From: Tepidimicrobium xylanilyticum
Lineage (GTDB): Bacteria > Bacillota > Clostridia > Tissierellales > Tepidimicrobiaceae
NCBI RefSeq assembly: GCF_900106765.1
Contig: NZ_FNNG01000013.1
Coordinates: 1-64,000, forward strand
Direction: 5' to 3'
Length of the DNA: 64,000 nucleotides
The notes beneath the pieces are model-generated. The model did not search any database, was not told where the DNA came from, and worked only from the letters and a program-made list of their open reading frames with translations. A program made the translations under genes and the position numbers. Of the stretch, positions 1-64,000 are shown piece by piece. Each line of letters opens with the position of its first letter. Positions within the stretch are counted from its first letter, which is position 1.

Positions 1-99
1 ATGATTCTTGAAAAAAATATTAAACAATATGAAGAAAACTTTGGAGAAATAAACGTTAGTGATAATTTCTTAAAAAGCCTTAATTTATTGGAGGAATAA
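1..99 (+). CDS. C-terminal end of an unidentified ORF
   Basis: An open frame runs from the window edge to a TAA at 97-99 and ends with residues SLNLLEE. An ATG sits at position 1, but no upstream sequence is visible, so it cannot be told whether this is a 32-residue peptide or the tail of a longer protein. The stop is followed three bases later by the next start, and the ribosome-binding site of that gene (GGAGGA) lies inside this one, so the two are probably co-transcribed. Function unknown. Confidence 0.4.
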   Translation: MILEKNIKQYEENFGEINVSDNFLKSLNLLEE

Positions 100-102
100 T
101 TA

Positions 103-564
103 ATGGCTACTGTAGAAGAATATATAGTAAAAAATAATATGGATTATAAATATGTAACTTATAATAAAGATTCTAGTCAAGTGTATATCTTGGACAATAA
201 ATCACTTAGGTTGTTACTTAATGGATTTTATAATGCTGGGTACATAAAATGTGTTAAAGACATATATAATTTATATGAGGAATCTTTAAATAGTTCCACC
301 CAATTTGGAGGTTATAATATGGATATAGATAGAATTTTGGATCATTTAGTTAAGTTAGATGATAAATATGATAAGAAAATAGATATGTTAAGTAATAAAC
401 TAGATAATGTAATAGATAGTTTAAATAAGCTAAATAGAGAAGTCGGAGAAATAAAAACAGATGTTGATAATATAGATAAAAGGAGTAGTTTTTGGAAATC
501 ATATATTATGGCTCCAATAATTACATCTGTAATAACAGCAATACTTGTAAAAATTATTGGCTAA
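103..564 (+). CDS. Hypothetical coiled-coil protein with C-terminal membrane anchor
   Basis: A protein of 153 residues that I do not recognise. Residues 1-60 are rich in Tyr and Asn with no known motif. Residues about 75-125 are a heptad-like Asp/Lys/Leu region predicted to form a coiled coil. Residues about 132-153 form one hydrophobic helix ending in LVKIIG. Coiled coil followed by a single C-terminal membrane span resembles the XhlA-type accessory proteins of phage lysis cassettes, but the N-terminal part is longer and no holin or endolysin is adjacent. A GGAGGA site precedes the ATG by 5-6 bases. It lies in the presumed skin-element cargo. Confidence 0.65.
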   Translation: MATVEEYIVKNNMDYKYVTYNKDSSQVYILDNKSLRLLLNGFYNAGYIKCVKDIYNLYEESLNSSTQFGGYNMDIDRILDHLVKLDDKYDKKIDMLSNKLDNVIDSLNKLNREVGEIKTDVDNIDKRSSFWKSYIMAPIITSVITAILVKIIG

Positions 565-674
565 TATGAAAAAGATTAAAAATATCATTGTTAATGATTT
601 TGATTTTTCCTTGTTAAACTATCAAATGTTCCCTAAGAATGTAGAGAGATCAGAATTATATATGGTATAAATAG

Positions 675-705
675 AGGTAGGGAAGCAAAATCCTACCTTT
701 TTTAT
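675..705 (+). terminator. Rho-independent terminator
   Basis: The 7-bp stem AGGTAGG (675-681) pairs with CCTACCT (692-698) around a 10-base loop and runs into a T-rich tract. It ends transcription coming from the coiled-coil gene before the LexA-like gene. Its stem is almost the same as that of the terminator at 1019-1052. Confidence 0.8.
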
Positions 706-713
706 TTAATCCC

Positions 714-742
714 TTTACACAGAACTTACGTTCGTATATAAT
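714..742 (+). promoter_or_regulatory. Vegetative promoter with embedded LexA (SOS) box
   Basis: TTTACA (714-719) and TATAAT (737-742) are separated by 17 bases, a near-consensus sigma-A promoter. The spacer contains GAAC-TTAC-GTTC at 722-733, a perfect half-site palindrome of the Gram-positive LexA (DinR) box GAAC-N4-GTTC. A repressor bound there would block RNA polymerase directly. The downstream gene encodes a LexA-type DNA-binding domain, so autorepression, or repression by the host LexA, is the natural reading. Confidence 0.85.
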
Positions 743-763
743 ATGTTTAAAGGGGGAATGACC

Positions 764-967
764 ATGCTAAATGAAAAAGAATCTAAACTATTTGATGCTA
801 TCGTAAAATACATAGATGAAAATGGATATAGTCCATCTGTAAGAGAGTTAAGTGAAATTGTAGGTTTTAAGTCTACAAGTACAGTTCATAGATATTTAAG
901 TAAGTTGGAGGAAAAAGGATATATTGAGAGAAGAGAGAATAGCCCAAGAGCATTAAGGGTTTTATAA
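764..967 (+). CDS. LexA DNA-binding-domain-only repressor
   Basis: The 67-residue protein matches the N-terminal winged HTH of LexA over its whole length: ESKLFDAIVKYIDENGYSPS, then VRELSEIVGFKSTSTVHRYL and LEEKGYIERRENSPRALRV. It stops where LexA continues into the cleavage site and the Ser-Lys peptidase domain, so it cannot self-cleave. An upstream in-frame ATG at 743 overlaps the promoter and ribosome-binding site; AAAGGGGG followed by the ATG at 764 is the better start. It sits under its own SOS box. A small uncleavable LexA-like domain could compete with host LexA at SOS boxes or shut its own operon. It is probably skin-element cargo. Confidence 0.85.
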   Translation: MLNEKESKLFDAIVKYIDENGYSPSVRELSEIVGFKSTSTVHRYLSKLEEKGYIERRENSPRALRVL

Positions 968-1018
968 GACATTTAAATCATATTCATTCATTTGGCATTC
1001 ATAAGTTATATAGATTAT

Positions 1019-1052
1019 AGAGGTAGAATATTATAAATCCTACCTCTTTTTT
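1019..1052 (+). terminator. Rho-independent terminator
   Basis: The 8-bp stem AGAGGTAG (1019-1026) pairs with CTACCTCT (1040-1047) across a 13-base AT-rich loop and is followed by a run of T. It ends the monocistronic LexA-like transcript. Confidence 0.85.
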
Positions 1053-1275
1053 ATTCATACGAAAAAAAACGACCTTTAATTTTCTCCTACAACGAAAAAT
1101 AAAAGATATAGCTATATTTTACATATATATTTTATAAAAAGCCTAAAAATGGCTAACACAAAGTCAGGTATTGAATTACGACCAATAACATCAAATAAAA
1201 TATAAAAAGTTGGTTTTTATATCTATAATTGTTCTAAAGAAAAAGAAAATAAAAGTATGTTGTATTGTGGTTATT
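1053..1275. other. Intergenic stretch without recognisable genes
   Basis: With the preceding terminator, about 300 bases here lack a gene. The sequence is very AT-rich and has stops in all frames. I see no convincing RNA structure beyond the short pair GCC-TAAAAAT-GGC near 1141. It lies between the LexA-like gene and the converging HTH pseudogene. Confidence 0.4.
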
Positions 1276-1647
1276 TCATGGGAAATACTTTAATAATTTC
1301 ATATAGTTTTTCCAAGTCGGATATTCTTTCTCTGCTTCTCATTTTGAAATTGTTTTTCTGTGGACTTGCAACAAACTACCTAAGCCTTTTTGAGTTAAAT
1401 TAAACTTAATTCTTAATTGTTTAATTTTCTTACCGTAATCGCTACTAATAAATCTAAAATAATCATCATATATGATGGTAGGATTTACTCCAAGTGCATG
1501 TGATATTTTATCAATAATATTTATAGAATGTTCTACTAAATTGTTTTCATATCTGATAATAGTAGCTCTATCTAATCCAGCCTTTACTGCAAGTTCTTCT
1601 TGTTTCATATTGTTTAATAATCTATAATATTTAATACGGAAGCCTAT
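1276..1647 (-). pseudogene. Decayed tandem-HTH (XRE family) regulator
   Basis: The intact open part (1339-1608) encodes 89 residues with one full Cro/CI-type HTH (KQEELAVKAGLDRATIIRYE) and most of a second (LTQKGLGSLLQVHRKTISK). The frame stops at a TGA (1339-1341) exactly where the family has Trp in the SKWE motif. Reading through gives EAEKEYPTWKNYMKLLKYFP and a second stop at 1276-1278. Upstream of the internal ATG at 1608, the frame continues with helix-1-like residues IGFRIKYYRLLNN, but no ATG, GTG or TTG start exists before the stop at 1729-1731. The gene therefore appears to have lost both its start and a Trp codon. Recoding is possible but unlikely. Confidence 0.65.
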
Positions 1648-1719
1648 TGTAGGTAAATCTGAAGTGGATTTAAGTAAATTTTGGCTATGATGAAATGTTT
1701 CCGTAATGTTACTATTGCT

Positions 1720-1724
1720 AATGA
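1720..1724 (+). other. Putative skin-element crossover core (AATGA) in sigK
   Basis: AATGA at 1720-1724 encodes the Asn-Glu of the conserved sigma-K motif ENEILM. Everything downstream aligns with sigma-K, and the residues just upstream (FRNVTIA) do not. In B. subtilis the skin element recombines within the same five bases at the same codons. This is therefore the likely attachment site of the element end. Confidence 0.65.
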
Positions 1725-2079
1725 AATTTTAATGACCATGAGATCTAATAAAAAATCCAAAGGAGAAGTTTCTTTACAGGAGCCTATAGGTATTGATAAA
1801 GAAGGTAATGAAATATCCTTATTAGATATATTAGGTACTGATACAGATCATATATTAGATGAAGTTCATTTAAAGCTGCAAACTAAAAGATTGTATAATG
1901 CTATTAATAAGGTATTGAAAGATAGAGAAAGGAAGATACTTGAATTAAGATATGGATTGACGGATGGAGGTTGCAGGACTCAAAGGGAAATAGCTTCAAT
2001 GCTAGGAATATCCAGATCTTACGTATCTAGGATAGAAAAACGAGCTTTAGAAAAGCTTAGCAAAGCTTTAAATAGTTAA
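1720..2079 (+). pseudogene. sigK: 3' half of interrupted sigma-K gene (spoIIIC-like)
   Basis: The frame encodes about 119 residues covering the end of region 2, region 3 and region 4 of a sporulation sigma factor. EVSLQEPIGIDKEGNEISLL followed by DILGTD is diagnostic of sigma-K rather than sigma-E. ILELRYGL and the region 4 HTH TQREIASMLGISRSYVSRIE follow. An apparent TTG start at 1681 has no ribosome-binding site and reads through non-sigma sequence, so this half is probably not translated alone. It becomes functional once joined to the 5' half by excision of the intervening DNA in the mother cell. Sigma-K then directs late coat and mother-cell lysis genes. Confidence 0.85.
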
Positions 2080-2109
2080 TGCCAAGTTGTTTGCTGAACA
2101 TGCAATTTA

Positions 2110-2814
2110 CTATTCTATTAGATTTAGTAATTCTGAAATGGTGACAAATTTGTAACCTCGGTTTATAAGTTCAGGAATTATTATTTTTAATGCTTCAACT
2201 GTATTACTTTTGTTATAATAGACATAATCATGAAATAGAATAATGTCGCCATTTTTGATACTTGATAGTGTAGTATTTACTATTTCATCTACTTCAGGAT
2301 TACTCCAATCTTTGGAATCCTGATGAGATGACCATAAGACCATTATTGAGTTATCCATTTCCATTATATCTAAAGCTTGGCTATCGAAAGACCCGTAAGG
2401 AGGCCTAAAAAGCTTTGGCCTATTATTAACTAGATTTTCAATAATTTCCTGGGTTTTTTTATATTCCTCATACAGTATCTTTTTAGATACACTTTTAGCA
2501 TCTACATGAGAGTAAGTATGATTTCCTATCTCATGGCCTTCCTGCCATTGTCTAATGATTATTTCTGGATATGCTTCTGCGAATTTTCCTAAAACGAAAA
2601 AGGTGGCTTTTATATCATATTCCTTTAATATATCCAGAATTTCATTAGTAAATTTAGGATGAGGTCCATCATCGAAAGTTAGGGCAATAACTTTCTCATT
2701 TTTTGGTCCCTGGTTTACTATTCTTCCATATCTATTACTACATGCATTAACTGAAATAGACGAGAAGTATAATGTCAAACTGGCTAGTAAAAAAAAATAG
2801 TTGATTTTTTTCAT
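2110..2814 (-). CDS. Secreted polysaccharide deacetylase (NodB family, PdaB-like)
   Basis: A 234-residue protein with an N-terminal signal sequence (hydrophobic residues 5-22) and a NodB deacetylase domain from about residue 40. All five family motifs are visible: TFDDGP, HTYSH, RPPYG, DSKDW and LFHD. The Asp and two His residues bind the metal, and the other Asp/His pair are the catalytic base and acid. Such enzymes remove N-acetyl groups from peptidoglycan or chitin-like glycans, in spore formers often during cortex maturation. AGGGGG precedes the ATG on the minus strand. It lies downstream of the YhcN/YlaJ lipoprotein in the same direction and may share its transcript. Confidence 0.88.
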   Translation of the reverse strand: MKKINYFFLLASLTLYFSSISVNACSNRYGRIVNQGPKNEKVIALTFDDGPHPKFTNEILDILKEYDIKATFFVLGKFAEAYPEIIIRQWQEGHEIGNHTYSHVDAKSVSKKILYEEYKKTQEIIENLVNNRPKLFRPPYGSFDSQALDIMEMDNSIMVLWSSHQDSKDWSNPEVDEIVNTTLSSIKNGDIILFHDYVYYNKSNTVEALKIIIPELINRGYKFVTISELLNLIE

Positions 2815-2854
2815 TTCTTTTCCCCCTAAAAAGTTTGTAATGATTATGTAGGAG

Positions 2855-2881
2855 GATAAATCCGGGAAATCCGGATTTATC
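2855..2881 (-). other. Stem-loop between yhcN-like gene and deacetylase
   Basis: An 11-bp perfect stem, GATAAATCCGG (2855-2865) with CCGGATTTATC (2871-2881), encloses a 5-base loop and includes the stop codon of the lipoprotein gene. No T-tract follows in the minus direction, so it is more likely a partial terminator or an mRNA-processing or stability element than a full stop. Confidence 0.6.
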
Positions 2882-3491
2882 TTGTTGGGGATATTCTCCT
2901 TAATATTTCCTGAAATTGTCTTGCGAAACCAGTTATAGGCCTTCCTTCACGAATATCCTTCGCCATATTAGATATTCTAGTAAATAGATCGGGATCTGCT
3001 GTTACGCTGACATTTGTAATATTATTATCCATATCTTTAACAATATTTTCGATTTTTATTTTCAAGTTTTCAGACATTTTTCCTTCAAAATTATCGTTTA
3101 TATCTACCCCAACAATGGCAGTATCACCACTTAACAATACTGAACACCTGTTAACTTCGTTTAAATTAGTAATTCTTCTTGCAATGGCGTTAGCTCGGGT
3201 AGACATATTATTCATACTGTTATCAAGCATATTATTATCAAGCATATTGCTATCCATATTTCTTACCAAGTTATCATCATTAATTCTGTTTCTATCGGTT
3301 ATTAGGTTAGTATTTCTTCTATTAATTCCGAGCATATTATTGTTTCTTCTTAAGCCTAAATCATTATTAGTTGTATTACGTCCTATTCTTGTTTGCGTTC
3401 CAGGACGATTAACTGTGCAACCAATTGTAATTAAAACTAAAGCGAGAACCAAGGGAAAAAATAATATTTTATTTTTTTTCAAAATATCCAC
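2877..3491 (-). CDS. YhcN/YlaJ family sporulation lipoprotein
   Basis: A 204-residue lipoprotein. It has a short basic N-terminus, a hydrophobic helix and a lipobox ending ITIGC at residue 25. Residues about 27-100 are a low-complexity segment rich in Asn, Arg, Met and Asp with repeats of the type DNNMLDN. Residues about 100-200 form the YhcN/YlaJ domain (ANAIARRITNLNEVNRCSVL and VSADP-like TADPDLF). Family members are made in the forespore and sit in the inner spore membrane, with roles in spore outgrowth. GGAGGTGG lies 6-7 bases before the ATG. It is divergent from aroE. Confidence 0.85.
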   Translation of the reverse strand: MDILKKNKILFFPLVLALVLITIGCTVNRPGTQTRIGRNTTNNDLGLRRNNNMLGINRRNTNLITDRNRINDDNLVRNMDSNMLDNNMLDNSMNNMSTRANAIARRITNLNEVNRCSVLLSGDTAIVGVDINDNFEGKMSENLKIKIENIVKDMDNNITNVSVTADPDLFTRISNMAKDIREGRPITGFARQFQEILRRISPTR

Positions 3492-3618
3492 CTCCTAAAT
3501 CTATTTTTGCTTTTTTAAGTTTTTTTATTAAGGTTAATTTTTTTAATATATGTATAAAGAAGGAATAAATCATCATAACTGATCTTATCATAATTGATAA
3601 TAAAATTCTAAATCATTA

Positions 3619-3627
3619 TGTTATAAT
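3619..3627 (+). promoter_or_regulatory. Extended -10 promoter for aroE
   Basis: TG-T-TATAAT at 3619-3627 is an extended -10 element about 28 bases before the aroE start. No good -35 lies at 17 bases, which is usual for extended -10 promoters. It would drive aroE and possibly the pilus genes behind it. Confidence 0.55.
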
Positions 3628-3654
3628 ATAATTGCACACAAAGGAGGGAGATCA

Positions 3655-4521
3655 ATGAAAACTATTAAAGATAAAGATATTTATTGCTTAATTGGCAATC
3701 CTGTATCGAAATCCTTATCACCAATAATTCATAATAGTTACTTCGAATTGATAGGAGAAAATAGCATATATTTCACATTTGAGATAAAAGAAGAAGAATT
3801 GGAATTAATTCTCGAAGCTTTCAAAATTTTAAACGTAAAGGGTTTTAATGTTACAATACCTCATAAGATCACTATAATAAACTACTTAGATGAGGTATCT
3901 GAAAATGTAAAGGTTTTAGGAGCTGTGAATACTGTAAGAAATCTGAATGGTAAATTAATAGGTTTTAATACTGATGGAAAAGGATTTTTAAAATCTTTGG
4001 AAATGGAAAAAATCGATGTAAAAGATAAAAAAATATTGGTATTAGGTGCAGGAGGAGCTGCTAATGCAATTTCTGTTTCATTAGCTATGGAGGGTGTAAA
4101 GAGTATAATTATTGCAAATAGAACTATATCTAAAGCTGAAACTTTATCGGATAGAATATCTTCATATTTTCCTAAAATTGAAGTTAAATATGACTCCTTA
4201 AAATTGGAAAACGTAAAGAAGAAAGAAGTTGATATGATTGTTAACTGTACTTCCGTTGGAATGTATCCAAATCAAACTGAAAGCCCTATAGATATTGAGG
4301 GGTTCAAGGAAAACTTAATAGTATATGACATAATTTATAAACCAAAAAAAACAAGGTTATTACAATTAGCTGAATTTAAGGGTTATAAAACTATTAACGG
4401 AATTTCAATGTTAATAAATCAGGGATTATGTAGTCAGGAAATATGGCTTGGGAAAAAAGATTTATTTTTTCTAGAAAATTTTGAAAAAATTAGGAGGATT
4501 TTAAAAAACTACATAGAATAA
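3655..4521 (+). CDS. aroE: Shikimate dehydrogenase
   Basis: A 288-residue enzyme of the usual length. It reduces 3-dehydroshikimate to shikimate with NADPH, the fourth step to chorismate. Visible motifs are the shikimate-binding SKSLSP near residue 20, NVTIPHK with the catalytic Lys, GAVNTV, NTDGKGF with the catalytic Asp, the Rossmann loop GAGGAANAI, the NRT cofactor site, NCTSVGM, and NGISMLINQG near the end. AAAGGAGGG precedes the ATG. The next aromatic pathway genes, aroK and aroQ, lie 13 kb away beyond the pilus cluster. Confidence 0.95.
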   Translation: MKTIKDKDIYCLIGNPVSKSLSPIIHNSYFELIGENSIYFTFEIKEEELELILEAFKILNVKGFNVTIPHKITIINYLDEVSENVKVLGAVNTVRNLNGKLIGFNTDGKGFLKSLEMEKIDVKDKKILVLGAGGAANAISVSLAMEGVKSIIIANRTISKAETLSDRISSYFPKIEVKYDSLKLENVKKKEVDMIVNCTSVGMYPNQTESPIDIEGFKENLIVYDIIYKPKKTRLLQLAEFKGYKTINGISMLINQGLCSQEIWLGKKDLFFLENFEKIRRILKNYIE

Positions 4522-4553
4522 TACTATTGTATATATTAAATAAAGGTGTAATT

Positions 4554-6233
4554 ATGAGGAAATATGAATTTAAATTAAGAGAATCTTTTTTATACTCTGA
4601 TAAAATTACAGAGGAACAACTTAATGACACTTTAATAAGACAAGAAAATAATCAAAAAAATCGTGAAACTATTATAGCGAAAGGATTAGGTGAAGGGAAA
4701 GGCCTTTTAGAAGTATTAGAAGATGAACTAGGTATACCATATATTGATTTAGAAAAGTATATGATAAAATCTGAAATAGTTCTCAAAATACCTGAAACCA
4801 TTGCTAGAAGATATGATTTAATAGCAATTGATTTAAAAGATAATTTGCTTATGATTGCTATGGCAGATCCCCTTAACATATTTGCAATAGATGATGTAAA
4901 ACTACATACTCAATACGAAATACAACCTGTAATGTCAAATAGGAAAAGTATTAGAAAATATATTGACAAATATTACAAAAAGGGTGTATCGGAAAAGCTG
5001 ATAGAAGAATTTTCAAGCAATCATAAATATGACGATATTGAAGGTATAGACGAGGAAGAATTATTAGAAATTAGGTCTGCACCAGTAGTTAAATTGCTAA
5101 ATTCTATAATAGAACGAGCCATTGAGTTGAAAGCCAGCGACATTCATATTGAGCCCTCTGAAGATATTATACGAATAAGGTTTAGGATTGATGGGGACCT
5201 AAATGAAATTTTGAGATTATCCATTAATATTTATTCGGCTTTAATCACAAGGATTAAGATTATGGGGCAAATGAATATTGCTGAAAAGAGGATACCTCAA
5301 GACGGTAGGGTTGATATAAAATTTAACGGTAAAGAGATAGATTTGCGAATATCTACGATGCCAACTATACATGGAGAAAAGATAGTTATAAGGATTTTAG
5401 ATAGGGAGAATTTTTTCTTTACAAAATCTGAATTAGGGCTTAATGAAGAAAACTTGAAATTATTTAATAAGATACTTAAGCAACCCTACGGCATTGTACT
5501 AACGACCGGACCAACTGGATGTGGCAAGACTTCAACGTTATACGCGATCTTAAAGGAGTTGAATAACATTGAAAAGAATATAATAACCATAGAAGACCCT
5601 GTAGAATACAAATTGGAAGGCATAAACCAAGTTCAAGTAAATGTTAAAGCAGGATTAACTTTTGCTAGTGGTTTAAGGTCTATTCTTAGACAAGATCCAG
5701 ATATAATCATGATAGGTGAAATTAGAGATACTGAAACAGCTAAAATTGCAACGCGTGCCGCGATAACAGGCCATTTAGTCCTTTCTACCCTTCATACAAA
5801 TGATAGTCCTTCATCTATTATCAGATTAATAGATATGGGGATAGAACCATACTTGGTATCCTCAGCAGTAATTGGAGTTATTTCACAAAGACTGATAAAA
5901 AAATTATGTCCTAATTGTAAAATTTCTTATGAAGCAAATCTATCTGAAAAGTCATTATTAGGTATAGATCAGAAAGAGTCTGTTATTCTTTATAAAGCAA
6001 AAGGATGTAATGAATGTAATAATGGCTTTATTGGCAGAAGAGCTGTACATGAGATAATGTTGGTAAACGAAAGTATGAGAGAATTGATTTCTAAAGGTGC
6101 AAGCGTTGATAAGCTGAGAATCGAGGCTATAAATTCTGGTATGACCACCTTATTGAATAACTCAATCAAATTAGCCATAGAAGGTGTTTCTACTTTAGAA
6201 GAATGTCTAAAAGCAGGCTATACTTTGGGGTAG
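4554..6233 (+). CDS. pilB: Type IV pilus assembly ATPase PilB
   Basis: The extension motor of the pilus, a cytoplasmic hexameric ATPase that powers addition of pilins. From the ATG at 4554 it has 559 residues; an earlier in-frame ATG at 4527 lacks a ribosome-binding site, while AAAGGTG sits before 4554. The N-terminal third is an MshEN-like domain. The C-terminal part has Walker A GPTGCGKTS, the Asp box, Walker B DPDIIMIGEIRD, and the His box around TGHLVLSTLHTND. A zinc tetracysteine motif follows: CPNC and, about 40 residues later, CNEC. It starts 32 bases after aroE and is followed by pilT after 10 bases. Confidence 0.95.
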   Translation: MRKYEFKLRESFLYSDKITEEQLNDTLIRQENNQKNRETIIAKGLGEGKGLLEVLEDELGIPYIDLEKYMIKSEIVLKIPETIARRYDLIAIDLKDNLLMIAMADPLNIFAIDDVKLHTQYEIQPVMSNRKSIRKYIDKYYKKGVSEKLIEEFSSNHKYDDIEGIDEEELLEIRSAPVVKLLNSIIERAIELKASDIHIEPSEDIIRIRFRIDGDLNEILRLSINIYSALITRIKIMGQMNIAEKRIPQDGRVDIKFNGKEIDLRISTMPTIHGEKIVIRILDRENFFFTKSELGLNEENLKLFNKILKQPYGIVLTTGPTGCGKTSTLYAILKELNNIEKNIITIEDPVEYKLEGINQVQVNVKAGLTFASGLRSILRQDPDIIMIGEIRDTETAKIATRAAITGHLVLSTLHTNDSPSSIIRLIDMGIEPYLVSSAVIGVISQRLIKKLCPNCKISYEANLSEKSLLGIDQKESVILYKAKGCNECNNGFIGRRAVHEIMLVNESMRELISKGASVDKLRIEAINSGMTTLLNNSIKLAIEGVSTLEECLKAGYTLG

Positions 6234-6243
6234 GAGGAAGAGA

Positions 6244-7296
6244 ATGGATTTATTAGAATTAATCAGATTTGGGGTTAATGAAGGAGCATCAGACATTCAT
6301 CTTACTGTTGGAATCCCTCCTTCCATGAGGGTTCATGGCTCTTTGGTCCATTTAAACGAAAGATCGCTAGATTCAGAAGATATAGAGAATTTAATTAGAC
6401 AGATACTAAGTAATAAGGAGCTAAAAGAGTTGGAACAGAAGGGGCATATAGATATATCTTATTCTTCACAAGGTATTGGCCATTTTCGTATAAATGCATA
6501 TAAGCAAAGAAATAGCTATGCAATGGCTATTAGGGTAATTCCATTAGAAGTTCCCACTATTGACGAATTAGGACTACCGGCTATTGTAAAGAATATAACA
6601 AGGTTTCCAAGAGGTTTAATACTTGTCACTGGACCTGCTGGTTGCGGTAAATCTACTACTTTAGCTTCTATGATCAACTTGATAAATGAAGAAAGAAATT
6701 GCCATATAATCACCTTAGAAGATCCAATTGAGTTTTTACATACACATAAAAAAAGTATCGTAAATCAAAGGGAAATTGGTAGGGATACCTGCAGTTTTTC
6801 CAATGCTCTAAGTGCAGCTTTAAGGCAGGATCCAGATGTAATCATGGTTGGAGAGATGAGAGATTTAAATACTATTAGTATTGTTCTTACTGCTGCTGAA
6901 ACTGGTCACCTAATATTATCAACTCTGCACACTATTGGTGCAGCAAAAACAATAGACCGTATTATAGATGTTTTTCCACCGTATCAGCAAAAACAAATTA
7001 GAGTTCAGTTGTCTTCAGTAATACAAGCTATAATATCTCAGCAATTGTTGCCTAGGACTGAAGGAGGTAGGAGAGTTGTAGCTTCGGAAATAATGATAGC
7101 TACTCATGCAATAAGAAACTTGATAAGGGAAGAAAAAACATATCAAATAGATACAATAATACAAACAAGTAAGCAGCAGGGAATGCAAACTATGGATGAT
7201 TGCCTATTAGATTTTTATAGGAGAGGGGTTATTTCTAGAGAAACTCTAATAAGACAAGCAATGGATATGGATTATGTACGAAAGTACATAATATAA
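6244..7296 (+). CDS. pilT: Type IV pilus retraction ATPase PilT
   Basis: A 350-residue hexameric ATPase that powers pilus disassembly for twitching, DNA uptake or surface sensing. It has Walker A GPAGCGKST near residue 130, Walker B DPDVIMVGEMRD, and the His box TGHLILSTLHT. The C-terminal AIRNLIRE signature is specific for PilT and needed for retraction. It lacks the tetracysteine motif of PilB. GGAGGAAGAG precedes the ATG. Having both pilB and pilT means the pilus is probably dynamic, not a one-way secretion pseudopilus. Confidence 0.95.
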   Translation: MDLLELIRFGVNEGASDIHLTVGIPPSMRVHGSLVHLNERSLDSEDIENLIRQILSNKELKELEQKGHIDISYSSQGIGHFRINAYKQRNSYAMAIRVIPLEVPTIDELGLPAIVKNITRFPRGLILVTGPAGCGKSTTLASMINLINEERNCHIITLEDPIEFLHTHKKSIVNQREIGRDTCSFSNALSAALRQDPDVIMVGEMRDLNTISIVLTAAETGHLILSTLHTIGAAKTIDRIIDVFPPYQQKQIRVQLSSVIQAIISQQLLPRTEGGRRVVASEIMIATHAIRNLIREEKTYQIDTIIQTSKQQGMQTMDDCLLDFYRRGVISRETLIRQAMDMDYVRKYII

Positions 7297-7310
7297 GGTG
7301 GTGGTTTACA

Positions 7311-8519
7311 TTGCCATTATATAAATATAGAGCAGTTTCTGAGTCAGGAGTTATTAAAGAGGGATATTTTGATGCTTCTTCGGATTTAGAAGTATTGGAT
7401 ATGCTAAGGAAAAGTAATTTTTATCCCATATCCATTGAGGAGGATGTGGGAAAGGACATAAGTAAAGAAATATTTCCTAAAAAGGTTACTAAAAAAGATT
7501 TAGCTATTTTTTGTCGACAGTTTTATACTATGATAGATGCTGGAATAAATATTATAAATTGTTTGGATATTTTAGAGAAACAAACGGAAAATAAAACTTT
7601 GCAAAAAGCTATATCTATTGTGAAAGAAGATGTGCAAAAGGGGATGGTCCTATCTGATGCAATAGCTAAACATAATAATATTTTTCCATCTCTCCTATCT
7701 AATATAGTATTAGCAGGAGAAGTTAGTGGGAATTTAGATATATTGATGAAGAGAATGGCTGTGTATTATGAAAAGGAAGCTACTATCGAAAACAAGATAA
7801 AAAGTGCTTTGGTGTATCCAACTGTTTTATGTATCGTTACAATAGCAGTAATAATTTTCTTACTTATTGTAGTCATGCCTACTTTCGTTAGCATGTTTGA
7901 ATTTAGTGGTCTTATTTTGCCAGTACCAACTAGAATTCTTTTAACTTTGAGTAAATGGTTAATCGATTTCTGGTATCTATTCATAGGAGCCATCTCTATA
8001 TTGTTGGCAGGAATTGCTTATTTTAAAAAAACAAAAAAAGGGAGATTATTATATGATACTTTAAGAATCAAAATTCCTGGAATAAGGAAAAACCATATAA
8101 TGATTTTAACCTCTAGATTTGCAAGAACTCTAGCTACCTTATTTGATAGTGGGATACCTTTATTGGAAGCATTAGATGTAGTTAGTAATATAATGGAGAA
8201 CCAGGTATTAACAAACAAATTATGTCAGGTTAAAGAGGATATAAGGAAAGGTATACCTATGTCAAAAGCAATAAAAAAAACTGCTATATTTCCACCAATG
8301 GTAGATTCTATGATAAAAATAGGAGAAGAATCTGGAACTTTAGACAATATGTTGGATAAGACTGCTGATTTTTTTGATGAAGAGGTAGAAGTATTCTTTC
8401 AAAGAATAACTACCTTATTAGAACCTTTTCTAATAATTTGTATGGCGATAATAATAGGTTTTATTATTCTTGCAATGGCGATGCCCATGTTTGATATAGT
8501 CAATACAATTGATATTTAA
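7311..8519 (+). CDS. pilC: Type IV pilus inner-membrane platform protein PilC
   Basis: A 402-residue polytopic membrane protein of the GspF/PilC family. It carries two copies of the GspF domain, starting near residues 65 and 265 and containing FCRQFYTMIDAGINI and LTSRFARTLATLFDSGIPLL. Membrane spans lie near residues 170-195, 220-240 and 375-395. It links PilB or PilT in the cytoplasm to the growing pilus. The start is a TTG at 7311 after AAGGTGGTGG, 14 bases downstream of pilT. The N-terminal LYKYRAVSESG is typical of the family. Confidence 0.94.
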   Translation: MPLYKYRAVSESGVIKEGYFDASSDLEVLDMLRKSNFYPISIEEDVGKDISKEIFPKKVTKKDLAIFCRQFYTMIDAGINIINCLDILEKQTENKTLQKAISIVKEDVQKGMVLSDAIAKHNNIFPSLLSNIVLAGEVSGNLDILMKRMAVYYEKEATIENKIKSALVYPTVLCIVTIAVIIFLLIVVMPTFVSMFEFSGLILPVPTRILLTLSKWLIDFWYLFIGAISILLAGIAYFKKTKKGRLLYDTLRIKIPGIRKNHIMILTSRFARTLATLFDSGIPLLEALDVVSNIMENQVLTNKLCQVKEDIRKGIPMSKAIKKTAIFPPMVDSMIKIGEESGTLDNMLDKTADFFDEEVEVFFQRITTLLEPFLIICMAIIIGFIILAMAMPMFDIVNTIDI

Positions 8520-8656
8520 AAATCTAAAAAAAGATTTTGAAGAATTACATGGCTACATATTTTTAGATATGAAAGGTGCAATACAATTTTTTATATTAGA
8601 ATATTATGAGAATTCTGCCTTTCTATAATTACAAAATAGTAGAATAGGAGGATAAA

Positions 8657-9085
8657 ATGATTTGGAGAATTATTGCGAAGTTTTATAAAAACTATAAAGG
8701 TTTTACGCTAATTGAAATAATTATAGTAATATCCATAATTGGCTTATTAACTACTATTGCTATACCAAGATTAGGTGTTTCGAGAAAAAAAGCAGCCATA
8801 GCTGCCCATAATGCAAACGTAAGGGTACTCATGAGTGCAGCTACCATGCATATAGCAGATGGAGATATAATAGATAGCAATGGGTGGACAGGAACTGGAG
8901 GAGAAAAAGCTGATGCTCAGCCTTGGGCTCCATATATTGAAGAATGGCCTACTATTCCTAGAGGAATTACAGATGAATTAAAAAGATCAGATGGTACTAA
9001 ATTTACTGGCAATGATTATAAAGTAACGGTTGATGAAAAAGGCAACATTATAGTAGAACCTGTTATGATAAATAAAAATAATTAA
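8657..9085 (+). CDS. Major type IV prepilin
   Basis: A 142-residue prepilin. The 15-residue leader ends in KNYKG and is followed by FTLIEIIIVISIIGLLTTIA, the classic N-methylated helix with Phe+1 and Glu+5. The globular part is short, with only about 100 residues, and lacks Cys. Its position at the head of the structural genes and just before the peptidase suggests it is the main subunit. It is preceded by GGAGG and by a 137-base gap, so it may have its own promoter (TATAAT at 8624-8629, weak -35), as expected for an abundant pilin. Confidence 0.9.
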   Translation: MIWRIIAKFYKNYKGFTLIEIIIVISIIGLLTTIAIPRLGVSRKKAAIAAHNANVRVLMSAATMHIADGDIIDSNGWTGTGGEKADAQPWAPYIEEWPTIPRGITDELKRSDGTKFTGNDYKVTVDEKGNIIVEPVMINKNN

Positions 9086-9096
9086 GGAGATTATCA

Positions 9097-9858
9097 ATGG
9101 CAGTATTCATATTTGTTTCAGGTATCATTATAGGTTCCTTTCTAAATGTATGTGTACATAGGATTCCAAAACAAGAAAGCATTATTTTCCCACGTTCTTA
9201 TTGTCCGAAATGTGAGATCCCTTTAAAATGGTACAATTTGATACCTATACTTAGTTTTTTACTCCAAAGAGGAAGATGTAAATACTGCGGAAAAAGGATT
9301 TCTCTAAGATATCCTATTGTCGAGTTATTAAATGGAATTATATATCTTATAATTTTTTTGCATTATGGACTTAGTTTAAATTTTATATTTTATGCTTATT
9401 TATTCAGTTTATTTGGAATCATTATTTTTATAGATTTAGAAAATCTATTAATTCCAAATATTTTAGTCTTATTAGTATTATTAGGTTCAATTATATTTAG
9501 TATATTAAATTTATTATTCTATAACAGCACTTTGAATTTGATTAACAGTTTAATGGGGCTGGGTGTGGGATTGTTAATTTTTCTTATTATTTTTTTTGCA
9601 TCAAAAGGTGAAATAGGCGGTGGAGATGTAAAGCTAATTGGAGTGTTAGGTTTCATTCTAGGAATCCCCAGAATTATTTTAAGTATTCTTTTATCGTTTT
9701 TAATAGGAGGTATTGTTTCAATTATTTTACTATGTTTCAAAATTAAAGGAAGAAAAGATTGTATCCCCTTTGCTCCCTCTTTAATATTAGGATTTATAAT
9801 TACTTTATTTTGGGGAGATAGAATTATTAATTGGTATATAATTAATTTTTTATTCTAA
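9097..9858 (+). CDS. pilD: Prepilin peptidase PilD
   Basis: A 253-residue polytopic membrane aspartyl protease that cleaves prepilin leaders and methylates the new N-terminus. Two CxxC pairs (CPKC and CKYC) flank the cytoplasmic methyltransferase loop near residues 40-70. The two catalytic Asp residues are in FIDLENLLIP near residue 110 and GGGDVKLIG near residue 175. The short form with the zinc-binding loop is bifunctional in other bacteria. AAGGAG lies before the ATG, 11 bases after the pilin gene. It probably processes all five pilin-like proteins of this cluster. Confidence 0.94.
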   Translation: MAVFIFVSGIIIGSFLNVCVHRIPKQESIIFPRSYCPKCEIPLKWYNLIPILSFLLQRGRCKYCGKRISLRYPIVELLNGIIYLIIFLHYGLSLNFIFYAYLFSLFGIIIFIDLENLLIPNILVLLVLLGSIIFSILNLLFYNSTLNLINSLMGLGVGLLIFLIIFFASKGEIGGGDVKLIGVLGFILGIPRIILSILLSFLIGGIVSIILLCFKIKGRKDCIPFAPSLILGFIITLFWGDRIINWYIINFLF

Positions 9859-9916
9859 TTGGATAACAAACTATTTCATACCAAATCAATCTAAATATTA
9901 AAGAAAATATCGACTT

Positions 9917-9951
9917 TAACTGCAAATATAATTTAAGAATTTGCAGAGTTA
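9917..9951 (+). promoter_or_regulatory. Possible 5'-leader hairpin upstream of pilM
   Basis: TAACTGCAAAT (9917-9927) pairs with ATTTGCAGAGTTA (9939-9951) with a two-base bulge around an 11-base loop. It lies in the 129-base gap between pilD and pilM, shortly before the pilM ribosome-binding site. There is no T-tract, so it is not a clear terminator. It may be an mRNA stability or processing element. I see no c-di-GMP riboswitch motif here. Confidence 0.4.
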
Positions 9952-9987
9952 TAAAGTGATTTTATATCTGAAAGGAGATGGTTTTAA

Positions 9988-11046
9988 TTGAATTTGAAAT
10001 TCCTTCTCCCTAAGAAAAGTATACTTTCTTTAGATATTGGTAGCTATAAGATTAAAGGTATTGTAGGTAAGATAATGGATTCAAGTATTATAGTAGATGA
10101 TTATTTTGCCATTAATACTCCTAAAGGTGCCTATCAGGATGGAGAAATGGACAAGGATTTGCTCTATTATGTATTAGATGAGGAACTTAAGAAAAGGAAA
10201 ATAAGAATAAAGGATACCTATTTGACTATTAATAATTCAAAGACAATAATAAGGGAAGCAGTAATTCCAAAGGTAGAACCAGAAGATATTGAAAAGGTGA
10301 TAAGTTTTCAGATTGAAGAGTACATTTCTCTTAATCCTGAAAACTTTGTAGTGCAATTTCAAGTAATTGATTATTTTTATGATGATGATATTGAAAAGAT
10401 AAATCTATTGTTAATTGGGATGCCAAAGGAAATAATAAATAACCATTATCGATTACTAAAAGATTTAGGTTTAAATCCTTTAGTATTAGATTATCAATCT
10501 AATTCAATAGCTAAATTGCTGAGTTTAAGTACCTGCATCAACGGAGATTATCCAACTGAAAATTTGACCTTTGCTGTTATTGATATAGGTTATGAAAATA
10601 CCAAGGTTTCCATAATTAAAAATGGGACCATATATGTAAGTAGAGTAATTGATATAGGAGGAAAATATTTAGACCAAAGCATTTTAAATTATTATGAGTA
10701 TGATGATTCAAAACTTATTGAGATTAAGGATAATATATTCAATTCAGATATATCTAGTGAAGAAAGTTCAGAGTATGATACAGTTTTAAGTTTAATAAAA
10801 GGCGTACTTACTACACTAAATGAGAGAATAGAAATGATCTTCAGATACTATCTAACTAGAGAGCTAGGTTATCAAATAAATATGATCCTATTATGTGGTG
10901 GAAATGCAAATTATAATGGTTTAGATAGATTTTATTCTAATTATTTCAACATTCCTACTGTTATAATTGAATCTTTAGATAATGTGGATTTTAATGGTAA
11001 TATGTTTGAATACATTAATTCTATTGGTGCATTGGTAAGAAGATAG
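9988..11046 (+). CDS. pilM: Type IV pilus actin-like protein PilM
   Basis: A 352-residue cytoplasmic ATPase-fold protein of the PilM/FtsA group. It has the phosphate-1 loop SLDIGSYKIKGIVG near residue 15, a second nucleotide motif AVIDIGYENTKVSII near residue 195, and LLCGGNANYNG near residue 300. PilM binds the cytoplasmic tail of PilN and couples the motor to the membrane frame. The start is TTG after AAAGGAGATGG. It opens the alignment-complex block pilM-pilN-pilO. Confidence 0.9.
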   Translation: MNLKFLLPKKSILSLDIGSYKIKGIVGKIMDSSIIVDDYFAINTPKGAYQDGEMDKDLLYYVLDEELKKRKIRIKDTYLTINNSKTIIREAVIPKVEPEDIEKVISFQIEEYISLNPENFVVQFQVIDYFYDDDIEKINLLLIGMPKEIINNHYRLLKDLGLNPLVLDYQSNSIAKLLSLSTCINGDYPTENLTFAVIDIGYENTKVSIIKNGTIYVSRVIDIGGKYLDQSILNYYEYDDSKLIEIKDNIFNSDISSEESSEYDTVLSLIKGVLTTLNERIEMIFRYYLTRELGYQINMILLCGGNANYNGLDRFYSNYFNIPTVIIESLDNVDFNGNMFEYINSIGALVRR

Positions 11047-11056
11047 GTGATTTGAC

Positions 11057-11665
11057 ATGAAAGACCTAAATTTTTTTGAATATTTTATAAGTAAAAAGGA
11101 TAAATTTTGCAAAGAAAAACGGATTTACTATTTTATTACCATACCGTTATGTTTATTTATAGTTATTTATACTACTCATTTACAGATAAGGATTAGAAGG
11201 ATTTCAAAAGATGTAGCTAAAATGGAAGCGGTTCTAGAAGACAATCTATTAACTAAAAAAATGAAAAAAATAAAGGAAAAAGAAGAGGAAGTAAAAGAAT
11301 TTAGAATTTATTTAGAACAATATAGACAATTGGATCGAATTATATCAAAAAAAAGCATAATAGATGATTCCTTATTAGAAAGTATTACACTTAGAAGGCC
11401 AGATGGTGTTTATTTTACCTCTATAAGTATAAATACAGATAGTATTGAGCTAATAGGCTATTCAGGAGATCAATATTCCATAGCAGTGTTTAGTAACAAT
11501 CTAAAATCTATAGAAGATTTCAAAAATGTTTTCATTTCAACTATTACCAAGTCAAGTCAAAATTATAATTTTGTTCTAAATATAAATTTTGAGGATGTGG
11601 ATGGAGATGGAGAAAATAGGGCTCATGAAGAAAATAATGATAAAGAGGAAAATGACCAAAAATGA
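11057..11665 (+). CDS. pilN: PilN-like membrane assembly protein
   Basis: A 202-residue bitopic protein. It has a short cytoplasmic N-terminus (KDLNFFEYF, the region that in other systems enters the PilM groove), one membrane span near residues 25-42, a coiled coil near residues 48-100, and a ferredoxin-like fold near residues 105-180. The tail is very acidic. Assignment rests on architecture and gene order, as PilN sequences are poorly conserved. The end overlaps the start of the PilO-like gene by 14 bases, suggesting translational coupling. Confidence 0.8.
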   Translation: MKDLNFFEYFISKKDKFCKEKRIYYFITIPLCLFIVIYTTHLQIRIRRISKDVAKMEAVLEDNLLTKKMKKIKEKEEEVKEFRIYLEQYRQLDRIISKKSIIDDSLLESITLRRPDGVYFTSISINTDSIELIGYSGDQYSIAVFSNNLKSIEDFKNVFISTITKSSQNYNFVLNINFEDVDGDGENRAHEENNDKEENDQK

Positions 11666-13016
11666 AATAATACTATTTTACATTTTGGGAACAATCATAT
11701 TTTTTTGGACAATGTATAGATTTATAATTTTTCCACAATATATGAAATTGCAAGCTTTAATCCTTCAAAGAAAAGATTATGAAGAAAAAATATCCCAGAT
11801 CAATGCTATTTTAAAGAAAGAAGATAATATTGAAAAGGAAGGAAAAAAACTATATGAAGAAAAGATTGCCCTTACTAGCAAATATTTTCCGTATATTGAT
11901 CAATATGAAATAATAGTTCTATTGAGTGACCTTTTTGATAATGAAAATATGGAATTTTTTGATATAAATTTTACTACGCCTAAGGAGGAATATATTGACG
12001 ATTTTTCATTCCACACAATAGATGTACATATACCCTTCAGAGCTCCATATAATGGATTAATTGAAATTCTTAGAAAAATAAAAGAATGTCCAAAAAAGTT
12101 ATTGGTTACAGACTTACTAATAGATAGTGTAGATAGTCAAGTATTAGCAGGGCATCTATCCATGAAGATATACAGTCTAATTGAATATAACCCAATTTAT
12201 GATAGCAAAACTAACTTAGAATATGCGTCTAATGTAGTTGAAGAAAACCCTTTTTATCCATTACAGGAATTAAGTTCTCCTGAAGATGAGGTTATTTATG
12301 AAGATGAAGTTAGTTTAGAAGATGAGACGGATTTGCAAGATAAAGTAGATAATCATCATATGGAAATATTGGAGGATTTTGAAGATGATAACTATTACTT
12401 CATACCATCAAGCAAATATGTTAATGGTGGTGTTTATAAATCTACAAACTCAATATCCAATGAGCATTCTATAAGGTTCGAGTACAATATTTTAGCCTTG
12501 GAAAGTGAGAATAGAGCTTATTTAGATTTATCAAATAGAAATATAATATTGAAATATCCTCCAGATACTGTAGGGATATGGGTATATTCCTTTGAATATT
12601 CTCCAGCCACTCTGGGTTTTAGAATGAAAGGACAAGCTGGTGAATTTGTAGACCTTGAATTATCAAGGGGTATATCGTGGAAAGGCTGGAATTATATTGA
12701 GGTCAAATTTCCATCTGATTTAGCCCTTTATCCTTTACAACTGGACAAATTATATATAGAATTGGCTAATAATAGGGAAGACTACGGAGTTTTATTATTG
12801 GACAAAGTGGAAGCGAATTATACTAAAAGAACTAATGGGTTTGATGAAAATAACGAATCCTTCTCAATCTATGTAGTGGAAAAAGACGATACATTAGATG
12901 AGATAAGTATGAAATTCTATGGTACTGCAAAAAAGAAAGATATAATTATAAAAAGGAATGAAATAAAATCAGATAAGGATATTAAAGAAGGAAGAATATT
13001 GGTTATTCCTAAATAA
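11652..13016 (+). CDS. PilO-like protein fused to carbohydrate-binding-like and LysM domains
   Basis: A 454-residue multidomain protein in the pilO position. Residues about 5-28 are a membrane span and 40-75 a coiled coil, followed by a PilO-like ferredoxin fold to about residue 190. An acidic linker comes next (about 200-245, with DEV, EDE and LED repeats). Residues about 255-400 look like a beta-sandwich carbohydrate-binding domain of the kind found in surface phosphodiester glycosidases (WVYSFEYSPATLGFRMKGQ, WKGWNYIEVKFPSDL, LLLDKVE). The last 50 residues are a LysM domain (YVVEKDDTLDEISMKFYG, ending ILVIPK). Ordinary PilO ends after the ferredoxin fold at about 200 residues. I chose ATG 11652 because the membrane span follows at once; upstream in-frame ATGs from 11589 lie inside pilN. 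Confidence 0.8.
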   Translation: MTKNEIILFYILGTIIFFWTMYRFIIFPQYMKLQALILQRKDYEEKISQINAILKKEDNIEKEGKKLYEEKIALTSKYFPYIDQYEIIVLLSDLFDNENMEFFDINFTTPKEEYIDDFSFHTIDVHIPFRAPYNGLIEILRKIKECPKKLLVTDLLIDSVDSQVLAGHLSMKIYSLIEYNPIYDSKTNLEYASNVVEENPFYPLQELSSPEDEVIYEDEVSLEDETDLQDKVDNHHMEILEDFEDDNYYFIPSSKYVNGGVYKSTNSISNEHSIRFEYNILALESENRAYLDLSNRNIILKYPPDTVGIWVYSFEYSPATLGFRMKGQAGEFVDLELSRGISWKGWNYIEVKFPSDLALYPLQLDKLYIELANNREDYGVLLLDKVEANYTKRTNGFDENNESFSIYVVEKDDTLDEISMKFYGTAKKKDIIIKRNEIKSDKDIKEGRILVIPK

Positions 13017-13032
13017 GGTAAGGTGACTGAAC

Positions 13033-15027
13033 TTGAAAATATTTAAAGTAATTTTTTCAATTATAATATTTAATTTCCTGTTCTTTAACTATAATATAAA
13101 AGTTTTTGCTAATACATGGGAAGATGAATATAAGAATGGAGAGAAATTAGGAGAGTATTTTGGATATTATGATGGAATTTTAGAAGGATTTAAATATCTT
13201 TATGCAATAGATATAACACCTAATTATAAAGACTTAATTGACCGTTATGAAGTGGAGAATAAGTATAAATATTATCTAAATAATCAGTCTAATGTCTATA
13301 ATGAAGGTTTTATGTCAGGATATTATGCTAGTTTTATAAAAGGATATAATGAAATTTTAAAAGGGAATAACCCTTCTGACGATGCAGATTTGAATATCAG
13401 AAATACTGATTATGCTGATATGTTAGGTTTGTTAACTGGAGAAGTTTATGGTTTCAAAGATTATTATGCAAGTAAAGATTTAAATCCACCTAGCGCACTG
13501 CCCTCTGATATTGATATAGTTGACATGTTTGATTTAAATAGGTTTAATTATCAAGATAGACATTCCTTTTTAAATACTTTTAAGAAGAAATTTAGAGAAG
13601 GATATGTGGAAGGATATACTAAATCCAATTTAGAAATAATTAAGCTTTCTTATGATGAAGGATTACATCATGGAGAATATATTGGAAAAATTTTAGGCAG
13701 AAACTATGGAGCAAAAGATTACTTTGAAAATAACACTTTGAACTATACAAGGAATATGCCATCTGACTCAACTATTATTGAGAAGTTTTTACTAAATAGC
13801 GATGTAACTGAGTATGTGGAAGGTTTTTTAGTAGGATTTAAAAGGGCTTATGAAAAGAGCTATAATGAATGTTATAGAGCTATGAATTTAGCAATACATA
13901 GAAGAACCTTTGAAATGGGATATAATCAAGGGAAGATTTCTGGAATGATTAAAGGTGAAACGAAAGCATTAGAGGACTATTATTTTAAATCTGAAAAGAA
14001 CTGGAGAAAACATCTTTCTACACAAGCACGATTGATAAGGGAATACGACTTACATAATGAATCTACCGGATATATAGAAGGTTTTTATAGTGGATTTTTA
14101 GAAGGTTTATCAGAAGAATATGATACTAAATATCAGCAATTATCTCAAGAATCAGCAATAAGCAAGACAAAATCAGAAGTACTACCTATTTCTGGTGGGG
14201 AAATATCTAGTTTAGACGGTAAATTCCATATTAAAGTAGAAAGTGGGATTTATTATAATCCAATTGTAATCTCCATAGACATCTTACCAGATAATTATTA
14301 TATAATAGATAGTGAATATATAAAAGCTTCCAATTTCTATAAGGTTAGTATACTAAATAAATCCAATGGAGAGGATAATCAAAAGGATATTGAGTTGAAA
14401 TTTGAGTACTATGGAAAAAACTATGGAGGCATTTATAAGCTATCAAATGGCCTATGGTTGTATTTGCCGTCCTATATAGAGGATGGATATATAACGACTT
14501 ATGTTAAACCTAACTCCTTTAGAGATAAAGGCAATATTTACGTAGTGTTAATAGATAAAAACTATAATGTATTACTGGACATAAGAAGCCACTGGGCCAA
14601 AAATGAAATAATTGCTTTCCAAAGAAGGGGAATAGTTTCTGGTTATTCTGATAATAATTTTAAGCCTGATAACAATATATCAAAAGGTGAATTTCTAGCT
14701 CTTTTAAGTAGAGTGTATAATTGGGATGTAGTCAAAACTATTGATGAGATTAAATTCAATGATTTATTACAATATGCACGTGAGAAAGGCTACATTGATA
14801 ACTGGGGAATGGATTCTATTTTTGCGAATAAAGGAGTATCCTACAGGGAAATTGAATCCATAATGAGCAAAATATTAGAGTCTGACAGTTTCCAATGGGA
14901 TAATATTTCAACTAAAATACTTTACGAAAAAAATTACAGGAGCAAATATTATGATAGTCCAGATAATTTTATTACTAGAGCAGAGGCGGTATATATGCTT
15001 TATATCCTCAATGATTGGAGGTATTAA
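13033..15027 (+). CDS. Secreted repeat protein with SLH region in the pilus operon
   Basis: A 664-residue protein. It has a signal peptide (residues 1-27, ending KVFAN). Four imperfect repeats of about 75-85 residues (about 30-370) are rich in glycines spaced by three residues and in Tyr, for example GEYFGYYDGILEGFK, GEYIGKILGRNYGAKDYF and GYIEGFYSGFLEGL, with PSD between the helices. This resembles Yae1-type helical repeats. A beta-rich segment near residues 385-520 starts GGEISSLDGKFHIKVESG, similar to ZU5 domains. The last 140 residues carry S-layer homology motifs (SHWAKNEIIAFQRRGIVSGY, then FKPDNNISKGEFLALLSR). The start is TTG 13033 after AAGGTGA. It is probably wall- or S-layer-anchored and acts with the pilus; the exact role is unknown. 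Confidence 0.8.
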   Translation: MKIFKVIFSIIIFNFLFFNYNIKVFANTWEDEYKNGEKLGEYFGYYDGILEGFKYLYAIDITPNYKDLIDRYEVENKYKYYLNNQSNVYNEGFMSGYYASFIKGYNEILKGNNPSDDADLNIRNTDYADMLGLLTGEVYGFKDYYASKDLNPPSALPSDIDIVDMFDLNRFNYQDRHSFLNTFKKKFREGYVEGYTKSNLEIIKLSYDEGLHHGEYIGKILGRNYGAKDYFENNTLNYTRNMPSDSTIIEKFLLNSDVTEYVEGFLVGFKRAYEKSYNECYRAMNLAIHRRTFEMGYNQGKISGMIKGETKALEDYYFKSEKNWRKHLSTQARLIREYDLHNESTGYIEGFYSGFLEGLSEEYDTKYQQLSQESAISKTKSEVLPISGGEISSLDGKFHIKVESGIYYNPIVISIDILPDNYYIIDSEYIKASNFYKVSILNKSNGEDNQKDIELKFEYYGKNYGGIYKLSNGLWLYLPSYIEDGYITTYVKPNSFRDKGNIYVVLIDKNYNVLLDIRSHWAKNEIIAFQRRGIVSGYSDNNFKPDNNISKGEFLALLSRVYNWDVVKTIDEIKFNDLLQYAREKGYIDNWGMDSIFANKGVSYREIESIMSKILESDSFQWDNISTKILYEKNYRSKYYDSPDNFITRAEAVYMLYILNDWRY

Positions 15028-15033
15028 GCAAAA

Positions 15034-15483
15034 ATGTTAAAAGACAATAAGGGAAAAAGTCTCATTGAACTAATTCTAGTGATTTTTATATTATCTATGC
15101 TGTTCCTTATACCAGCTATCAAAGTCAATTATCTATCATACTTTAGGGAACGAAAGGACATAATTGAGTTAAAAAAGGATATTAATTATGCAAGGAATAG
15201 AGCCATTATAGAATCGAGATTATATGGGGTAGAACTCAGATCTGATAATACTTATTTAATAATCAAATATGATAAGCTTCCCGAAACTATTAAAAGGAAG
15301 GAATTTAGAAGCGGTGTAAAGATAAAGAAGATTAACATTAAAGATAATAAGAATGAGATTGTTTTTAATTATTCAGGAGCTCCTAAATATGCTGGTACAA
15401 TATATTTAGAAAATAGTAACGGAGAAGAAATACAGATTACTGTAACTCCAGCAACGGGTAAAGTTAATATCTATTATGATTAA
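15034..15483 (+). CDS. Minor pilin, GspH/FimT-like
   Basis: A 149-residue prepilin-like protein. The 7-residue leader MLKDNKG is followed by KSLIELILVIFILSMLFLIP. Glu+5 is present, but position +1 is Lys where Phe or Tyr is normal. Residues about 45-60 (ELKKDINYARNRAIIESRLY) match the GspH/FimT pattern in which a second helix precedes the beta domain. Such proteins prime assembly at the pilus tip. It starts 6 bases after the SLH protein gene and its end precedes the next start by 10 bases. Confidence 0.82.
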   Translation: MLKDNKGKSLIELILVIFILSMLFLIPAIKVNYLSYFRERKDIIELKKDINYARNRAIIESRLYGVELRSDNTYLIIKYDKLPETIKRKEFRSGVKIKKINIKDNKNEIVFNYSGAPKYAGTIYLENSNGEEIQITVTPATGKVNIYYD

Positions 15484-15493
15484 GAGGGAGAAA

Positions 15494-15943
15494 ATGAAAA
15501 ATAGCAAGGGGTTTTCGTTAATTGAATTGTTATTAGGGATATTTTTAACAGGAATTATTGTAATAACTTTTTTTCCAATTATAAATACAAGTTTAAACAA
15601 CATATATTTAGCAAAAGAAAAGGTTTTAATGTTATTGGAAATAGAATCTATCATCGAACGAATTAAAGCTTATGATTATTTGGACCAAAATGAATACATA
15701 TTTGATATGAAAATAGAAGACCTGATTAATATTCTATGTAGCGCTGATAACATATCAATTATTTTACCTCTAGATAATGATGATATGGCTTATGAATATA
15801 GTTGCAAAATCTATAAGAAAAATCGAGGAGATCAAATATGGGAATTATCCGTAGAGCTAAAACATGGAAAGAATACTAAAATTAAGGAAATGGATGTTAT
15901 TACTATTATATTTGCTCCTACAAAAGGTGGAATGAATAATTAA
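15494..15943 (+). CDS. Minor pilin (PilV/GspI-like position)
   Basis: A 149-residue prepilin-like protein with leader MKNSKG followed by FSLIELLLGIFLTGIIVITF. An earlier in-frame ATG at 15476 overlaps the previous gene; GAGGGAGAAA directly before ATG 15494 fixes the start. The rest is about 110 residues of mixed alpha/beta without Cys pairs. It is the second of a run of minor pilins, and its stop overlaps the next start by one base. Confidence 0.82.
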   Translation: MKNSKGFSLIELLLGIFLTGIIVITFFPIINTSLNNIYLAKEKVLMLLEIESIIERIKAYDYLDQNEYIFDMKIEDLINILCSADNISIILPLDNDDMAYEYSCKIYKKNRGDQIWELSVELKHGKNTKIKEMDVITIIFAPTKGGMNN

Positions 15944-16488
15944 TGGATAAAAGCGGTTATACTCTTTTAGAGATTATACTAGCTCTTAGCATATTCTCAT
16001 TAATAGCATTAACATTATACTCAGTTTTAACCATAACTGTAAATAGTTATAGAATTGGGGAAATAGAAGATGAAATAATATTGAATGGGAAATATTTGAT
16101 TGAATTTATTAAAAATGAAGTAAGGTCCGCAGATAAAATAATTTCATCAGCTAAAATCGATTCATTAGATGAAAAATATGAGAATAATTTTGGATTTGTA
16201 GTGATGAACTATGCTCCGAATGCTACTTATAAATATAACTATTCTACCTATTATTTTAAAGATAATAAAATATATAGAATTACAGCTAATACTAATGAAG
16301 AAAGATTACCAAGGGCTGGTGGATTTTCTGGGCATAATGAAATAGCTGAATATATAATATCTATAGAAGACTCTTATGCTGATTTTAATGAAAGAATAGT
16401 AAAGTTATCTGTTATTTTAGGTGAAAACAATAGAAGAAGTACTGAATTTAATATGACTATTTTTATAAGATGTCCTGTTCTGTATTAA
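15943..16488 (+). CDS. Minor pilin, PilW/GspJ-like
   Basis: A 181-residue prepilin-like protein. The 5-residue leader MDKSG is followed by YTLLEIILALSIFSLIALTL, with Glu+5. Length and the pattern of a long N-terminal helix followed by EFIKNEVRSADKI resemble PilW/GspJ pseudopilins. The start codon overlaps the TAA of the previous gene (TAATGG), indicating coupled translation. Confidence 0.82.
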   Translation: MDKSGYTLLEIILALSIFSLIALTLYSVLTITVNSYRIGEIEDEIILNGKYLIEFIKNEVRSADKIISSAKIDSLDEKYENNFGFVVMNYAPNATYKYNYSTYYFKDNKIYRITANTNEERLPRAGGFSGHNEIAEYIISIEDSYADFNERIVKLSVILGENNRRSTEFNMTIFIRCPVLY

Positions 16489-16503
16489 AAGGAGAGGGTT
16501 GTC

Positions 16504-17523
16504 ATAAAGGACAAGGGTTTTATTACTAATATGGTCCTATTAATAATGTTTATAATGTTAATATCAGCTTTATTTCTACTGTATCTATCTAATATAGAAT
16601 ACTTCATAGTAAATTCTAGCTTAAATAGTATACAAGCCTTTTATCTTTCAGAGGGAAAAATCAACATGGTGTTAAAAGATGAAAAATATTACAAAGAACA
16701 GCTATTGCCAAGAATTGAAACATTTATTAGATTAGGCAGAATTACCCCTATATATGATAGAAACATTTTAATAGATTCAGAGGATTTATTTAAAGGAGAT
16801 TCTAATAAAATTGTTACAGTTAATTTTAAAAAGGAAGATAGAATGATAATGGAGTTAGAAACTTATAGTGTTTGTAATAATGTGAAGCAAGATATAAGTG
16901 CAAAACTTACAATAATAAACGATTTTTTTGAAATGAGAAATCCTGTTTTGTCCATAGATAGAATTCCACAAGATAGGATAGAAGAATTTGAAAATTATCT
17001 GGCATATTTAGAAGAAAATATTATCTTTGAAGAATCTCCAAGTGGTATAATAATATTGGAGGCGATGGACTATAATAGAGTTGAAATTAATCAATTGATG
17101 GATGGCAGAACCAGTATTATGTATTTTAGAAATGGGATGGAGAAACCCATAAAAGAAGAGATTCTTATAAGTAATGAAATGATTTTGATAATAAGAGATG
17201 GTTATGTTACTCCTACTTTAACTATTGAGAGTGAAAGAGAATTAGATGAAGTAATACTTAAGGGTATTCTCTACATAGAAGGTGATTTGGAAATTAATTG
17301 TAACTTTGATTTTTCAGGTATACTTATTTTAAATAGAGGTAGTATTTATGTGAACACCTTAAATGAAGTGAATGTAGATGGAGTAGTTTTGCTAAAAGAT
17401 TTGAGTACTATACCTTTTGAAAAAAATGGAATAAATGCTAACTATGATTTTGATATAATTAGGAAGTATGGAATATATTTACCTAAATTTGTTGACCCCA
17501 AAATTGAAATCATTAAAAATTAA
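16504..17523 (+). CDS. PilX/GspK-like minor pilus protein with probable AUA start
   Basis: The first ATG in frame (16531) would begin inside the hydrophobic helix and has no ribosome-binding site. Reading upstream gives KDKG-FITN before MVLLIMFIMLISALF, a normal class III leader and helix. GGAGAGG at 16491-16497 lies 6 bases before an ATA at 16504, the best-placed initiation codon; no ATG, GTG or TTG is available before the stop. The protein is then 339 residues. After the helix it has a mixed domain, and its C-terminal third (about 235-300) is beta-helix-like, with GILYIEGDLEINCNFDFSGI and LNRGSIYVN. It probably belongs to the tip complex with the other three minor pilins. Stop to comFB is 27 bases. 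Confidence 0.75.
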   Translation: MKDKGFITNMVLLIMFIMLISALFLLYLSNIEYFIVNSSLNSIQAFYLSEGKINMVLKDEKYYKEQLLPRIETFIRLGRITPIYDRNILIDSEDLFKGDSNKIVTVNFKKEDRMIMELETYSVCNNVKQDISAKLTIINDFFEMRNPVLSIDRIPQDRIEEFENYLAYLEENIIFEESPSGIIILEAMDYNRVEINQLMDGRTSIMYFRNGMEKPIKEEILISNEMILIIRDGYVTPTLTIESERELDEVILKGILYIEGDLEINCNFDFSGILILNRGSIYVNTLNEVNVDGVVLLKDLSTIPFEKNGINANYDFDIIRKYGIYLPKFVDPKIEIIKN

Positions 17524-17550
17524 TAATCCAACAACAAAGGAGGGGTGAAA

Positions 17551-17817
17551 ATGGAACTTGTCAATTTAATGGAAGATGAGGTCATCTTTGCGATAGATAA
17601 AATATTAGAAGATAGAGATGACATATGCACATGTGATAAATGCAAATTAGACATTGCTGCAATAACATTAAACAATTTGAAACCCAGATATGTAGTAACT
17701 GAAAGGGGAAAATTATATGGCAGAGTAGATACTCTTAATTATCAATTTAGCGCAGATTTAATTAAAGAAATAACAAAGGCCATTGAAATAGTAGGAGCTG
17801 AACCACAACATGAATAG
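17551..17817 (+). CDS. comFB: ComFB family protein
   Basis: An 88-residue protein with the ComFB signature: MEDEVIFAIDKIL, then CTCDKC near residue 28 (Cys spacing suited to zinc), LDIAAITLNNLKPRYVVTE, and GRVDTLNYQF. ComFB proteins occur with competence and type IV pilus genes, and related cyanobacterial proteins have been reported to bind cyclic dinucleotides. AAAGGAGGGG suits ATG 17551 better than the GTG at 17545, which overlaps it. It is placed between the pilus genes and aroK, overlapping aroK by 8 bases. A role as a pilus or second-messenger regulator is inferred. Confidence 0.88.
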   Translation: MELVNLMEDEVIFAIDKILEDRDDICTCDKCKLDIAAITLNNLKPRYVVTERGKLYGRVDTLNYQFSADLIKEITKAIEIVGAEPQHE

Positions 17818-18370
17818 ATCTAGCAATTTTAAAAATATAGTATTAATTGGCATGAGCGGGTCTGGAAAATCAGCGGTAGGTAAATATATTGCAGAGAAGC
17901 TCAATTTGGAATTCATCGATACAGATGAGATGATAGTTGATAAAACTGGGCAAAGCATTAACAATATTTTTAAATTATATGGAGAAAAATACTTTAGAGC
18001 TCTAGAGCAAGACATAATTGAGAAAACAATAAAAAAGGAAGGAGCTGTAATCTCTACAGGAGGAGGAGTAGTATTAAACAAAAGAAATATTGAAATTCTT
18101 AAGAAAAAAGGAATGATTTTTTTGTTACAAGCTAGTATAGATTCAATAGTTGCAAATATAGAATCATCTCCAGCTAATAAGGAGGAAAGGCCTCTTCTAA
18201 AAGACGCAATCAATTTAAGGAAGAGGATTGAGGAAATATATAAGAAAAGAAGGCATTTGTATATATCCAATTCTGATATAGTAGTAAATGTGGATCATAA
18301 AACTATGGAAGCAATAGGAGATGAAATTATTTATATTTTTAAGCAACATACCTCTTGTAGTAAAAATTAA
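17810..18370 (+). CDS. aroK: Shikimate kinase
   Basis: A 186-residue P-loop kinase that phosphorylates shikimate at O3 with ATP. Motifs are Walker A GMSGSGKSAVG near residue 14, DTDE near 38 (magnesium and shikimate), the Arg of FRALE near 64, STGGGVV near 85, and EERPLL in the lid near 125. The start overlaps comFB. Together with aroE and aroQ it makes part of the chorismate pathway around the pilus cluster. Confidence 0.94.
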   Translation: MNRSSNFKNIVLIGMSGSGKSAVGKYIAEKLNLEFIDTDEMIVDKTGQSINNIFKLYGEKYFRALEQDIIEKTIKKEGAVISTGGGVVLNKRNIEILKKKGMIFLLQASIDSIVANIESSPANKEERPLLKDAINLRKRIEEIYKKRRHLYISNSDIVVNVDHKTMEAIGDEIIYIFKQHTSCSKN

Positions 18371-18410
18371 TGGCTGCTATAATAAATAGCATAAATGAAG
18401 GAAGATGCCA

Positions 18411-18851
18411 ATGAGAATTTTGATCATTCATGGACCTAATTTGAATTTATTAGGGAAAAGGGATAAATCCATATATGGTAAATTTATCTTAGATGAAATT
18501 AATAATATGATACAAATGAAGGCTAATAGTCTTAATATGGAAGTTGAAATCGTGCAATCAAATTGTGAAGGAGAGATCATAGATATTCTTCATAAAACTC
18601 TTAATGGTGGGTATGATGGAGTTATAATAAATCCAGGTGGTTATACTCATTATAGCATTTCTATTAGAGATGCTATTGAAGTTTTGGATATTCCAGTAAT
18701 AGAAGTTCACATATCTAACATATATAAGAGGGAGGAATTTAGAAAAAAATCTGTCATTGCTCCTGTTTGTATGGGCCAAATAACTGGATTTGGATTGAAT
18801 AGCTATTTATTAGCTTTAGAAGTTTTTAACTACATGAGAGAAAATAATTAA
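18411..18851 (+). CDS. aroQ: Type II 3-dehydroquinate dehydratase
   Basis: A 146-residue enzyme that dehydrates 3-dehydroquinate to 3-dehydroshikimate through an enolate. Type II signature residues are visible: ILIIHGPNLNLLGKRDKSIYG with the catalytic Tyr, NCEGEIID, INPGGYTHYSI, and EVHISNIYKREEFRKKS. The start at 18411 leaves a 6-base spacer after GAAGGAAG; the ATG six bases earlier does not. The enzyme is normally a dodecamer. It lies 13 bases before efp. Confidence 0.94.
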   Translation: MRILIIHGPNLNLLGKRDKSIYGKFILDEINNMIQMKANSLNMEVEIVQSNCEGEIIDILHKTLNGGYDGVIINPGGYTHYSISIRDAIEVLDIPVIEVHISNIYKREEFRKKSVIAPVCMGQITGFGLNSYLLALEVFNYMRENN

Positions 18852-18863
18852 GGAGGTTATAAT

Positions 18864-19421
18864 ATGATTTCAGCAGGTGATTTTAGAAAGGGAATTACTT
18901 TCGAAATGGATGGAGAAGTATATCAAATTGTAGACTTTCAACACGTTAAACCAGGCAAAGGTGCAGCTTTTGTCCGTGCAAAGATTAAAAATGTTATGAC
19001 TGGGACTATAAAAGATGTAACCTTTAATCCTACTGATAGATTTCCTCAAGCAAGGATTGAGACTAAGGAAATGCAATATCTTTATAATGATGGTAATTTG
19101 TTTTATTTTATGGATAATGAGACTTATGAGCAATTACCTTTAGAAAAAGAACAAGTAGAGGACGCAATTATTTACATAAAGGAAAATGAGAATGCAATTA
19201 TTCGTTTTTATCAAGGTAAGCCTTTTGAAGTAGTAGCTCCAAACTTTGTAGAGTTAGTGGTTACTCATACTGAACCAGGCGTGAAAGGGGATACTGCAAC
19301 TGGTGCAACAAAACCTGCTACCCTTGAAACAGGTGCAGTTGTCAATGTGCCTCTGTTTGTAAATGTGGGAGACAAGATTAAAATAGATACTCGAACTGGA
19401 GAGTATTTATCAAGGGTCTAG
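18864..19421 (+). CDS. efp: Translation elongation factor P
   Basis: A 185-residue protein with the three-domain EF-P fold, which relieves ribosome stalling at polyproline stretches. The domain I loop [14 protein letters not shown] places a Lys near residue 32 at the tip, the position modified in several lineages. NPTDRF and the C-terminal [17 protein letters not shown] are conserved. AAGGAGG precedes the ATG. It follows aroQ, a common pairing in Firmicutes. Confidence 0.96.
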
Positions 19422-19463
19422 GGAATAATAAAATATAAATATATTAAAGAGGAGGGGAGACAA

Positions 19464-19808
19464 TTGGAATATCTTTATCAAAAAGTTTCGTACTTAAAGG
19501 GACTGGCAGAAGGACTTGAGATTGGCGAAAAAACTAAGGAAGGAAAATTGCTATTGCATATCATCGATATCTTAGAAGATTTTACTGAGATAATTGATGA
19601 AATAATGGAAGACTATGAGGATTTAGAAAAATATTTAGAATATATAGATGAGGATTTGTCTGAGATAGAAAATGAATTATACGATTTTGATGATGAAGAT
19701 CAAGAGTTATATGAAGACTATGAAGATGATTATTTTGATGACGATTTTGACTATATTGATTTTGAAGAGGATGAAGAGTTGGAAGAATCAGAAGATGAGC
19801 ATAATTAG
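19464..19808 (+). CDS. CD1247-type N-terminal domain protein with acidic tail
   Basis: A 114-residue protein. Residues 1-60 (YLYQKVSYLKGLAEGLEIGE, then KLLLHIIDILEDF) match the short helical domain named after C. difficile CD1247, found next to efp in many Clostridia. The last 55 residues are almost entirely Asp, Glu, Tyr and Phe, a strongly acidic tail. Start is TTG after GAGGAGGGG. A terminator follows immediately, so it closes the aro-efp transcript. Function unknown. Confidence 0.8.
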   Translation: MEYLYQKVSYLKGLAEGLEIGEKTKEGKLLLHIIDILEDFTEIIDEIMEDYEDLEKYLEYIDEDLSEIENELYDFDDEDQELYEDYEDDYFDDDFDYIDFEEDEELEESEDEHN

Positions 19809-19842
19809 ACTTAAAACCTTTTTGGTTTTAAGTCTTTTTTTG
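19807..19842 (+). terminator. Strong rho-independent terminator
   Basis: The 12-bp stem AGACTTAAAACC (19807-19818) pairs with GGTTTTAAGTCT (19824-19835), with a 5-T loop, followed by a run of T. It separates the vegetative aro-efp block from the sporulation operon. Confidence 0.93.
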
Positions 19843-19869
19843 CATATTATTTTTGGACATTCATATTTA
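19842..19869 (+). promoter_or_regulatory. Candidate sigma-E promoter of the spoIIIA operon
   Basis: GCATATT (19842-19848) matches the sigma-E -35 consensus KMATATT fully. After 13 bases, CATATTTA (19862-19869) shares the invariant CATA of the -10 CATACAMT. It lies right behind the terminator and about 22 bases before the spoIIIAA start. The operon is sigma-E-dependent in B. subtilis. The -10 is only a partial match. Confidence 0.5.
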
Positions 19870-19891
19870 TATATAAAAGGAGGGACATGTT

Positions 19892-20869
19892 GTGGTCGAT
19901 AGAGGAATCGATGTATATGAAAATATCTTAGAATATATTGGTTATGAAATAAGCCAGGTTCTGAAAAGAATTCCAGATACGTACAAAAAAATTATTGAAG
20001 AAATAAGGCTTAGATATGGATCTCCTATAAATATATACTTTGGTAATACAGATTTTTTTGTGACCGAAAATGGCCAATTGACTAAAGACGAGACACAAGG
20101 GAAAATAGTGAATAAACGGGACTTAATTGAAACCTTTCAGTTAATCAGCAATTATTCGGTTTATGCTTTTGAGGAAGAGATAAAAAATGGATTCATAACC
20201 TTAAAAGGAGGCCACAGAGTTGGATTGGGAGGAAAGGTATTGTATGGTGTGAATGGAATAGAAACGATAAGGGACATATCCTCATTAAATATAAGAATAG
20301 CTAAAGAAAAGAAAGGTGTTTCTGAAAAAATAATAAGATTTCTAATAGACAAATCTAATAGGGTTTATAATACTTTAATAGTTTCACCACCCCAATGCGG
20401 AAAAACTACTATGCTAAGAGATTTAATTAGATTGTTGAGCAATGGTAGTGAGCTGATTGGTAATAAAGGATTTAAAGTAGGGGTTATAGATGAAAGGTTC
20501 GAGTTAGCTGGAATATATAATGGAATGCCACAATTTGATATTGGCATAAGGACTGATGTGTTATCTGGAAGTAACAAAAAAGATGGTACTATCATGATGA
20601 TAAGAGCTATGTCACCTGAGATAATAGCAATGGATGAAATAGGAAGCAATTTAGATGTGGAAGCAATTCATGAAGCTATTAAGGCCGGGATAAGGATTAT
20701 AGCTACTATACATGGAGATGATTTAGAAGATTTGATATCTAAAAGGAGTTTAAAAATACTGATTGAAGAAAAGGTTTTTAAAAGATATATTTTCTTAGAC
20801 AATTCCAAGGGAATAGGTACCATCAAAGATATAGTAGATGGGAATTCATTTAAATCCGTATACAGGTGA
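19892..20869 (+). CDS. spoIIIAA: Stage III sporulation ATPase SpoIIIAA
   Basis: A 325-residue secretion-type ATPase that energises the mother-cell side of the SpoIIIA-SpoIIQ channel to the forespore. Walker A is PPQCGKTTM near residue 168; VGVIDERFELAG and EIIAMDEIGS (Walker B) follow, then ATIHGDD. Start is GTG 19892 after AAGGAGGG. It is the first gene of the eight-gene operon. Confidence 0.94.
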   Translation: MVDRGIDVYENILEYIGYEISQVLKRIPDTYKKIIEEIRLRYGSPINIYFGNTDFFVTENGQLTKDETQGKIVNKRDLIETFQLISNYSVYAFEEEIKNGFITLKGGHRVGLGGKVLYGVNGIETIRDISSLNIRIAKEKKGVSEKIIRFLIDKSNRVYNTLIVSPPQCGKTTMLRDLIRLLSNGSELIGNKGFKVGVIDERFELAGIYNGMPQFDIGIRTDVLSGSNKKDGTIMMIRAMSPEIIAMDEIGSNLDVEAIHEAIKAGIRIIATIHGDDLEDLISKRSLKILIEEKVFKRYIFLDNSKGIGTIKDIVDGNSFKSVYR

Positions 20870-20882
20870 AAGGAAGGTTATT

Positions 20883-21407
20883 ATGCTTTTAATAAAATTA
20901 ATTGGAAGTGCATTAATAATTACATCTACTACATTAATTGGATTCTGTTATGGAGGAAAATATACCGATAGGCTAAATAATTTAATATATTTAGAGCAAT
21001 GTTTCAAAATACTGGAAACTGAAATAGTATATGGTGCTAACCCTTTACCTGAAGCACTAAGTAATGTATATAAAAAAGGCAACAAAAAAGTATCCTTTAT
21101 ATTTCAAGAAATCAAAAATCATTTACAAAGAAGCAAAAAGGGTAATCTATATCAAAGCTTTAGTAGCATAGAATGGATATTGAAAAATCGACTAAATTTA
21201 AAAGAAGAGGATATAGAAATCATTTTATCACTAGGAAGAGTATTGGGTTCTTCTGATAGGTTGGATCAAGAAAAGAATTTTAATTTCATTTTTAAACAAA
21301 TGGAATTATTGCAGAAGGATGCAAAAATTGATAGGGATAGAAATGAAAGACTGTATAAAAATCTAGGAATTTTAAGTGGCATTGCTATTCTGATAATACT
21401 AGTATAG
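20883..21407 (+). CDS. spoIIIAB: Stage III sporulation protein SpoIIIAB
   Basis: A 174-residue protein with an N-terminal membrane span (LIKLIGSALIITSTTLIGF), a helical GspF-like body, and a second span at the end (LGILSGIAILIILV). It is thought to be the platform protein of the channel, like GspF in secretion systems. GAAAGGAAGG precedes ATG 20883; the earlier ATG at 20838 lies inside spoIIIAA. Confidence 0.92.
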   Translation: MLLIKLIGSALIITSTTLIGFCYGGKYTDRLNNLIYLEQCFKILETEIVYGANPLPEALSNVYKKGNKKVSFIFQEIKNHLQRSKKGNLYQSFSSIEWILKNRLNLKEEDIEIILSLGRVLGSSDRLDQEKNFNFIFKQMELLQKDAKIDRDRNERLYKNLGILSGIAILIILV

Positions 21408-21420
21408 AGGAGAGTTAGCT

Positions 21421-21618
21421 ATGAATATAGATTTAGTGTTTAAAATTGCAAGTATAGGCATTTTATTAGGTGTTCTCCATACCGTTTTAGATAAAGCGGG
21501 AAAAGAAGAGTTTGCCTATATTACCACATTGGTAGGTGTGGTAATAGTTTTTAGCATGGTCATAGGACTTATATCTAAATTATTTGATAGCATAAAAACC
21601 CTTTTTCAACTATATTAA
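21421..21618 (+). CDS. spoIIIAC: Stage III sporulation protein SpoIIIAC
   Basis: A 65-residue membrane protein with two helices: VFKIASIGILLGVLHTVLDK and TTLVGVVIVFSMVIGLISKL. It has the family's normal length. It belongs to the membrane part of the SpoIIIA channel and is related to SpoIIIAD. GAGGAGAG precedes the ATG. Confidence 0.93.
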   Translation: MNIDLVFKIASIGILLGVLHTVLDKAGKEEFAYITTLVGVVIVFSMVIGLISKLFDSIKTLFQLY

Positions 21619-21633
21619 ATAGGAAGTGAAAAC

Positions 21634-22023
21634 ATGGAAATATTGCAAATTGTAGGAATTGGGATTGTTTCTACTATTTTAGCAGTTGTGGTGAGAAGAA
21701 GCATTGGTTCAGAGTTTGCTATTTTTATTAGCTTAGCTACAGGAATATTAATATTCTTTATGATAATGGATAAATTGGCATATGTAGTTGATACATTAAA
21801 TCAATTGATTAAGAGTACAAATATTCAAATTACATATTTTTCTGTAATACTTAAAATTATCGGTATAGCTTATATAGTTGAGTTTGGAGCTCAAATATCT
21901 AGGGATGCAGGTGAGGATGCAATAGCTTCAAAGATAGAAATGGCTGGCAAAATGTTAATAATGGTACTTGCTATACCAATTATGTTAGCACTATTGGAAT
22001 TAATAATCAAAATGCTACCCTAA
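21634..22023 (+). CDS. spoIIIAD: Stage III sporulation protein SpoIIIAD
   Basis: A 129-residue membrane protein with four hydrophobic segments, beginning EILQIVGIGIVSTILAVVVR and including YFSVILKIIGIAYIVEFGAQ. It resembles a duplicated SpoIIIAC and forms part of the mother-cell membrane complex of the feeding channel. It lies 15 bases after spoIIIAC and 11 before spoIIIAE. Confidence 0.93.
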   Translation: MEILQIVGIGIVSTILAVVVRRSIGSEFAIFISLATGILIFFMIMDKLAYVVDTLNQLIKSTNIQITYFSVILKIIGIAYIVEFGAQISRDAGEDAIASKIEMAGKMLIMVLAIPIMLALLELIIKMLP

Positions 22024-22034
22024 AGGTGAATGAA

Positions 22035-23216
22035 ATGAATAAAAGAACAATTATATTAACAATACTGATACTAATCTTTTCAAGTAATACCTTGGCTAAA
22101 TCAACAGATAATGTAAACATTAAAGTAACTGACCAAATTATAAAGGAACAGCTAGATACTTTAAATATTAGTGAATTAGAACTTGTGTTAGAAGACATAT
22201 TAAGAGGAAATGAGGTCATTTTGCCTAAAATAGATATGAAAGAAAATATTATTTCAATGATAAAAGGAGAAAAAAAGTTCGATTTGAATGAGATTATCAA
22301 CGGAATAGTAAAAACTATTTTTAATGAAATTAATAATAATTTAAACTTAATAGTTCAAATATTAATAATAACAATTGCTTGCTCCCTTTTAACAAATTTA
22401 CAAAGTGCTTTTGAAAAGGACACCGTTTCTCAACTGGCCCAATATACTTGTTATATTTTATTGGTTATGCAGATAATGAACAGTTTTAATTTAGCATTAG
22501 AATTAGGAAAAAATACAGTAATTAATATGGTTAATTTTATGCAAATATTATTACCTATATTACTAACTCTCTTGACTGCTATTGGTAGTTTAAGTACTAG
22601 AACAATTTTTCACCCAGTGTTAGTAGCGATAGTAAATGTCATAGGGATCTTAATAAAAAATTTAGTTTTTCCACTAATATTCTTTACTTTTATTATCAGT
22701 GTTATAAGTAATATTTCTCAGAAAGTACAATTTTCGAAATTGTCACAGTTGATGCGTCAGATCATCATAGTGCTCATTAGTGCTTCCTTTACAGTTTTTA
22801 TAGGAATAATAACTATGTATGGACTTGGAGCTAATATTGACGGAGTAACAATCAGGACAGCTAAATTTGCTGTAGACAACTTTATTCCCATAATAGGGAA
22901 ATTTCTATCGGATGCGATGGAAGTGGTTGTTGGTAGTTCGCTAATATTAAAAAATGGCATTGGGATAATAGGACTTGCAAGCTTATTTTTGATATGTATC
23001 ATACCTGCTTTAAAAATAATAATTATCATATTTATTTATAAAATAGCAGCTGCATTTGTTGAACCAATTTCATCTATTAATATATCAAATTTTTATACTG
23101 AAGTAGCTAACTCGTTATTGTTGATTTTGATAGGAATGCTTTCAGTGGCAGTCATGTTTTTTATAACGATAACGGTAATAGTGGAAGCTGGGAATGCTAC
23201 TATGATGTTAAGGTAG
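22035..23216 (+). CDS. spoIIIAE: Stage III sporulation protein SpoIIIAE
   Basis: A 393-residue membrane protein with a signal sequence (KRTIILTILILIFSSNTLA), an extracellular N-terminal region of about 90 residues, then six to seven membrane spans. It is the largest membrane subunit of the SpoIIIA channel. AAAGGTGA fits ATG 22035; the GTG at 22026 falls within that site. Confidence 0.93.
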   Translation: MNKRTIILTILILIFSSNTLAKSTDNVNIKVTDQIIKEQLDTLNISELELVLEDILRGNEVILPKIDMKENIISMIKGEKKFDLNEIINGIVKTIFNEINNNLNLIVQILIITIACSLLTNLQSAFEKDTVSQLAQYTCYILLVMQIMNSFNLALELGKNTVINMVNFMQILLPILLTLLTAIGSLSTRTIFHPVLVAIVNVIGILIKNLVFPLIFFTFIISVISNISQKVQFSKLSQLMRQIIIVLISASFTVFIGIITMYGLGANIDGVTIRTAKFAVDNFIPIIGKFLSDAMEVVVGSSLILKNGIGIIGLASLFLICIIPALKIIIIIFIYKIAAAFVEPISSINISNFYTEVANSLLLILIGMLSVAVMFFITITVIVEAGNATMMLR

Positions 23217-23229
23217 GTGATAAGATGGG

Positions 23230-23859
23230 ATAATTGAATTATTAAAGTTGTGGATTAAAGATTTAGCAATCTTATTCGTATTTATAAGTATTGTGGAAAT
23301 AATCCTTCCTAACGAAAACATGAAAAGATATATAGATATGGTAACAGGTCTGTTGATATTGATGGTCGTTGTATCTCCAATTATCAAATTGATTCAAAAG
23401 GATATAAATATGGATAGTGAAATTCTTACAAAACCCATTCAACAGATAAAAGTAGCCCATAAAGAGGATCCTAAACTGTTGGAACTACAAGGGAAACAAG
23501 CAAAGGACGTATTTATTGCCATTATGGAGGAGGAAATTAAAGAGTTGTTAAAAGAGTCTACAGATTATGCAATCGATAAGATCAATATATCCATTTGTGA
23601 AGATGAAGCTAATTTTGGAGAAATAAAGGATATAGAAATAATCTTAAAAGACATAAGAAAAGAAGAAAAATTAAAAGAAGATTTAATATTGGTGGGACAA
23701 ATTGAAGAGGTGAGAATTGGAAATGGAATAGAAAAATCTATGGAATTGGAGGAGTTGAAAGATAATGAAGAAATAATAATGTCAATTTATGAAAATTTTA
23801 ATATTCCTAAAAATAATATTAAGGTTTTTTTATACAAGGAAGGTGAAAAGGATGGATAA
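23230..23859 (+). CDS. spoIIIAF: Stage III sporulation protein SpoIIIAF, probable AUA start
   Basis: Residues WIKDLAILFVFISIVEIILP and MKRYIDMVTGLLILMVVVSP are the two membrane spans of SpoIIIAF. A periplasmic-facing soluble domain with a ring-building-motif-like fold follows. Family members start about six residues before the WI. Upstream of a TTG at 23248, which has no good ribosome-binding site, the frame holds only ATA (23230) and ATT (23233) before a stop at 23221. AGGTGATAAG lies suitably before 23230, so initiation at AUA, or AUU, is likely, giving about 209 residues. The end overlaps spoIIIAG by 8 bases. Confidence 0.85.
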   Translation: MIELLKLWIKDLAILFVFISIVEIILPNENMKRYIDMVTGLLILMVVVSPIIKLIQKDINMDSEILTKPIQQIKVAHKEDPKLLELQGKQAKDVFIAIMEEEIKELLKESTDYAIDKINISICEDEANFGEIKDIEIILKDIRKEEKLKEDLILVGQIEEVRIGNGIEKSMELEELKDNEEIIMSIYENFNIPKNNIKVFLYKEGEKDG

Positions 23860-24430
23860 ACTCTTAGAAAGGATGAAGGAGTATCTGAATAAATTAGATA
23901 ATAAAGAATTAATTAGGAATTTATTCATAATACTCATTATTGGTATCATACTTATTATATTAGCAGATATTTTTATTAAGGACAAAAAGGACAATATTTC
24001 TACCCTTCAATTAGAGAGGAATAATGATATTAAAAGTAATGAGAGCGATTATGGTGCTATTTTGGAAGAAAAATTAGAAAACATATTAAGCCAACTGAAG
24101 GGTGTAGGGGCTGTAAAAGTAATGATAACTTTGGAAGATACAGTAGAGAAAATACCAGCTTTTAACACTACCAAAAACAATGAAACTACGAGTGAAGTAG
24201 ATTCCCAAGGTGGTACTAGGGAAATTGTAAGGGAAGATATGACTATCCAAGTTGTTACGAGTAATGAAGGTTCTTTAGTTGTATTGAAAGAAATAAAACC
24301 TACTGTAAGAGGAGTAATAGTTATTGCAGAAGGAGCTGAAGATATAAGAGTGAAAGAGATGTTGTATGAAGCAGTAAAAACTGTGCTGGGAGTACCTGGC
24401 AATAAAGTTGAGATTTATGCTAGTAAATAG
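23852..24430 (+). CDS. spoIIIAG: Stage III sporulation protein SpoIIIAG
   Basis: A 192-residue protein with one membrane span (NLFIILIIGIILIILADIFI) and a ring-building-motif domain in the intermembrane space. SpoIIIAG forms a large ring in the channel between mother cell and forespore. Conserved KLENILSQLKGVGAVKVMIT and IVIAEGAEDIRVKEML are visible. GAAGGTGAAAAGG places the start at ATG 23852. Confidence 0.93.
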   Translation: MDKLLERMKEYLNKLDNKELIRNLFIILIIGIILIILADIFIKDKKDNISTLQLERNNDIKSNESDYGAILEEKLENILSQLKGVGAVKVMITLEDTVEKIPAFNTTKNNETTSEVDSQGGTREIVREDMTIQVVTSNEGSLVVLKEIKPTVRGVIVIAEGAEDIRVKEMLYEAVKTVLGVPGNKVEIYASK

Positions 24431-24441
24431 GAGGGATAATT

Positions 24442-25104
24442 ATGTTTTCTATGAGAAAACCTGCAATAATAATATTATTATTAATGTTATTAGTTTTTAC
24501 AGGGTACTTAAATCATAATTTAACCAAACAAGCTTTATCTAAGGTCTCTAATGATTATCAAAAATATGAGGAAATGGAATTAGCTAAAGAATTTAATGAT
24601 GAAGAAAAAGGGCTTGTACCTACTATTTCGGAAGGAAATAATGAGGATGAGATTGAAATATTAGATAGTAATGATTTTCAAAACATAGATGAGATAAGCA
24701 AATATACTGATGATACTATTGAAGAGACTATAAAAAAAGGAGATAGCTTAGTTTCGAGTAATTATTACGTAGAACAGAGATTATCAAGGGATAAATTGAG
24801 GGCAAATCTAATTGATAGATTAAATGATATAGTTAATAACGATGCTACAAGTGAAGAAGTGAGAAATGAGGCTCAAAAGAAGATAATGAACATAGGTGAA
24901 ATTTCTGAAAAAGAGATATTAATAGAAGGGTTGGTAAAGGCAAAAGGATTTGATGATGCTTTGGTTTTCCTTACAGAAGAAAACGCAAGGATCGTAGTTT
25001 CTGTAGATGAATTGACAGAACAGGATATTGCAAAAATCTTAGAAGTAGTTATGACAGAAACTAATTTAGATGCTTCCAATATAAAAATTATGAAAAAAAG
25101 GTAG
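24442..25104 (+). CDS. spoIIIAH: Stage III sporulation protein SpoIIIAH
   Basis: A 220-residue protein with an N-terminal membrane anchor (AIIILLLMLLVFTGYL), an acidic linker, and a C-terminal YscJ/FliF-like ring domain (RDKLRANLIDRLNDIVNND, GFDDALVFLTEENARIVVS). It binds SpoIIQ of the forespore across the intermembrane space. It is the last gene of the operon; no strong terminator is visible before the next promoter at 25111. Confidence 0.93.
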   Translation: MFSMRKPAIIILLLMLLVFTGYLNHNLTKQALSKVSNDYQKYEEMELAKEFNDEEKGLVPTISEGNNEDEIEILDSNDFQNIDEISKYTDDTIEETIKKGDSLVSSNYYVEQRLSRDKLRANLIDRLNDIVNNDATSEEVRNEAQKKIMNIGEISEKEILIEGLVKAKGFDDALVFLTEENARIVVSVDELTEQDIAKILEVVMTETNLDASNIKIMKKR

Positions 25105-25110
25105 AATTAA

Positions 25111-25139
25111 TTGTAAAAAACTTAACCCTCTGATATAAT
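25111..25139 (+). promoter_or_regulatory. Sigma-A promoter with extended -10 for the Asp23 operon
   Basis: TTGTAA (25111-25116) and TATAAT (25134-25139) are 17 bases apart, and TG at 25131-25132 gives an extended -10. It begins 7 bases after spoIIIAH and would produce a vegetative transcript. Confidence 0.8.
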
Positions 25140-25174
25140 TACTCTAAGGAGTTTCACTAATGGGAGGTAATAAG

Positions 25175-25573
25175 ATGACGGAGTTATCTAGTAATGATAA
25201 AATCAAATATGGCACTGTAAAAATCGCCAATGAAGTTGTATCTATTATCGCTGGATTAGCTGCTACAGAAGTTGAAGGTGTATCCAGCATGAGTGGTGGA
25301 ATTACAGGAGACATTACAGAAATGTTTGGTATGAAAAATCTATCTAAAGGCGTTAAAGTTGAAGTTGGTGAAAAAGAAACAGCTATTGATATATTTTTGA
25401 TTGTAGAATATGGTTATAAAATTGCTGAAGTTGCAATGAAGGTACAACAAAATGTAAAGGAAGCAGTTGAAACTATGACCGGCTTAAAAGTTGTTGAAGT
25501 GAATGTAAATGTTCAAGGCGTTAACATACCAAAGGAAGAACCAAAAATAGATAGTGAAACAAGAGTAAAATAA
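25175..25573 (+). CDS. Asp23/Gls24 family envelope stress protein
   Basis: A 132-residue cytoplasmic protein of the Asp23 family: GTVKIANEVVSIIAGLAATE, then EGVSSMSGG, IDIFLIVEYGYKIAEVA, and NVNVQGV near the end. In Staphylococcus, Asp23 is held at the membrane by AmaP and affects envelope stress. GGGAGG lies 8 bases before ATG 25175; the ATG at 25160 overlaps that site. A hairpin follows, then AmaP and a DUF2273 protein. Confidence 0.92.
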   Translation: MTELSSNDKIKYGTVKIANEVVSIIAGLAATEVEGVSSMSGGITGDITEMFGMKNLSKGVKVEVGEKETAIDIFLIVEYGYKIAEVAMKVQQNVKEAVETMTGLKVVEVNVNVQGVNIPKEEPKIDSETRVK

Positions 25574-25579
25574 TATATT

Positions 25580-25602
25580 TACCCTCTGGCAACCAGAGGG
25601 TA
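25580..25602 (+). terminator. Hairpin after the Asp23 gene
   Basis: TACCCTCTGG (25580-25589) pairs with CCAGAGGGTA (25593-25602) around a CAA loop. It is very stable, but the following tract AATTTTAAA is weak, so it may act as a leaky terminator that lowers expression of amaP relative to the Asp23 gene. Confidence 0.7.
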
Positions 25603-25634
25603 ATTTTAAATATTAGTCGTAGGAGGATGACTCT

Positions 25635-26183
25635 ATGCTTTTAATTGATAACGTTATATTAGTCCTTTTATCTTTATTAACAGCTATATTTTCACTATTA
25701 ATGATTATATTTCCTTTCGAGCAGGTTGGACCTATTACTTCGGAATTATTGGTTAATTTTATCAAAGGAATAAAAGAAAATTATATTTACGTTGCAATTG
25801 GACTAGCCTTGTTGTTATTGAGCATCAGAATGTTGCTTATAGGATTAAAGATTAAGGGAAGAAAAGATAATACAACCTATTTAATACAGCAAACGGATTG
25901 TGGTGAAATACTCATTTCTTCTGAAACTGTAAAAGGTTTGGTGGAAAGTGTTTTTAATAAATTTACTGGTATAAAAAATATAACAACTAAAGTTAGAATT
26001 TTAGACGGTCAAATATTCATAAATTTAAAGGGAGAAGTATATCCAGAAATCAATATTCCAGAGACAACTAAACAACTGCAAAATAAAGTAAAAGAACATG
26101 TAGAAAATTCAACTGGAGTTAAGGTTAGTGAGATTAAAGTTATTATTAGTAATGTTGCTTTATCTATTAGAAGTGTAAAATAA
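25635..26183 (+). CDS. amaP: Alkaline shock response membrane anchor protein AmaP
   Basis: A 182-residue membrane protein with two spans (about 6-28 and 50-70) and a cytoplasmic C-terminal domain related to Asp23 (TKVRILDGQIFINLKGEVYP, ending VALSIRSVK). It anchors Asp23-family proteins at the membrane. GTAGGAGG precedes the ATG. It forms the usual trio with the flanking genes. Confidence 0.88.
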   Translation: MLLIDNVILVLLSLLTAIFSLLMIIFPFEQVGPITSELLVNFIKGIKENYIYVAIGLALLLLSIRMLLIGLKIKGRKDNTTYLIQQTDCGEILISSETVKGLVESVFNKFTGIKNITTKVRILDGQIFINLKGEVYPEINIPETTKQLQNKVKEHVENSTGVKVSEIKVIISNVALSIRSVK

Positions 26184-26201
26184 TATATGAGGTGTTTATA
26201 A

Positions 26202-26435
26202 TTGATAAGAGAGTTAATGTATCAATTAATTACATATGTAAAGAACAATAGCAATAAGGTATTAGGTGGTTTTTTTGGTTTCTTATTTGGAATACTAGTA
26301 CTTACAATTGGTTTTTTTAAAACTATATTCCTGTTTTTTACTACTTGGTTTGGATTTATTTTAGGGAGCAAATCCTATAGTTTTAATGATATTAAAGAAC
26401 TATTAATAAGAATATTTTCTAAATCAAATGATTAA
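26202..26435 (+). CDS. DUF2273 family small membrane protein
   Basis: A 77-residue protein with two closely spaced hydrophobic segments, VLGGFFGFLFGILVLTIGFF and TIFLFFTTWFGFILGS. This pattern is that of the DUF2273 proteins encoded with AmaP and Asp23, presumed partners at the membrane. Start is TTG 26202 after TGAGGTG. It is followed by nusB. Confidence 0.82.
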   Translation: MIRELMYQLITYVKNNSNKVLGGFFGFLFGILVLTIGFFKTIFLFFTTWFGFILGSKSYSFNDIKELLIRIFSKSND

Positions 26436-26477
26436 AATATGCAGTTTATTTTGCATCTTAAAATAGGGAGGATAGAA

Positions 26478-26891
26478 ATGGGTAGAAGATACGCAAGGGA
26501 ATCTACAATGAAATTATTATATCAAATGGAAATAAACTCAGATTTTTCAAATTATATGATTGATACCTTTTTTGAATATAACAAGTTCAATCCAAATGAA
26601 AAAGAATATATAGAAAAAGCTATAAGTACAATTGTTGAGAACTTGGATATAATTGACCATCATATTGAGGAAAACTTAGAAGGATGGGAATTACATAGAT
26701 TAGCTAAAATTGATTTATGCATACTTAGAATTGCTATTTATGAGATAATCTATAGGGAGGATATACCTATTGAAGTATCTATTAACGAAGCCATAGAAAT
26801 TGGAAGAACCTATAGTACTTTTGAATCGTCTAAATTTATTAATGGAGTTTTAGGTGGATTTGTCAGAAGAAGGGATGAAGATGGAGAATAA
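26478..26891 (+). CDS. nusB: Transcription antitermination factor NusB
   Basis: A 137-residue all-helical RNA-binding protein that with NusE joins the antitermination complex on rRNA boxA. It begins MGRRYARESTMKLLYQME, and ends INGVLGGFVRR after AKIDLCILRIAIYEI. ATAGGGAGG before ATG 26478 decides the start over an in-frame ATG at 26439. It heads the nusB-xse-ispA block. Confidence 0.93.
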   Translation: MGRRYARESTMKLLYQMEINSDFSNYMIDTFFEYNKFNPNEKEYIEKAISTIVENLDIIDHHIEENLEGWELHRLAKIDLCILRIAIYEIIYREDIPIEVSINEAIEIGRTYSTFESSKFINGVLGGFVRRRDEDGE

Positions 26892-27846
26892 ATATTTTGT
26901 TGGGATAGATACATCCGCATATACTACTTCTCTAGCTGTAATTGATGGTGACAACAATATAGTTTTAAATTTAAGAAAGACATTAAAGGTCAAAGAAGGT
27001 CAAAGGGGCTTAAGGCAACAAGAAGCAGTTTTTCAACATATTAATAATTTACCTCATTTAATAGAAGAGATGACGGCAAATATAGATATCAATGGAATAG
27101 TTACTGTTTCCTGCAGTAATAAACCTAGAAATGTAGAAGGTTCTTATATGCCTGTCTTTATTGTTGGGAGAAACCAAGCATTCATATTATCAAAAATATT
27201 AGGAGCAAACTTTAAAGAATATAGCCATCAGGAAGGACATATTGGAGCTGGGATAATGGGCAGCTCTTTAAAATGTAGTGAAAGGTTTTTTTGCCTTCAT
27301 ATTTCAGGAGGTACAACTGAATTGCTACTGGTTAGTAACAAAGGGAATCGAATATACGTTGAAATAATTGGTGGAACTTTAGATATAAGTTTAGGACAAT
27401 TAATAGATAGAATTGGAGTAAAGTTGGGATTCCGTTTCCCTTGCGGACAGGATCTTGATAGAATATCACAGACTGGTAGACCTTTAAACTTAAAAGTGCC
27501 TATCAAAATAAGCAAAGGTACCTGGTTTAATTTATCAGGCCTTGAGAATTATTTTAGCAGCTTAATAGAAAGTAAAAACTATGATCTTGAAGATATTGTA
27601 TCAACTCTTTTTAGTGCAGTGACAAATCTAATCTTTAAAGTAATTAATAATGCGTATATGGAATATGGTTTAAAGGAAATATTGATAACTGGTGGAGTTT
27701 CGGCTAATAACTTTATAAGAAGCCATTTGAATGAAAATCTTGTTGACAAGGGGATAAAACCATACTTTGCTCAGAAAAAAATGAGTACGGATAATGGCGT
27801 AGGTATTGCCTTTTTAGGAAAAGAAGGGTATATAGTGGGTGATTAA
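26881..27846 (+). CDS. TsaD/Kae1-like ASKHA-fold protein (paralogue)
   Basis: A 321-residue protein of the Kae1/TsaD fold. Visible are FVGIDTSAYTTSLAVID at the N-terminus, HQEGH near residue 120 (the metal-binding HxxxH), LHISGGTTELLLV, GQDLDRIS, and TGGVSANNFIRSHL. Compared with true TsaD it is diverged, and it lies in the nusB-xseA position where Clostridia carry an uncharacterised paralogue. It could make threonylcarbamoyl transfer or have another carbamoyl/nucleotide role. ATG 26881, with AAGAAGGG upstream, overlaps nusB by 11 bases. Confidence 0.8.
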   Translation: MENKYFVGIDTSAYTTSLAVIDGDNNIVLNLRKTLKVKEGQRGLRQQEAVFQHINNLPHLIEEMTANIDINGIVTVSCSNKPRNVEGSYMPVFIVGRNQAFILSKILGANFKEYSHQEGHIGAGIMGSSLKCSERFFCLHISGGTTELLLVSNKGNRIYVEIIGGTLDISLGQLIDRIGVKLGFRFPCGQDLDRISQTGRPLNLKVPIKISKGTWFNLSGLENYFSSLIESKNYDLEDIVSTLFSAVTNLIFKVINNAYMEYGLKEILITGGVSANNFIRSHLNENLVDKGIKPYFAQKKMSTDNGVGIAFLGKEGYIVGD

Positions 27847-29071
27847 TGTGAAATCTAAACCATTAAAGGTAAGTGAAGTTAATCAATATATAAAAAGAGT
27901 TTTTGCAGGAGATTGGCTATTATCTAATATGCGGGTTGAAGGAGAAATTTCAAATTTTAAGCACCATTATAGTGGACATATGTATTTTTCTTTGAAAGAC
28001 GACAGGGGAAAAATTAAATGTGTTATGTTCAAAAATGATAACAAATACATAGATTTTGATATCAAAGACGGTATAAAAGTAGTATGCACTGGTTATATAT
28101 CCATATATGAGAAGGAAGGAGATTATCAACTCTATGTAAAAGATATAGAGGAAAACGGAATTGGTAATTTATTTGTAGCATTTGAGGAATTAAAAAGGAA
28201 ATTAGAAAAAGAAGGTTTGTTTGATGAATCAAGCAAGAAGAAATTACCTTTTTTTCCTAAAAAAATTGGAATAGTAACTTCTTCTACGGGAGCTGCAATT
28301 AAAGATATAATTACCGTAATAAAAAGACGATTTCCCGTAGCAAATATAATAATATACCCAGTATTAGTCCAAGGAGAACAAGCCCCAGAAGAAATATGTA
28401 AGGGACTTAAATTCCTTGATGAAAGGGAAGACATAGATGTAATTATTACGGGAAGGGGAGGAGGCTCTATAGAAGAGTTATTCGCTTTTAACGATGAAGC
28501 TGTAGCTAGAACCATATTTGCTATGAATACTCCTGTAGTATCAGCTGTAGGGCATGAGACGGATTTTACTATAGCCGATTTTGTTGCTGATTTAAGAGCA
28601 CCTACTCCATCTGCTGCTGCAGAAATTGTTACTCCAGAGCTAGATAAACTGATGGAAGATTTAAATAATAAGTGTAGTAAGTTATGCAGTAATATTAATT
28701 ACTTACTCAGCAATAATAGTGTGAAATTAAGTTATATCAAGAGGAGCTTAGATTTTAATAATCCAGTTTATCAATTACGAGAAAAGGTTCAAGAACTTGA
28801 CAATTTGTTTAAGAGGCTTAACATTATAATGGAAAAGAGGATTGAATTTAGTAAAGGGAAACTAACCAATCTATTTAATAATTTAAATTTTTTAAATCCA
28901 ATTACATCATTAAATAGGGGTTATAGCATCATTTTAGACAAAAATGAAAATATGATTACTACAATAGAAGGTATATCAAAAAATGATGAACTAAAACTGT
29001 TATTAAAAGATGGTATTATTAATGTTAAGGTTATTAATATTAGTAAAGGAGAGCATTATTATGACAAATAA
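27839..29071 (+). CDS. xseA: Exodeoxyribonuclease VII large subunit
   Basis: A 410-residue subunit of the single-strand exonuclease VII. An N-terminal OB fold (LKVSEVNQYIKRVF, MRVEGEISNFKHH and GHMYFSLKD) is followed by the catalytic domain with TSSTGAAIKDI, GRGGGSIEELFAFNDE, VGHETDFTIAD and RAPTPSAAAE. A coiled coil follows, and the C-terminal SLNRGYSII is conserved. Start is GTG 27839, overlapping the previous gene by 8 bases. Confidence 0.95.
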   Translation: MINVKSKPLKVSEVNQYIKRVFAGDWLLSNMRVEGEISNFKHHYSGHMYFSLKDDRGKIKCVMFKNDNKYIDFDIKDGIKVVCTGYISIYEKEGDYQLYVKDIEENGIGNLFVAFEELKRKLEKEGLFDESSKKKLPFFPKKIGIVTSSTGAAIKDIITVIKRRFPVANIIIYPVLVQGEQAPEEICKGLKFLDEREDIDVIITGRGGGSIEELFAFNDEAVARTIFAMNTPVVSAVGHETDFTIADFVADLRAPTPSAAAEIVTPELDKLMEDLNNKCSKLCSNINYLLSNNSVKLSYIKRSLDFNNPVYQLREKVQELDNLFKRLNIIMEKRIEFSKGKLTNLFNNLNFLNPITSLNRGYSIILDKNENMITTIEGISKNDELKLLLKDGIINVKVINISKGEHYYDK

Positions 29072-29294
29072 TGAGCTATCTTATGAAGAGGCATTACAGG
29101 AGTTAGAACGGATAATTGAGGAATTAGAAAAAGATGACTTATCTTTGAAGGATTCATTAGAAAAATTTAAAAGAGGAATTTATCTGTATAATTATTGTAA
29201 TGAGATATTAAAAGCAGTAGAAGGAGAAATAAAAATTTTAATTGAGGATGAAGATGGTGATTTAGAAGAGAAGGATTTCTACTTGGAGGTATGA
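29061..29294 (+). CDS. xseB: Exodeoxyribonuclease VII small subunit
   Basis: A 77-residue helical protein (YEEALQELERIIEELEKDDL, then LKDSLEKFKRGIYLY) that binds the XseA coiled coil. TAAAGGAG before ATG 29061 marks the start, within the last codons of xseA. It is followed after 4 bases by ispA. Confidence 0.93.
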   Translation: MTNNELSYEEALQELERIIEELEKDDLSLKDSLEKFKRGIYLYNYCNEILKAVEGEIKILIEDEDGDLEEKDFYLEV

Positions 29295-29298
29295 TTTA

Positions 29299-30168
29299 AT
29301 GGAAATAAATGAAGAACTAATAAATATAAAGAATGTAATAGAAGAGGAATTATATAAATTGTTAAGTGATAAAGCTGGTTATCAAGAATTAATATTTGAA
29401 TCCATTAATTATAGCTTGTTAGATGGCGGAAAGAGGATAAGACCAATCCTTTTGTTAAAGAGTAGTGAATTGTTTAAAGGAAATTATGACAATTCACTAC
29501 CTTTTGCATTAGCAGTAGAGATGATACATACCTATTCATTAATCCATGACGACTTACCTTCTATGGATAATGATGATTTCCGAAGAGGTAAGCCTACTAC
29601 TCATAAAGTTTATGGAGAAGCTATAGCCATATTATCTGGAGATGGATTATTAAATTTAGCTTTCGAAACTATGTTGGATTATTCTCTGAGAAATTCAAAG
29701 ACTTTAGACGATTATCAAAGGAATATGTGGGCAGCTTATGAGATAGCCAGATATTCAGGTATATTTGGAATGATTGGAGGCCAGGTAGTCGATTTATTAT
29801 CCAATGAAATTAATATGGATATAAATAAGCTTATCTATATGTATGAATCTAAAACTTCTGCACTCATTCAAGCCTCAGTAGTGGCTGGAACTATTTTAGG
29901 GGGCGGAGATAAAGAAGATATACAGAGAATGAGAAAATTTGGATTATATTTGGGCTTAGCTTATCAAATAAGAGATGATATTTTGGATGAGGAGAAGGAT
30001 AAATTAGTTAACAAGGTGACCTTTCTAAGTTTTCATGATAAAAGTAAAGCTATATCTGTAATAGATGAGTTAAGTCAAAAAGCATTTGATATATTAAGCT
30101 ATTATGAAGATAGAGATGTAAATTTTTTGAAAGAGTTGGTTAAATTGCTTACTTATAGAAATTATTAA
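29299..30168 (+). CDS. ispA: Polyprenyl (farnesyl) diphosphate synthase
   Basis: A 289-residue prenyltransferase of the IspA type, condensing isopentenyl diphosphate with allylic primers. The first Asp-rich motif DDLPSMDND has the short-chain form, followed by RRGKPTTHK. GQVVDLL and the second motif YQIRDDILD are present; the Lys-rich region after it reads EEKDKLVNKVTF. Product length is probably C15. It is the last coding gene before the OLE RNA, as in known OLE loci. Confidence 0.93.
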   Translation: MEINEELINIKNVIEEELYKLLSDKAGYQELIFESINYSLLDGGKRIRPILLLKSSELFKGNYDNSLPFALAVEMIHTYSLIHDDLPSMDNDDFRRGKPTTHKVYGEAIAILSGDGLLNLAFETMLDYSLRNSKTLDDYQRNMWAAYEIARYSGIFGMIGGQVVDLLSNEINMDINKLIYMYESKTSALIQASVVAGTILGGGDKEDIQRMRKFGLYLGLAYQIRDDILDEEKDKLVNKVTFLSFHDKSKAISVIDELSQKAFDILSYYEDRDVNFLKELVKLLTYRNY

Positions 30169-30173
30169 AAGTG

Positions 30174-30202
30174 TTGATAATTTACTAGTATTATGCTATA
30201 AT
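30174..30202 (+). promoter_or_regulatory. Near-consensus promoter of the OLE RNA
   Basis: TTGATA (30174-30179) and TATAAT (30197-30202) are spaced by 17 bases, with TG at 30194-30195 as extended -10. Transcription would start near 30209, just before the closing stem of the RNA. It indicates abundant transcription independent of the ispA operon. Confidence 0.88.
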
Positions 30203-30208
30203 TATTTA

Positions 30209-30812
30209 GTTAAACAAGTGGCACAGTATTCTAGTCAATACAGCTAATCTCGAGGGCGGGGCTAAAAATCCGTCGAAGGGCATATCGATGAAGTTCCTTG
30301 TTTCGGCTCGCGACGCCCAGTCGAGGGTCGTTGCAGGGAGTAAGAAAGATGGGGCGATCTGCAATGGCATGCAGGCGTTGACCCTACTTTCGTGGAGACT
30401 TACCATTGTGGTAAGATAAACCTGTATGTTATGTTGAAAAATAAACATACAGAGTAGCCTGCCTTGAGTGATATTGGCGGATGATAAGTTCAACTCTTTC
30501 TACTTAGGGCCCAAGTAGGAAAAGTTTTGTTATCGAAACCAATATTGCAAAAGAGGCTAAGGATTAGGCTGGTTGTTGAGGAAAACTCCTAGACTGTTCT
30601 TAACAGAGGCATATTGAGGATTACAGTGCGGACTAAGTGGCAATCCAGTTCTACTTATGGCGACGTGGTAGTAAAAGAATTAAAGGGAAACCGCTGTTAT
30701 GGCAACATACAGTTTCTTTTAGGGAAATCCTGCTGGACCTTAAGCCGCAAGATTTACTCAGTATGCTGCCACTTGTAGCGAAGCTGATAGCATAATGCTA
30801 TCAGCTTTTAAA
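30209..30812 (+). ncRNA. ole: OLE RNA (ornate large extremophilic RNA)
   Basis: About 600 bases with no credible ORF but with GC-rich conserved-looking blocks, e.g. GAGGGCGGGGCTAAAAATCC near 30251, GGCTCGCGACGCCC near 30305 and GATGGGGCGATCTGCAATGG near 30348. The ends pair: GTGGCACAGTAT (30219-30230) with a GTATGCTGCCAC run ending at 30773. Length, the block order, the position between ispA and a small membrane protein gene, and tlyA-recN-spoIVB-spo0A downstream all match OLE RNA loci. OLE forms a membrane-bound ribonucleoprotein with OapA and other proteins and affects tolerance to cold, alcohol and magnesium stress. The identification is from memory of the class; a covariance-model search would settle it. 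Confidence 0.93.
30781..30812 (+). terminator. 3' hairpin of the OLE transcript
   Basis: AAGCTGATAGCAT (30781-30793) pairs with ATGCTATCAGCTT (30795-30807), followed by TTTTAAAA. The stem is very strong but the T-run is short, so some transcripts may continue into oapA. Confidence 0.8.
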
Positions 30813-30843
30813 ATACCAGCATATATGGAGGAATTTAAGTAGC

Positions 30844-31440
30844 ATGAGTAAAAAAAACGATGTAGGCATGTATGAGAAATATAATTTAAGATGGGTTATA
30901 CTAATTACAATTTGGACTTTTATAATGGCTATAGTTATAAGCGTAATTACAGAGGGATTGGTAAAAAACATAGAAATAGCGTTAGCTTTCATTATATTAT
31001 TAATTATTATATTTATGGGTATATTTTTCGATATTATAGGTATTGCTGTAACTTCTGCTGAAGAAAAGTCCTTTCATGCTATGGCTGCAAACAAAATAGA
31101 AGTAGCTAAATATGCCATTAGATTGATCAGGAATGCAGGGCAAGTGTCAAATTTTTGTAATGATGTTATTGGAGATATAAGTGGTATAATAAGTGGAGCT
31201 ATTAGCACAACTATAATATATAAGTTAATAGCAATTTATGATATAAAGGATGGTATGCTGCTAAGCATAACTTTAACTTCTTTAGTAGCTGCTTTTACAG
31301 TAGGAGGAAAAGCCTTTGGTAAATCAATTGCGATAATGAATTCAGAAAAAATAATTTTGATGACTGCCAAAATAGTCAATATTATAGATGATAAATTGGG
31401 AATAGATTTATTTTCCGATAAGAAGAATAGAAGCAATTAA
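30844..31440 (+). CDS. oapA: OLE-associated membrane protein OapA
   Basis: A 198-residue membrane protein directly downstream of the OLE RNA. Hydrophobic segments lie near residues 15-38, 45-70, 110-130 and 140-160. Between the second and third is SAEEKSFHAMAANKI, and IRNAGQVSNFCNDVIGDISG follows. OapA binds OLE RNA and takes it to the membrane; it has been compared with CNNM-type magnesium transport proteins. ATGGAGG precedes the ATG. In Bacillus-type loci dxs follows; here tlyA follows at once. Confidence 0.9.
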   Translation: MSKKNDVGMYEKYNLRWVILITIWTFIMAIVISVITEGLVKNIEIALAFIILLIIIFMGIFFDIIGIAVTSAEEKSFHAMAANKIEVAKYAIRLIRNAGQVSNFCNDVIGDISGIISGAISTTIIYKLIAIYDIKDGMLLSITLTSLVAAFTVGGKAFGKSIAIMNSEKIILMTAKIVNIIDDKLGIDLFSDKKNRSN

Positions 31441-31468
31441 TGACAAATAGTGTTCTTAGGAGGCATAT

Positions 31469-32287
31469 ATGACGAAAAAGAGAGCCGATATATTAATTTT
31501 TGAAAAGGGTTTTGCAAATTCGAGAGAAAAAGCAAAAAGGATTATTATGGAAGGCGTTGTTTATATTGGAGACAAAAGGATAGATAAGCCTGGAGAACTA
31601 GTAAATGTAAATGATGAAATCAAAATTAAGAATAACCCGATTAATTATGTAAGTAGAGGAGGGTTGAAGTTAGAAAAAGCAATAGATGTTTTCGATATAG
31701 ATCTAAAAGAGAAAATAGCAATAGATATAGGAGCCTCTACTGGGGGATTTACTGATTGTATGTTAAAAAATGGGGCAAAGAAAGTATATGCTATAGATGT
31801 AGGATATGGCCAGCTAGATTGGACTTTAAGGATGGATCCAAGAGTTATAGTTATGGAAAGAACAAATATTAGGTATGTTACAAATAAAGATATTGGTGAG
31901 TTGGTAGATTTTATTACTATAGATGTATCCTTTATTTCTCTAAAATTGGTTCTTTCTGTAGCTAAGAAACTATTAAATGAAGGTGGTAATATTGTTGCAT
32001 TAATAAAACCTCAGTTTGAAGCTGGCAGGGAAAAAGTTGGGAAAAAAGGTTTGGTTAAAGAAAAGAAGGTTCATAAGGAAGTTTTAGAAAATATAATTGA
32101 ATACTGTGATAATATAGGGCTAAAGGTAATTGGTTTAGATTTTTCACCTATAACTGGCAATACAGGGAATATCGAGTTTTTAGCTAATATAACTAAGTCT
32201 GAAAAAATTAAACCTATAGATAAATCAGTGATTCTAACCATTATATCTCAAGCTCATGACAAACTATATGACAAAATTTTAAAATAG
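31469..32287 (+). CDS. tlyA: TlyA family rRNA ribose methyltransferase
   Basis: A 272-residue protein with an N-terminal S4 RNA-binding domain (residues 1-60, KRADILIFEKGFANSREKAK) and an FtsJ-like methyltransferase domain (YVSRGGLKLEKAI, AIDIGASTGGFTDCML for AdoMet binding, FISLKLVL, LIKPQFEAG). TlyA methylates 2'-OH groups of rRNA in mycobacteria; the Firmicute role is less clear. TAGGAGG precedes the ATG. It sits in its usual place upstream of recN. Confidence 0.92.
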   Translation: MTKKRADILIFEKGFANSREKAKRIIMEGVVYIGDKRIDKPGELVNVNDEIKIKNNPINYVSRGGLKLEKAIDVFDIDLKEKIAIDIGASTGGFTDCMLKNGAKKVYAIDVGYGQLDWTLRMDPRVIVMERTNIRYVTNKDIGELVDFITIDVSFISLKLVLSVAKKLLNEGGNIVALIKPQFEAGREKVGKKGLVKEKKVHKEVLENIIEYCDNIGLKVIGLDFSPITGNTGNIEFLANITKSEKIKPIDKSVILTIISQAHDKLYDKILK

Positions 32288-32346
32288 ATTATGAATTAAA
32301 TTGCAAATGTTTAAGATTAGGTTTACCTTAAATTGGAGGTATAGCA

Positions 32347-34050
32347 ATGATAGTGGAATTGAGCATAAGGGATTTTGCTATTATAGATAATTTAAAAATT
32401 AACTTTACAAAGGGCTTTAATGTATTAACTGGAGAAACAGGAGCAGGTAAGTCTATTATAATTGAAAGTATAGGTATGATTCTTGGACAAAGAGCAAATA
32501 GAGACTTAATTAGGACAGGAAAGGAAAAAGCAGTTTTAGAAGGAATATTTTTCTTAGAAAATCCACAGAGGATTAATTCAGTATTGGAAAGCTATGGTAT
32601 AGATAGTGATCCAGATAATTATTTAATTATTACAAGGGAAATATATTCTAATGGTAGAAGCATATCTAGGGTTAATGGTAGAACTGTTACTTTAAACATG
32701 TTAAATAATATTACTGTTAATTTGGTTGATATACATGGTCAGTATGAACATCAATCACTTTTGAATACAGAAAATCATATAAAGCTTATTGATACTTTTG
32801 GAGGTTCAAAATTAAAATTTTTACTTGAACAGGTAGCTAATAAATATAGCGAAATATCAAGTGAAAGAAGAAAATTACAGCGATTAACTCTTGATTCCAT
32901 TGATAGAGATAGAGAAATGGACCTTCTTAAATATCAGATAGAGGAAATTGAAAATTCAAAATTAGGAAATATTGATGAAGAGGAAATTTATAAAGAATAT
33001 AGTAAAATGTCAAATATAAAGGAAATAGGGATGGCATTAGCCGAAATTGCTAATATGATGAAAGATAATAATTATGGCAATGTTTCCATAATTGATAATA
33101 TCAACAAATGTATTTCTAATATTAATAGAATTAAAGATTATGACGATGAACTAAAAGATTATAGCAAAACAATGGAATACATAAACTATGAATTGCAAGA
33201 ATTATATAGAAGTATAATTAGGTATCTAGAAAATTTAGAAATAGATGATGAAAGATTAATGGAATTAGAAAAAAGGATAGATACAATAAACAAATTAAAA
33301 AGAAAATATGGAAATACCATTGATGAAATATTAGAATATAAAAATGAAATTGAGACAAGATATAATACACTACTTAATATCGAAGAGGAAATTGTAAAAA
33401 TTAACAACAATATTAGAAATGCTGAAGAAGAATTAAGCATTCTTTGTGCCCAATTAACAGACTTAAGAAAAGAAATAAGCGAAAGAATAGAAAAGCTTAT
33501 TACTAAAGAATTAGAAGATTTAAACATGGATAATGTAGTTTTCAAAGTGGATTTTAAAAGGCTGGAGGATTTTACCGAAATAGGATGGGATAGAATAGAA
33601 TTTTTAATCTCTACTAATAAAGGTGAAGAACTAAAACCTTTAACTAAAATTATTTCAGGTGGAGAAATGTCTAGAATCATGTTGGCTTTTAAAAGGACAT
33701 TAGCAGATTATGACCATATACCAACTCTAATATTTGATGAAATAGATACTGGTATTAGTGGAAGAGCTGGACAAGTAGTAGGTGAAAAGATTAAAATGAT
33801 ATCAGAAAATCATCAAGTAATTTGCATATCACATTTACCACAAATAGCAGCTCTAGCAGATACACATTTTTTAATAGATAAAAAAACTATTGATAATAAA
33901 ACGACTACTATTGTGAAAAAATTGAATGAAGAAGAAAGAATAGATGAATTATCAAGACTATTAGGAGGAGTAAATTTAACTGATACTACGAAATTGCATG
34001 CTAAAGAAATGTTAGAGATGTCTAAAAAGTTAAAGAGTAACTTTAATTAA
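32347..34050 (+). CDS. recN: DNA repair protein RecN
   Basis: A 567-residue SMC-like ATPase that gathers DNA ends in double-strand break repair. It has Walker A GETGAGKSIIIESIG near residue 30, a central coiled coil (about 160-370), the signature ISGGEMSRIMLAFK, Walker B LIFDEIDTGISG and the H-loop ISHLPQIAALAD. The argR gene found upstream in many relatives is absent. A terminator follows. Confidence 0.95.
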   Translation: MIVELSIRDFAIIDNLKINFTKGFNVLTGETGAGKSIIIESIGMILGQRANRDLIRTGKEKAVLEGIFFLENPQRINSVLESYGIDSDPDNYLIITREIYSNGRSISRVNGRTVTLNMLNNITVNLVDIHGQYEHQSLLNTENHIKLIDTFGGSKLKFLLEQVANKYSEISSERRKLQRLTLDSIDRDREMDLLKYQIEEIENSKLGNIDEEEIYKEYSKMSNIKEIGMALAEIANMMKDNNYGNVSIIDNINKCISNINRIKDYDDELKDYSKTMEYINYELQELYRSIIRYLENLEIDDERLMELEKRIDTINKLKRKYGNTIDEILEYKNEIETRYNTLLNIEEEIVKINNNIRNAEEELSILCAQLTDLRKEISERIEKLITKELEDLNMDNVVFKVDFKRLEDFTEIGWDRIEFLISTNKGEELKPLTKIISGGEMSRIMLAFKRTLADYDHIPTLIFDEIDTGISGRAGQVVGEKIKMISENHQVICISHLPQIAALADTHFLIDKKTIDNKTTTIVKKLNEEERIDELSRLLGGVNLTDTTKLHAKEMLEMSKKLKSNFN

Positions 34051-34083
34051 TTGAAATTTTAAAATTATATAATCCTAATATTT

Positions 34084-34114
34084 AGACTTCTTTGATTTAG
34101 AAGTCTTTTTTTTG
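34084..34114 (+). terminator. Rho-independent terminator after recN
   Basis: AGACTTCT (34084-34091) pairs with AGAAGTCT (34099-34106) across a 7-base loop and is followed by eight T. Confidence 0.93.
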
Positions 34115-34156
34115 CCAAATTCTATTTTTCTTGACATTATAATTAATATTTTTGAA

Positions 34157-34186
34157 GTATAAATAGGGTGGAAAAAGGCTAAATTA
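34157..34186 (+). promoter_or_regulatory. Candidate forespore promoter of spoIVB
   Basis: GTATA (34157-34161), 15 bases, then GGCTAAATTA (34177-34186). This fits the sigma-F/sigma-G pattern GYWTA-N15/16-GGNRANANTW except for T at the R position. spoIVB is forespore-expressed in B. subtilis. The same arrangement, GTATA-N15-GGNTA, stands before dacF at 45878. Confidence 0.5.
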
Positions 34187-34253
34187 TATTTACGTTTAAA
34201 ATTATTTTTGGAGGTGAAATGGATCGAGGGTAGATTGGGGGAGTGATTGCACT

Positions 34254-35570
34254 TTGAATGGAAATAGAGAATATAAAAGATTTTTCTTTATACTGGTACT
34301 AGTTTTAATTTTTTACTATATAAATCAGTTATTGAATATAATATATTACCCTACTGAAATTAAAATAATAAAAGGAGAAAACAAATATATAGATGTTTCT
34401 TTCCCTTTTTCTTTAACAGTAGTAGAGGATAATGATTCAATTGTACAATCCACTTATAATGAAAGCAAATTTAAAGGCCTTAGAAAAAATTATAAAGTTG
34501 ATGGTATTCAAACTGGAGAGGCTCAATTTCAACTGAGATTATTAGGAATAATACCCATCAAAAAATTTGATGTAAATGTTGTAGAACGACCTTATCTTGT
34601 ACCAGGTGGAAATGCTTTGGGAGTAAAAATAAATACCAAAGGCGTTTTAGTAGTAGCAGTGACCGATATATTGGGTTATGATGGTAAACGATATAATCCA
34701 GCAAAAGATGCAGGCATAAAGGCAGGAGATACAATATTAGAAATTAATAATGTTAAAGTAAAAGACGCTGAACATGTTGTTGACCTATTAAATGAGATTA
34801 AAGATAATAATGTAAAAATTTTAATAGAAAGAAATAAAATACATTTTGAAACAGAGGTAACACCAGTAAGGAGCATGCAGGATAACTGTTATAGGCTAGG
34901 TATATGGGTAAGGGATCGAACTGCAGGAATAGGAACATTAACTTTTTATGATAAGGATAGCAAAGCTTTTGGAGCCTTGGGACATGGGATAACAGACATG
35001 GATACAGGAAATCTTCTAAATATAGAGTATGGTAAGATTACCAATGCAAAAATTGCTAATATCGAACAAGGCAAGAGAGGTAGTCCAGGAGAAATTAAAG
35101 GTATTTTTTATGAAACAGAGAAAGTATTGGGCCAAATAACTAAAAATTCACCTTATGGAATATTCGGAGTTATAGGTGATGAATTTATACAGTCAAATAA
35201 AAGAAAACCAATTCCCATAGGTTTCAAAGAGGAGGTAAAGGAAGGAAAGGCCTATATATTAACCACTATAAATGATGATAAAATTGAAAAATTTGAAATA
35301 GAAATTTTAAAAGTGCAACCACAACAATTCCCAAGTCAAAAAAGCATGACAATTAGGATAACGGATGAGGATTTATTACAAAAAACTGGAGGAATAGTTC
35401 AGGGAATGAGTGGAAGTCCCATAATACAAAATGGCAAATTAATAGGGGCTGTAACCCATGTTTTTGTAAATGACCCCACTAAGGGTTATGGTATATATAT
35501 AGAATGGATGTTGGAGCAATTAACCCCTAAATATCAAACAGAGAATAAATTAGCAAATTCAACTTATTGA
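34254..35570 (+). CDS. spoIVB: SpoIVB serine peptidase (sigma-K checkpoint)
   Basis: A 438-residue protein secreted from the forespore that signals activation of pro-sigma-K processing in the mother cell. It has an N-terminal signal anchor (FFFILVLVLIFYYI), a PDZ domain near residues 115-205 (LGVKINTKGVLVVA, AGIKAGDTILEINN), and the S55 peptidase domain with the His of LGHGITDMD and the Ser of QGMSGSPI. Start is TTG 34254 after GGGGGAG. That the checkpoint protein is present while sigK is interrupted implies sigma-K is still used. It is flanked by terminators, so it is monocistronic. Confidence 0.94.
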   Translation: MNGNREYKRFFFILVLVLIFYYINQLLNIIYYPTEIKIIKGENKYIDVSFPFSLTVVEDNDSIVQSTYNESKFKGLRKNYKVDGIQTGEAQFQLRLLGIIPIKKFDVNVVERPYLVPGGNALGVKINTKGVLVVAVTDILGYDGKRYNPAKDAGIKAGDTILEINNVKVKDAEHVVDLLNEIKDNNVKILIERNKIHFETEVTPVRSMQDNCYRLGIWVRDRTAGIGTLTFYDKDSKAFGALGHGITDMDTGNLLNIEYGKITNAKIANIEQGKRGSPGEIKGIFYETEKVLGQITKNSPYGIFGVIGDEFIQSNKRKPIPIGFKEEVKEGKAYILTTINDDKIEKFEIEILKVQPQQFPSQKSMTIRITDEDLLQKTGGIVQGMSGSPIIQNGKLIGAVTHVFVNDPTKGYGIYIEWMLEQLTPKYQTENKLANSTY

Positions 35571-35595
35571 TAGGTTAAAGCCTATCTTTTTTTTT
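35569..35595 (+). terminator. Rho-independent terminator after spoIVB
   Basis: GATAGG (35569-35574) pairs with CCTATC (35581-35586) across TTAAAG and is followed by nine T. It begins inside the stop codon of spoIVB. Confidence 0.9.
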
Positions 35596-35640
35596 AAAAA
35601 AATTAAAGATTTTTCATAATATAGAAGGAAATAGAGAAGG

Positions 35641-35649
35641 TTTGTCGAA
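35641..35649 (+). promoter_or_regulatory. Spo0A box (0A box) upstream of spo0A
   Basis: TTTGTCGAA at 35641-35649 is an exact match to the 0A box consensus (core TGTCGAA). It lies 42 bases before the spo0A start, next to a possible -10 (GATAAT, 35652-35657). Phosphorylated Spo0A probably controls its own gene here. Confidence 0.75.
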
Positions 35650-35690
35650 TAGATAATATTACCAATAATTCTAAACAGGGGGTAGTTTAA

Positions 35691-36512
35691 TTGGAGAAGA
35701 CAAGAGTATTAATTGCAGATGACAACCGAGAATTTTGTGAAATTTTAAGTAAATTTTTGTCTAGGGAAGGAGAGTTTGAGGTAGTTGGTATTGCAAAGGA
35801 TGGATTAGAAGCATTAGATAAAATTAAAGAGGAAAGGATAGATATATTAATATTAGATATCATTATGCCACATTTAGATGGGTTAGCTGTACTAGAAGCA
35901 ATACATGCGTTGGAATTAAATAAAACACCTAAAATTGTAGTATTATCTGCAGTAGGTCAAGATCAAATTACTCAGAAGGCTATTGAATTAGGAGCAGATT
36001 ACTATGTGGTTAAACCGTTTGATTTCAACATATTCATAAAAAGATTAAAGCAAATTTCTGGAGCAAGTGATAAAGAGCCAATGACGCCTAAAAGAGACTA
36101 TGTAAAGATTCCAAAACCAGATGGTAGTATGAATATAGATATGACTAAGAGTTTAGAAGCAAGAATTACAAATATAATTCACGAAATAGGAGTACCTGCC
36201 CATATAAAGGGGTATCTATATTTGAGAGAAGCTATTTTAATGGTAATTCAAGATATAGAACTTTTAGGTGCAGTTACAAAAGAATTATATCCAAGCATTG
36301 CGACCAAATTTAAGACAACTCCAAGCAGAGTAGAAAGAGCAATAAGACATGCTATTGAAGTAGCTTGGACTAGGGGAAAAGTGGATACTATAGAAAATAT
36401 ATTTGGTTATACCGTCAATACCAATAAAGGAAAACCTACAAACTCAGAGTTTATTGCTATGGTTGCTGATAAGTTAAGATTAGAAATGGAAATGATGGAA
36501 AGAAGTGTTTAA
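35691..36512 (+). CDS. spo0A: Master sporulation response regulator Spo0A
   Basis: A 273-residue transcription factor. The receiver domain (residues 1-120) has the acidic pair in IADDNREF, the phosphorylated Asp in [11 protein letters not shown] and the Lys of VVKPFD. The C-terminal effector domain has the recognition helix region [19 protein letters not shown] and ends [12 protein letters not shown]. It switches the cell to sporulation and in clostridia also to solvent or toxin genes. Start is TTG 35691 after AGGGGG. Its own 0A box lies upstream. Confidence 0.97.
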
Positions 36513-36585
36513 ATTAAATCGTTTTATCGGAATGATAACCGTTCAATAATGATAGCATAAAATAAAATGAAAAACTTATTAATGA

Positions 36586-36623
36586 CGACTCCTTTATTTA
36601 GTTATTGCTAAATAAAGGAGTCG
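36586..36623 (+). terminator. Long hairpin terminator after spo0A
   Basis: A perfect 16-bp stem, CGACTCCTTTATTTAG (36586-36601) with its complement at 36608-36623, encloses TTATTG. The T-run after it is short (CTTTAAAT). The rest of the 278-base gap to steA holds only the next promoter. Confidence 0.85.
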
Positions 36624-36690
36624 CTTTAAATCTGTCTGAATAGAATAATAGTTATACGCAATAAGGCTTATTCTGTTTGATTAATAATTT

Positions 36691-36718
36691 TTGATACATT
36701 GATATATTGTGTTATAAT
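36691..36718 (+). promoter_or_regulatory. Sigma-A promoter for the steA operon
   Basis: TTGATA (36691-36696) and TATAAT (36713-36718) with a 16-base spacer lie about 72 bases before the steA start. No other promoter this good is seen before spoIIM. Confidence 0.75.
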
Positions 36719-36790
36719 TAACTCTGTAGAAGGTTATTGTTATAAATTTATTTGGCAATAATTATATAACATCCAGTAGGAGGATTATCT

Positions 36791-37909
36791 ATGTATTTAA
36801 AGGGAACTGTTAAAAAGGATAGAAAAACCAAAAATTTAGTTGATAGACTGGAAAACGGGGATATTGCTTTAATATCTCATAAAGATTTAGATGAAGTAGC
36901 AGCTCTTTCATTAGTAGAAAAAAAGGTTAAGTGTGTGATAAATGTTTGCGAAACTATTAGTGGAAGATATCCAAATCAAGGTCCCTCGGTTTTATTGGAA
37001 GCAAATATTCCCATTTACGAGTGCAAAGATAATTTGTTCGATAAAATAGATGAAGGCGAAATAGTTGAGATTGCTGAGAATGCAATTATTTTAAGAGGGG
37101 AAAAAATAGCTGAGTGTCAGCTATTGGATAAAAATAGGATTGAAGAATTATTAGATATCGGTTATGCTAATATAGAAAAGGAATTGGAAGATTTTATAGA
37201 AAATACTTTAGAATATGCAAAAAAGGAAAAAGGTCTAGTTACTGGTAAAATTAAAGTTCCTAAGACCAAAACGAGAATAGAAGGTAAGCATGTGTTGGTG
37301 GTGGTAAGGGGTCGGGATTATAAGATGGACCTAGAGGCTATACGGTCATATATAGATGAAGTTAAACCCATATTAATAGGTGTAGATGGCGGAGGAGATG
37401 CTTTACTCGATTTTGGATATACTCCCCATATATTAGTAGGAGATATGGATAGTGTATCGGATAAATGTTTAAAACTAGCGGATGAAATAATAGTTCATGC
37501 TTATCCTGATGGGAAAGCACCGGGCCTTAAAAGAGTTGAGAATTTAGGCATAGAAGCAAAAATTTTTCCTGCTCCTGGAACGAGTGAAGATATTGCTTTG
37601 CTTTTAGCTTATACAAATAGGGCTGATTTAATTGTAGCAGTAGGAACACATTCAAATATGATTGATTTCTTGGAAAAAGGGAGAAAGGGTATGTCTAGCA
37701 CATTTTTAGTAAGGTTGAAAGTAGGTTCTATTCTTGTTGATGCCAAGGGGGTAAATAAACTTTATCACAGCACATTTAAATTAAAATATGTTATAGGAAT
37801 TACTATAGCAGCATTAATACCAATTTTAGTAGTTACCTTCATGCATCCTATTATGAGAGAACTACTAATATTATTAAAAATTAGGATTAGGATGATGTTA
37901 GGATTGTAG
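36791..37909 (+). CDS. steA: SteA-like cytokinetic ring protein
   Basis: A 372-residue protein with a thiamin-pyrophosphokinase-like fold: GDIALISHKDLDEVAALSLV near residue 28, VVVRGRDYKMDLEAI, then IGVDGGGDALLDFGYTPHIL and VGDMDSVS, and GTSEDIALLLAY. A C-terminal membrane span (about 335-360) is followed by a basic tail. The corynebacterial relative SteA acts with SteB in cell separation, controlling peptidoglycan hydrolysis at the septum. TAGGAGG precedes the ATG. The next gene encodes the SteB/MctB-type partner. Confidence 0.85.
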   Translation: MYLKGTVKKDRKTKNLVDRLENGDIALISHKDLDEVAALSLVEKKVKCVINVCETISGRYPNQGPSVLLEANIPIYECKDNLFDKIDEGEIVEIAENAIILRGEKIAECQLLDKNRIEELLDIGYANIEKELEDFIENTLEYAKKEKGLVTGKIKVPKTKTRIEGKHVLVVVRGRDYKMDLEAIRSYIDEVKPILIGVDGGGDALLDFGYTPHILVGDMDSVSDKCLKLADEIIVHAYPDGKAPGLKRVENLGIEAKIFPAPGTSEDIALLLAYTNRADLIVAVGTHSNMIDFLEKGRKGMSSTFLVRLKVGSILVDAKGVNKLYHSTFKLKYVIGITIAALIPILVVTFMHPIMRELLILLKIRIRMMLGL

Positions 37910-37922
37910 AGGAGGAAAAACT

Positions 37923-38822
37923 ATGATACCAAATATGAAGTTCTATGTGATATCGATTGTTGCAATTTTTGCTGCCTTAGGAATTGGAATATATATTGGG
38001 TTTACTCTTGATGCACAAAGTATTATTGTAGAACAGAAGGAAGACATTGCTGCTAAGCTAGAGGAACGCTTTGACTTCCTATCAGAAGAAAACAAGCAAT
38101 TAAAAGCATCTATAGAATATGTAGAGAAAGAAAGGGATATGTACAAGTATTTCATAGATTCGACTTATGAACAGATAGTAAAAGGTAAATTGCATGGTGT
38201 TAATGTTGCAATTATTGAAACAAAGTCGGACTATATGTATTCAGGAGTTGGACAAATTTTAGAAACTGCTGGTGCTAATATCGTTAACATAACTACAATA
38301 ACGGATAGGATGACAAGCGAAGAATTATTGTTGGGGGAAATCTATAAAGAACTAGACATTCCTCTTTTTAATAATCAGCTTATAGCAAATAGTATAATTG
38401 AATTAACGAATTCCATACTAAAAGGAGAAGAAACCAAATTGGTATCAAAACTAATTGAAAAAGGATTTATTGATGTAGTAGGACTTATCAATAAGCCTGT
38501 TGATTATTTAATTATAGCAGGTGGTAGTGCACGAGAGGAAAAAGATAGGCTTAATATGATTGATAAGGTAATTATTGATACTGCAAAATCAATGAATAAG
38601 CAAATTATAGGTATTGAAAAAGAGAATTCAAATTTTTCTTATATCGAAGCTTATAAGAGATTTCGAATTAGTACTGTTGATAATGTAAATACAAATGTAG
38701 GCAAAGTATCCTTAGTATTGGCAATGGAAGGAAGACCAGGCCATTATGGTGTAAAACCAACAGCAGAAGAATTAACTCCTAAATCTAGCTTGCCACCCAT
38801 AGAATATTCTAAGGAGAGATAA
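37923..38822 (+). CDS. SteB/MctB-type membrane protein
   Basis: A 299-residue bitopic protein. Membrane span FYVISIVAIFAALGIGIYIG (residues 6-26) is followed by a coiled coil (about 38-75) and an extracellular domain. The family is annotated as copper transporter MctB in mycobacteria, but the pairing with SteA suggests the SteB role of septal partner. GAGGAGGAAAA lies before the ATG, 13 bases after steA. I see no Cys or Met-rich copper motif, which favours the division role. Confidence 0.82.
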   Translation: MIPNMKFYVISIVAIFAALGIGIYIGFTLDAQSIIVEQKEDIAAKLEERFDFLSEENKQLKASIEYVEKERDMYKYFIDSTYEQIVKGKLHGVNVAIIETKSDYMYSGVGQILETAGANIVNITTITDRMTSEELLLGEIYKELDIPLFNNQLIANSIIELTNSILKGEETKLVSKLIEKGFIDVVGLINKPVDYLIIAGGSAREEKDRLNMIDKVIIDTAKSMNKQIIGIEKENSNFSYIEAYKRFRISTVDNVNTNVGKVSLVLAMEGRPGHYGVKPTAEELTPKSSLPPIEYSKER

Positions 38823-38823
38823 A

Positions 38824-39513
38824 ATGGATAATAAGAAGGTATTAATTGTTGTTCCTGTGTATAATGAGGAAGATAGGATAGAAGCCACAATTAATGGGCT
38901 AAAAAAGGTCCATTTAATCGATGAAATATTGATAATAGATGATGGTTCCACAGATAATACAGTTGATATAGTAAAGAGACTAAATGTTAATTTAATTTCC
39001 TTACCTCAAAATAGGGGCAAAGGATATGCTATGAGAAAGGCTATAAAAGAAATGGAATATGATTATATTGGTTTTATAGATGGAGATTTAGGAGAAAGTA
39101 GTTTTGAAGTTAAAAAGCTAATAGAACCTGTATTATTAAATGAAGTAGATTTTACAATAGCTAAATTTCCTAAGCCTTCAGCAAATACCACAGTCAAAGG
39201 AGGCTTTGGTTTAGTAAAAAAATTGGCAAAATGGGGAGTATATTATTATACAGGTAATAAAATGGATACTTCTCTTTCTGGTCAAAGGGTATATAAGGGA
39301 GAAATTATGGAATCCATTAAATATATTCCTGACGGATATGGTATAGAGATAGCTATGACCATACAAGCTTTAAAAGGCGGTTATAGGTATAAAGAAGTGC
39401 CAGTAAATATGACTCATAGATATACTGATAGATCTATCAAAGGATTTATACATAGAGGGAAACAGTTTATTAGCATATTAAAAGCATTAACAGTTTTATT
39501 CTTTAGAAGGTGA
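38824..39513 (+). CDS. Family 2 glycosyltransferase
   Basis: A 229-residue GT-A enzyme: VLIVVPVYNEEDRIEATING, IDDGSTDNTVDIV, GKGYAMRKAI, the DxD-type FIDGDLGESS, and SGQRVYKGEIM. A DPM1-like architecture without the extra membrane domain suggests transfer of a sugar to a lipid carrier. The start is one base after the previous stop. It is followed by a polyprenyl-phosphate sugar-1-phosphate transferase-like gene, suggesting joint work on a lipid-linked glycan. Confidence 0.85.
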   Translation: MDNKKVLIVVPVYNEEDRIEATINGLKKVHLIDEILIIDDGSTDNTVDIVKRLNVNLISLPQNRGKGYAMRKAIKEMEYDYIGFIDGDLGESSFEVKKLIEPVLLNEVDFTIAKFPKPSANTTVKGGFGLVKKLAKWGVYYYTGNKMDTSLSGQRVYKGEIMESIKYIPDGYGIEIAMTIQALKGGYRYKEVPVNMTHRYTDRSIKGFIHRGKQFISILKALTVLFFRR

Positions 39514-39517
39514 AGCT

Positions 39518-40333
39518 ATGGCTAATATAGAAATTATGAGTTTTGTTTTAAGTTTTGTACTATCCTACATTGGTGTACCGATGATTTTAAACATGCTAAT
39601 TGAAAATAATGTTGTATCCCAGAATTATAAAGGAGATGATATACCCTATACTATGGGTTTGTCCTTTGTATTTATTCATACGATTAGTGTTTATCTCATA
39701 ATGTTAATATATAAATTTAAAATGACTAATATTGCTCTATATTTGATATCCTTTATTTTAATGGGATTGGTAGGATTGCTTGACGATTTAATTGGAGATA
39801 AAAATATTAAAGGGTTTAAAGGTCACATCAAATCCTTCATAAAGGGGAAATTAACAACTGGCGGAATAAAAGCGGGAACTGGATTCCTTTTATCCTTATT
39901 AATTTCCTTGCTAATTAGCAAGAATATAATAGAGATAATTATAAATACTCTGATAATAGCTTTATTTACCAATTTAATCAATTTGTTTGATCTCAGACCA
40001 GGCAGATCAATAAAGGTATTTATATTAATTTCTATTATAATGTTAATAACAAGTAACGTTAAGGAATTTAATTTCTTTTTTTATTCCTTTTATGGAATAT
40101 TGGTAATATATCTTCCATTAGATTTAAAAGGGAAAGCTATGATGGGAGATGTTGGTTCTAATATACTTGGTATCACACTAGGTATATATTGCGCATTTAC
40201 TCAAGTGTTTGAAGCAAAAATAATATTTTTAATAGCTTTAATTGTTTTGCATGTATTAGCGGAAAAGGTATCTTTTACCCAAATTATAGAAGACAATAGA
40301 TTGTTAAAGTTTATTGATAATTTAGGTAGATAG
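39518..40333 (+). CDS. MraY/WecA-like glycosyl-1-phosphate transferase
   Basis: A 271-residue polytopic membrane protein of the MraY/WecA superfamily, which moves sugar-1-phosphate onto polyprenyl phosphate. It has the Asp pair in GLVGLLDDLIGD, the loop LINLFDLRPGRSIK with the conserved Asn-Asp, and the magnesium site MMGDVGSNILG. It is shorter than MraY (about 320), lacking some terminal spans, and no UDP-MurNAc pathway gene is near. Together with the GT2 it may build an unidentified envelope glycolipid. Confidence 0.82.
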   Translation: MANIEIMSFVLSFVLSYIGVPMILNMLIENNVVSQNYKGDDIPYTMGLSFVFIHTISVYLIMLIYKFKMTNIALYLISFILMGLVGLLDDLIGDKNIKGFKGHIKSFIKGKLTTGGIKAGTGFLLSLLISLLISKNIIEIIINTLIIALFTNLINLFDLRPGRSIKVFILISIIMLITSNVKEFNFFFYSFYGILVIYLPLDLKGKAMMGDVGSNILGITLGIYCAFTQVFEAKIIFLIALIVLHVLAEKVSFTQIIEDNRLLKFIDNLGR

Positions 40334-40341
40334 GAGGGATT

Positions 40342-41418
40342 ATGCTGTTAAGTTATAGTAAGGCAAAGGTGGTAACAATTGAAGAGGAATATGAGCGTGT
40401 TTCTTGGATTAAAGTTAAGATGAATAACTCAATTTCAAGGGCAATAAACTATACAGATATTACTGGACCAGTGAAGGAAGGAGACATGGTCATAGTAAAT
40501 ACCACAGCTGTAGAGCTATCTTTAGGTACTGGGGGAGCACACTTTGTTTTATATAATTATAGCAATGAATCAAAAAAATTAGAAGGTAAAGGTCATATTA
40601 TGAAATTAAGATATACTCCTATCCAATTTAAGGTGTTAGCTGCAGAAGAAGAAGGTAGTGGATATCATCACATTTTTAACGAATTTAGGTCCCTAAACAA
40701 TTATCCAGTGATTGTAGGCTCTCTACATAGTATGTTAGGACCTATTGCTGCAATGTTAAAATGGTTTGATAATAAAATAAAAATCAATTATTTAATGACC
40801 GATGGCGGGGCGTTACCTTTAGCTTTTAGTAATACTGTAAGAGATTTGAAGGCGAAAAAATTAATAGATAGTACTATTACTATAGGGCACGCTTTTGGAG
40901 GGGATTTGGAATGTACCAATATCTACACAGGGTTGATTGCAGCTAAAGAGATTTTAAAAAGTGATGTAACCATTGTTGCAATGGGACCTGGTATAGTTGG
41001 AACGGGAACTAAATATGGATTTAGTGGGATAGAACAAGGACATATTATAGATGCTGTTAATACACTTGGAGGGCAAGCCATTATAGTGCCTCGAATTAGT
41101 TTTAAAGATGCAAGGGAGCGCCATTTCGGAATAAGCCACCATACTAGAACGGTATTAACAGAAATCGTTAAAACTGGCGGCAAGTTAATATTACCTCTAT
41201 TAGAGGATAATAAGTTAAACATTTTAAAGCTTCAGATTGATAAGCTAGATATAGAAAATAAATATGAAATAATATATGAATACGGGGACGATATCGTTAA
41301 TGCATTAAGTTTTTTCCAGCTTGAAGTTAGTACCATGGGTAGAGATTATAACAATGATAAAGAATACTTTAAAACCCTTGGTGCTGTAGGGAAATTTGTT
41401 TATAAAGGGTTAAAATAG
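40342..41418 (+). CDS. DUF3866 family protein
   Basis: A 358-residue protein of uncharacterised family DUF3866. Conserved-looking segments are GTGGAHFVLYN near residue 60, GSLHSMLGPIAAMLKW near 130, LMTDGGALPLAFS, TIGHAFGGDLECTNIYTGL, MGPGIVGTGTKYGFSGIEQG and RISFKDARERHFGISHHTRT. Several Gly-rich loops and clustered His residues suggest an enzyme, but no function is known. It lies between the glycosyl enzymes and an ADP-ribose pyrophosphatase, a conserved order in Clostridia. Confidence 0.85.
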   Translation: MLLSYSKAKVVTIEEEYERVSWIKVKMNNSISRAINYTDITGPVKEGDMVIVNTTAVELSLGTGGAHFVLYNYSNESKKLEGKGHIMKLRYTPIQFKVLAAEEEGSGYHHIFNEFRSLNNYPVIVGSLHSMLGPIAAMLKWFDNKIKINYLMTDGGALPLAFSNTVRDLKAKKLIDSTITIGHAFGGDLECTNIYTGLIAAKEILKSDVTIVAMGPGIVGTGTKYGFSGIEQGHIIDAVNTLGGQAIIVPRISFKDARERHFGISHHTRTVLTEIVKTGGKLILPLLEDNKLNILKLQIDKLDIENKYEIIYEYGDDIVNALSFFQLEVSTMGRDYNNDKEYFKTLGAVGKFVYKGLK

Positions 41419-41433
41419 GGGAGGAATGATTAA

Positions 41434-41973
41434 ATGAATTATGAAGAAAAGACCATGAAGTCTGAAAGGGTGTATGAGGGTAAGATTGTTAATCTTAGAG
41501 TAGATACAGTAGAATTACCGGGTAAAAAATATTCTAAAAGAGAAATTGTAGAACATCCGGGAGCTGTAGGAATAATCCCCATAAAAGAAGATGGATCCTT
41601 GATATTAGTTAAACAGTATAGAAAACCAGTTGAAAAAATGCTTTTGGAAATTCCAGCTGGAAAGATTGAAATCAATGAGGAACCCAAGGAAACTGCAATT
41701 AGGGAATTAATTGAAGAAACGGGATTTAAAGCAAATAAAATGGAATATATACTAGAATTTTACACATCTCCTGGATTCACCAACGAAAAGGTCTATTTAT
41801 TTTTAGCTACCGATTTAGAGTTTGTTAAACAAGATCCAGATGAAAATGAGTATATACAAGTAAAAGAAATTCCTATTCATAAACTTATAGATATGGTTAA
41901 TAAGGGTGAAATAACTGATAGCAAAACCATTATAAGTATTTTCTTTGCAAAAAAGTATTTAGACTCTAAGTAA
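41434..41973 (+). CDS. NUDIX ADP-ribose pyrophosphatase
   Basis: A 179-residue enzyme with the full NUDIX box (G-x5-E-x7-RELxEExG) in AGKIEINEEPKETAIRELIE followed by ETGF, near residues 72-95. Upstream are VEHPGAVGIIPI and LVKQYRKPVEK, and downstream YTSPGFTNEKVYLFLA, as in ADP-ribose hydrolases (YqkG/NudF type). It removes toxic ADP-ribose. AGGGGAGG precedes the ATG. Confidence 0.92.
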   Translation: MNYEEKTMKSERVYEGKIVNLRVDTVELPGKKYSKREIVEHPGAVGIIPIKEDGSLILVKQYRKPVEKMLLEIPAGKIEINEEPKETAIRELIEETGFKANKMEYILEFYTSPGFTNEKVYLFLATDLEFVKQDPDENEYIQVKEIPIHKLIDMVNKGEITDSKTIISIFFAKKYLDSK

Positions 41974-42050
41974 ATAAGCCTGTGATAATATCCTCCTACA
42001 ATGCATATTATTTCATATAAGCTTGTATTAATTGAAAGGAGGATTTATCA

Positions 42051-42686
42051 TTGGTAAATAAGGTAAGAAGATGGCTATTTAGAATATTTCAGGAATGTTT
42101 TATAATATTTTTTCTAATAACTGTCCTATTTGTAATTGGTATTATTATTGGTTCAGTGACCATTAAAATACTGGATGCTAATCAAAAAAACGAAATGATA
42201 TTATTCTTTAATAGTTTCTTTAAGAGCATAAATAGCAACAGTTTTAACCATATCACCATTTTAAAGCAATCTTTAGTTGACAATTTTAAAACTGTTGGAT
42301 TAATATGGATATTAGGTATAGTGTTTATTGGTTTACCTTTAATACCTATAATTATATTGTTTAGGGGTTTTGCCTTGGGATTTACTGTTGGATTTTTAGT
42401 ACATGAATATGGTATCAATGGCTTGGCATTTTCAATCCTAGGAATATTACCACAAAATCTATTTATTATACCAGGCATAATCTCTATAGCTTCTATTGGG
42501 CTTACTTTTTCTATCAACAGTATAAAGATGAGAAGATTACGTATTATAAAAAATAATATTTTTTCTAGAATTATAGATTATACCATTACCTTTTTTATAT
42601 TCAATATTACAATTCTTATTGGTTCAATCATTGAAGGATATGTATCACCTATATTTTTAAAGATGTTAACCGGTTATTTAAATTGA
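42051..42686 (+). CDS. spoIIM: Stage II sporulation protein M
   Basis: A 211-residue protein with five membrane spans. The segments LIWILGIVFIGLPLIPIIIL, FRGFALGFTVGFLVHEYG and GLAFSILGILPQNLFIIPGI are typical. SpoIIM with SpoIID and SpoIIP makes the peptidoglycan-degrading machine that drives engulfment. Start is TTG 42051 after AAAGGAGG. Confidence 0.92.
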   Translation: MVNKVRRWLFRIFQECFIIFFLITVLFVIGIIIGSVTIKILDANQKNEMILFFNSFFKSINSNSFNHITILKQSLVDNFKTVGLIWILGIVFIGLPLIPIIILFRGFALGFTVGFLVHEYGINGLAFSILGILPQNLFIIPGIISIASIGLTFSINSIKMRRLRIIKNNIFSRIIDYTITFFIFNITILIGSIIEGYVSPIFLKMLTGYLN

Positions 42687-42736
42687 TAGTTTATAATTTG
42701 GAAAGAACATTTTACTAATAGCAAAGGAGAAAAGCT

Positions 42737-43636
42737 ATGCCAGATTCTGTTTTAAACAAGTACATAAACTATATAAAAAACGATAAATCCTTAACTTCTA
42801 ATACTTTAGATGCCTATATAAGAGATATAACGCAGTTTAAAGAATATCTATTAGAAAATGATATAAAAGATAGTACTGAGGTGAATAAAACCATTATAAT
42901 TACTTATTTAATGTCATTACAAAAGAAGGGGAGGGCACCTTCTACAATTTCTAGAAATCTTGCTTCTATCAGATGTTTTTATCAGTACATGCTAAATAAT
43001 AATTATATTAAGGAGGATCCTACCCATAACCTTCGCTCGCCAAAGCCTGAGAGGAAATTGCCTTGTATATTAACCAAGGAGGAGGTAGATGCTTTATTAT
43101 CCCAGCCCAGCGATAAGGATTTTAAGGGAATTAGGGACAAAACAATGTTAGAACTATTATATGCTACTGGGATGCGAGTTTCAGAAATAATTGCTTTAGA
43201 TCTTGATAACATAGATCTAGATTTAGGACAACTTATTATTGGGGATAGCAGGCAAAATGAAAGAATTATACCAATAGGGAGTGTTGCTTTAAGATACTTA
43301 AAAAAGTATATAGGTGAATATAGGATAGAAGTATTAAAAAATGAAGAAGAAAAAGCTCTTTTCTTGAACTATAATGGAGACAGGCTTTCCAGGCAAGGAT
43401 TTTGGAAAATTATAAAAGGGTATTCGAAAAAACTAAAAATTGATAAGCAGATTACTCCTCAAACCCTCAGACACTCATTTGCTGTCCATTTATTAGAAAA
43501 TGGAGCAGATATAAAAACTGTACAGGAAGTACTTGGACATTCGGATATTTCTACCACCCAAATATACACTTACGCTATAGAAAATAAAAGATTACGGGAT
43601 GTATATAAAAAACACATCCTAGAGCTTAGGAGGTAA
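42737..43636 (+). CDS. xerD: Site-specific tyrosine recombinase XerD
   Basis: A 299-residue recombinase acting at dif to resolve chromosome dimers. The N-terminal SAM-like domain (residues 1-90, SNTLDAYIRDITQFKEYL) is followed by the catalytic domain with Arg in ATGMRVSEI, LRHSFAVHLLENGADIKTVQ, His in LGHSDISTT and Tyr in IYTYA. Length and position before the nucleoside phosphorylases match the chromosomal XerD of Clostridia and not a mobile integrase. Confidence 0.92.
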   Translation: MPDSVLNKYINYIKNDKSLTSNTLDAYIRDITQFKEYLLENDIKDSTEVNKTIIITYLMSLQKKGRAPSTISRNLASIRCFYQYMLNNNYIKEDPTHNLRSPKPERKLPCILTKEEVDALLSQPSDKDFKGIRDKTMLELLYATGMRVSEIIALDLDNIDLDLGQLIIGDSRQNERIIPIGSVALRYLKKYIGEYRIEVLKNEEEKALFLNYNGDRLSRQGFWKIIKGYSKKLKIDKQITPQTLRHSFAVHLLENGADIKTVQEVLGHSDISTTQIYTYAIENKRLRDVYKKHILELRR

Positions 43637-43639
43637 ATA

Positions 43640-44476
43640 ATGGAATATATGGAGAAATTACAAAATAGCATAAACTTTATTAAGGAAAGGACAAATATAG
43701 TACCAACTATTGGTATTATATTTGGTTCTGGATTAGGGGATTTAGGAGACAAAATCAAGAATTCGCATATAATTAAGTACGAGGAGATTCCAAACTTTCC
43801 CAAATCCACCGTAGAGGGACATAAAGGCCAATTGATTTTGGGGCAATTAGGGAATAAAAATGTAGTAGCTATGCAAGGGAGATTCCACTATTATGAGGGA
43901 TACCCATTAAAGGATGTGGTATTTCCAGTCAGAGTAATGATAGGCCTAGGAATAGAAACATTAATTGTTACTAATGCTGCTGGTGGAGTTGATGAAAATT
44001 TTACTCCTGGTGATTTAATGATAATTAATGATCATATTAATATTACAGGGAAAAATCCTTTAGTTGGACCTAATTTAGATGAATTAGGGCCTAGATTTCT
44101 CGATATGACTCGAGCCTATGATAATGAGCTTATTAAGTTAGCAAAAAATGTTGGAAAAGATATTGGTATTGATTTAAAAGAAGGAGTATATATGTGGTTT
44201 ACAGGTCCCTCTTATGAAACGCCAGCGGAAGTAAGACTAGCAAGGATATTAGGAGCTTCAGCAGTTGGGATGTCAACGGTACCAGAAGTAATAGTTGCAG
44301 TTCATCAAGGAATTAAAGTTTTAGGGATATCCTGTATAACTAATATGGCAGCAGGAATATTAGACCAACCTTTAAGCCATGAAGAAGTTATAGAAACTTC
44401 TTTAAAAGTTAAAGGTAAGTTCGAGAAACTGATAGTTGGCATACTATCTAATTATAATAAGGGGTGTAATAGATGA
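43640..44476 (+). CDS. punA: Purine nucleoside phosphorylase
   Basis: A 278-residue trimeric-type phosphorylase splitting (deoxy)guanosine and inosine with phosphate. Motifs are IFGSGLGDLGD, the His of VEGHKGQLILG, MQGRFHYYEGYP, TNAAGGV, and MSTVPEVIVAVHQG, followed by ITNMAAG. The start is 3 bases after xerD and the end overlaps pdp by 4 bases, so the pair is translationally coupled for nucleoside salvage. Confidence 0.94.
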   Translation: MEYMEKLQNSINFIKERTNIVPTIGIIFGSGLGDLGDKIKNSHIIKYEEIPNFPKSTVEGHKGQLILGQLGNKNVVAMQGRFHYYEGYPLKDVVFPVRVMIGLGIETLIVTNAAGGVDENFTPGDLMIINDHINITGKNPLVGPNLDELGPRFLDMTRAYDNELIKLAKNVGKDIGIDLKEGVYMWFTGPSYETPAEVRLARILGASAVGMSTVPEVIVAVHQGIKVLGISCITNMAAGILDQPLSHEEVIETSLKVKGKFEKLIVGILSNYNKGCNR

Positions 44477-45798
44477 GGATATACGACATTATTAAAAAAA
44501 AGAGGGATAAGGAGGAACTTACTACTGAAGAAATTAACTTCATTGTAGAGAAGTATACTAATGGAGAAATACCAGATTATCAAATGTCCGCTTTGTTGAT
44601 GGCTATCTATTTCAACAAGATGAATAAAAGGGAAACTTTAGATTTAACCAAGGCAATGATAAACTCAGGGGATATAGTAGACTTATCTGGAATAAATGGA
44701 ATAAAGGTAGATAAACATTCTACAGGAGGAGTAGGTGATACTGTAACCTTAATAGTAGGTCCTATGGTTGCCGCATGTGGAGTACCATTTGTAAAAATGT
44801 CTGGAAGAGGTTTAGGTCATACTGGAGGTACATTGGACAAACTGGAGTCTTTTAGAGGATTTAGAGTAGAGCTTGATGATGAAGAACTTATTAATAATGC
44901 AAATCAAACTAATATTTGCATATGTAGTCAAACTGCCAATATAGCACCAGCAGACAAAAAACTTTATGCTTTAAGAGATGTTACAGCTACGGTAGAGAAT
45001 TTATCTTTAATTGCTAGTAGTATTATGAGTAAAAAGTTGGCTATTGGTTCAAATGCAATTATATTAGATGTTAAAATCGGAAGTGGAGCTTTTATGAAAA
45101 AGCTTGATGACGCCATTGAATTAGCTAAAGCTATGGTAGATATTGGACAAGGGTATGGTAGAGAAACAATAGCAGTAATATCCAATATGGATGAACCTTT
45201 AGGAAGAGCTGTTGGAAATGCTTTGGAAGTTAAGGAAGCCATTGAGACTTTACAGGGAAATGGTCCGGAAGATTTGCTACAACTTAGCTTATTCATAGGC
45301 TCCAAATTGTTAGTTTTAGCAAAAAGAGTTGAAACTGAAATTGAAGGACGAGAATTGTTAGAACAAATAATTAAAAGTGGAGCTGCCTATGATAAGTTTA
45401 AAGAACTAGTTAAGTATCAGGAAGGAGATATCAGTCAGGTAGAAAATTTAAATTTATTACCAAAATCAGAGTATATAATTCAAGTTAAAAGTACCAAATC
45501 TGGTTATGTTAAATCCTTAAATGCTGAAGAAATTGGTCAATGTGCTTTGTTACTTGGAGCAGGTAGAGAAAATATGGAGTCTACCATAGATTATTCTTCT
45601 GGTATTATTTTAGTTAAAAAGGTAGACGATAAAGTAGAAATTGATGAAACATTAGCTGAAATACATTGTAACGATATGGAACTAGGTAAGGAAGTAGAAA
45701 AAAGGTTGCAGAATATATATGTAATTGGCACTAGGAATGAAGAACCCAAAAAATTAATATATGGCCTTGTAACTAAAGATGGTGTCGAATTATATTAA
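44473..45798 (+). CDS. pdp: Pyrimidine-nucleoside phosphorylase
   Basis: A 441-residue enzyme phosphorolysing uridine, deoxyuridine and thymidine. The family signature is seen in VDKHSTGGVGDTVTLIVGPM and KMSGRGLGHTGGTLDKLESF; SSIMSKKLAIGSNAIILDVK and GSGAFMK follow. The C-terminal alpha/beta domain carries SGYVKSLNAEEIG. A terminator follows. Confidence 0.95.
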   Translation: MRIYDIIKKKRDKEELTTEEINFIVEKYTNGEIPDYQMSALLMAIYFNKMNKRETLDLTKAMINSGDIVDLSGINGIKVDKHSTGGVGDTVTLIVGPMVAACGVPFVKMSGRGLGHTGGTLDKLESFRGFRVELDDEELINNANQTNICICSQTANIAPADKKLYALRDVTATVENLSLIASSIMSKKLAIGSNAIILDVKIGSGAFMKKLDDAIELAKAMVDIGQGYGRETIAVISNMDEPLGRAVGNALEVKEAIETLQGNGPEDLLQLSLFIGSKLLVLAKRVETEIEGRELLEQIIKSGAAYDKFKELVKYQEGDISQVENLNLLPKSEYIIQVKSTKSGYVKSLNAEEIGQCALLLGAGRENMESTIDYSSGIILVKKVDDKVEIDETLAEIHCNDMELGKEVEKRLQNIYVIGTRNEEPKKLIYGLVTKDGVELY

Positions 45799-45813
45799 GT
45801 GTATTTTATATTT

Positions 45814-45847
45814 AACACCTTGTAATCTATTACAAGGTGTTTTTTTA
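45814..45847 (+). terminator. Rho-independent terminator after pdp
   Basis: AACACCTTGTAAT (45814-45826) pairs with ATTACAAGGTGTT (45829-45841) and is followed by a T-run. Confidence 0.95.
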
Positions 45848-45877
45848 TGTAGAGTTTTTAATTTTTAATAATAGTTT

Positions 45878-45907
45878 GTATAACTAAGGAATTGAATGGA
45901 TACCATA
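45878..45907 (+). promoter_or_regulatory. Candidate forespore promoter of dacF
   Basis: GTATA (45878-45882), 15 bases, then GGATACCATA (45898-45907), a partial match to the sigma-F pattern GGNRANANTW. It lies about 40 bases before the GTG start. dacF is forespore-expressed in B. subtilis. Confidence 0.4.
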
Positions 45908-45937
45908 AAAGTAAAGATTAATTTGGGAGGTTATAAA

Positions 45938-47095
45938 GTGAATAGGCGAATCATTTCCTTCATTCTGATATTAATGATTTTTGCTTCCACACCTTATAGG
46001 ATTTATGCTGATGATAAATTAAATATTCAAGCTAAGTCTGCCATATTGATGGATTTTAATACCGGAGAAGTTTTGTACGAAAAAAATTCTCACAAGAAAG
46101 TACCTCCTGCTAGCATAAGTAAAATAATGACCCTATTGCTGGGAATGGAAGCTTTAGAATCAGGTAAAATAAAATTAACGGATAATGTAAGGATAAGTTC
46201 TCATGCAGCAGGAATGGGTGGAAGTCAACTTTGGCTTGAAGAAGGGGAAACCCAAACGGTTGAGAACCTGTTTAAAGCAATAACCATAAGGTCTGCTAAC
46301 GATGCTTCTGTGGCTTTAGCAGAACATATAGCAGGTAGTGAAGAACTATTTGTTAAAATGATGAATGACAAAGCAAAAGAATTAGGGATGAAGAATACGA
46401 ATTTTACCAATGCAACAGGGCTTCCTGATGACAACCAATATGTTTCAGCTTACGATGTAGCGTTAATGTCCGCAGAATTATTAAAATACGATGAAATACA
46501 TAGATGGTTAACTATATATATGGATGAAATATTAGTAGGAATAAAGAAAGATAAAGTACAAAGCCTTGTTAATACCAACAGACTAGTAAAGGATTATGAT
46601 GGAACTACAGGGATAAAAACCGGCTCGACAAGCAAAGCAGGATATTGTTTAGCAGCATCTGCTAAAAGAGGTAATCTTGAATTAATAGCCGTCATTATGG
46701 GGGCTGAAACATCAAAGATAAGATTTGATGAAACCATAAAATTGCTAGATTATGGATTTGCTAATTATGATTCTATAACCATAGGAAAAAGAGGAGATAT
46801 ACTAGGTAAGGTTCCGGTTCATAAAGGTAATATTTCACACGTAGAAGCAGTCTTAGATCGAGATAGCATTATACTAATATCTAAAGGCGATAAAGCAAAT
46901 ATAAGCAAAGAAATAGTTTTGCCTGATTTTTTAGAAGGTCCAATTGAAAAAGGGCAAGAAATTGGCAGGTTAATTGTAAGAGTTGATGGTCATGAAGCAG
47001 ATACAATCAGATTGGTTTCAAGGACTAAAGTAGATAAGGCTAACTTTAAAGAAATGCTTAAAAAAACTATAAAAAGTTTACTAATTAGCAAATGA
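45938..47095 (+). CDS. dacF: D-alanyl-D-alanine carboxypeptidase (DacF-like)
   Basis: A 385-residue penicillin-binding protein of the S11 family. It has a signal peptide (residues 1-25, FILILMIFASTPYRIYA) and catalytic motifs SISK, SAN (RSANDAS) and KTG (GIKTGSTSKAG). A C-terminal beta domain precedes a final amphipathic helix likely to bind the membrane. It trims pentapeptides, in spores controlling cortex cross-linking. TGGGAGG precedes GTG 45938; the ATG at 45896 lacks a site. The spoIIA-sigF operon that follows dacF in many spore formers is not here. Confidence 0.9.
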   Translation: MNRRIISFILILMIFASTPYRIYADDKLNIQAKSAILMDFNTGEVLYEKNSHKKVPPASISKIMTLLLGMEALESGKIKLTDNVRISSHAAGMGGSQLWLEEGETQTVENLFKAITIRSANDASVALAEHIAGSEELFVKMMNDKAKELGMKNTNFTNATGLPDDNQYVSAYDVALMSAELLKYDEIHRWLTIYMDEILVGIKKDKVQSLVNTNRLVKDYDGTTGIKTGSTSKAGYCLAASAKRGNLELIAVIMGAETSKIRFDETIKLLDYGFANYDSITIGKRGDILGKVPVHKGNISHVEAVLDRDSIILISKGDKANISKEIVLPDFLEGPIEKGQEIGRLIVRVDGHEADTIRLVSRTKVDKANFKEMLKKTIKSLLISK

Positions 47096-47146
47096 TAATA
47101 AATACTATTTGTATTTTACACTAAAACATTATAAAATAGAATCAGA

Positions 47147-47170
47147 AACCTCGACTTGCAAGTCGAGGTT
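47147..47170. terminator. Perfect palindrome, likely bidirectional terminator
   Basis: Twenty-four bases at 47147-47170 form a perfect palindrome (AACCTCGACTTG then its complement). As RNA it folds into a hairpin with a tight TTGCAA tip. No long T-run follows, so termination strength is uncertain. Confidence 0.65.
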
Positions 47171-47194
47171 AAATAATTAAAGGAGATAGATAAA

Positions 47195-47785
47195 ATGCAG
47201 GATATAATATTAAGGTTTCCAGGTTTATTATTAGCAATAATAGTTCATGAGTTCTCACACGGATATATGGCATATTTATTAGGGGATAACACAGCTAAAA
47301 ATTCAGGCAGATTATCTTTAAATCCTTTAAAACATTTAGATGTGGTCGGCTTAATTTTTATGCTTATTTTTAGATTTGGGTGGGCCAAGCCTGTACCCAT
47401 AAATCCTATTTATTTTAAAAATAGAAAGAGAGATACTTTGCTTGTTTCTTTAGCTGGACCATTGTCGAACTTTATTTTAGCTATAATTATTGGGATAATA
47501 TTGTCAAAAAATATAGTTACCAGTTATTTGATGCAAAATATTTTACTAATAGCATTGTGGTACAATATAATGTTAGGGGTTTTTAATTTATTACCCTTTC
47601 CCCCTCTAGATGGTTCTAAAATTCTAGCAAGTTTGCTACCAGATAAATATGAATACCTATTCTATAAAAATGAACGGTATTTATATATAGTTTTAATATT
47701 ATTAATTATTACTGATACTATAGATAAGATACTAAGTCCGCTTATTTATATTAGTATGAATTTATTAATAAAAATCATAACTTGA
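47195..47785 (+). CDS. M50 family site-2-type membrane metalloprotease
   Basis: A 196-residue polytopic zinc protease. HEFSHGYMAYLLGD (residues 19-32) holds the HExxH site within the first membrane region, and NLLPFPPLDGSKIL near residue 130 supplies the third ligand (LDG). It lacks PDZ or CBS domains, like the YwhC group. The substrate is unknown. AAAGGAGA precedes the ATG, and scpA follows after 12 bases, a common pairing. Confidence 0.9.
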   Translation: MQDIILRFPGLLLAIIVHEFSHGYMAYLLGDNTAKNSGRLSLNPLKHLDVVGLIFMLIFRFGWAKPVPINPIYFKNRKRDTLLVSLAGPLSNFILAIIIGIILSKNIVTSYLMQNILLIALWYNIMLGVFNLLPFPPLDGSKILASLLPDKYEYLFYKNERYLYIVLILLIITDTIDKILSPLIYISMNLLIKIIT

Positions 47786-47797
47786 TAGGAGTGCATT

Positions 47798-48550
47798 ATG
47801 GGATACAAAATTGTATTGAAAACTTTTGAAGGTCCTATGGATCTTCTATTACATCTTATAGAAAAAGCTCAAATTGATATTTATGATATACCAATTAATG
47901 AAATAACAGAGCAATACTTAGATTATATATCAAAAATGGAGGAATTAGACTTAGAAGTAACAAGTGATTTTTTAATAATGGCTTCAACCTTATTAGAAAT
48001 AAAATCAAAATTATTGCTTCCTCAGACAAAAAAAGGAGCTAATGAAGAAATGTCAGAAGAAGACGATGATGACCCAAGATTAGAATTGGTAAGAAAATTA
48101 GTAGAATATAAAAAATATAAAGAAGTTACCAATAGATTTAGACAATTAGAAGATATACAAAATAAGGTATATTATAAGCCACAGGAAGATTTAAGTCCTT
48201 TTGTAGATAAAACAGACTTTTTAGAGCAAATGGAACTTAAGGACTTGGTTAAAGCATTAAATAATATAGTAAGAAAAAGGTATGGGGACAATAGTTCTAT
48301 TATTTTAAATGAAATTCAAAAGGAAGAATATACTCTTGATGATTCTATAGCGAAAATGAAGGAAATACTTAAACATAATAAAAAAATAAAATTTAGTCAA
48401 TTATTAGGAAAAACTTTTAACAGGAAAGAGATAGTGGTTACCTTTTTATCCTTACTAGAACTAATAAGGATAAAATATATAAAAATATATCAAGAAAATA
48501 ATTTTGATGATATTATAATCACTAAAAATGATAAAGAGGGTGTAGTATAA
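47798..48550 (+). CDS. scpA: Segregation and condensation protein A
   Basis: A 250-residue kleisin that bridges the Smc heads. It begins YKIVLKTFEGPMDLLLHLIE, has IPINEITEQYLDYI and FLIMASTLLEIKSKLLLP near residue 65, and ends in a winged-helix region (KFSQLLG and VVTFLSLLELIRIKYIK). It works with ScpB and Smc in chromosome condensation; smc is not in the window. Confidence 0.94.
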   Translation: MGYKIVLKTFEGPMDLLLHLIEKAQIDIYDIPINEITEQYLDYISKMEELDLEVTSDFLIMASTLLEIKSKLLLPQTKKGANEEMSEEDDDDPRLELVRKLVEYKKYKEVTNRFRQLEDIQNKVYYKPQEDLSPFVDKTDFLEQMELKDLVKALNNIVRKRYGDNSSIILNEIQKEEYTLDDSIAKMKEILKHNKKIKFSQLLGKTFNRKEIVVTFLSLLELIRIKYIKIYQENNFDDIIITKNDKEGVV

Positions 48551-49096
48551 GTGGACAGAAGAGAATTGAAAGCTATTATTGAATCCTTATTATTTGTTTG
48601 GGGGGATCCTTTATCTATAAAGGATATTGCATATATATTAGAGGAAGACAATAACACCATTAAGGATATTTTGAAGGAAATGATTGATGAATTCGATTAT
48701 AACCGAAGGGGATTAAAAATAGTACAAGTAGAGGATACTTACCAGCTATCAACTAGACCTGAGTTTTATCCTTGGATAAGCAAGCTGACTCAGAATAAAA
48801 ATAATAGGAATCTTTCCAATGCAGCTTTGGAAACCCTTTCTATAATAGCTTATAAGCAACCAATTACAAAAAGTGAGATAGAAGCGATTAGAGGAGTAAG
48901 ATGTGATAAAGCCTTGGAAACCTTATTAAATAAAAAGTTAATTGAAGAGAAGGGAAGGTTGGAAAAGACTGGTCGTCCAATAATATATGGAACTACAAAA
49001 GAGTTTTTAAGATATTTTGGTTTAAAAGATATTAATGAACTTCCACCTTTGTTAGATTATGAAATTGATGAAAAATTTGAAGACTTGGGGAATTAA
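48551..49096 (+). CDS. scpB: Segregation and condensation protein B
   Basis: A 181-residue protein with two winged-helix domains: LKAIIESLLFVWGDPLSIKD, then NAALETLSIIAYKQPITKSE and IRGVRCDKALETLL, with GRPIIYGTT near residue 140. It dimerises on ScpA. Start is GTG, directly after the scpA stop. Confidence 0.94.
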   Translation: MDRRELKAIIESLLFVWGDPLSIKDIAYILEEDNNTIKDILKEMIDEFDYNRRGLKIVQVEDTYQLSTRPEFYPWISKLTQNKNNRNLSNAALETLSIIAYKQPITKSEIEAIRGVRCDKALETLLNKKLIEEKGRLEKTGRPIIYGTTKEFLRYFGLKDINELPPLLDYEIDEKFEDLGN

Positions 49097-49152
49097 TGTA
49101 TATTCTCACAAGTTTTTTTTGACCACAAATACATAAATTATCTCATTTTTTT

Positions 49153-49186
49153 GATACATGTAAAATATGTATCATTTTCTTCTTTT
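49153..49186 (+). terminator. Possible terminator after scpB
   Basis: GATACAT (49153-49159) pairs with ATGTATC (49167-49173) across GTAAAAT and is followed by a T-rich tract broken by C. It lies immediately upstream of the next promoter candidate. Confidence 0.6.
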
Positions 49187-49197
49187 TGGAGAAAATA
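49169..49197 (+). promoter_or_regulatory. Candidate sigma-F promoter of the DUF2953-ytfJ pair
   Basis: GGAGAAAATA (49188-49197) matches the sigma-F -10 consensus GGNRANANTW at every position. GTATC (49169-49173) is a 4-of-5 match to the -35, at 14 bases. The ytfI-ytfJ pair is sigma-F-dependent in B. subtilis. A start near 49204 fits the ATG at 49229. Confidence 0.55.
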
Positions 49198-49228
49198 GGT
49201 ATTGTTAGATAACGTTTGGGGTGAAAGG

Positions 49229-49816
49229 ATGAAGTACATCGTATTCATTATACCAATACTATTAGTCCTATTATTGATATATCCGGTAAAATTTACTATT
49301 GATTTTAGATATGGAATGGATTATAGCTATTTAGAAGTCACTACATCATATTTGTTTGGTTTAATAAAGCCTGAAATATATCCTTTTGATAAGGAGAATA
49401 GAAGTAGGAAATATAATACTGGATTTATAGATAGAACAAGATCATTATTTAGGGATGATAAATACAAACAGTTTGTAAATACCATTTTAAAAAAGATTGT
49501 CGTTGAACATATTCATTGGGAAACAAGAATAGGGTTAAAGGATGCATTTCTTGTTGGGATGATAACTGGGTTCATTTGGATTATTAAGAGTTTTATCGTC
49601 GGTTTACTTTTGAATGAAAAAGATGTGAAAAAATTGAGTTTTAATGTAATTCCTTGCTTTTTAGAAAATCAGTTGGAGATTGAATTTAATTGCATAATAA
49701 AAATAAGAATGGTCTATATTATAACTGTATGGATTTGGATTTTAAAATCTAATAAAGGTGGTGAGAAGGTTGACAGAACATCCAATAGAAGGGTTAATGA
49801 AAACTACTATGAATAG
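49229..49816 (+). CDS. DUF2953 family protein (YtfI-like)
   Basis: A 195-residue protein with an N-terminal membrane span (YIVFIIPILLVLLLIYPVKF) and a second hydrophobic stretch near residues 110-125. The motif WETRIGLKDAFLVGMITGFI is typical of DUF2953, and the end reads LEIEFNCIIKIRMVYIITVW. ATG 49229 with GGGGTGA is preferred over a TTG at 49202, which lies at the predicted transcription start. The next gene, ytfJ, overlaps it by 47 bases. Confidence 0.8.
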   Translation: MKYIVFIIPILLVLLLIYPVKFTIDFRYGMDYSYLEVTTSYLFGLIKPEIYPFDKENRSRKYNTGFIDRTRSLFRDDKYKQFVNTILKKIVVEHIHWETRIGLKDAFLVGMITGFIWIIKSFIVGLLLNEKDVKKLSFNVIPCFLENQLEIEFNCIIKIRMVYIITVWIWILKSNKGGEKVDRTSNRRVNENYYE

Positions 49817-50213
49817 CTTGAAAGAAATGGTCGATGTAAATACTATAGTTGGAGAACCTGTACAATCTCCAGATGGATTGGTCATTATACCTGTATCAAA
49901 GATTTCCTTTGGATTTGCATCAGGAGGCAGTGAATTCAATAAAAAAAATAACTCATCACAAAATGGACCTGATGAACTCAAATTACCCTTTGGCGGAGGA
50001 AGCGGAGCTGGAGTTTCGGTTCAACCAGTAGGGTTTATTGTAGCAGGAAATGGTCATATTAAATTGCTAACTGTAGATGAGGGCAACACTGCTTTAGCTA
50101 GTTTGTTTGATTTTATAAATAAATTGGCAGATAGCATTCAACAGTCCATAAAAAAAGAAAAACAGTACAAGAATGAACGAGAGAACTTAGACAATGTCCA
50201 TAATCCATCTTAA
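49770..50213 (+). CDS. ytfJ: Spore protein YtfJ/GerW
   Basis: A 147-residue forespore protein. It starts at TTG 49770 with TEHPIEGLMKTTMNSLKEMV, as in the family, then VNTIVGEPVQSPDGLVIIPV, SKISFGFASGGSEF, and a Gly-rich GGGSGAGVSVQPVGFIV. GerW is needed for activation of cortex-lytic enzyme SleB in some Bacillus species. The open frame upstream to 49758 overlaps the ribosome-binding region GGTGGTGAGAAGG. Confidence 0.9.
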   Translation: MTEHPIEGLMKTTMNSLKEMVDVNTIVGEPVQSPDGLVIIPVSKISFGFASGGSEFNKKNNSSQNGPDELKLPFGGGSGAGVSVQPVGFIVAGNGHIKLLTVDEGNTALASLFDFINKLADSIQQSIKKEKQYKNERENLDNVHNPS

Positions 50214-50235
50214 GAAGCAGAACATTTCTGCTTCT
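50213..50235 (+). terminator. Hairpin after ytfJ
   Basis: AGAAGCAGAA (50213-50222) pairs with TTCTGCTTCT (50226-50235) with a CAT loop, followed by ATTAATTTTA. The short T-run suggests leaky termination into the next gene. Confidence 0.65.
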
Positions 50236-50265
50236 ATTAATTTTACTGAAAAGGAGGTTTTATTG

Positions 50266-51363
50266 TTGAAGCATATATTCTTGGTTTTTTTATCAATAGC
50301 TTTATTAGTTGTTAATACTGTAGTCTGTGGAGAAAAACCTGCCATAAGTGCTCAAAGTGCTATTCTTATAGATAGAAATTCGAAGCGGATTTTATTTAGT
50401 TACCAACCTCATATTAAATTGCCAATGGCTAGTACAACAAAAATTATGACTGCTTTAATAGCCTTAGAAAATGGCAATATAAATGATTTAGTAACAATAA
50501 AAAAAAATTCGGTTGGAATTGAAGGTTCAAGTATTTATTTGGCAGAAGGTGAAACTTTAACTTTAGAAGATTTATTGTACGGTTTAATGTTAAGGTCGGG
50601 CAACGATTCTGCAATGGCAATTGCGAATCATATTGGAAATGATTTGGAAAGTTTTGTTGAACTTATGAATGGTAAAGCTAGAGAAATAGGTGCAATAAAT
50701 ACAAATTTTGTTAACCCCCATGGTCTATATGCTGATAATCACTATACAACAGCATACGATTTAGCGTTAATAACAGCAGAAGCACTTGAAATAGAAAAAT
50801 TTCAGGAAATAGTAAGCACTAAAACTTGGAGGGCTAACAGAAATAAGAATAATATTTTTTATAATAAAAATAAGACCTTATGGGAATATCCAGGAGGTGA
50901 TGGAGTAAAAACAGGCTATACCATTATGTCTGGAAGATGTTTGGTAACTAGTGCTACTAAAAATAATATCCAATTAATTGCAGTGGTATTAAATGCAAGC
51001 AATTGGTTTAACGATTGCTACAAGTTAATGGATTATGGATTTGAAAATTTTAAGAACTATGTAATATACGAAGAAGGGAAATTTTTCAAAAATATACCTG
51101 TTATAAATGGAGAAAAGGAGATCATACCTGCAATCGCAAAAAGAACCTTTCTATATCCGTTGAAAGAAGAGGAGCTTGAAAAAGTAAAGCTAAATATAAA
51201 ACTTCCCAACTATTTGGAAGCCCCTATAAATAAGGGTGATGAAATAGGAGATATAACAGTTTATTTAGATGGACAAATTATTCATAAAGATAGGATAATA
51301 GCAAAAGAAAATATAGATCAATTATCAATTATTAAAAGGATAATTAGAAGGTTTAGAGATTAA
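50266..51363 (+). CDS. Second D-alanyl-D-alanine carboxypeptidase (DacB/DacF-like)
   Basis: A 365-residue S11-family enzyme, paralogous to the dacF gene 3 kb upstream. It has a signal peptide (HIFLVFLSIALLVVNTVVCG) and motifs STTK, SGN (RSGNDSA) and KTG (GVKTGYTIMSG), with a C-terminal beta domain (NYLEAPINKGDEIGDITVYL). AAGGAGG lies 8 bases before TTG 50266 (another TTG at 50263 is possible); an ATG at 50194 is inside ytfJ. A role in spore cortex trimming is inferred from its sporulation-gene neighbours. Confidence 0.87.
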   Translation: MKHIFLVFLSIALLVVNTVVCGEKPAISAQSAILIDRNSKRILFSYQPHIKLPMASTTKIMTALIALENGNINDLVTIKKNSVGIEGSSIYLAEGETLTLEDLLYGLMLRSGNDSAMAIANHIGNDLESFVELMNGKAREIGAINTNFVNPHGLYADNHYTTAYDLALITAEALEIEKFQEIVSTKTWRANRNKNNIFYNKNKTLWEYPGGDGVKTGYTIMSGRCLVTSATKNNIQLIAVVLNASNWFNDCYKLMDYGFENFKNYVIYEEGKFFKNIPVINGEKEIIPAIAKRTFLYPLKEEELEKVKLNIKLPNYLEAPINKGDEIGDITVYLDGQIIHKDRIIAKENIDQLSIIKRIIRRFRD

Positions 51364-51525
51364 TAGGCCCAAAGGCTTTATTTTTTATGGTAAGAAAAAC
51401 CATGATAATTAACCTATGTAATTTAATTAGAAATGAAAATTATCTATCAAGGCAAAATATATGTAATTTACAAAATCTCATTAATTAGCTAAAATGGATT
51501 TAGTATCAAGAGGGAGGTTTAGTAT

Positions 51526-52233
51526 ATGAGATTGCAAAAATATATAGCTCAAGCGGGAATAACCTCAAGGAGAAAAGCAGAAGAACTAATTTTACAGGGG
51601 AGGGTTAAAGTAAATGACCAAGTAATAAAAGAATTGGGAACTAAAGTGGATCCTAAAAAGGATATAGTTAAAGTTGATAATAAGATAGTAAAGCTAGAAG
51701 GAAAAAAAATATATATAATGTTAAATAAACCTGTAGGTTATGTGACAACTGTTAAAGGTCACCCAGATGATAAAATAATAATGGATTTAATTGAAGGAAT
51801 AGATGCAAGAATATTCCCTATTGGGAGACTTGATAAGGATACTTCTGGATTGCTTCTATTAACTAATGATGGCAATTTAGCTTATAAATTGACTCATCCA
51901 AAATATGAAGTGCAAAAAAAATATTTAGCATTAGTCGAAGGTATACCAAATAGTAAGAAATTAAACAAGTTTAGAAAGGGTTTAATGATTGAAGGAAGAA
52001 AGACTGCCAGAGCCTATGTAAAAATTGTAAAAAGTTATGGAAATAGATCTTTGTTGGAAATAGCGATTCATGAAGGAAGAAATAGACAGGTTAGAAAAAT
52101 GTGTGAATACATAAGACATCCAGTAATAAATTTAAAAAGAATTGCAATAGGGAAGTTGGAATTGGGAGATTTAGAAGTTGGAAAATGGAGACATTTAACT
52201 GATAAGGAAATTAAGTATCTAAAATCCCTCTAG
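51526..52233 (+). CDS. rluB: rRNA pseudouridine synthase RluB
   Basis: A 235-residue enzyme with an N-terminal S4 domain (RLQKYIAQAGITSRRKAEEL) and an RsuA/RluB catalytic domain with Asp in GRLDKDTSGLLLLTNDG, and HEGRNRQVRKMCEYI. It modifies 23S rRNA. Its place near scpAB is conserved in Firmicutes. GAGGGAGG precedes the ATG. Confidence 0.93.
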   Translation: MRLQKYIAQAGITSRRKAEELILQGRVKVNDQVIKELGTKVDPKKDIVKVDNKIVKLEGKKIYIMLNKPVGYVTTVKGHPDDKIIMDLIEGIDARIFPIGRLDKDTSGLLLLTNDGNLAYKLTHPKYEVQKKYLALVEGIPNSKKLNKFRKGLMIEGRKTARAYVKIVKSYGNRSLLEIAIHEGRNRQVRKMCEYIRHPVINLKRIAIGKLELGDLEVGKWRHLTDKEIKYLKSL

Positions 52234-52315
52234 AACAATGGTATGATATGATTTTTATAAGCAACTTTATTTTTTATTATATATTAACTATAATGAACAT
52301 GGGAGTGATGCTTTA

Positions 52316-52726
52316 TTGATAACGTTAACCCAAATTGATAAGGAGGATATTGATGCTGTTAATACTGTTTTAGTGGATAATAAAATAAAAGATGATTTGA
52401 CTGAGGGAATTATATATGTGTTAAGATCTAGACAAAATATAATAGGAGTTGGAAAGGTATCCATTGTTGAGAGTTACGGAATATTGAAGTATATAGTAGT
52501 AAATGAAACCTATAGGGGTTCTAACTATGGAGAGAGTATTTTGAGAGGGCTATTATTTAAATGTCAATCTATGGGTATCAATAAAGTGTATTATCATAAT
52601 TATGATATTTATTTAGAGAAAATTGGATTCAAGCATAATGATTCTTTGAAAGAGGAATTCCCACTAATTTTGAAAATAAACGATTTTTTTAATAAATCTT
52701 GTTATGGTGAGGTTTATGAGATTTGA
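52316..52726 (+). CDS. GNAT family N-acetyltransferase
   Basis: A 136-residue GNAT-fold protein. YIVVNETYRGSNYGESILRG carries the R/Q-x-x-G-x-G/A-type acetyl-CoA loop in weak form (RGSNYG). YLEKIGFKH is the usual final strand. The substrate is unknown. Start is TTG 52316 after GGGAGTGATG. It overlaps the methyltransferase gene by 11 bases. Confidence 0.75.
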   Translation: MITLTQIDKEDIDAVNTVLVDNKIKDDLTEGIIYVLRSRQNIIGVGKVSIVESYGILKYIVVNETYRGSNYGESILRGLLFKCQSMGINKVYYHNYDIYLEKIGFKHNDSLKEEFPLILKINDFFNKSCYGEVYEI

Positions 52727-53285
52727 ATATTTTAATAATGCTGTAGATCTAGCAAAGAAGTTAATGTGCTTTTATGTAAAAGAAGGTTATAGGGTTTGTG
52801 ACTGCACGGTAGGAAATGGGAACGATACTGTTTTACTGGCAAAGTTGGTAGGGGAAAGTGGAAAAGTCTATGGTTTTGATATTCAATCTGTAGCTTTGAA
52901 TATAACTAGGGAAAAACTCTATAATGAAAATCTAGAAAATAGGGTGATCCTTATTGAGGATGGTCATGAAAATATAGACAAGCATGTTAATGAAAATATA
53001 AATTTTGCTATATATAATCTAGGTTATTTGCCAGGTGGAAATAAAAAGATAAAGACTAATGTTAATACTACCTTAATAAGTTTAGAAAAATCTTTATCCC
53101 TTTTAAAAAGTAATGGATTACTACTAGTAACTTGTTATACTGGTCACGAAGGAGGCATTGAAGAGAAAGAAGGGGTAATGAATTTTTTAAGAAGCCTTCG
53201 TCAAAATGAATATCATGTTATAGAATTCAATTTTTTAAATCAAAAGAACTATCCGCCAACATTATATGGCGTTGAAAAATTATAA
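52716..53285 (+). CDS. Class I SAM-dependent methyltransferase (YtqB family)
   Basis: A 189-residue methyltransferase of the YtqB/rRNA methylase-like family. It has VCDCTVGNGNDTVLLAKLVG for AdoMet binding, VYGFDIQ, and the motif IYNLGYLPGGNKKI in the catalytic position, followed by TCYTGHEGG. YtqB-type enzymes methylate tRNA wobble uridine derivatives. ATG 52716 with GGTGAGG is preferred over 52704. Confidence 0.88.
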   Translation: MRFEYFNNAVDLAKKLMCFYVKEGYRVCDCTVGNGNDTVLLAKLVGESGKVYGFDIQSVALNITREKLYNENLENRVILIEDGHENIDKHVNENINFAIYNLGYLPGGNKKIKTNVNTTLISLEKSLSLLKSNGLLLVTCYTGHEGGIEEKEGVMNFLRSLRQNEYHVIEFNFLNQKNYPPTLYGVEKL

Positions 53286-53299
53286 TGGGAGGGGTTTTA

Positions 53300-54697
53300 A
53301 TGGCAGGAGTAAAAATAACTGATACTACATTAAGAGATGCACATCAGTCATTAATTGCTACTAGGATGAAAACTGAGGATATGCTACCAATAGCTGAAAA
53401 ACTAGATAAAATTGGATTTCATTCTCTTGAAGTGTGGGGAGGAGCTACTTTTGACAGTTGTTTGAGATTTTTGAAAGAAGATCCTTGGGAGAGATTAAGA
53501 TCTTTAAGGAAAGCTTTTAAAAATACTAAATTACAGATGTTATTAAGAGGGCAAAATCTATTAGGATATAAGCATTATCCCGATGATATAGTTGAAATGT
53601 TTATAAAAAAATCTATAGAAAATGGAATTGACATTATCAGAATATTTGATGCGCTAAACGACCCTCGAAATATTAAAAAATCTATAGAATTTACTAAGAA
53701 ATATGGAGGACAGGCACAAGCAGCTATCTCATATACTACCAGTCCAGTTCATAACAATGAATATTATATAAAATTAAGTATTGAGTTTGAAAAAATGGGA
53801 GCAGATTCAATTTGCATAAAGGATATGTCTGGAATATTGATGCCTTACGAAGCTGAAAAGCTTGTAAGGGGTCTTAAAGAAAATATATCATTACCAATTC
53901 AAATTCACTCTCACTTTACTAGTGGAATAGCAAATCAAACTTATATGAAAGCAATTGAAGCAGGTGCAGATATTATAGATACAGCCATATCACCTTTAGG
54001 AATGGGTACTAGTCAACCAGCAACTGAATCAATGGTGGCGTCGCTACAAGGATCGCCTTATTACCCGGATATAAATATGGACTTATTATTAGAAGTTAGC
54101 GACTATTTTAAGCAGTTAAGGGATAGATATTTAAAGGAAGGATTACTAAGCGAGAAGGTGCTAAATGTGGATGTTAGAACTTTAAGATATCAAATACCTG
54201 GTGGAATGCTTTCAAATCTCGTTTCTCAATTAAATAGTCAGGGAGCATTAGATAAATTTGAGGAAGTGTTAGAGGAAGTCCCTAAAGTTAGAGAGGATTT
54301 AGGATATCCGCCTTTGGTTACTCCTATGAGTCAAATGGTTGGGACTACAGCAGTATTTAATGTATTATTAGGTGAGAGATATAAAATGGTTCCAAAAGAG
54401 ACTAAAAACTATGTTAAAGGATTATATGGGAAACCAGCTGTACCTATAAAAGAAGAGATAAAAAAGAAGATTATTGGAGATGAAGAAGTATTTGCTGGCA
54501 GACCTGCAGATTTGTTAGAGCCCGAGTTAGATAAGTTGAGGAAAGAAATTAAAGAGTATATAGAACAAGAAGAAGATGTATTAACCTACGCATTGTTCCC
54601 ACAAGTTGCTCTTGATTTTTTCAAACATAGACAAGTGGAGAAGTATAAAATAGATGTTAGCTTATTAGACGAAGAATTCAGTGTTTATCCAGTATAA
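53300..54697 (+). CDS. Oxaloacetate decarboxylase / pyruvate carboxylase alpha-type carboxyltransferase
   Basis: A 465-residue biotin-dependent carboxyltransferase. It begins VKITDTTLRDAHQSLIATRM, has LRGQNLLGYKHYPDD, the metal-site region ICIKDMSGIL and PIQIHSHFTSGIANQTY, and ends in a conserved PYC/OadA helical domain. The C-terminal biotinyl domain is absent, and no biotin carrier, biotin carboxylase or membrane subunit is adjacent, so partners must be elsewhere. GGGAGGGG precedes ATG 53300. Confidence 0.9.
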   Translation: MAGVKITDTTLRDAHQSLIATRMKTEDMLPIAEKLDKIGFHSLEVWGGATFDSCLRFLKEDPWERLRSLRKAFKNTKLQMLLRGQNLLGYKHYPDDIVEMFIKKSIENGIDIIRIFDALNDPRNIKKSIEFTKKYGGQAQAAISYTTSPVHNNEYYIKLSIEFEKMGADSICIKDMSGILMPYEAEKLVRGLKENISLPIQIHSHFTSGIANQTYMKAIEAGADIIDTAISPLGMGTSQPATESMVASLQGSPYYPDINMDLLLEVSDYFKQLRDRYLKEGLLSEKVLNVDVRTLRYQIPGGMLSNLVSQLNSQGALDKFEEVLEEVPKVREDLGYPPLVTPMSQMVGTTAVFNVLLGERYKMVPKETKNYVKGLYGKPAVPIKEEIKKKIIGDEEVFAGRPADLLEPELDKLRKEIKEYIEQEEDVLTYALFPQVALDFFKHRQVEKYKIDVSLLDEEFSVYPV

Positions 54698-54701
54698 AAC
54701 A

Positions 54702-54724
54702 AGCCCGAAAAGGGGCTGTTTTTT
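54702..54724 (+). terminator. Rho-independent terminator
   Basis: AGCCC (54702-54706) pairs with GGGCT (54713-54717) and is followed by G and a T-run. It separates the carboxyltransferase from the kor operon. Confidence 0.8.
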
Positions 54725-54784
54725 TCTAAATAATGAAATAAAACTTGCAAATTTAATTAAGTTAGTAAAAATATGAAATAATTC

Positions 54785-54813
54785 TTGCATGAATAGTATA
54801 ATTTTGTTATTAT
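54785..54813 (+). promoter_or_regulatory. Probable promoter of the korDABC operon
   Basis: TTGCAT (54785-54790), a 17-base spacer and TATTAT (54808-54813), which overlaps a TATAAT at 54811. It lies about 37 bases before the ferredoxin start. Confidence 0.55.
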
Positions 54814-54849
54814 AATAGTAGAAAAAATCACAATAAGGGGGAGCATTCA

Positions 54850-55053
54850 TTGAAAATAGTTGAAAAGCTTAATGTGGAAATAGAGCTATGCAAAGGATGC
54901 GGTATATGTGTTGCTTTTTGTCCTAAAGATGTACTTGAAATAAAAAACGGAAAAATACATATTAAGGATTTAAGTGCATGTATTCAGTGCGGTCAATGTG
55001 AATTGAGATGTCCTGATTATGCTATTTATTTAGGAGGTAAATCAAATGCCTAA
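54850..55053 (+). CDS. korD: 2-oxoacid:ferredoxin oxidoreductase delta (ferredoxin) subunit
   Basis: A 67-residue protein with two 4Fe-4S motifs, CKGCGICVAFCP and CIQCGQCELRCP. It passes electrons from the catalytic subunits to external ferredoxin. Start is TTG 54850 after AAGGGGGAG. It overlaps the alpha subunit gene by 8 bases. Confidence 0.9.
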   Translation: MKIVEKLNVEIELCKGCGICVAFCPKDVLEIKNGKIHIKDLSACIQCGQCELRCPDYAIYLGGKSNA

Positions 55054-56188
55054 AAACAATGTAAAATTAATGCAAGGAAATGAAGCTTGCGTTGAAGGTG
55101 CTATAGTTGCTGGTATGAAATTCTTTGCAGGTTATCCAATTACCCCTTCAACAGAGATTGCAGAAATCTCAGCTGCTAGATTGCCTAAAATTGGTGGGAA
55201 ATTTATACAAATGGAAGATGAGATTGCAAGCGTAAGTGCCATTATAGGAGCTTCTTTAGCTGGTAAGAAATCCATGACTGCAACTAGCGGCCCAGGATTT
55301 TCTCTTAAACAAGAAGGCATTGGCTATGCTATTATGGCAGAAGTTCCATGTGTAATTGTAAATGTTCAAAGGGGAGGACCAAGTACAGGGTTGCCGACTT
55401 CACCAGCACAGGGAGATATTATGCAAGCTAGATGGGGGACTCATGGTGAGCATTCTATTATTGCATTATATCCATCTACAGTAAAGGAAATATTTGATAC
55501 TACTATTAAAGCTTTTAATTTGTCTGAAAAATATCGAACCCCAGTTATACTATTGATGGATGAAGTAATTGGTCATATGAGAGAAAAAATAGAAATGCCT
55601 AATGCAGATGAAATAAAAATATATAATAGAAAAGAGCCAACTTCTACTCCTGAAGAATATAAACCTTATGAGGTTAAACAAGGAGATATAGTACCTGAAA
55701 TGGCAAGTTTTGGTAAAGGATATAGGTATCATGTTACTGGTTTAGTACATGGGAAAAATGGATTCCCTACTAATGATAAGGAAATTGCTGAAAAGCTGAT
55801 AAGAAGGCTAGTTAATAAGATAGAAGAAAACAAAGATGACATAGTTGAGTATGAGGAATATAGACTGGAAGACGCAGATGAAGCCATAATAGCCTATGGA
55901 GCAACAGCAAGGTCAGCAAAATCCGCTGTAGACAAATTAAGAGAAAGTGGCAGGAATATTGGTTTATTTAGACCTATAACTATTTGGCCAATTGCAGACA
56001 AGCAAATAAATAAATTAGCAAAAAGTGTTAAGAGAATAACCGTCGTTGAAATGAACATGGGCCAATATTTTGAAGTAATAGACAGAATTGCTGGGAAGTA
56101 TACTAGCGTTGAAAGTTACGGACGAGTAAATGGAGAATTAATTAATCCAGAGGAGATTATCTCATTCATAGAAAGCAGGAGGGGTTAA
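55046..56188 (+). CDS. korA: 2-oxoacid:ferredoxin oxidoreductase alpha subunit
   Basis: A 380-residue subunit, starting with EGAIVAGMKFFAGYPITPST, then QMEDEIASVSAIIGASLAGK and TSGPGFSLKQEGIGYA. This domain layout is that of the 2-oxoglutarate (Kor) group, although the related Vor enzymes for branched-chain oxoacids cannot be excluded. It oxidatively decarboxylates the 2-oxoacid with CoA, with reduced ferredoxin as product. Confidence 0.92.
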   Translation: MPKNNVKLMQGNEACVEGAIVAGMKFFAGYPITPSTEIAEISAARLPKIGGKFIQMEDEIASVSAIIGASLAGKKSMTATSGPGFSLKQEGIGYAIMAEVPCVIVNVQRGGPSTGLPTSPAQGDIMQARWGTHGEHSIIALYPSTVKEIFDTTIKAFNLSEKYRTPVILLMDEVIGHMREKIEMPNADEIKIYNRKEPTSTPEEYKPYEVKQGDIVPEMASFGKGYRYHVTGLVHGKNGFPTNDKEIAEKLIRRLVNKIEENKDDIVEYEEYRLEDADEAIIAYGATARSAKSAVDKLRESGRNIGLFRPITIWPIADKQINKLAKSVKRITVVEMNMGQYFEVIDRIAGKYTSVESYGRVNGELINPEEIISFIESRRG

Positions 56189-56189
56189 T

Positions 56190-57011
56190 GTGGCTAGCCA
56201 TTTAATTGAAAAATATTTTAGAACGGAGACTTTACCTCACATTTGGTGTCCCGGTTGTGGAAATGGTACAGTAACTAGAGCTATAGTCAAGGCAATTGAT
56301 AATATTGGGTTAGACCAAAATGATGTATGTATAGTTTCTGGTATCGGATGTTCCTCTAGGGCGTCTGGATATCTAGACTTTAATACTGTTCATACTACTC
56401 ATGGAAGGGCTTTAGCTTTTGCTACGGGGATTAAATTAGCAAATCCTAAACTTAATGTAATAGTTATAACAGGAGATGGCGATTGTGCTGCAATTGGTGG
56501 AAACCACTTAATTCATGCAGCTAGAAGAAATATCGATATTACCACAATTGTATTTAATAATAATATATATGGCATGACTGGAGGTCAATATTCACCAACT
56601 ACACCCACAGGTGATATAGGAACTACTGCACCTTTTGGCAATATTGATCCTAATTTTGATCTATGTGATTTAGCCATAGCTGCAGGGGCAACTTATGTTA
56701 GTAGGGCCTCATTATATAATCCTAACATGATAATCAAACAGGTGGAGGAAGGAATTAAGAATAAAGGGTTTTCATTTATTGAAACTATCACGACTTGCCC
56801 TACTTACTATGGTAGAAAGAATAAAAAGGGCGATGGGGTAGATATGATCAAATATTTAAAAGAAAGAACGATAAACAAGACTGCTTATGATAAGCTCCCT
56901 GAAGAAAAAAGGGCTGGTAAAATTGTTGTTGGAGAAATTTATAGGGGAGAAAGACCAGAATTTACAAAGCAATATGAAAAGATTATAGAATCTTTTAAAG
57001 GGGAGATTTAA
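56190..57011 (+). CDS. korB: 2-oxoacid:ferredoxin oxidoreductase beta subunit
   Basis: A 273-residue thiamine-diphosphate-binding subunit. It has HIWCPGCGNGTVTRAIV, GIGCSSRASGY, and the TPP motif from GDGDCAAIGGNHLIHAARRN to FNNNIYGMTGGQ. Cys residues near 20 and 58 are conserved in the family. Start is GTG 56190, one base after korA stops. Confidence 0.93.
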   Translation: MASHLIEKYFRTETLPHIWCPGCGNGTVTRAIVKAIDNIGLDQNDVCIVSGIGCSSRASGYLDFNTVHTTHGRALAFATGIKLANPKLNVIVITGDGDCAAIGGNHLIHAARRNIDITTIVFNNNIYGMTGGQYSPTTPTGDIGTTAPFGNIDPNFDLCDLAIAAGATYVSRASLYNPNMIIKQVEEGIKNKGFSFIETITTCPTYYGRKNKKGDGVDMIKYLKERTINKTAYDKLPEEKRAGKIVVGEIYRGERPEFTKQYEKIIESFKGEI

Positions 57012-57012
57012 T

Positions 57013-57546
57013 ATGATTCATCAAGAGTTTAGATTAAGCGGTTCAGGGGGGCAGGGATTAATTTTAGCTGGAATAATTTTAGCTGAAGCAGCATTATACG
57101 ATGGTAAAAACGTGGTCCAGTCTCAATCCTATGGACCTGAAGCAAGGGGGGGCGCTAGTAAGGCGGAAGTCATAATTTCAGATAGTATTATAAACTATCC
57201 AAAGGTAGATAAATGTGATGTATTATTGGCCTTAACTGAAAGCGCTTGTAATAAATATATCAATTCTTTAAAAGAAGGCGGAACATTGATAATAGATGAT
57301 TCGATTGCTAATAAGCCTAATAGAAAGGATATAAAGATATATTCTGTTCCTATACTGGATACTGCAACTAATAAGTTAGGAAAACCTATGGTAGCAAATA
57401 TTGTAGCTTTAGGAAGCATTTACGAATTGACAAATGTAGTAAGCAAAGAATCATTAGAAAAAGCAGTATTAAACAGAGTACCACGAGGCACTGAAGATTT
57501 GAATAAAAAAGCACTAGAAGAAGGTTTTAATTTAATAAAAAATTGA
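57013..57546 (+). CDS. korC: 2-oxoacid:ferredoxin oxidoreductase gamma subunit
   Basis: A 177-residue subunit with the CoA-binding gamma domain: RLSGSGGQGLILAGIILAEA, QSQSYGPEARGGASKAEVII, then DVLLALTESACNKY. It completes the four-subunit enzyme and is followed by an RpiR regulator. Confidence 0.93.
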   Translation: MIHQEFRLSGSGGQGLILAGIILAEAALYDGKNVVQSQSYGPEARGGASKAEVIISDSIINYPKVDKCDVLLALTESACNKYINSLKEGGTLIIDDSIANKPNRKDIKIYSVPILDTATNKLGKPMVANIVALGSIYELTNVVSKESLEKAVLNRVPRGTEDLNKKALEEGFNLIKN

Positions 57547-57560
57547 AAAGGGTAGATCAT

Positions 57561-58451
57561 ATGGATAAACATATTGATTTAATAAAGGTAATACAAAATA
57601 GTTTTCCACGTTTAAGTAAAGGACAAAAATTAATAGCAGAATTCATTATGCATAATTATGATAGAGCCGCTTTCATGACTGCTGCAGTTCTAGGCGATGC
57701 AGTAGGGGTAAGTGAATCTACCGTAGTTAGGTTCGCAAATACATTAGGATATAATGGATATAGGGAGTTACAAAAGGAGTTACAAGAGTTAGTAAAAAAT
57801 AAGTTGACTACCGTTCAAAGAATTTCTTTAAGTTCTAATTTTACAGATTATGAAAATGCTTTAAAGCAGGTATTAAAAAAGGATATGGATAATATCGAAA
57901 AAACTATTCATGAAATAGATTATATTGCTTTTCAAAAGGCTATAGAAATAACCTTAAAAGCAAATAATGTATATGTTCTTGGTCTTAGAAGTTCATCCTT
58001 TTTAGCCGGTTACTTAGGTTTTTACTTAAACTTTTTACTTAATAACGTCAAAGTAGTAACTGCTGGTCCTAGTGATGTATTCGAACAATTATTAAAAGCA
58101 ACAGATAAAGATGTTGTTATTGGAATAAGCTATCCTAGGTATTCTAACCGGACCCTAGAAGCATTAGATTACGCCAAGGAAAAAGGATGTAAAATAATAG
58201 GTATTACCGACAGTTTACTATCCCCAGCTGCACAATATGCAGATGTTACATTGATTGCTACTAGCAATATGCTATCTTTCGTTGATTCTCTTGTAGCTCC
58301 TATGAGTTTAATAAATGCTTTTATAATTGCCTTAGGTACTGAAAGAAAAGAAGATACTACTTCATACTTTGAAGATTTAGAAAAGATATGGAAGAAGCAC
58401 AATGTTTATAGTACGAAAAATAGCAGTATTAATGATATTAATAATTTTTAA
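57561..58451 (+). CDS. RpiR/MurR family transcriptional regulator
   Basis: A 296-residue regulator with an N-terminal HTH_6 domain (SFPRLSKGQKLIAEFIMHNY, GVSESTVVRFANTLGYNGY) and a C-terminal SIS sugar-phosphate-binding domain (VYVLGLRSSSFLAGYLGFY, VVIGISYPRYSNRTLEALDY). ATG 57561 with AAAGGG is preferred; a TTG at 57543 overlaps korC. Because it follows korC by 14 bases, it may report a metabolite to the kor operon, though its ligand is unknown. Confidence 0.9.
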   Translation: MDKHIDLIKVIQNSFPRLSKGQKLIAEFIMHNYDRAAFMTAAVLGDAVGVSESTVVRFANTLGYNGYRELQKELQELVKNKLTTVQRISLSSNFTDYENALKQVLKKDMDNIEKTIHEIDYIAFQKAIEITLKANNVYVLGLRSSSFLAGYLGFYLNFLLNNVKVVTAGPSDVFEQLLKATDKDVVIGISYPRYSNRTLEALDYAKEKGCKIIGITDSLLSPAAQYADVTLIATSNMLSFVDSLVAPMSLINAFIIALGTERKEDTTSYFEDLEKIWKKHNVYSTKNSSINDINNF

Positions 58452-58482
58452 AACTACCATTTACACATGGTAGTTTTTCTTT
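58451..58482 (+). terminator. Rho-independent terminator after the rpiR-type gene
   Basis: AAACTACCAT (58451-58460) pairs with ATGGTAGTTT (58467-58476) with loop TTACAC, followed by TTCTTT. Confidence 0.9.
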
Positions 58483-58609
58483 ATGTGTCTTGTATAACTA
58501 ACACATATGATTTTATCATAATTGATATATTAATAAAAACCAAAAAATCAAAAAATAACATCAAAACTATTTATCTTTACTATATAATCATACTCATTTA
58601 TAGAAAATT

Positions 58610-58638
58610 TTGCAGAAATATGGGAAATATTGTATAAT
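58610..58638 (+). promoter_or_regulatory. Sigma-A promoter
   Basis: TTGCAG (58610-58615), a 17-base spacer and TATAAT (58633-58638). It lies 31 bases before the next ATG. The remaining 130 bases upstream hold nothing else that I recognise. Confidence 0.75.
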
Positions 58639-58668
58639 ATACAAAAAAAGAAAAGGGGGAATTTAATC

Positions 58669-59319
58669 ATGAAAAATTTTGTAAAAGGATTTTTAGTGGC
58701 TACATTGATTTTTGCTGTAACTTTAACTGGGTTTGCAGCCAGTAAAAAGCAAACTATTGAGGTTGAACTAAATCCTGCTACTATTTATGTGGAGGGTGAG
58801 TTGAAAGAAGTTGACCACTTCATTTACAAAGGAACTACCTATGTTCCGTTACGAGCATTGTCTGAGGCATTAGGTGTAGAAGTAAGTTGGGATGGTGAGG
58901 AAAAAGTTATTGATTTATATTATTTAGAACCTCGTGAATATAGCATACTGACTTTTGCAGGAGTAGCATTAACATCGATAACAGATATGGATGGTAGTTT
59001 GGATAATGTATTTGAGGAAATAAAAGAGGATATCACAAGATTTTTAAATGATTTGGAAGCGTTAGATTTAGCCAATAATCATATGGATGTAGATACTTTT
59101 ATAGAGCTGCAGGATAGGAGATCAGAAATAGAGGATAGACTTTACACGGAATCGTTGAATGTAAGTTATAGAACCCCAATTTACTATACACTTGAAGTTT
59201 TAGACAATATAGAAATGGCTCTTATTAGATCAAGGCATGGTGAAAATCCTGAGAGAATAAGAAATAATTTGGAGAAGGCTAAAGAGTATGTTGAGTTTTT
59301 ATCCGTGTTAGGGTTTTAG
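58669..59319 (+). CDS. Secreted copper-amine-oxidase-N-domain protein
   Basis: A 216-residue exported protein. The signal peptide (about 1-25, VKGFLVATLIFAVTLTGFAA) is followed by one stalk-type domain (about 30-85): ATIYVEGELKEVDHFIYKGT, TYVPLRALSEALGVEVSWDG and VIDLYY. This domain is a surface module in Clostridia and not an oxidase. The C-terminal 120 residues are helical and acidic with no known match. AAAGGGGGA precedes ATG 58669. It stands alone under its own promoter. Confidence 0.85.
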   Translation: MKNFVKGFLVATLIFAVTLTGFAASKKQTIEVELNPATIYVEGELKEVDHFIYKGTTYVPLRALSEALGVEVSWDGEEKVIDLYYLEPREYSILTFAGVALTSITDMDGSLDNVFEEIKEDITRFLNDLEALDLANNHMDVDTFIELQDRRSEIEDRLYTESLNVSYRTPIYYTLEVLDNIEMALIRSRHGENPERIRNNLEKAKEYVEFLSVLGF

Positions 59320-59337
59320 TGGTAAGGATGTGGTTTA

Positions 59338-59427
59338 ATGTCTGTAAGATTTGCAAGGTCTGGGTTTAATATAATAAAAGATCATAATGAGTTGATTAAT
59401 AGAGGTAAACAGCAAGAATATTTTTGA
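59338..59427 (+). CDS. Possible small peptide
   Basis: A 29-codon ORF (begins MSVRFARSGFNII, ends QQEYF) starts 18 bases after the previous gene, with GGATGTGG about 5 bases before the ATG. No family is recognised. The 180 bases that follow to the next gene show no other feature. It may be only a chance ORF. Confidence 0.3.
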   Translation: MSVRFARSGFNIIKDHNELINRGKQQEYF

Positions 59428-59606
59428 TATCCTTCAAACTTTCCATAGTAATAATAAAATTCTTAATTATTGTATTTTTAATACTTAAGTGATACAATCT
59501 TTCATATAACAATTCATCCTTCAAAAACATTGTAACATTGAGAATGTTAGAGTCCTCAATTTTCATTTTAGTTTACAGGACATAAATCACTTACAGGAGG
59601 TATCAC

Positions 59607-60230
59607 ATGAAAAAAATATATTTGGTAAGACATGGTGAATCTGAATGGAATACCATCAAAAAAATTCAAGGACAAAATGATATTGCCCTCACAGCTAAAG
59701 GCATAAAACAAGCTCAATTAATAGGAAAAAGATTAAAATATGAAAAAATAGATATAATTTATTCTAGCGATTTAATTAGAGCCTATAAAACTGCTCAAAT
59801 TATTGGTGAAAATCTAAATTTAGATGTAATTCCAATGGAGGAATTTAGAGAGATAAATTTTGGTATTTGGGAAGGGCTATCTACCGAGGAATTGATGAAA
59901 AACTATGAAGAAGAAATGATTTTATGGATGACAGCTCCAGAAAAATTTTATGTAAATAAGGCTGAAACATTGAAAGAACTGCAGGAAAGAGCAATGAATG
60001 GGATTAATAAAATTATCCATCAAGATTTTGAAAATGTACTTATTGTCTCCCATAGTGCAACTATAAAAACTATTATTTTAGGGTTGTTGGATATTAGTTT
60101 AAGCAATTTTAAAAACTTGACAATAAGCAATGTCGGCCTATCGATAATAGAAATAAGGGAGTATAATAAGGTACTGAAATTATTAAATGATACTAATCAC
60201 TTGAAAAGTATTGAACTAAACGAAAAATAA
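59607..60230 (+). CDS. Histidine phosphatase family protein
   Basis: A 207-residue phosphoglycerate-mutase-like phosphatase. IYLVRHGESEWNTIKKIQGQ carries the RHG motif with the phosphorylated His, and SHSATIKTII the second His. EFREINFGIWEGLSTEEL is typical of cofactor-independent small phosphatases such as alpha-ribazole phosphatase (CobC) or PhoE. No cobalamin gene is near, so the substrate is open. AGGAGG precedes the ATG. Confidence 0.9.
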   Translation: MKKIYLVRHGESEWNTIKKIQGQNDIALTAKGIKQAQLIGKRLKYEKIDIIYSSDLIRAYKTAQIIGENLNLDVIPMEEFREINFGIWEGLSTEELMKNYEEEMILWMTAPEKFYVNKAETLKELQERAMNGINKIIHQDFENVLIVSHSATIKTIILGLLDISLSNFKNLTISNVGLSIIEIREYNKVLKLLNDTNHLKSIELNEK

Positions 60231-60300
60231 TTGTTAAAACTACCAAGCAAACAGTCATATGAAAAAATACAGCTATGAAATAATCAGGAGGTAAATAAGT

Positions 60301-61518
60301 ATGAAAGTTGGAGTAATTGGAGGTGGTCCAGCAGGAATTATAGCTGCAGGATTTGCAGGATCGAGAGGTAAAAATGTTACTCTAATTGAGAGGAACGACA
60401 GACTAGGTAAGAAATTATTCATAACAGGAAAGGGTAGATGTAATATAACCAATGCCTCATCCATTGAAGACTTTTTTGATAATATAATAACAAATAAAGA
60501 GTTCTTGTATAGCAGTTTCTACTCCTTTACAAACGAGGATATATTAAAACTATTAGCTTCCTATGGTTTAAAAGTTAAAGTAGAAAGGGGAAATAGAGTA
60601 TTTCCAATATCTGATAAATCAAGTGATGTAATAAAAGCCTTTCAAAAATTTCTTATAAACAATAATGTCAAAGTATTATTAAATAAGAGAGTAATAAAGG
60701 TAAATAAAACCAACAATCATTTCTTATTAGAATTTCAAGACAATACTATAGACTATTTTGATAAATTAATAATAGCTACCGGGGGTAAATCCTACCCCTC
60801 CACCGGTTCTACAGGTGATGGATATAATTTTGCAAAAAATTTTGGACATAGTATTATACCTTTAAAACCTTCATTAGTGCCTATTGTAATAGAGGAAAAT
60901 TTCGTAAAAGAATTACAAGGTCTTTCCCTTAGAAATGTAAAATTGACTAGTGTGGTTGATAATAAAATAATAAATGAAGAATTTGGAGAAATGATATTTA
61001 CCCATTATGGCATATCTGGACCTATCGTATTATCAACCAGCAATGTTCTCAATAAATACTTAAATAAGAAAATCAATCTGTATGTGGATTTAAAGCCAGC
61101 CTTAAACAAAGAAAAATTGGATAAAAGAATTTTAAGGGATTTTGAGAAGTTCAATAATAAACAAATTAAGAATGGTTTAAATGAACTGTTACCAGCTAAA
61201 TTAATACCAGTAGTTTTAAATATTTCATCAGTTAATGAAGTTAAATCAATAAACCAAGTAACCAGAGAAGAAAGATTAAGACTAGTAAATACAATTAAGA
61301 ATCTTCCCTTAACTTTTAAGAGGTTTAGACCTTTAGAAGAAGCAATTGTTACATCAGGAGGAGTAGCTACCAATGAAATTAATCCATCAACTATGGAATC
61401 TAAACTTGTACCAGGTCTCTTCTTTTGTGGTGAAATAATCGATGTAGATGGATTAACTGGAGGCTATAATCTTCAGATTGCTTATTCCACTGGATATTTA
61501 GCAGGTATGCATGTTTAA
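60301..61518 (+). CDS. NAD(P)/FAD-dependent oxidoreductase (HI0933/YtfP family)
   Basis: A 405-residue flavoprotein. N-terminal VGVIGGGPAGIIAAGFAGSR binds FAD; GKGRCNITNAS, IIATGGKSYPSTGSTGDGY and the C-terminal GGVATNEINPSTMESKLVPG with FFCGEIIDVDGLTGGYNLQI define the family. Its reaction is unknown. It opens a block ending in cmk-plsC-ispH that is conserved in Clostridia. Confidence 0.92.
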   Translation: MKVGVIGGGPAGIIAAGFAGSRGKNVTLIERNDRLGKKLFITGKGRCNITNASSIEDFFDNIITNKEFLYSSFYSFTNEDILKLLASYGLKVKVERGNRVFPISDKSSDVIKAFQKFLINNNVKVLLNKRVIKVNKTNNHFLLEFQDNTIDYFDKLIIATGGKSYPSTGSTGDGYNFAKNFGHSIIPLKPSLVPIVIEENFVKELQGLSLRNVKLTSVVDNKIINEEFGEMIFTHYGISGPIVLSTSNVLNKYLNKKINLYVDLKPALNKEKLDKRILRDFEKFNNKQIKNGLNELLPAKLIPVVLNISSVNEVKSINQVTREERLRLVNTIKNLPLTFKRFRPLEEAIVTSGGVATNEINPSTMESKLVPGLFFCGEIIDVDGLTGGYNLQIAYSTGYLAGMHV

Positions 61519-61604
61519 TTGAGTTTCAATTAGCCTTATAATATCTTCATCAATTGTAAAAAATAAGCATAGAGTATAATAAAGTATGGATTTAGGAGGC
61601 TAAT

Positions 61605-62051
61605 ATGAAACCCAATTTCAATTTTATAGGAAATATACTTATAATATTATCTATTATTTCATTCCTAACATTACTAACTGTTCAATTTTTCAATTATAAT
61701 GACCACATGGCAACAAACTACATAGGTAGCAAAAACAACACCTTTTCCTTATTATCCGCTTCCGTGGATTCACTAAATAATGGAGTAATAGTACTAAAGA
61801 ACATGACACCGGAATATAATGACGTTTCAGTTCTTATAAATGGAGAATACGCTGGAGATTTCACGGATAAAGATGAAATTAGTATCCAAGTATACCAAAA
61901 TGATATAGTTGAAATAGATGGAACTAGATATGATAAAAAGTTAAAAATTAAAGTGGTAGGAATCAGTAATAACATAGATGAGCCTCAATTAGAAACTACT
62001 ATTACCACTTCACAAAGTATTGAAATATTAGCTAAAGTTCGACTAAAATAG
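61605..62051 (+). CDS. Hypothetical membrane-anchored protein
   Basis: A 148-residue protein I cannot name. It has one N-terminal span (FIGNILIILSIISFLTLLTV) and an outside domain of about 115 residues with beta character (VLINGEYAGDFTDKDEISIQ). The second half resembles small beta domains that present a turn with NGEY. TAGGAGG precedes the ATG. Its position between the flavoprotein and aroH suggests a conserved minor member of this operon. Confidence 0.7.
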   Translation: MKPNFNFIGNILIILSIISFLTLLTVQFFNYNDHMATNYIGSKNNTFSLLSASVDSLNNGVIVLKNMTPEYNDVSVLINGEYAGDFTDKDEISIQVYQNDIVEIDGTRYDKKLKIKVVGISNNIDEPQLETTITTSQSIEILAKVRLK

Positions 62052-62101
62052 CTTGTTTCATTGCATAAATTAATATATAATTATTAGAGGAAGTGATAAA
62101 G

Positions 62102-62464
62102 TTGAAAATCGTTTCAATTAGAGGTGCTACAACAGCAAATTCTAATAATGAGGCTGATATACTTGATGCTACAAGGGAGTTATTATTAGAAATTGAAAAT
62201 AGAAATAATATACAAAGAGAAAAAGTTATAAGCATTTTATTCTCTGCAACTAAAGATTTAAATGCTGTTTACCCCGCTAAGGCTGCTAGGTTGTTAGGTT
62301 ACACTCAATGTGGTTTAATGTGTTTCAATGAAATGGATGTTGTAGGTAGTTTAGACAAGTGTATTAGGGTTATGGTTTTGTATCAGGACTGCTTAGATCA
62401 AGAAAGCGTAAAACATGTCTATCTTAAAAAAGCTAAAACATTGAGACCTGATTTAAATATATAA
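62102..62464 (+). CDS. aroH: Chorismate mutase (AroH type)
   Basis: A 120-residue enzyme of the trimeric Bacillus AroH class, converting chorismate to prephenate. It begins KIVSIRGATTANSNNE, with the active-site Arg, and has SILFSATKDLNAVYPAKAAR and CFNEMDVVGSLDKCIRVMV. TTG 62102 leaves the right gap from AGAGGAAG; a GTG at 62093 overlaps that site. It completes the link from shikimate enzymes to Phe and Tyr. Confidence 0.93.
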   Translation: MKIVSIRGATTANSNNEADILDATRELLLEIENRNNIQREKVISILFSATKDLNAVYPAKAARLLGYTQCGLMCFNEMDVVGSLDKCIRVMVLYQDCLDQESVKHVYLKKAKTLRPDLNI

Positions 62465-62515
62465 TAACAACGGATGCCACCAATGGGTGGTTATGTTTTT
62501 ATTAGGAGGATTACT

Positions 62516-63178
62516 ATGGTTAATAAAAAAATAATCGTAGCAGTAGATGGGCCTGCTGGTGCAGGTAAAAGCACTATTTCAAAAAAAATAGCAGAAGTTT
62601 TAAAACTAGAATATATCGATACTGGAGCTATGTATCGTGCATTAACTTTAAAAGTTATCAATAAAGGAATTAACCCTAACGATGTTAAAAGTATATTAGA
62701 AATAATGGAAGATACTACAATCGAGTTTATAAACAACCATGTATATTTAGATGGGATAAAGGTTGACGAGGAAATAAGAAAAAATATTGTTACAAATCAT
62801 GTTTCAGAGATCTCTAAAATAGCAGAAGTCAGAAAAAAAATGGTAGATATGCAAAGAAAATTGTCTGAATCTAACAATGTCATTATGGATGGAAGAGACA
62901 TAGGAACGGTAGTCCTCCCCCATGCTAATTATAAGTTTTTTATAACTGCTTCCGTTGAAGAAAGAGCAAGAAGAAGATATAAAGAATTACTAGAAAAAGG
63001 GGAAAAAGATATTACCTATGATCAAATTTTAATTGAAATTAAGAAAAGAGATGAAATAGATAGTACCCGCGAAATTGCTCCTCTTAAAAAAAGTCCCGAT
63101 GCTCATCTTATAGACACTACTAATAAGACTATAGATGAATGTGTAAATGAAATTATTGAAATAATTGAAAGGGGGTAG
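62516..63178 (+). CDS. cmk: Cytidylate kinase
   Basis: A 220-residue kinase phosphorylating CMP and dCMP. Walker A is VDGPAGAGKSTISKK; YIDTGAMYRALTL, DGRDIGTVVLP, FITASVEERARRRYKEL and RDEIDSTREIAPL follow. TAGGAGG is before ATG 62516; an earlier ATG at 62474 lacks a site. A weak CCACC/GGTGG hairpin lies upstream (62477-62490). Confidence 0.95.
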   Translation: MVNKKIIVAVDGPAGAGKSTISKKIAEVLKLEYIDTGAMYRALTLKVINKGINPNDVKSILEIMEDTTIEFINNHVYLDGIKVDEEIRKNIVTNHVSEISKIAEVRKKMVDMQRKLSESNNVIMDGRDIGTVVLPHANYKFFITASVEERARRRYKELLEKGEKDITYDQILIEIKKRDEIDSTREIAPLKKSPDAHLIDTTNKTIDECVNEIIEIIERG

Positions 63179-63182
63179 TTAT

Positions 63183-63767
63183 TTGCTTTTTTACAAAATT
63201 ATTAGATTTTTTGCAATTATAGTTTTTAATATACTTTTTAGAATCGATATTATAGGCAAAGAAAACATTCCTTCAGAAGGAAGCATTGTATTGTGTTCTA
63301 ACCACATTAGCGCCTTGGATCCAATTATTCTAGCAATAGCAATACCTAGACCAATATCTTTTATGGCAAAAAAAGAATTGTTTAAAAATAAAGTTCTTGC
63401 TAGAATAATATATAAGCTAGGTGCTTTTCCTGTAGATCGAGATGGTTCAGATATTTCTGCTATTAAATCCTCTTTAAAGATACTCAATGCAGAAAAAGTG
63501 TTGGGAATTTTTCCAGAAGGAACGCGAGTTGCTAAAATGGATTTAGAAAATGCAAAACCAGGTATTGCCCTTATAAGCATAAAAGGCAAATCACCAGTTG
63601 TTCCAGTATATATTCAATCTAACTATAAGCCATTCCATAAAATAATAGTAAATATAGGCAAACCTATTCATTTAAGCGAGTATTTCGATAAAAAACTTTC
63701 CACTGAAGAATATAAATCCATAAGTAAGAGGATTTTAAATTCTATATATTCGTTAAATAAAATTTAG
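63183..63767 (+). CDS. plsC: 1-acyl-sn-glycerol-3-phosphate acyltransferase
   Basis: A 194-residue membrane-associated acyltransferase making phosphatidic acid. It has an N-terminal hydrophobic helix, the catalytic HX4D in CSNHISALDP, and FPEGTR. KPGIALISIKGKSPVVPVYI is the third conserved block. Start is TTG 63183 after AAAGGGGG; the TTG at 63165 is inside cmk. The order cmk-plsC-ispH is typical of Firmicutes. Confidence 0.92.
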   Translation: MLFYKIIRFFAIIVFNILFRIDIIGKENIPSEGSIVLCSNHISALDPIILAIAIPRPISFMAKKELFKNKVLARIIYKLGAFPVDRDGSDISAIKSSLKILNAEKVLGIFPEGTRVAKMDLENAKPGIALISIKGKSPVVPVYIQSNYKPFHKIIVNIGKPIHLSEYFDKKLSTEEYKSISKRILNSIYSLNKI

Positions 63768-63778
63768 GAGGAAAAGTA

Positions 63779-64000
63779 GTGAAAATTTATATTGCCGAAC
63801 ATGCAGGTTTATGTTTTGGTGTAAAAAGAGCTATAGATATAGCTGAAAAAACTATTGCTGAAGCAGGAGGTGTAAACACTTATTCATTAGGTCCTTTAGT
63901 TCATAACCCATATGTAGTAGAAAAACTTAATAAAAATGGGTTAAAAATTATTGATAATATTGATTCAATAAAAAAAGGGAAAATTATAATCCGTTCCCAT
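63779..64000 (+). CDS. ispH: 4-hydroxy-3-methylbut-2-enyl diphosphate reductase, N-terminal part
   Basis: The first 74 codons of IspH (LytB), cut by the window end in frame. KIYIAEHAGLCFGVKRAIDI carries the first 4Fe-4S Cys, and YSLGPLVHNPYVVEKL the substrate-binding His. IspH makes the final isoprenoid precursors in the MEP pathway. GGAGGAAAA precedes GTG 63779. In Clostridia it is often fused to ribosomal protein S1 repeats; that cannot be seen here. Confidence 0.93.
   Translation, partial: MKIYIAEHAGLCFGVKRAIDIAEKTIAEAGGVNTYSLGPLVHNPYVVEKLNKNGLKIIDNIDSIKKGKIIIRSH

Follow-up and report, generated by a model that had tools for sequence, protein, structure and literature searches.

A complete OLE RNA and oapA locus in Tepidimicrobium xylanilyticum, closed by a hairpin of conserved sequence

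Introduction

To our knowledge, OLE RNA is among the largest structured bacterial RNAs, and we know of no biochemical function established for it. A locus in the Tissierellales bacterium Tepidimicrobium xylanilyticum raises the question of whether the RNA encoded there is a full-length member of this family, how it and its protein partner OapA are expressed, and with which pathway the pair is linked. The window analysed comprises the first 64,000 nucleotides of contig NZ_FNNG01000013.1 (assembly GCF_900106765.1). An initial annotation, made from these letters alone, had proposed a complete OLE RNA with its own near-consensus promoter and a 3' hairpin, linked with OapA and not with isoprenoid synthesis.

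Results

A full-length OLE RNA

The RNA and its main structural elements are as follows.

30202-30788, plus strand: OLE RNA (RF01071), 518.2 bits over the full model; predicted transcript about 30209-30809
30215-30223, plus strand: closing stem, 5' strand (P1-like), paired with 30767-30775, with paired changes in relatives
30264-30268, plus strand: A-rich P4 loop, CUAAAAAUCC, same as the Rfam consensus
30507-30512, plus strand: self-complementary P9 loop, GGGCCC
30767-30775, plus strand: closing stem, 3' strand

An Rfam scan of the whole window returned OLE as the sole match (E 4.3e-149, gathering threshold 50), spanning model positions 1-616 without truncation, and this covariance-model check bears out the proposal that the RNA is complete. 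The score was obtained with Rfam's model, while the published cut-off of 390 bits for the full-length class, as distinct from variants 1 and 2, belongs to its authors' own model (PMC11332333). OLE is present once in the genome (a 3.0-Mb assembly of 38 contigs). Folding of 30209-30815 gave a minimum energy of -219 kcal/mol, with z = -7.1 relative to shuffled sequences. The closing stem had been placed between 30219 and 30773, and both positions lie inside a 9-bp helix in which CAAGUGGCA pairs with UGCCACUUG; relatives show compensatory changes in it, for example GUGGCA/UGCCAC and AUGAUA/UAUCAU. By sequence, both known dimer contacts are present, namely the A-rich P4 loop (PMC12286853) and the palindromic P9 loop, which forms a kissing-loop contact (PMC12265935, PMC12286853). 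The anti-Shine-Dalgarno-like motif CCUCC is absent from P6 (30340-30395); CCTCC occurs at this site in 14 of 79 loci. In Halalkalibacterium halodurans, the motif is reportedly tied to binding of bS21.

One relative (G017) appeared to carry a split OLE, its 5' part after ispA (L040:7014-7447) and its 3' part before oapA (L041:5114-5359), a separation of about 340 kb on the assumption that the single contig is a circle. We rejected this candidate as an assembly break, because each piece terminates in a run of N and the two share an overlap of exactly 61 nt, and because contig C77 of another genome (G019, L042) ends at the same base.

OapA and its partners

The partner gene named in the initial annotation lies directly downstream.

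30844-31440, plus strand: oapA, OLE-associated protein A, 198 aa with a CNNM-like fold and a DxxxD motif (NFCNDVIGD)

The protein is 46-71% identical to OapA of relatives, and the DxxxD motif is invariant in the alignment. Its Pfam CNNM score of 26.4 bits falls just below the cut-off of 28.4, as expected from the published relation between OapA and CNNM proteins (PMC11332333). An AlphaFold2 model (mean pLDDT 83) was compared with known structures using Foldseek, and the only convincing neighbours, at probabilities of 0.90-1.00 and E-values above 0.001, were MtCorB (probability 1.00) and other CNNM membrane domains. The nearest named OapA proteins, from [Clostridium] ultunense, Clostridium sp. 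Cult2, Tissierella sp. P1, Tepidimicrobium and Schnuerera, also form a supported group with the window's protein in the OapA tree, and no OapA relative was found on viral contigs.

OLE-bearing genomes typically, but not universally, encode OapB and OapC as well. A search for both elsewhere in the genome, suggested in the initial annotation, was successful: an OapB homologue (49.8 bits to PDB 7k9b, 'OLE-associated protein B') is encoded in the ribosomal operon, where adk and infA flank it, and an L7Ae-like protein between rpoC and rpsL is the OapC candidate. Alongside OLE and OapA, the genome has a single CNNM-CBS protein (MpfA-like, 449 aa; G000:C10:42696-44045, corresponding to L047:6697-8046, minus strand), in keeping with the report that OLE-bearing species have 'no more than one' (PMC11332333).

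Linkage to ispA persists without dxs

The gene order in the window is xseA-xseB-ispA-OLE-oapA-tlyA-recN, with the following immediate neighbours.

29299-30168, plus strand: ispA, the farnesyl diphosphate synthase gene, immediately before OLE (NCBIfam FPPsyn at 273 bits; also Pfam polyprenyl_synt)
31469-32287, plus strand: tlyA family rRNA methyltransferase (TIGR00478, 282 bits), following oapA at the place held by dxs in other families

The absence of dxs after oapA extends beyond the locus, as no match above cut-off was obtained anywhere in the assembly. A possible dxs split over two adjacent half-length ORFs on contig C3 (311 and 277 aa) was dismissed; these read as the halves of a transketolase and score far below the dxs cut-off. 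Likewise, dxr was not found in the genome, which does carry mevalonate kinase, phosphomevalonate kinase and diphosphomevalonate decarboxylase (mevalonate genes and best dxs-like hits at G000:C7:4581-7441 and C3:131808-133548). Among 120 relatives, OLE and dxs lie within 5 kb of each other in 21 genomes and further apart in 6, OLE occurs without a dxs above cut-off in 35, and dxs occurs without OLE in 22. OLE does not need dxs, and its position beside ispA is kept. The claim that the RNA is linked with OapA and not with isoprenoid synthesis must be given up, because ispA still lies directly upstream of OLE here, as in 30/30 relative loci. Persistence of this linkage without dxs shows that the MEP pathway as such is not what OLE is tied to.

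Further downstream, the gap between tlyA and recN measures only about 60 bases (32288-32346), so that argR is not at that place; the corresponding gap in G017 is 489 bases. The argR gene is said to be frequent in the tlyA-recN cluster, and its product is reportedly an OLE pull-down partner in H. halodurans.

A conserved promoter before OLE

30174-30202, plus strand: extended -10 promoter TTGATA-N17-TATAAT, with TG at 30194-30195 and a predicted start near 30209

The promoter reads exactly as first described, with TTGATA at 30174-30179, a 17-nt spacer and TG.TATAAT ending at 30202. Within its 6.5-kb region it ranks first among promoter-like sites, at 11/12 plus TG; the motif by itself is within chance, with 2 found in 64 kb against 0.48 expected. 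What makes the promoter credible is its conservation across relatives, not the motif match alone. In 47 of 54 relatives, and in 55 of 73 named genomes, Bacilli included, the 55 nt leading up to the conserved AGTATTCTAGTC contain TGnTATAAT, which was present in 0/258 and 1/500 control stretches further upstream; its positions in the relatives cluster at -31 to -29 from AGTATTCTAGTC. This conservation supports a dedicated promoter, and a predicted promoter is conserved before OLE across Bacillota; high, separate expression of the RNA is plausible. For ole of H. halodurans, an own promoter is already known (PMC9723947). Two members of family f3 (L065 and L074) have an OLE without the conserved promoter and without the 3' hairpin. 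Elsewhere in the window, at 36691-36718, a further TTGATA-N16-TATAAT with TG before the -10 lies between spo0A and the next gene.

A 3' hairpin with a conserved sequence

30782-30809, plus strand: terminator-like 3' hairpin, AGCUGAUAGCA-UAA-UGCUAUCAGCU and following U, with a conserved stem sequence

The anticipated 3' hairpin is formed by AGCUGAUAGCA and UGCUAUCAGCU at 30782-30806. It consists of an 11-bp stem and a short U run (4 U), and was found by a relaxed scan, being unlisted by a standard consensus terminator scan. The conserved form, GCUGAUAG...CUAUCAGC, was collected in 65 distinct copies with variable loops (3 to 16 nt). In these 65 hairpins, which were picked with a pattern permitting limited variation only and come from related carriers, identity is 86-100% at the eight arm positions per side but only about 35-65% per position in the six bases that precede the stem and in those past the T-rich tail. 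In a 63-hairpin set picked in the same way, 4 of the 8 pairs are invariant and the remainder differ by G-U wobbles and a single A-U replacement. The DNA after the stem is T-rich, with T at 89, 98 and 96% in the first three positions. A hairpin finder blind to sequence recovered the same motif in all 53 loci with a hairpin, out of 57 relative loci; the OLE 3' end of L005 and of L067 bears an unrelated hairpin, and some family f3 members have none. Carriers are found in Tissierellales, Natronincolaceae, Tindallia and a few other groups; among the loci examined, those of Bacilli, Thermosediminibacter and Clostridium senegalense showed no such hairpin.

We searched the exact stem, GCTGATAGC-N(0-16)-GCTATCAGC, in 120 order-level relatives. 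It occurs in 36 of them, at one site each and always at the OLE 3' end, and in none of the OLE-less genomes among the 120. A relaxed stem, searched in 398 genomes across the phylum, returned the site in the window itself, another at OLE in G023, and two further genomes with four sites between them. Given this confinement and rarity, we rejected the idea that the hairpin is a terminator or repeat that is common in the genome. The whole viral-contig collection contains 18 stem matches, and none of the six that were scanned has an OLE. Within OLE, the hairpin arms have no recurring second pairing partner. The Rfam model does not include the hairpin, nor is it described in the running text of the OLE papers searched; stem P15 of domain 2, named in one OLE review, might be this element. 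The conservation of the hairpin sequence goes beyond the need of a simple transcription stop.

In two Anaeromonas loci (L057 and L138), a second copy of GCTGATAG lies just past the OLE hairpin, behind an AT-rich inverted repeat, so that the hairpin 3' arm could pair with either copy. The two-copy arrangement is a possible switch.

Between the hairpin and the oapA start (median gap 42 nt), a promoter-like site of at least 10/12 was found in 0/28 loci. With no promoter in between, oapA would depend on read-through, and its expression probably requires transcription past the hairpin.

Discussion

The locus is a complete, standard OLE/OapA locus of a known RNA family in a Tissierellales bacterium. 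As an overall account, we consider it very likely that a full-length OLE and OapA locus is combined here with hairpin-limited read-through. RNA polymerase would start near 30209 and for the most part terminate at the hairpin, near 30809, so that the RNA would measure about 600 bases. OapA would be made from transcripts that pass the hairpin, initiated at the OLE promoter or in the upstream operon, and the ispA operon may feed both OLE and oapA. On this arrangement of elements, we infer that the hairpin holds oapA expression below that of OLE, which would keep the RNA in excess over OapA. By homology with H. halodurans, OLE RNA would form a dimer that is anchored in the membrane by OapA and bound by OapB and OapC, and would help the cell to cope with cold, alcohol, Mg2+ and poor carbon sources (published OLE functions: PMC11332333, PMC9723947, PMC12265935).

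The fixed stem sequence suggests recognition of the hairpin by something beyond base pairing, for instance a protein or a second RNA, and we hypothesise that its sequence is read by some factor. In its specific form, the proposal is that in Tissierellales and Alkaliphilus-like bacteria a protein or RNA reads the hairpin in a sequence-specific manner, and that the hairpin either joins the OLE ribonucleoprotein or tunes oapA read-through; we put this forward tentatively, with a little less than even confidence. Against it stands the reading that the hairpin is an ordinary intrinsic terminator with a sequence kept only through common descent, which we regard as possible but rather doubtful. Its location at the RNA end ahead of T-rich DNA is what a terminator would have, and most carriers do belong to related clades. 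However, descent would have had to preserve the arms while loops and flanks drifted, with half of the pairs never varying and nearly all other changes being wobbles, and the tmRNA terminators of the same order, taken as a control, show 14 different 7-mers among 16. If sequence-specific recognition is correct, tuned read-through would regulate the RNA:OapA ratio. The constrained sequence of the hairpin, in a part of the RNA that Rfam's model leaves out, points to a possible further contact and offers a simple handle on how cells set that ratio.

The palindrome could instead act at the DNA level, as the operator of a transcription factor that controls oapA. A perfect inverted repeat before oapA, with a single site per genome, is compatible with this, but a half-site distance that ranges from 3 to 16 nt would rotate the half-sites round the helix, and the palindrome always sits at the RNA 3' end ahead of T-rich DNA; we judge an operator quite unlikely. 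Still less probable, in our view, is that the OLE RNA is a mere processed piece of an ispA-OLE-oapA operon and the promoter match incidental. While ole of H. halodurans is part of a large operon and presumably undergoes processing (PMC9723947), and a TTGATA-TATAAT match is not rare in an AT-rich window, the near-fixed distance of TGnTATAAT from OLE and its near absence from the control stretches speak for a promoter, as does the one at H. halodurans ole (PMC9723947).

Compared with known OLE systems, the present one differs in that dxs is absent from the genome, P6 is without CCUCC, and a sequence-conserved, terminator-like hairpin closes OLE, whereas the Bacilli loci examined have no such hairpin. 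With OLE of H. halodurans and Clostridium acetobutylicum, it shares the full-length structure, the conserved core, the P4 and P9 dimer loops, the adjacent oapA, the ispA/xseAB/tlyA/recN neighbourhood, and OapB and OapC in the genome. Beyond OLE systems, the modelled OapA structure can be aligned to the CNNM membrane domain of the Mg2+ transporters MpfA and MtCorB (7m1t, probability 1.00; 7cfg, TM 0.51/0.62); unlike these proteins, OapA is without CBS and CorC domains and carries the DxxxD motif.
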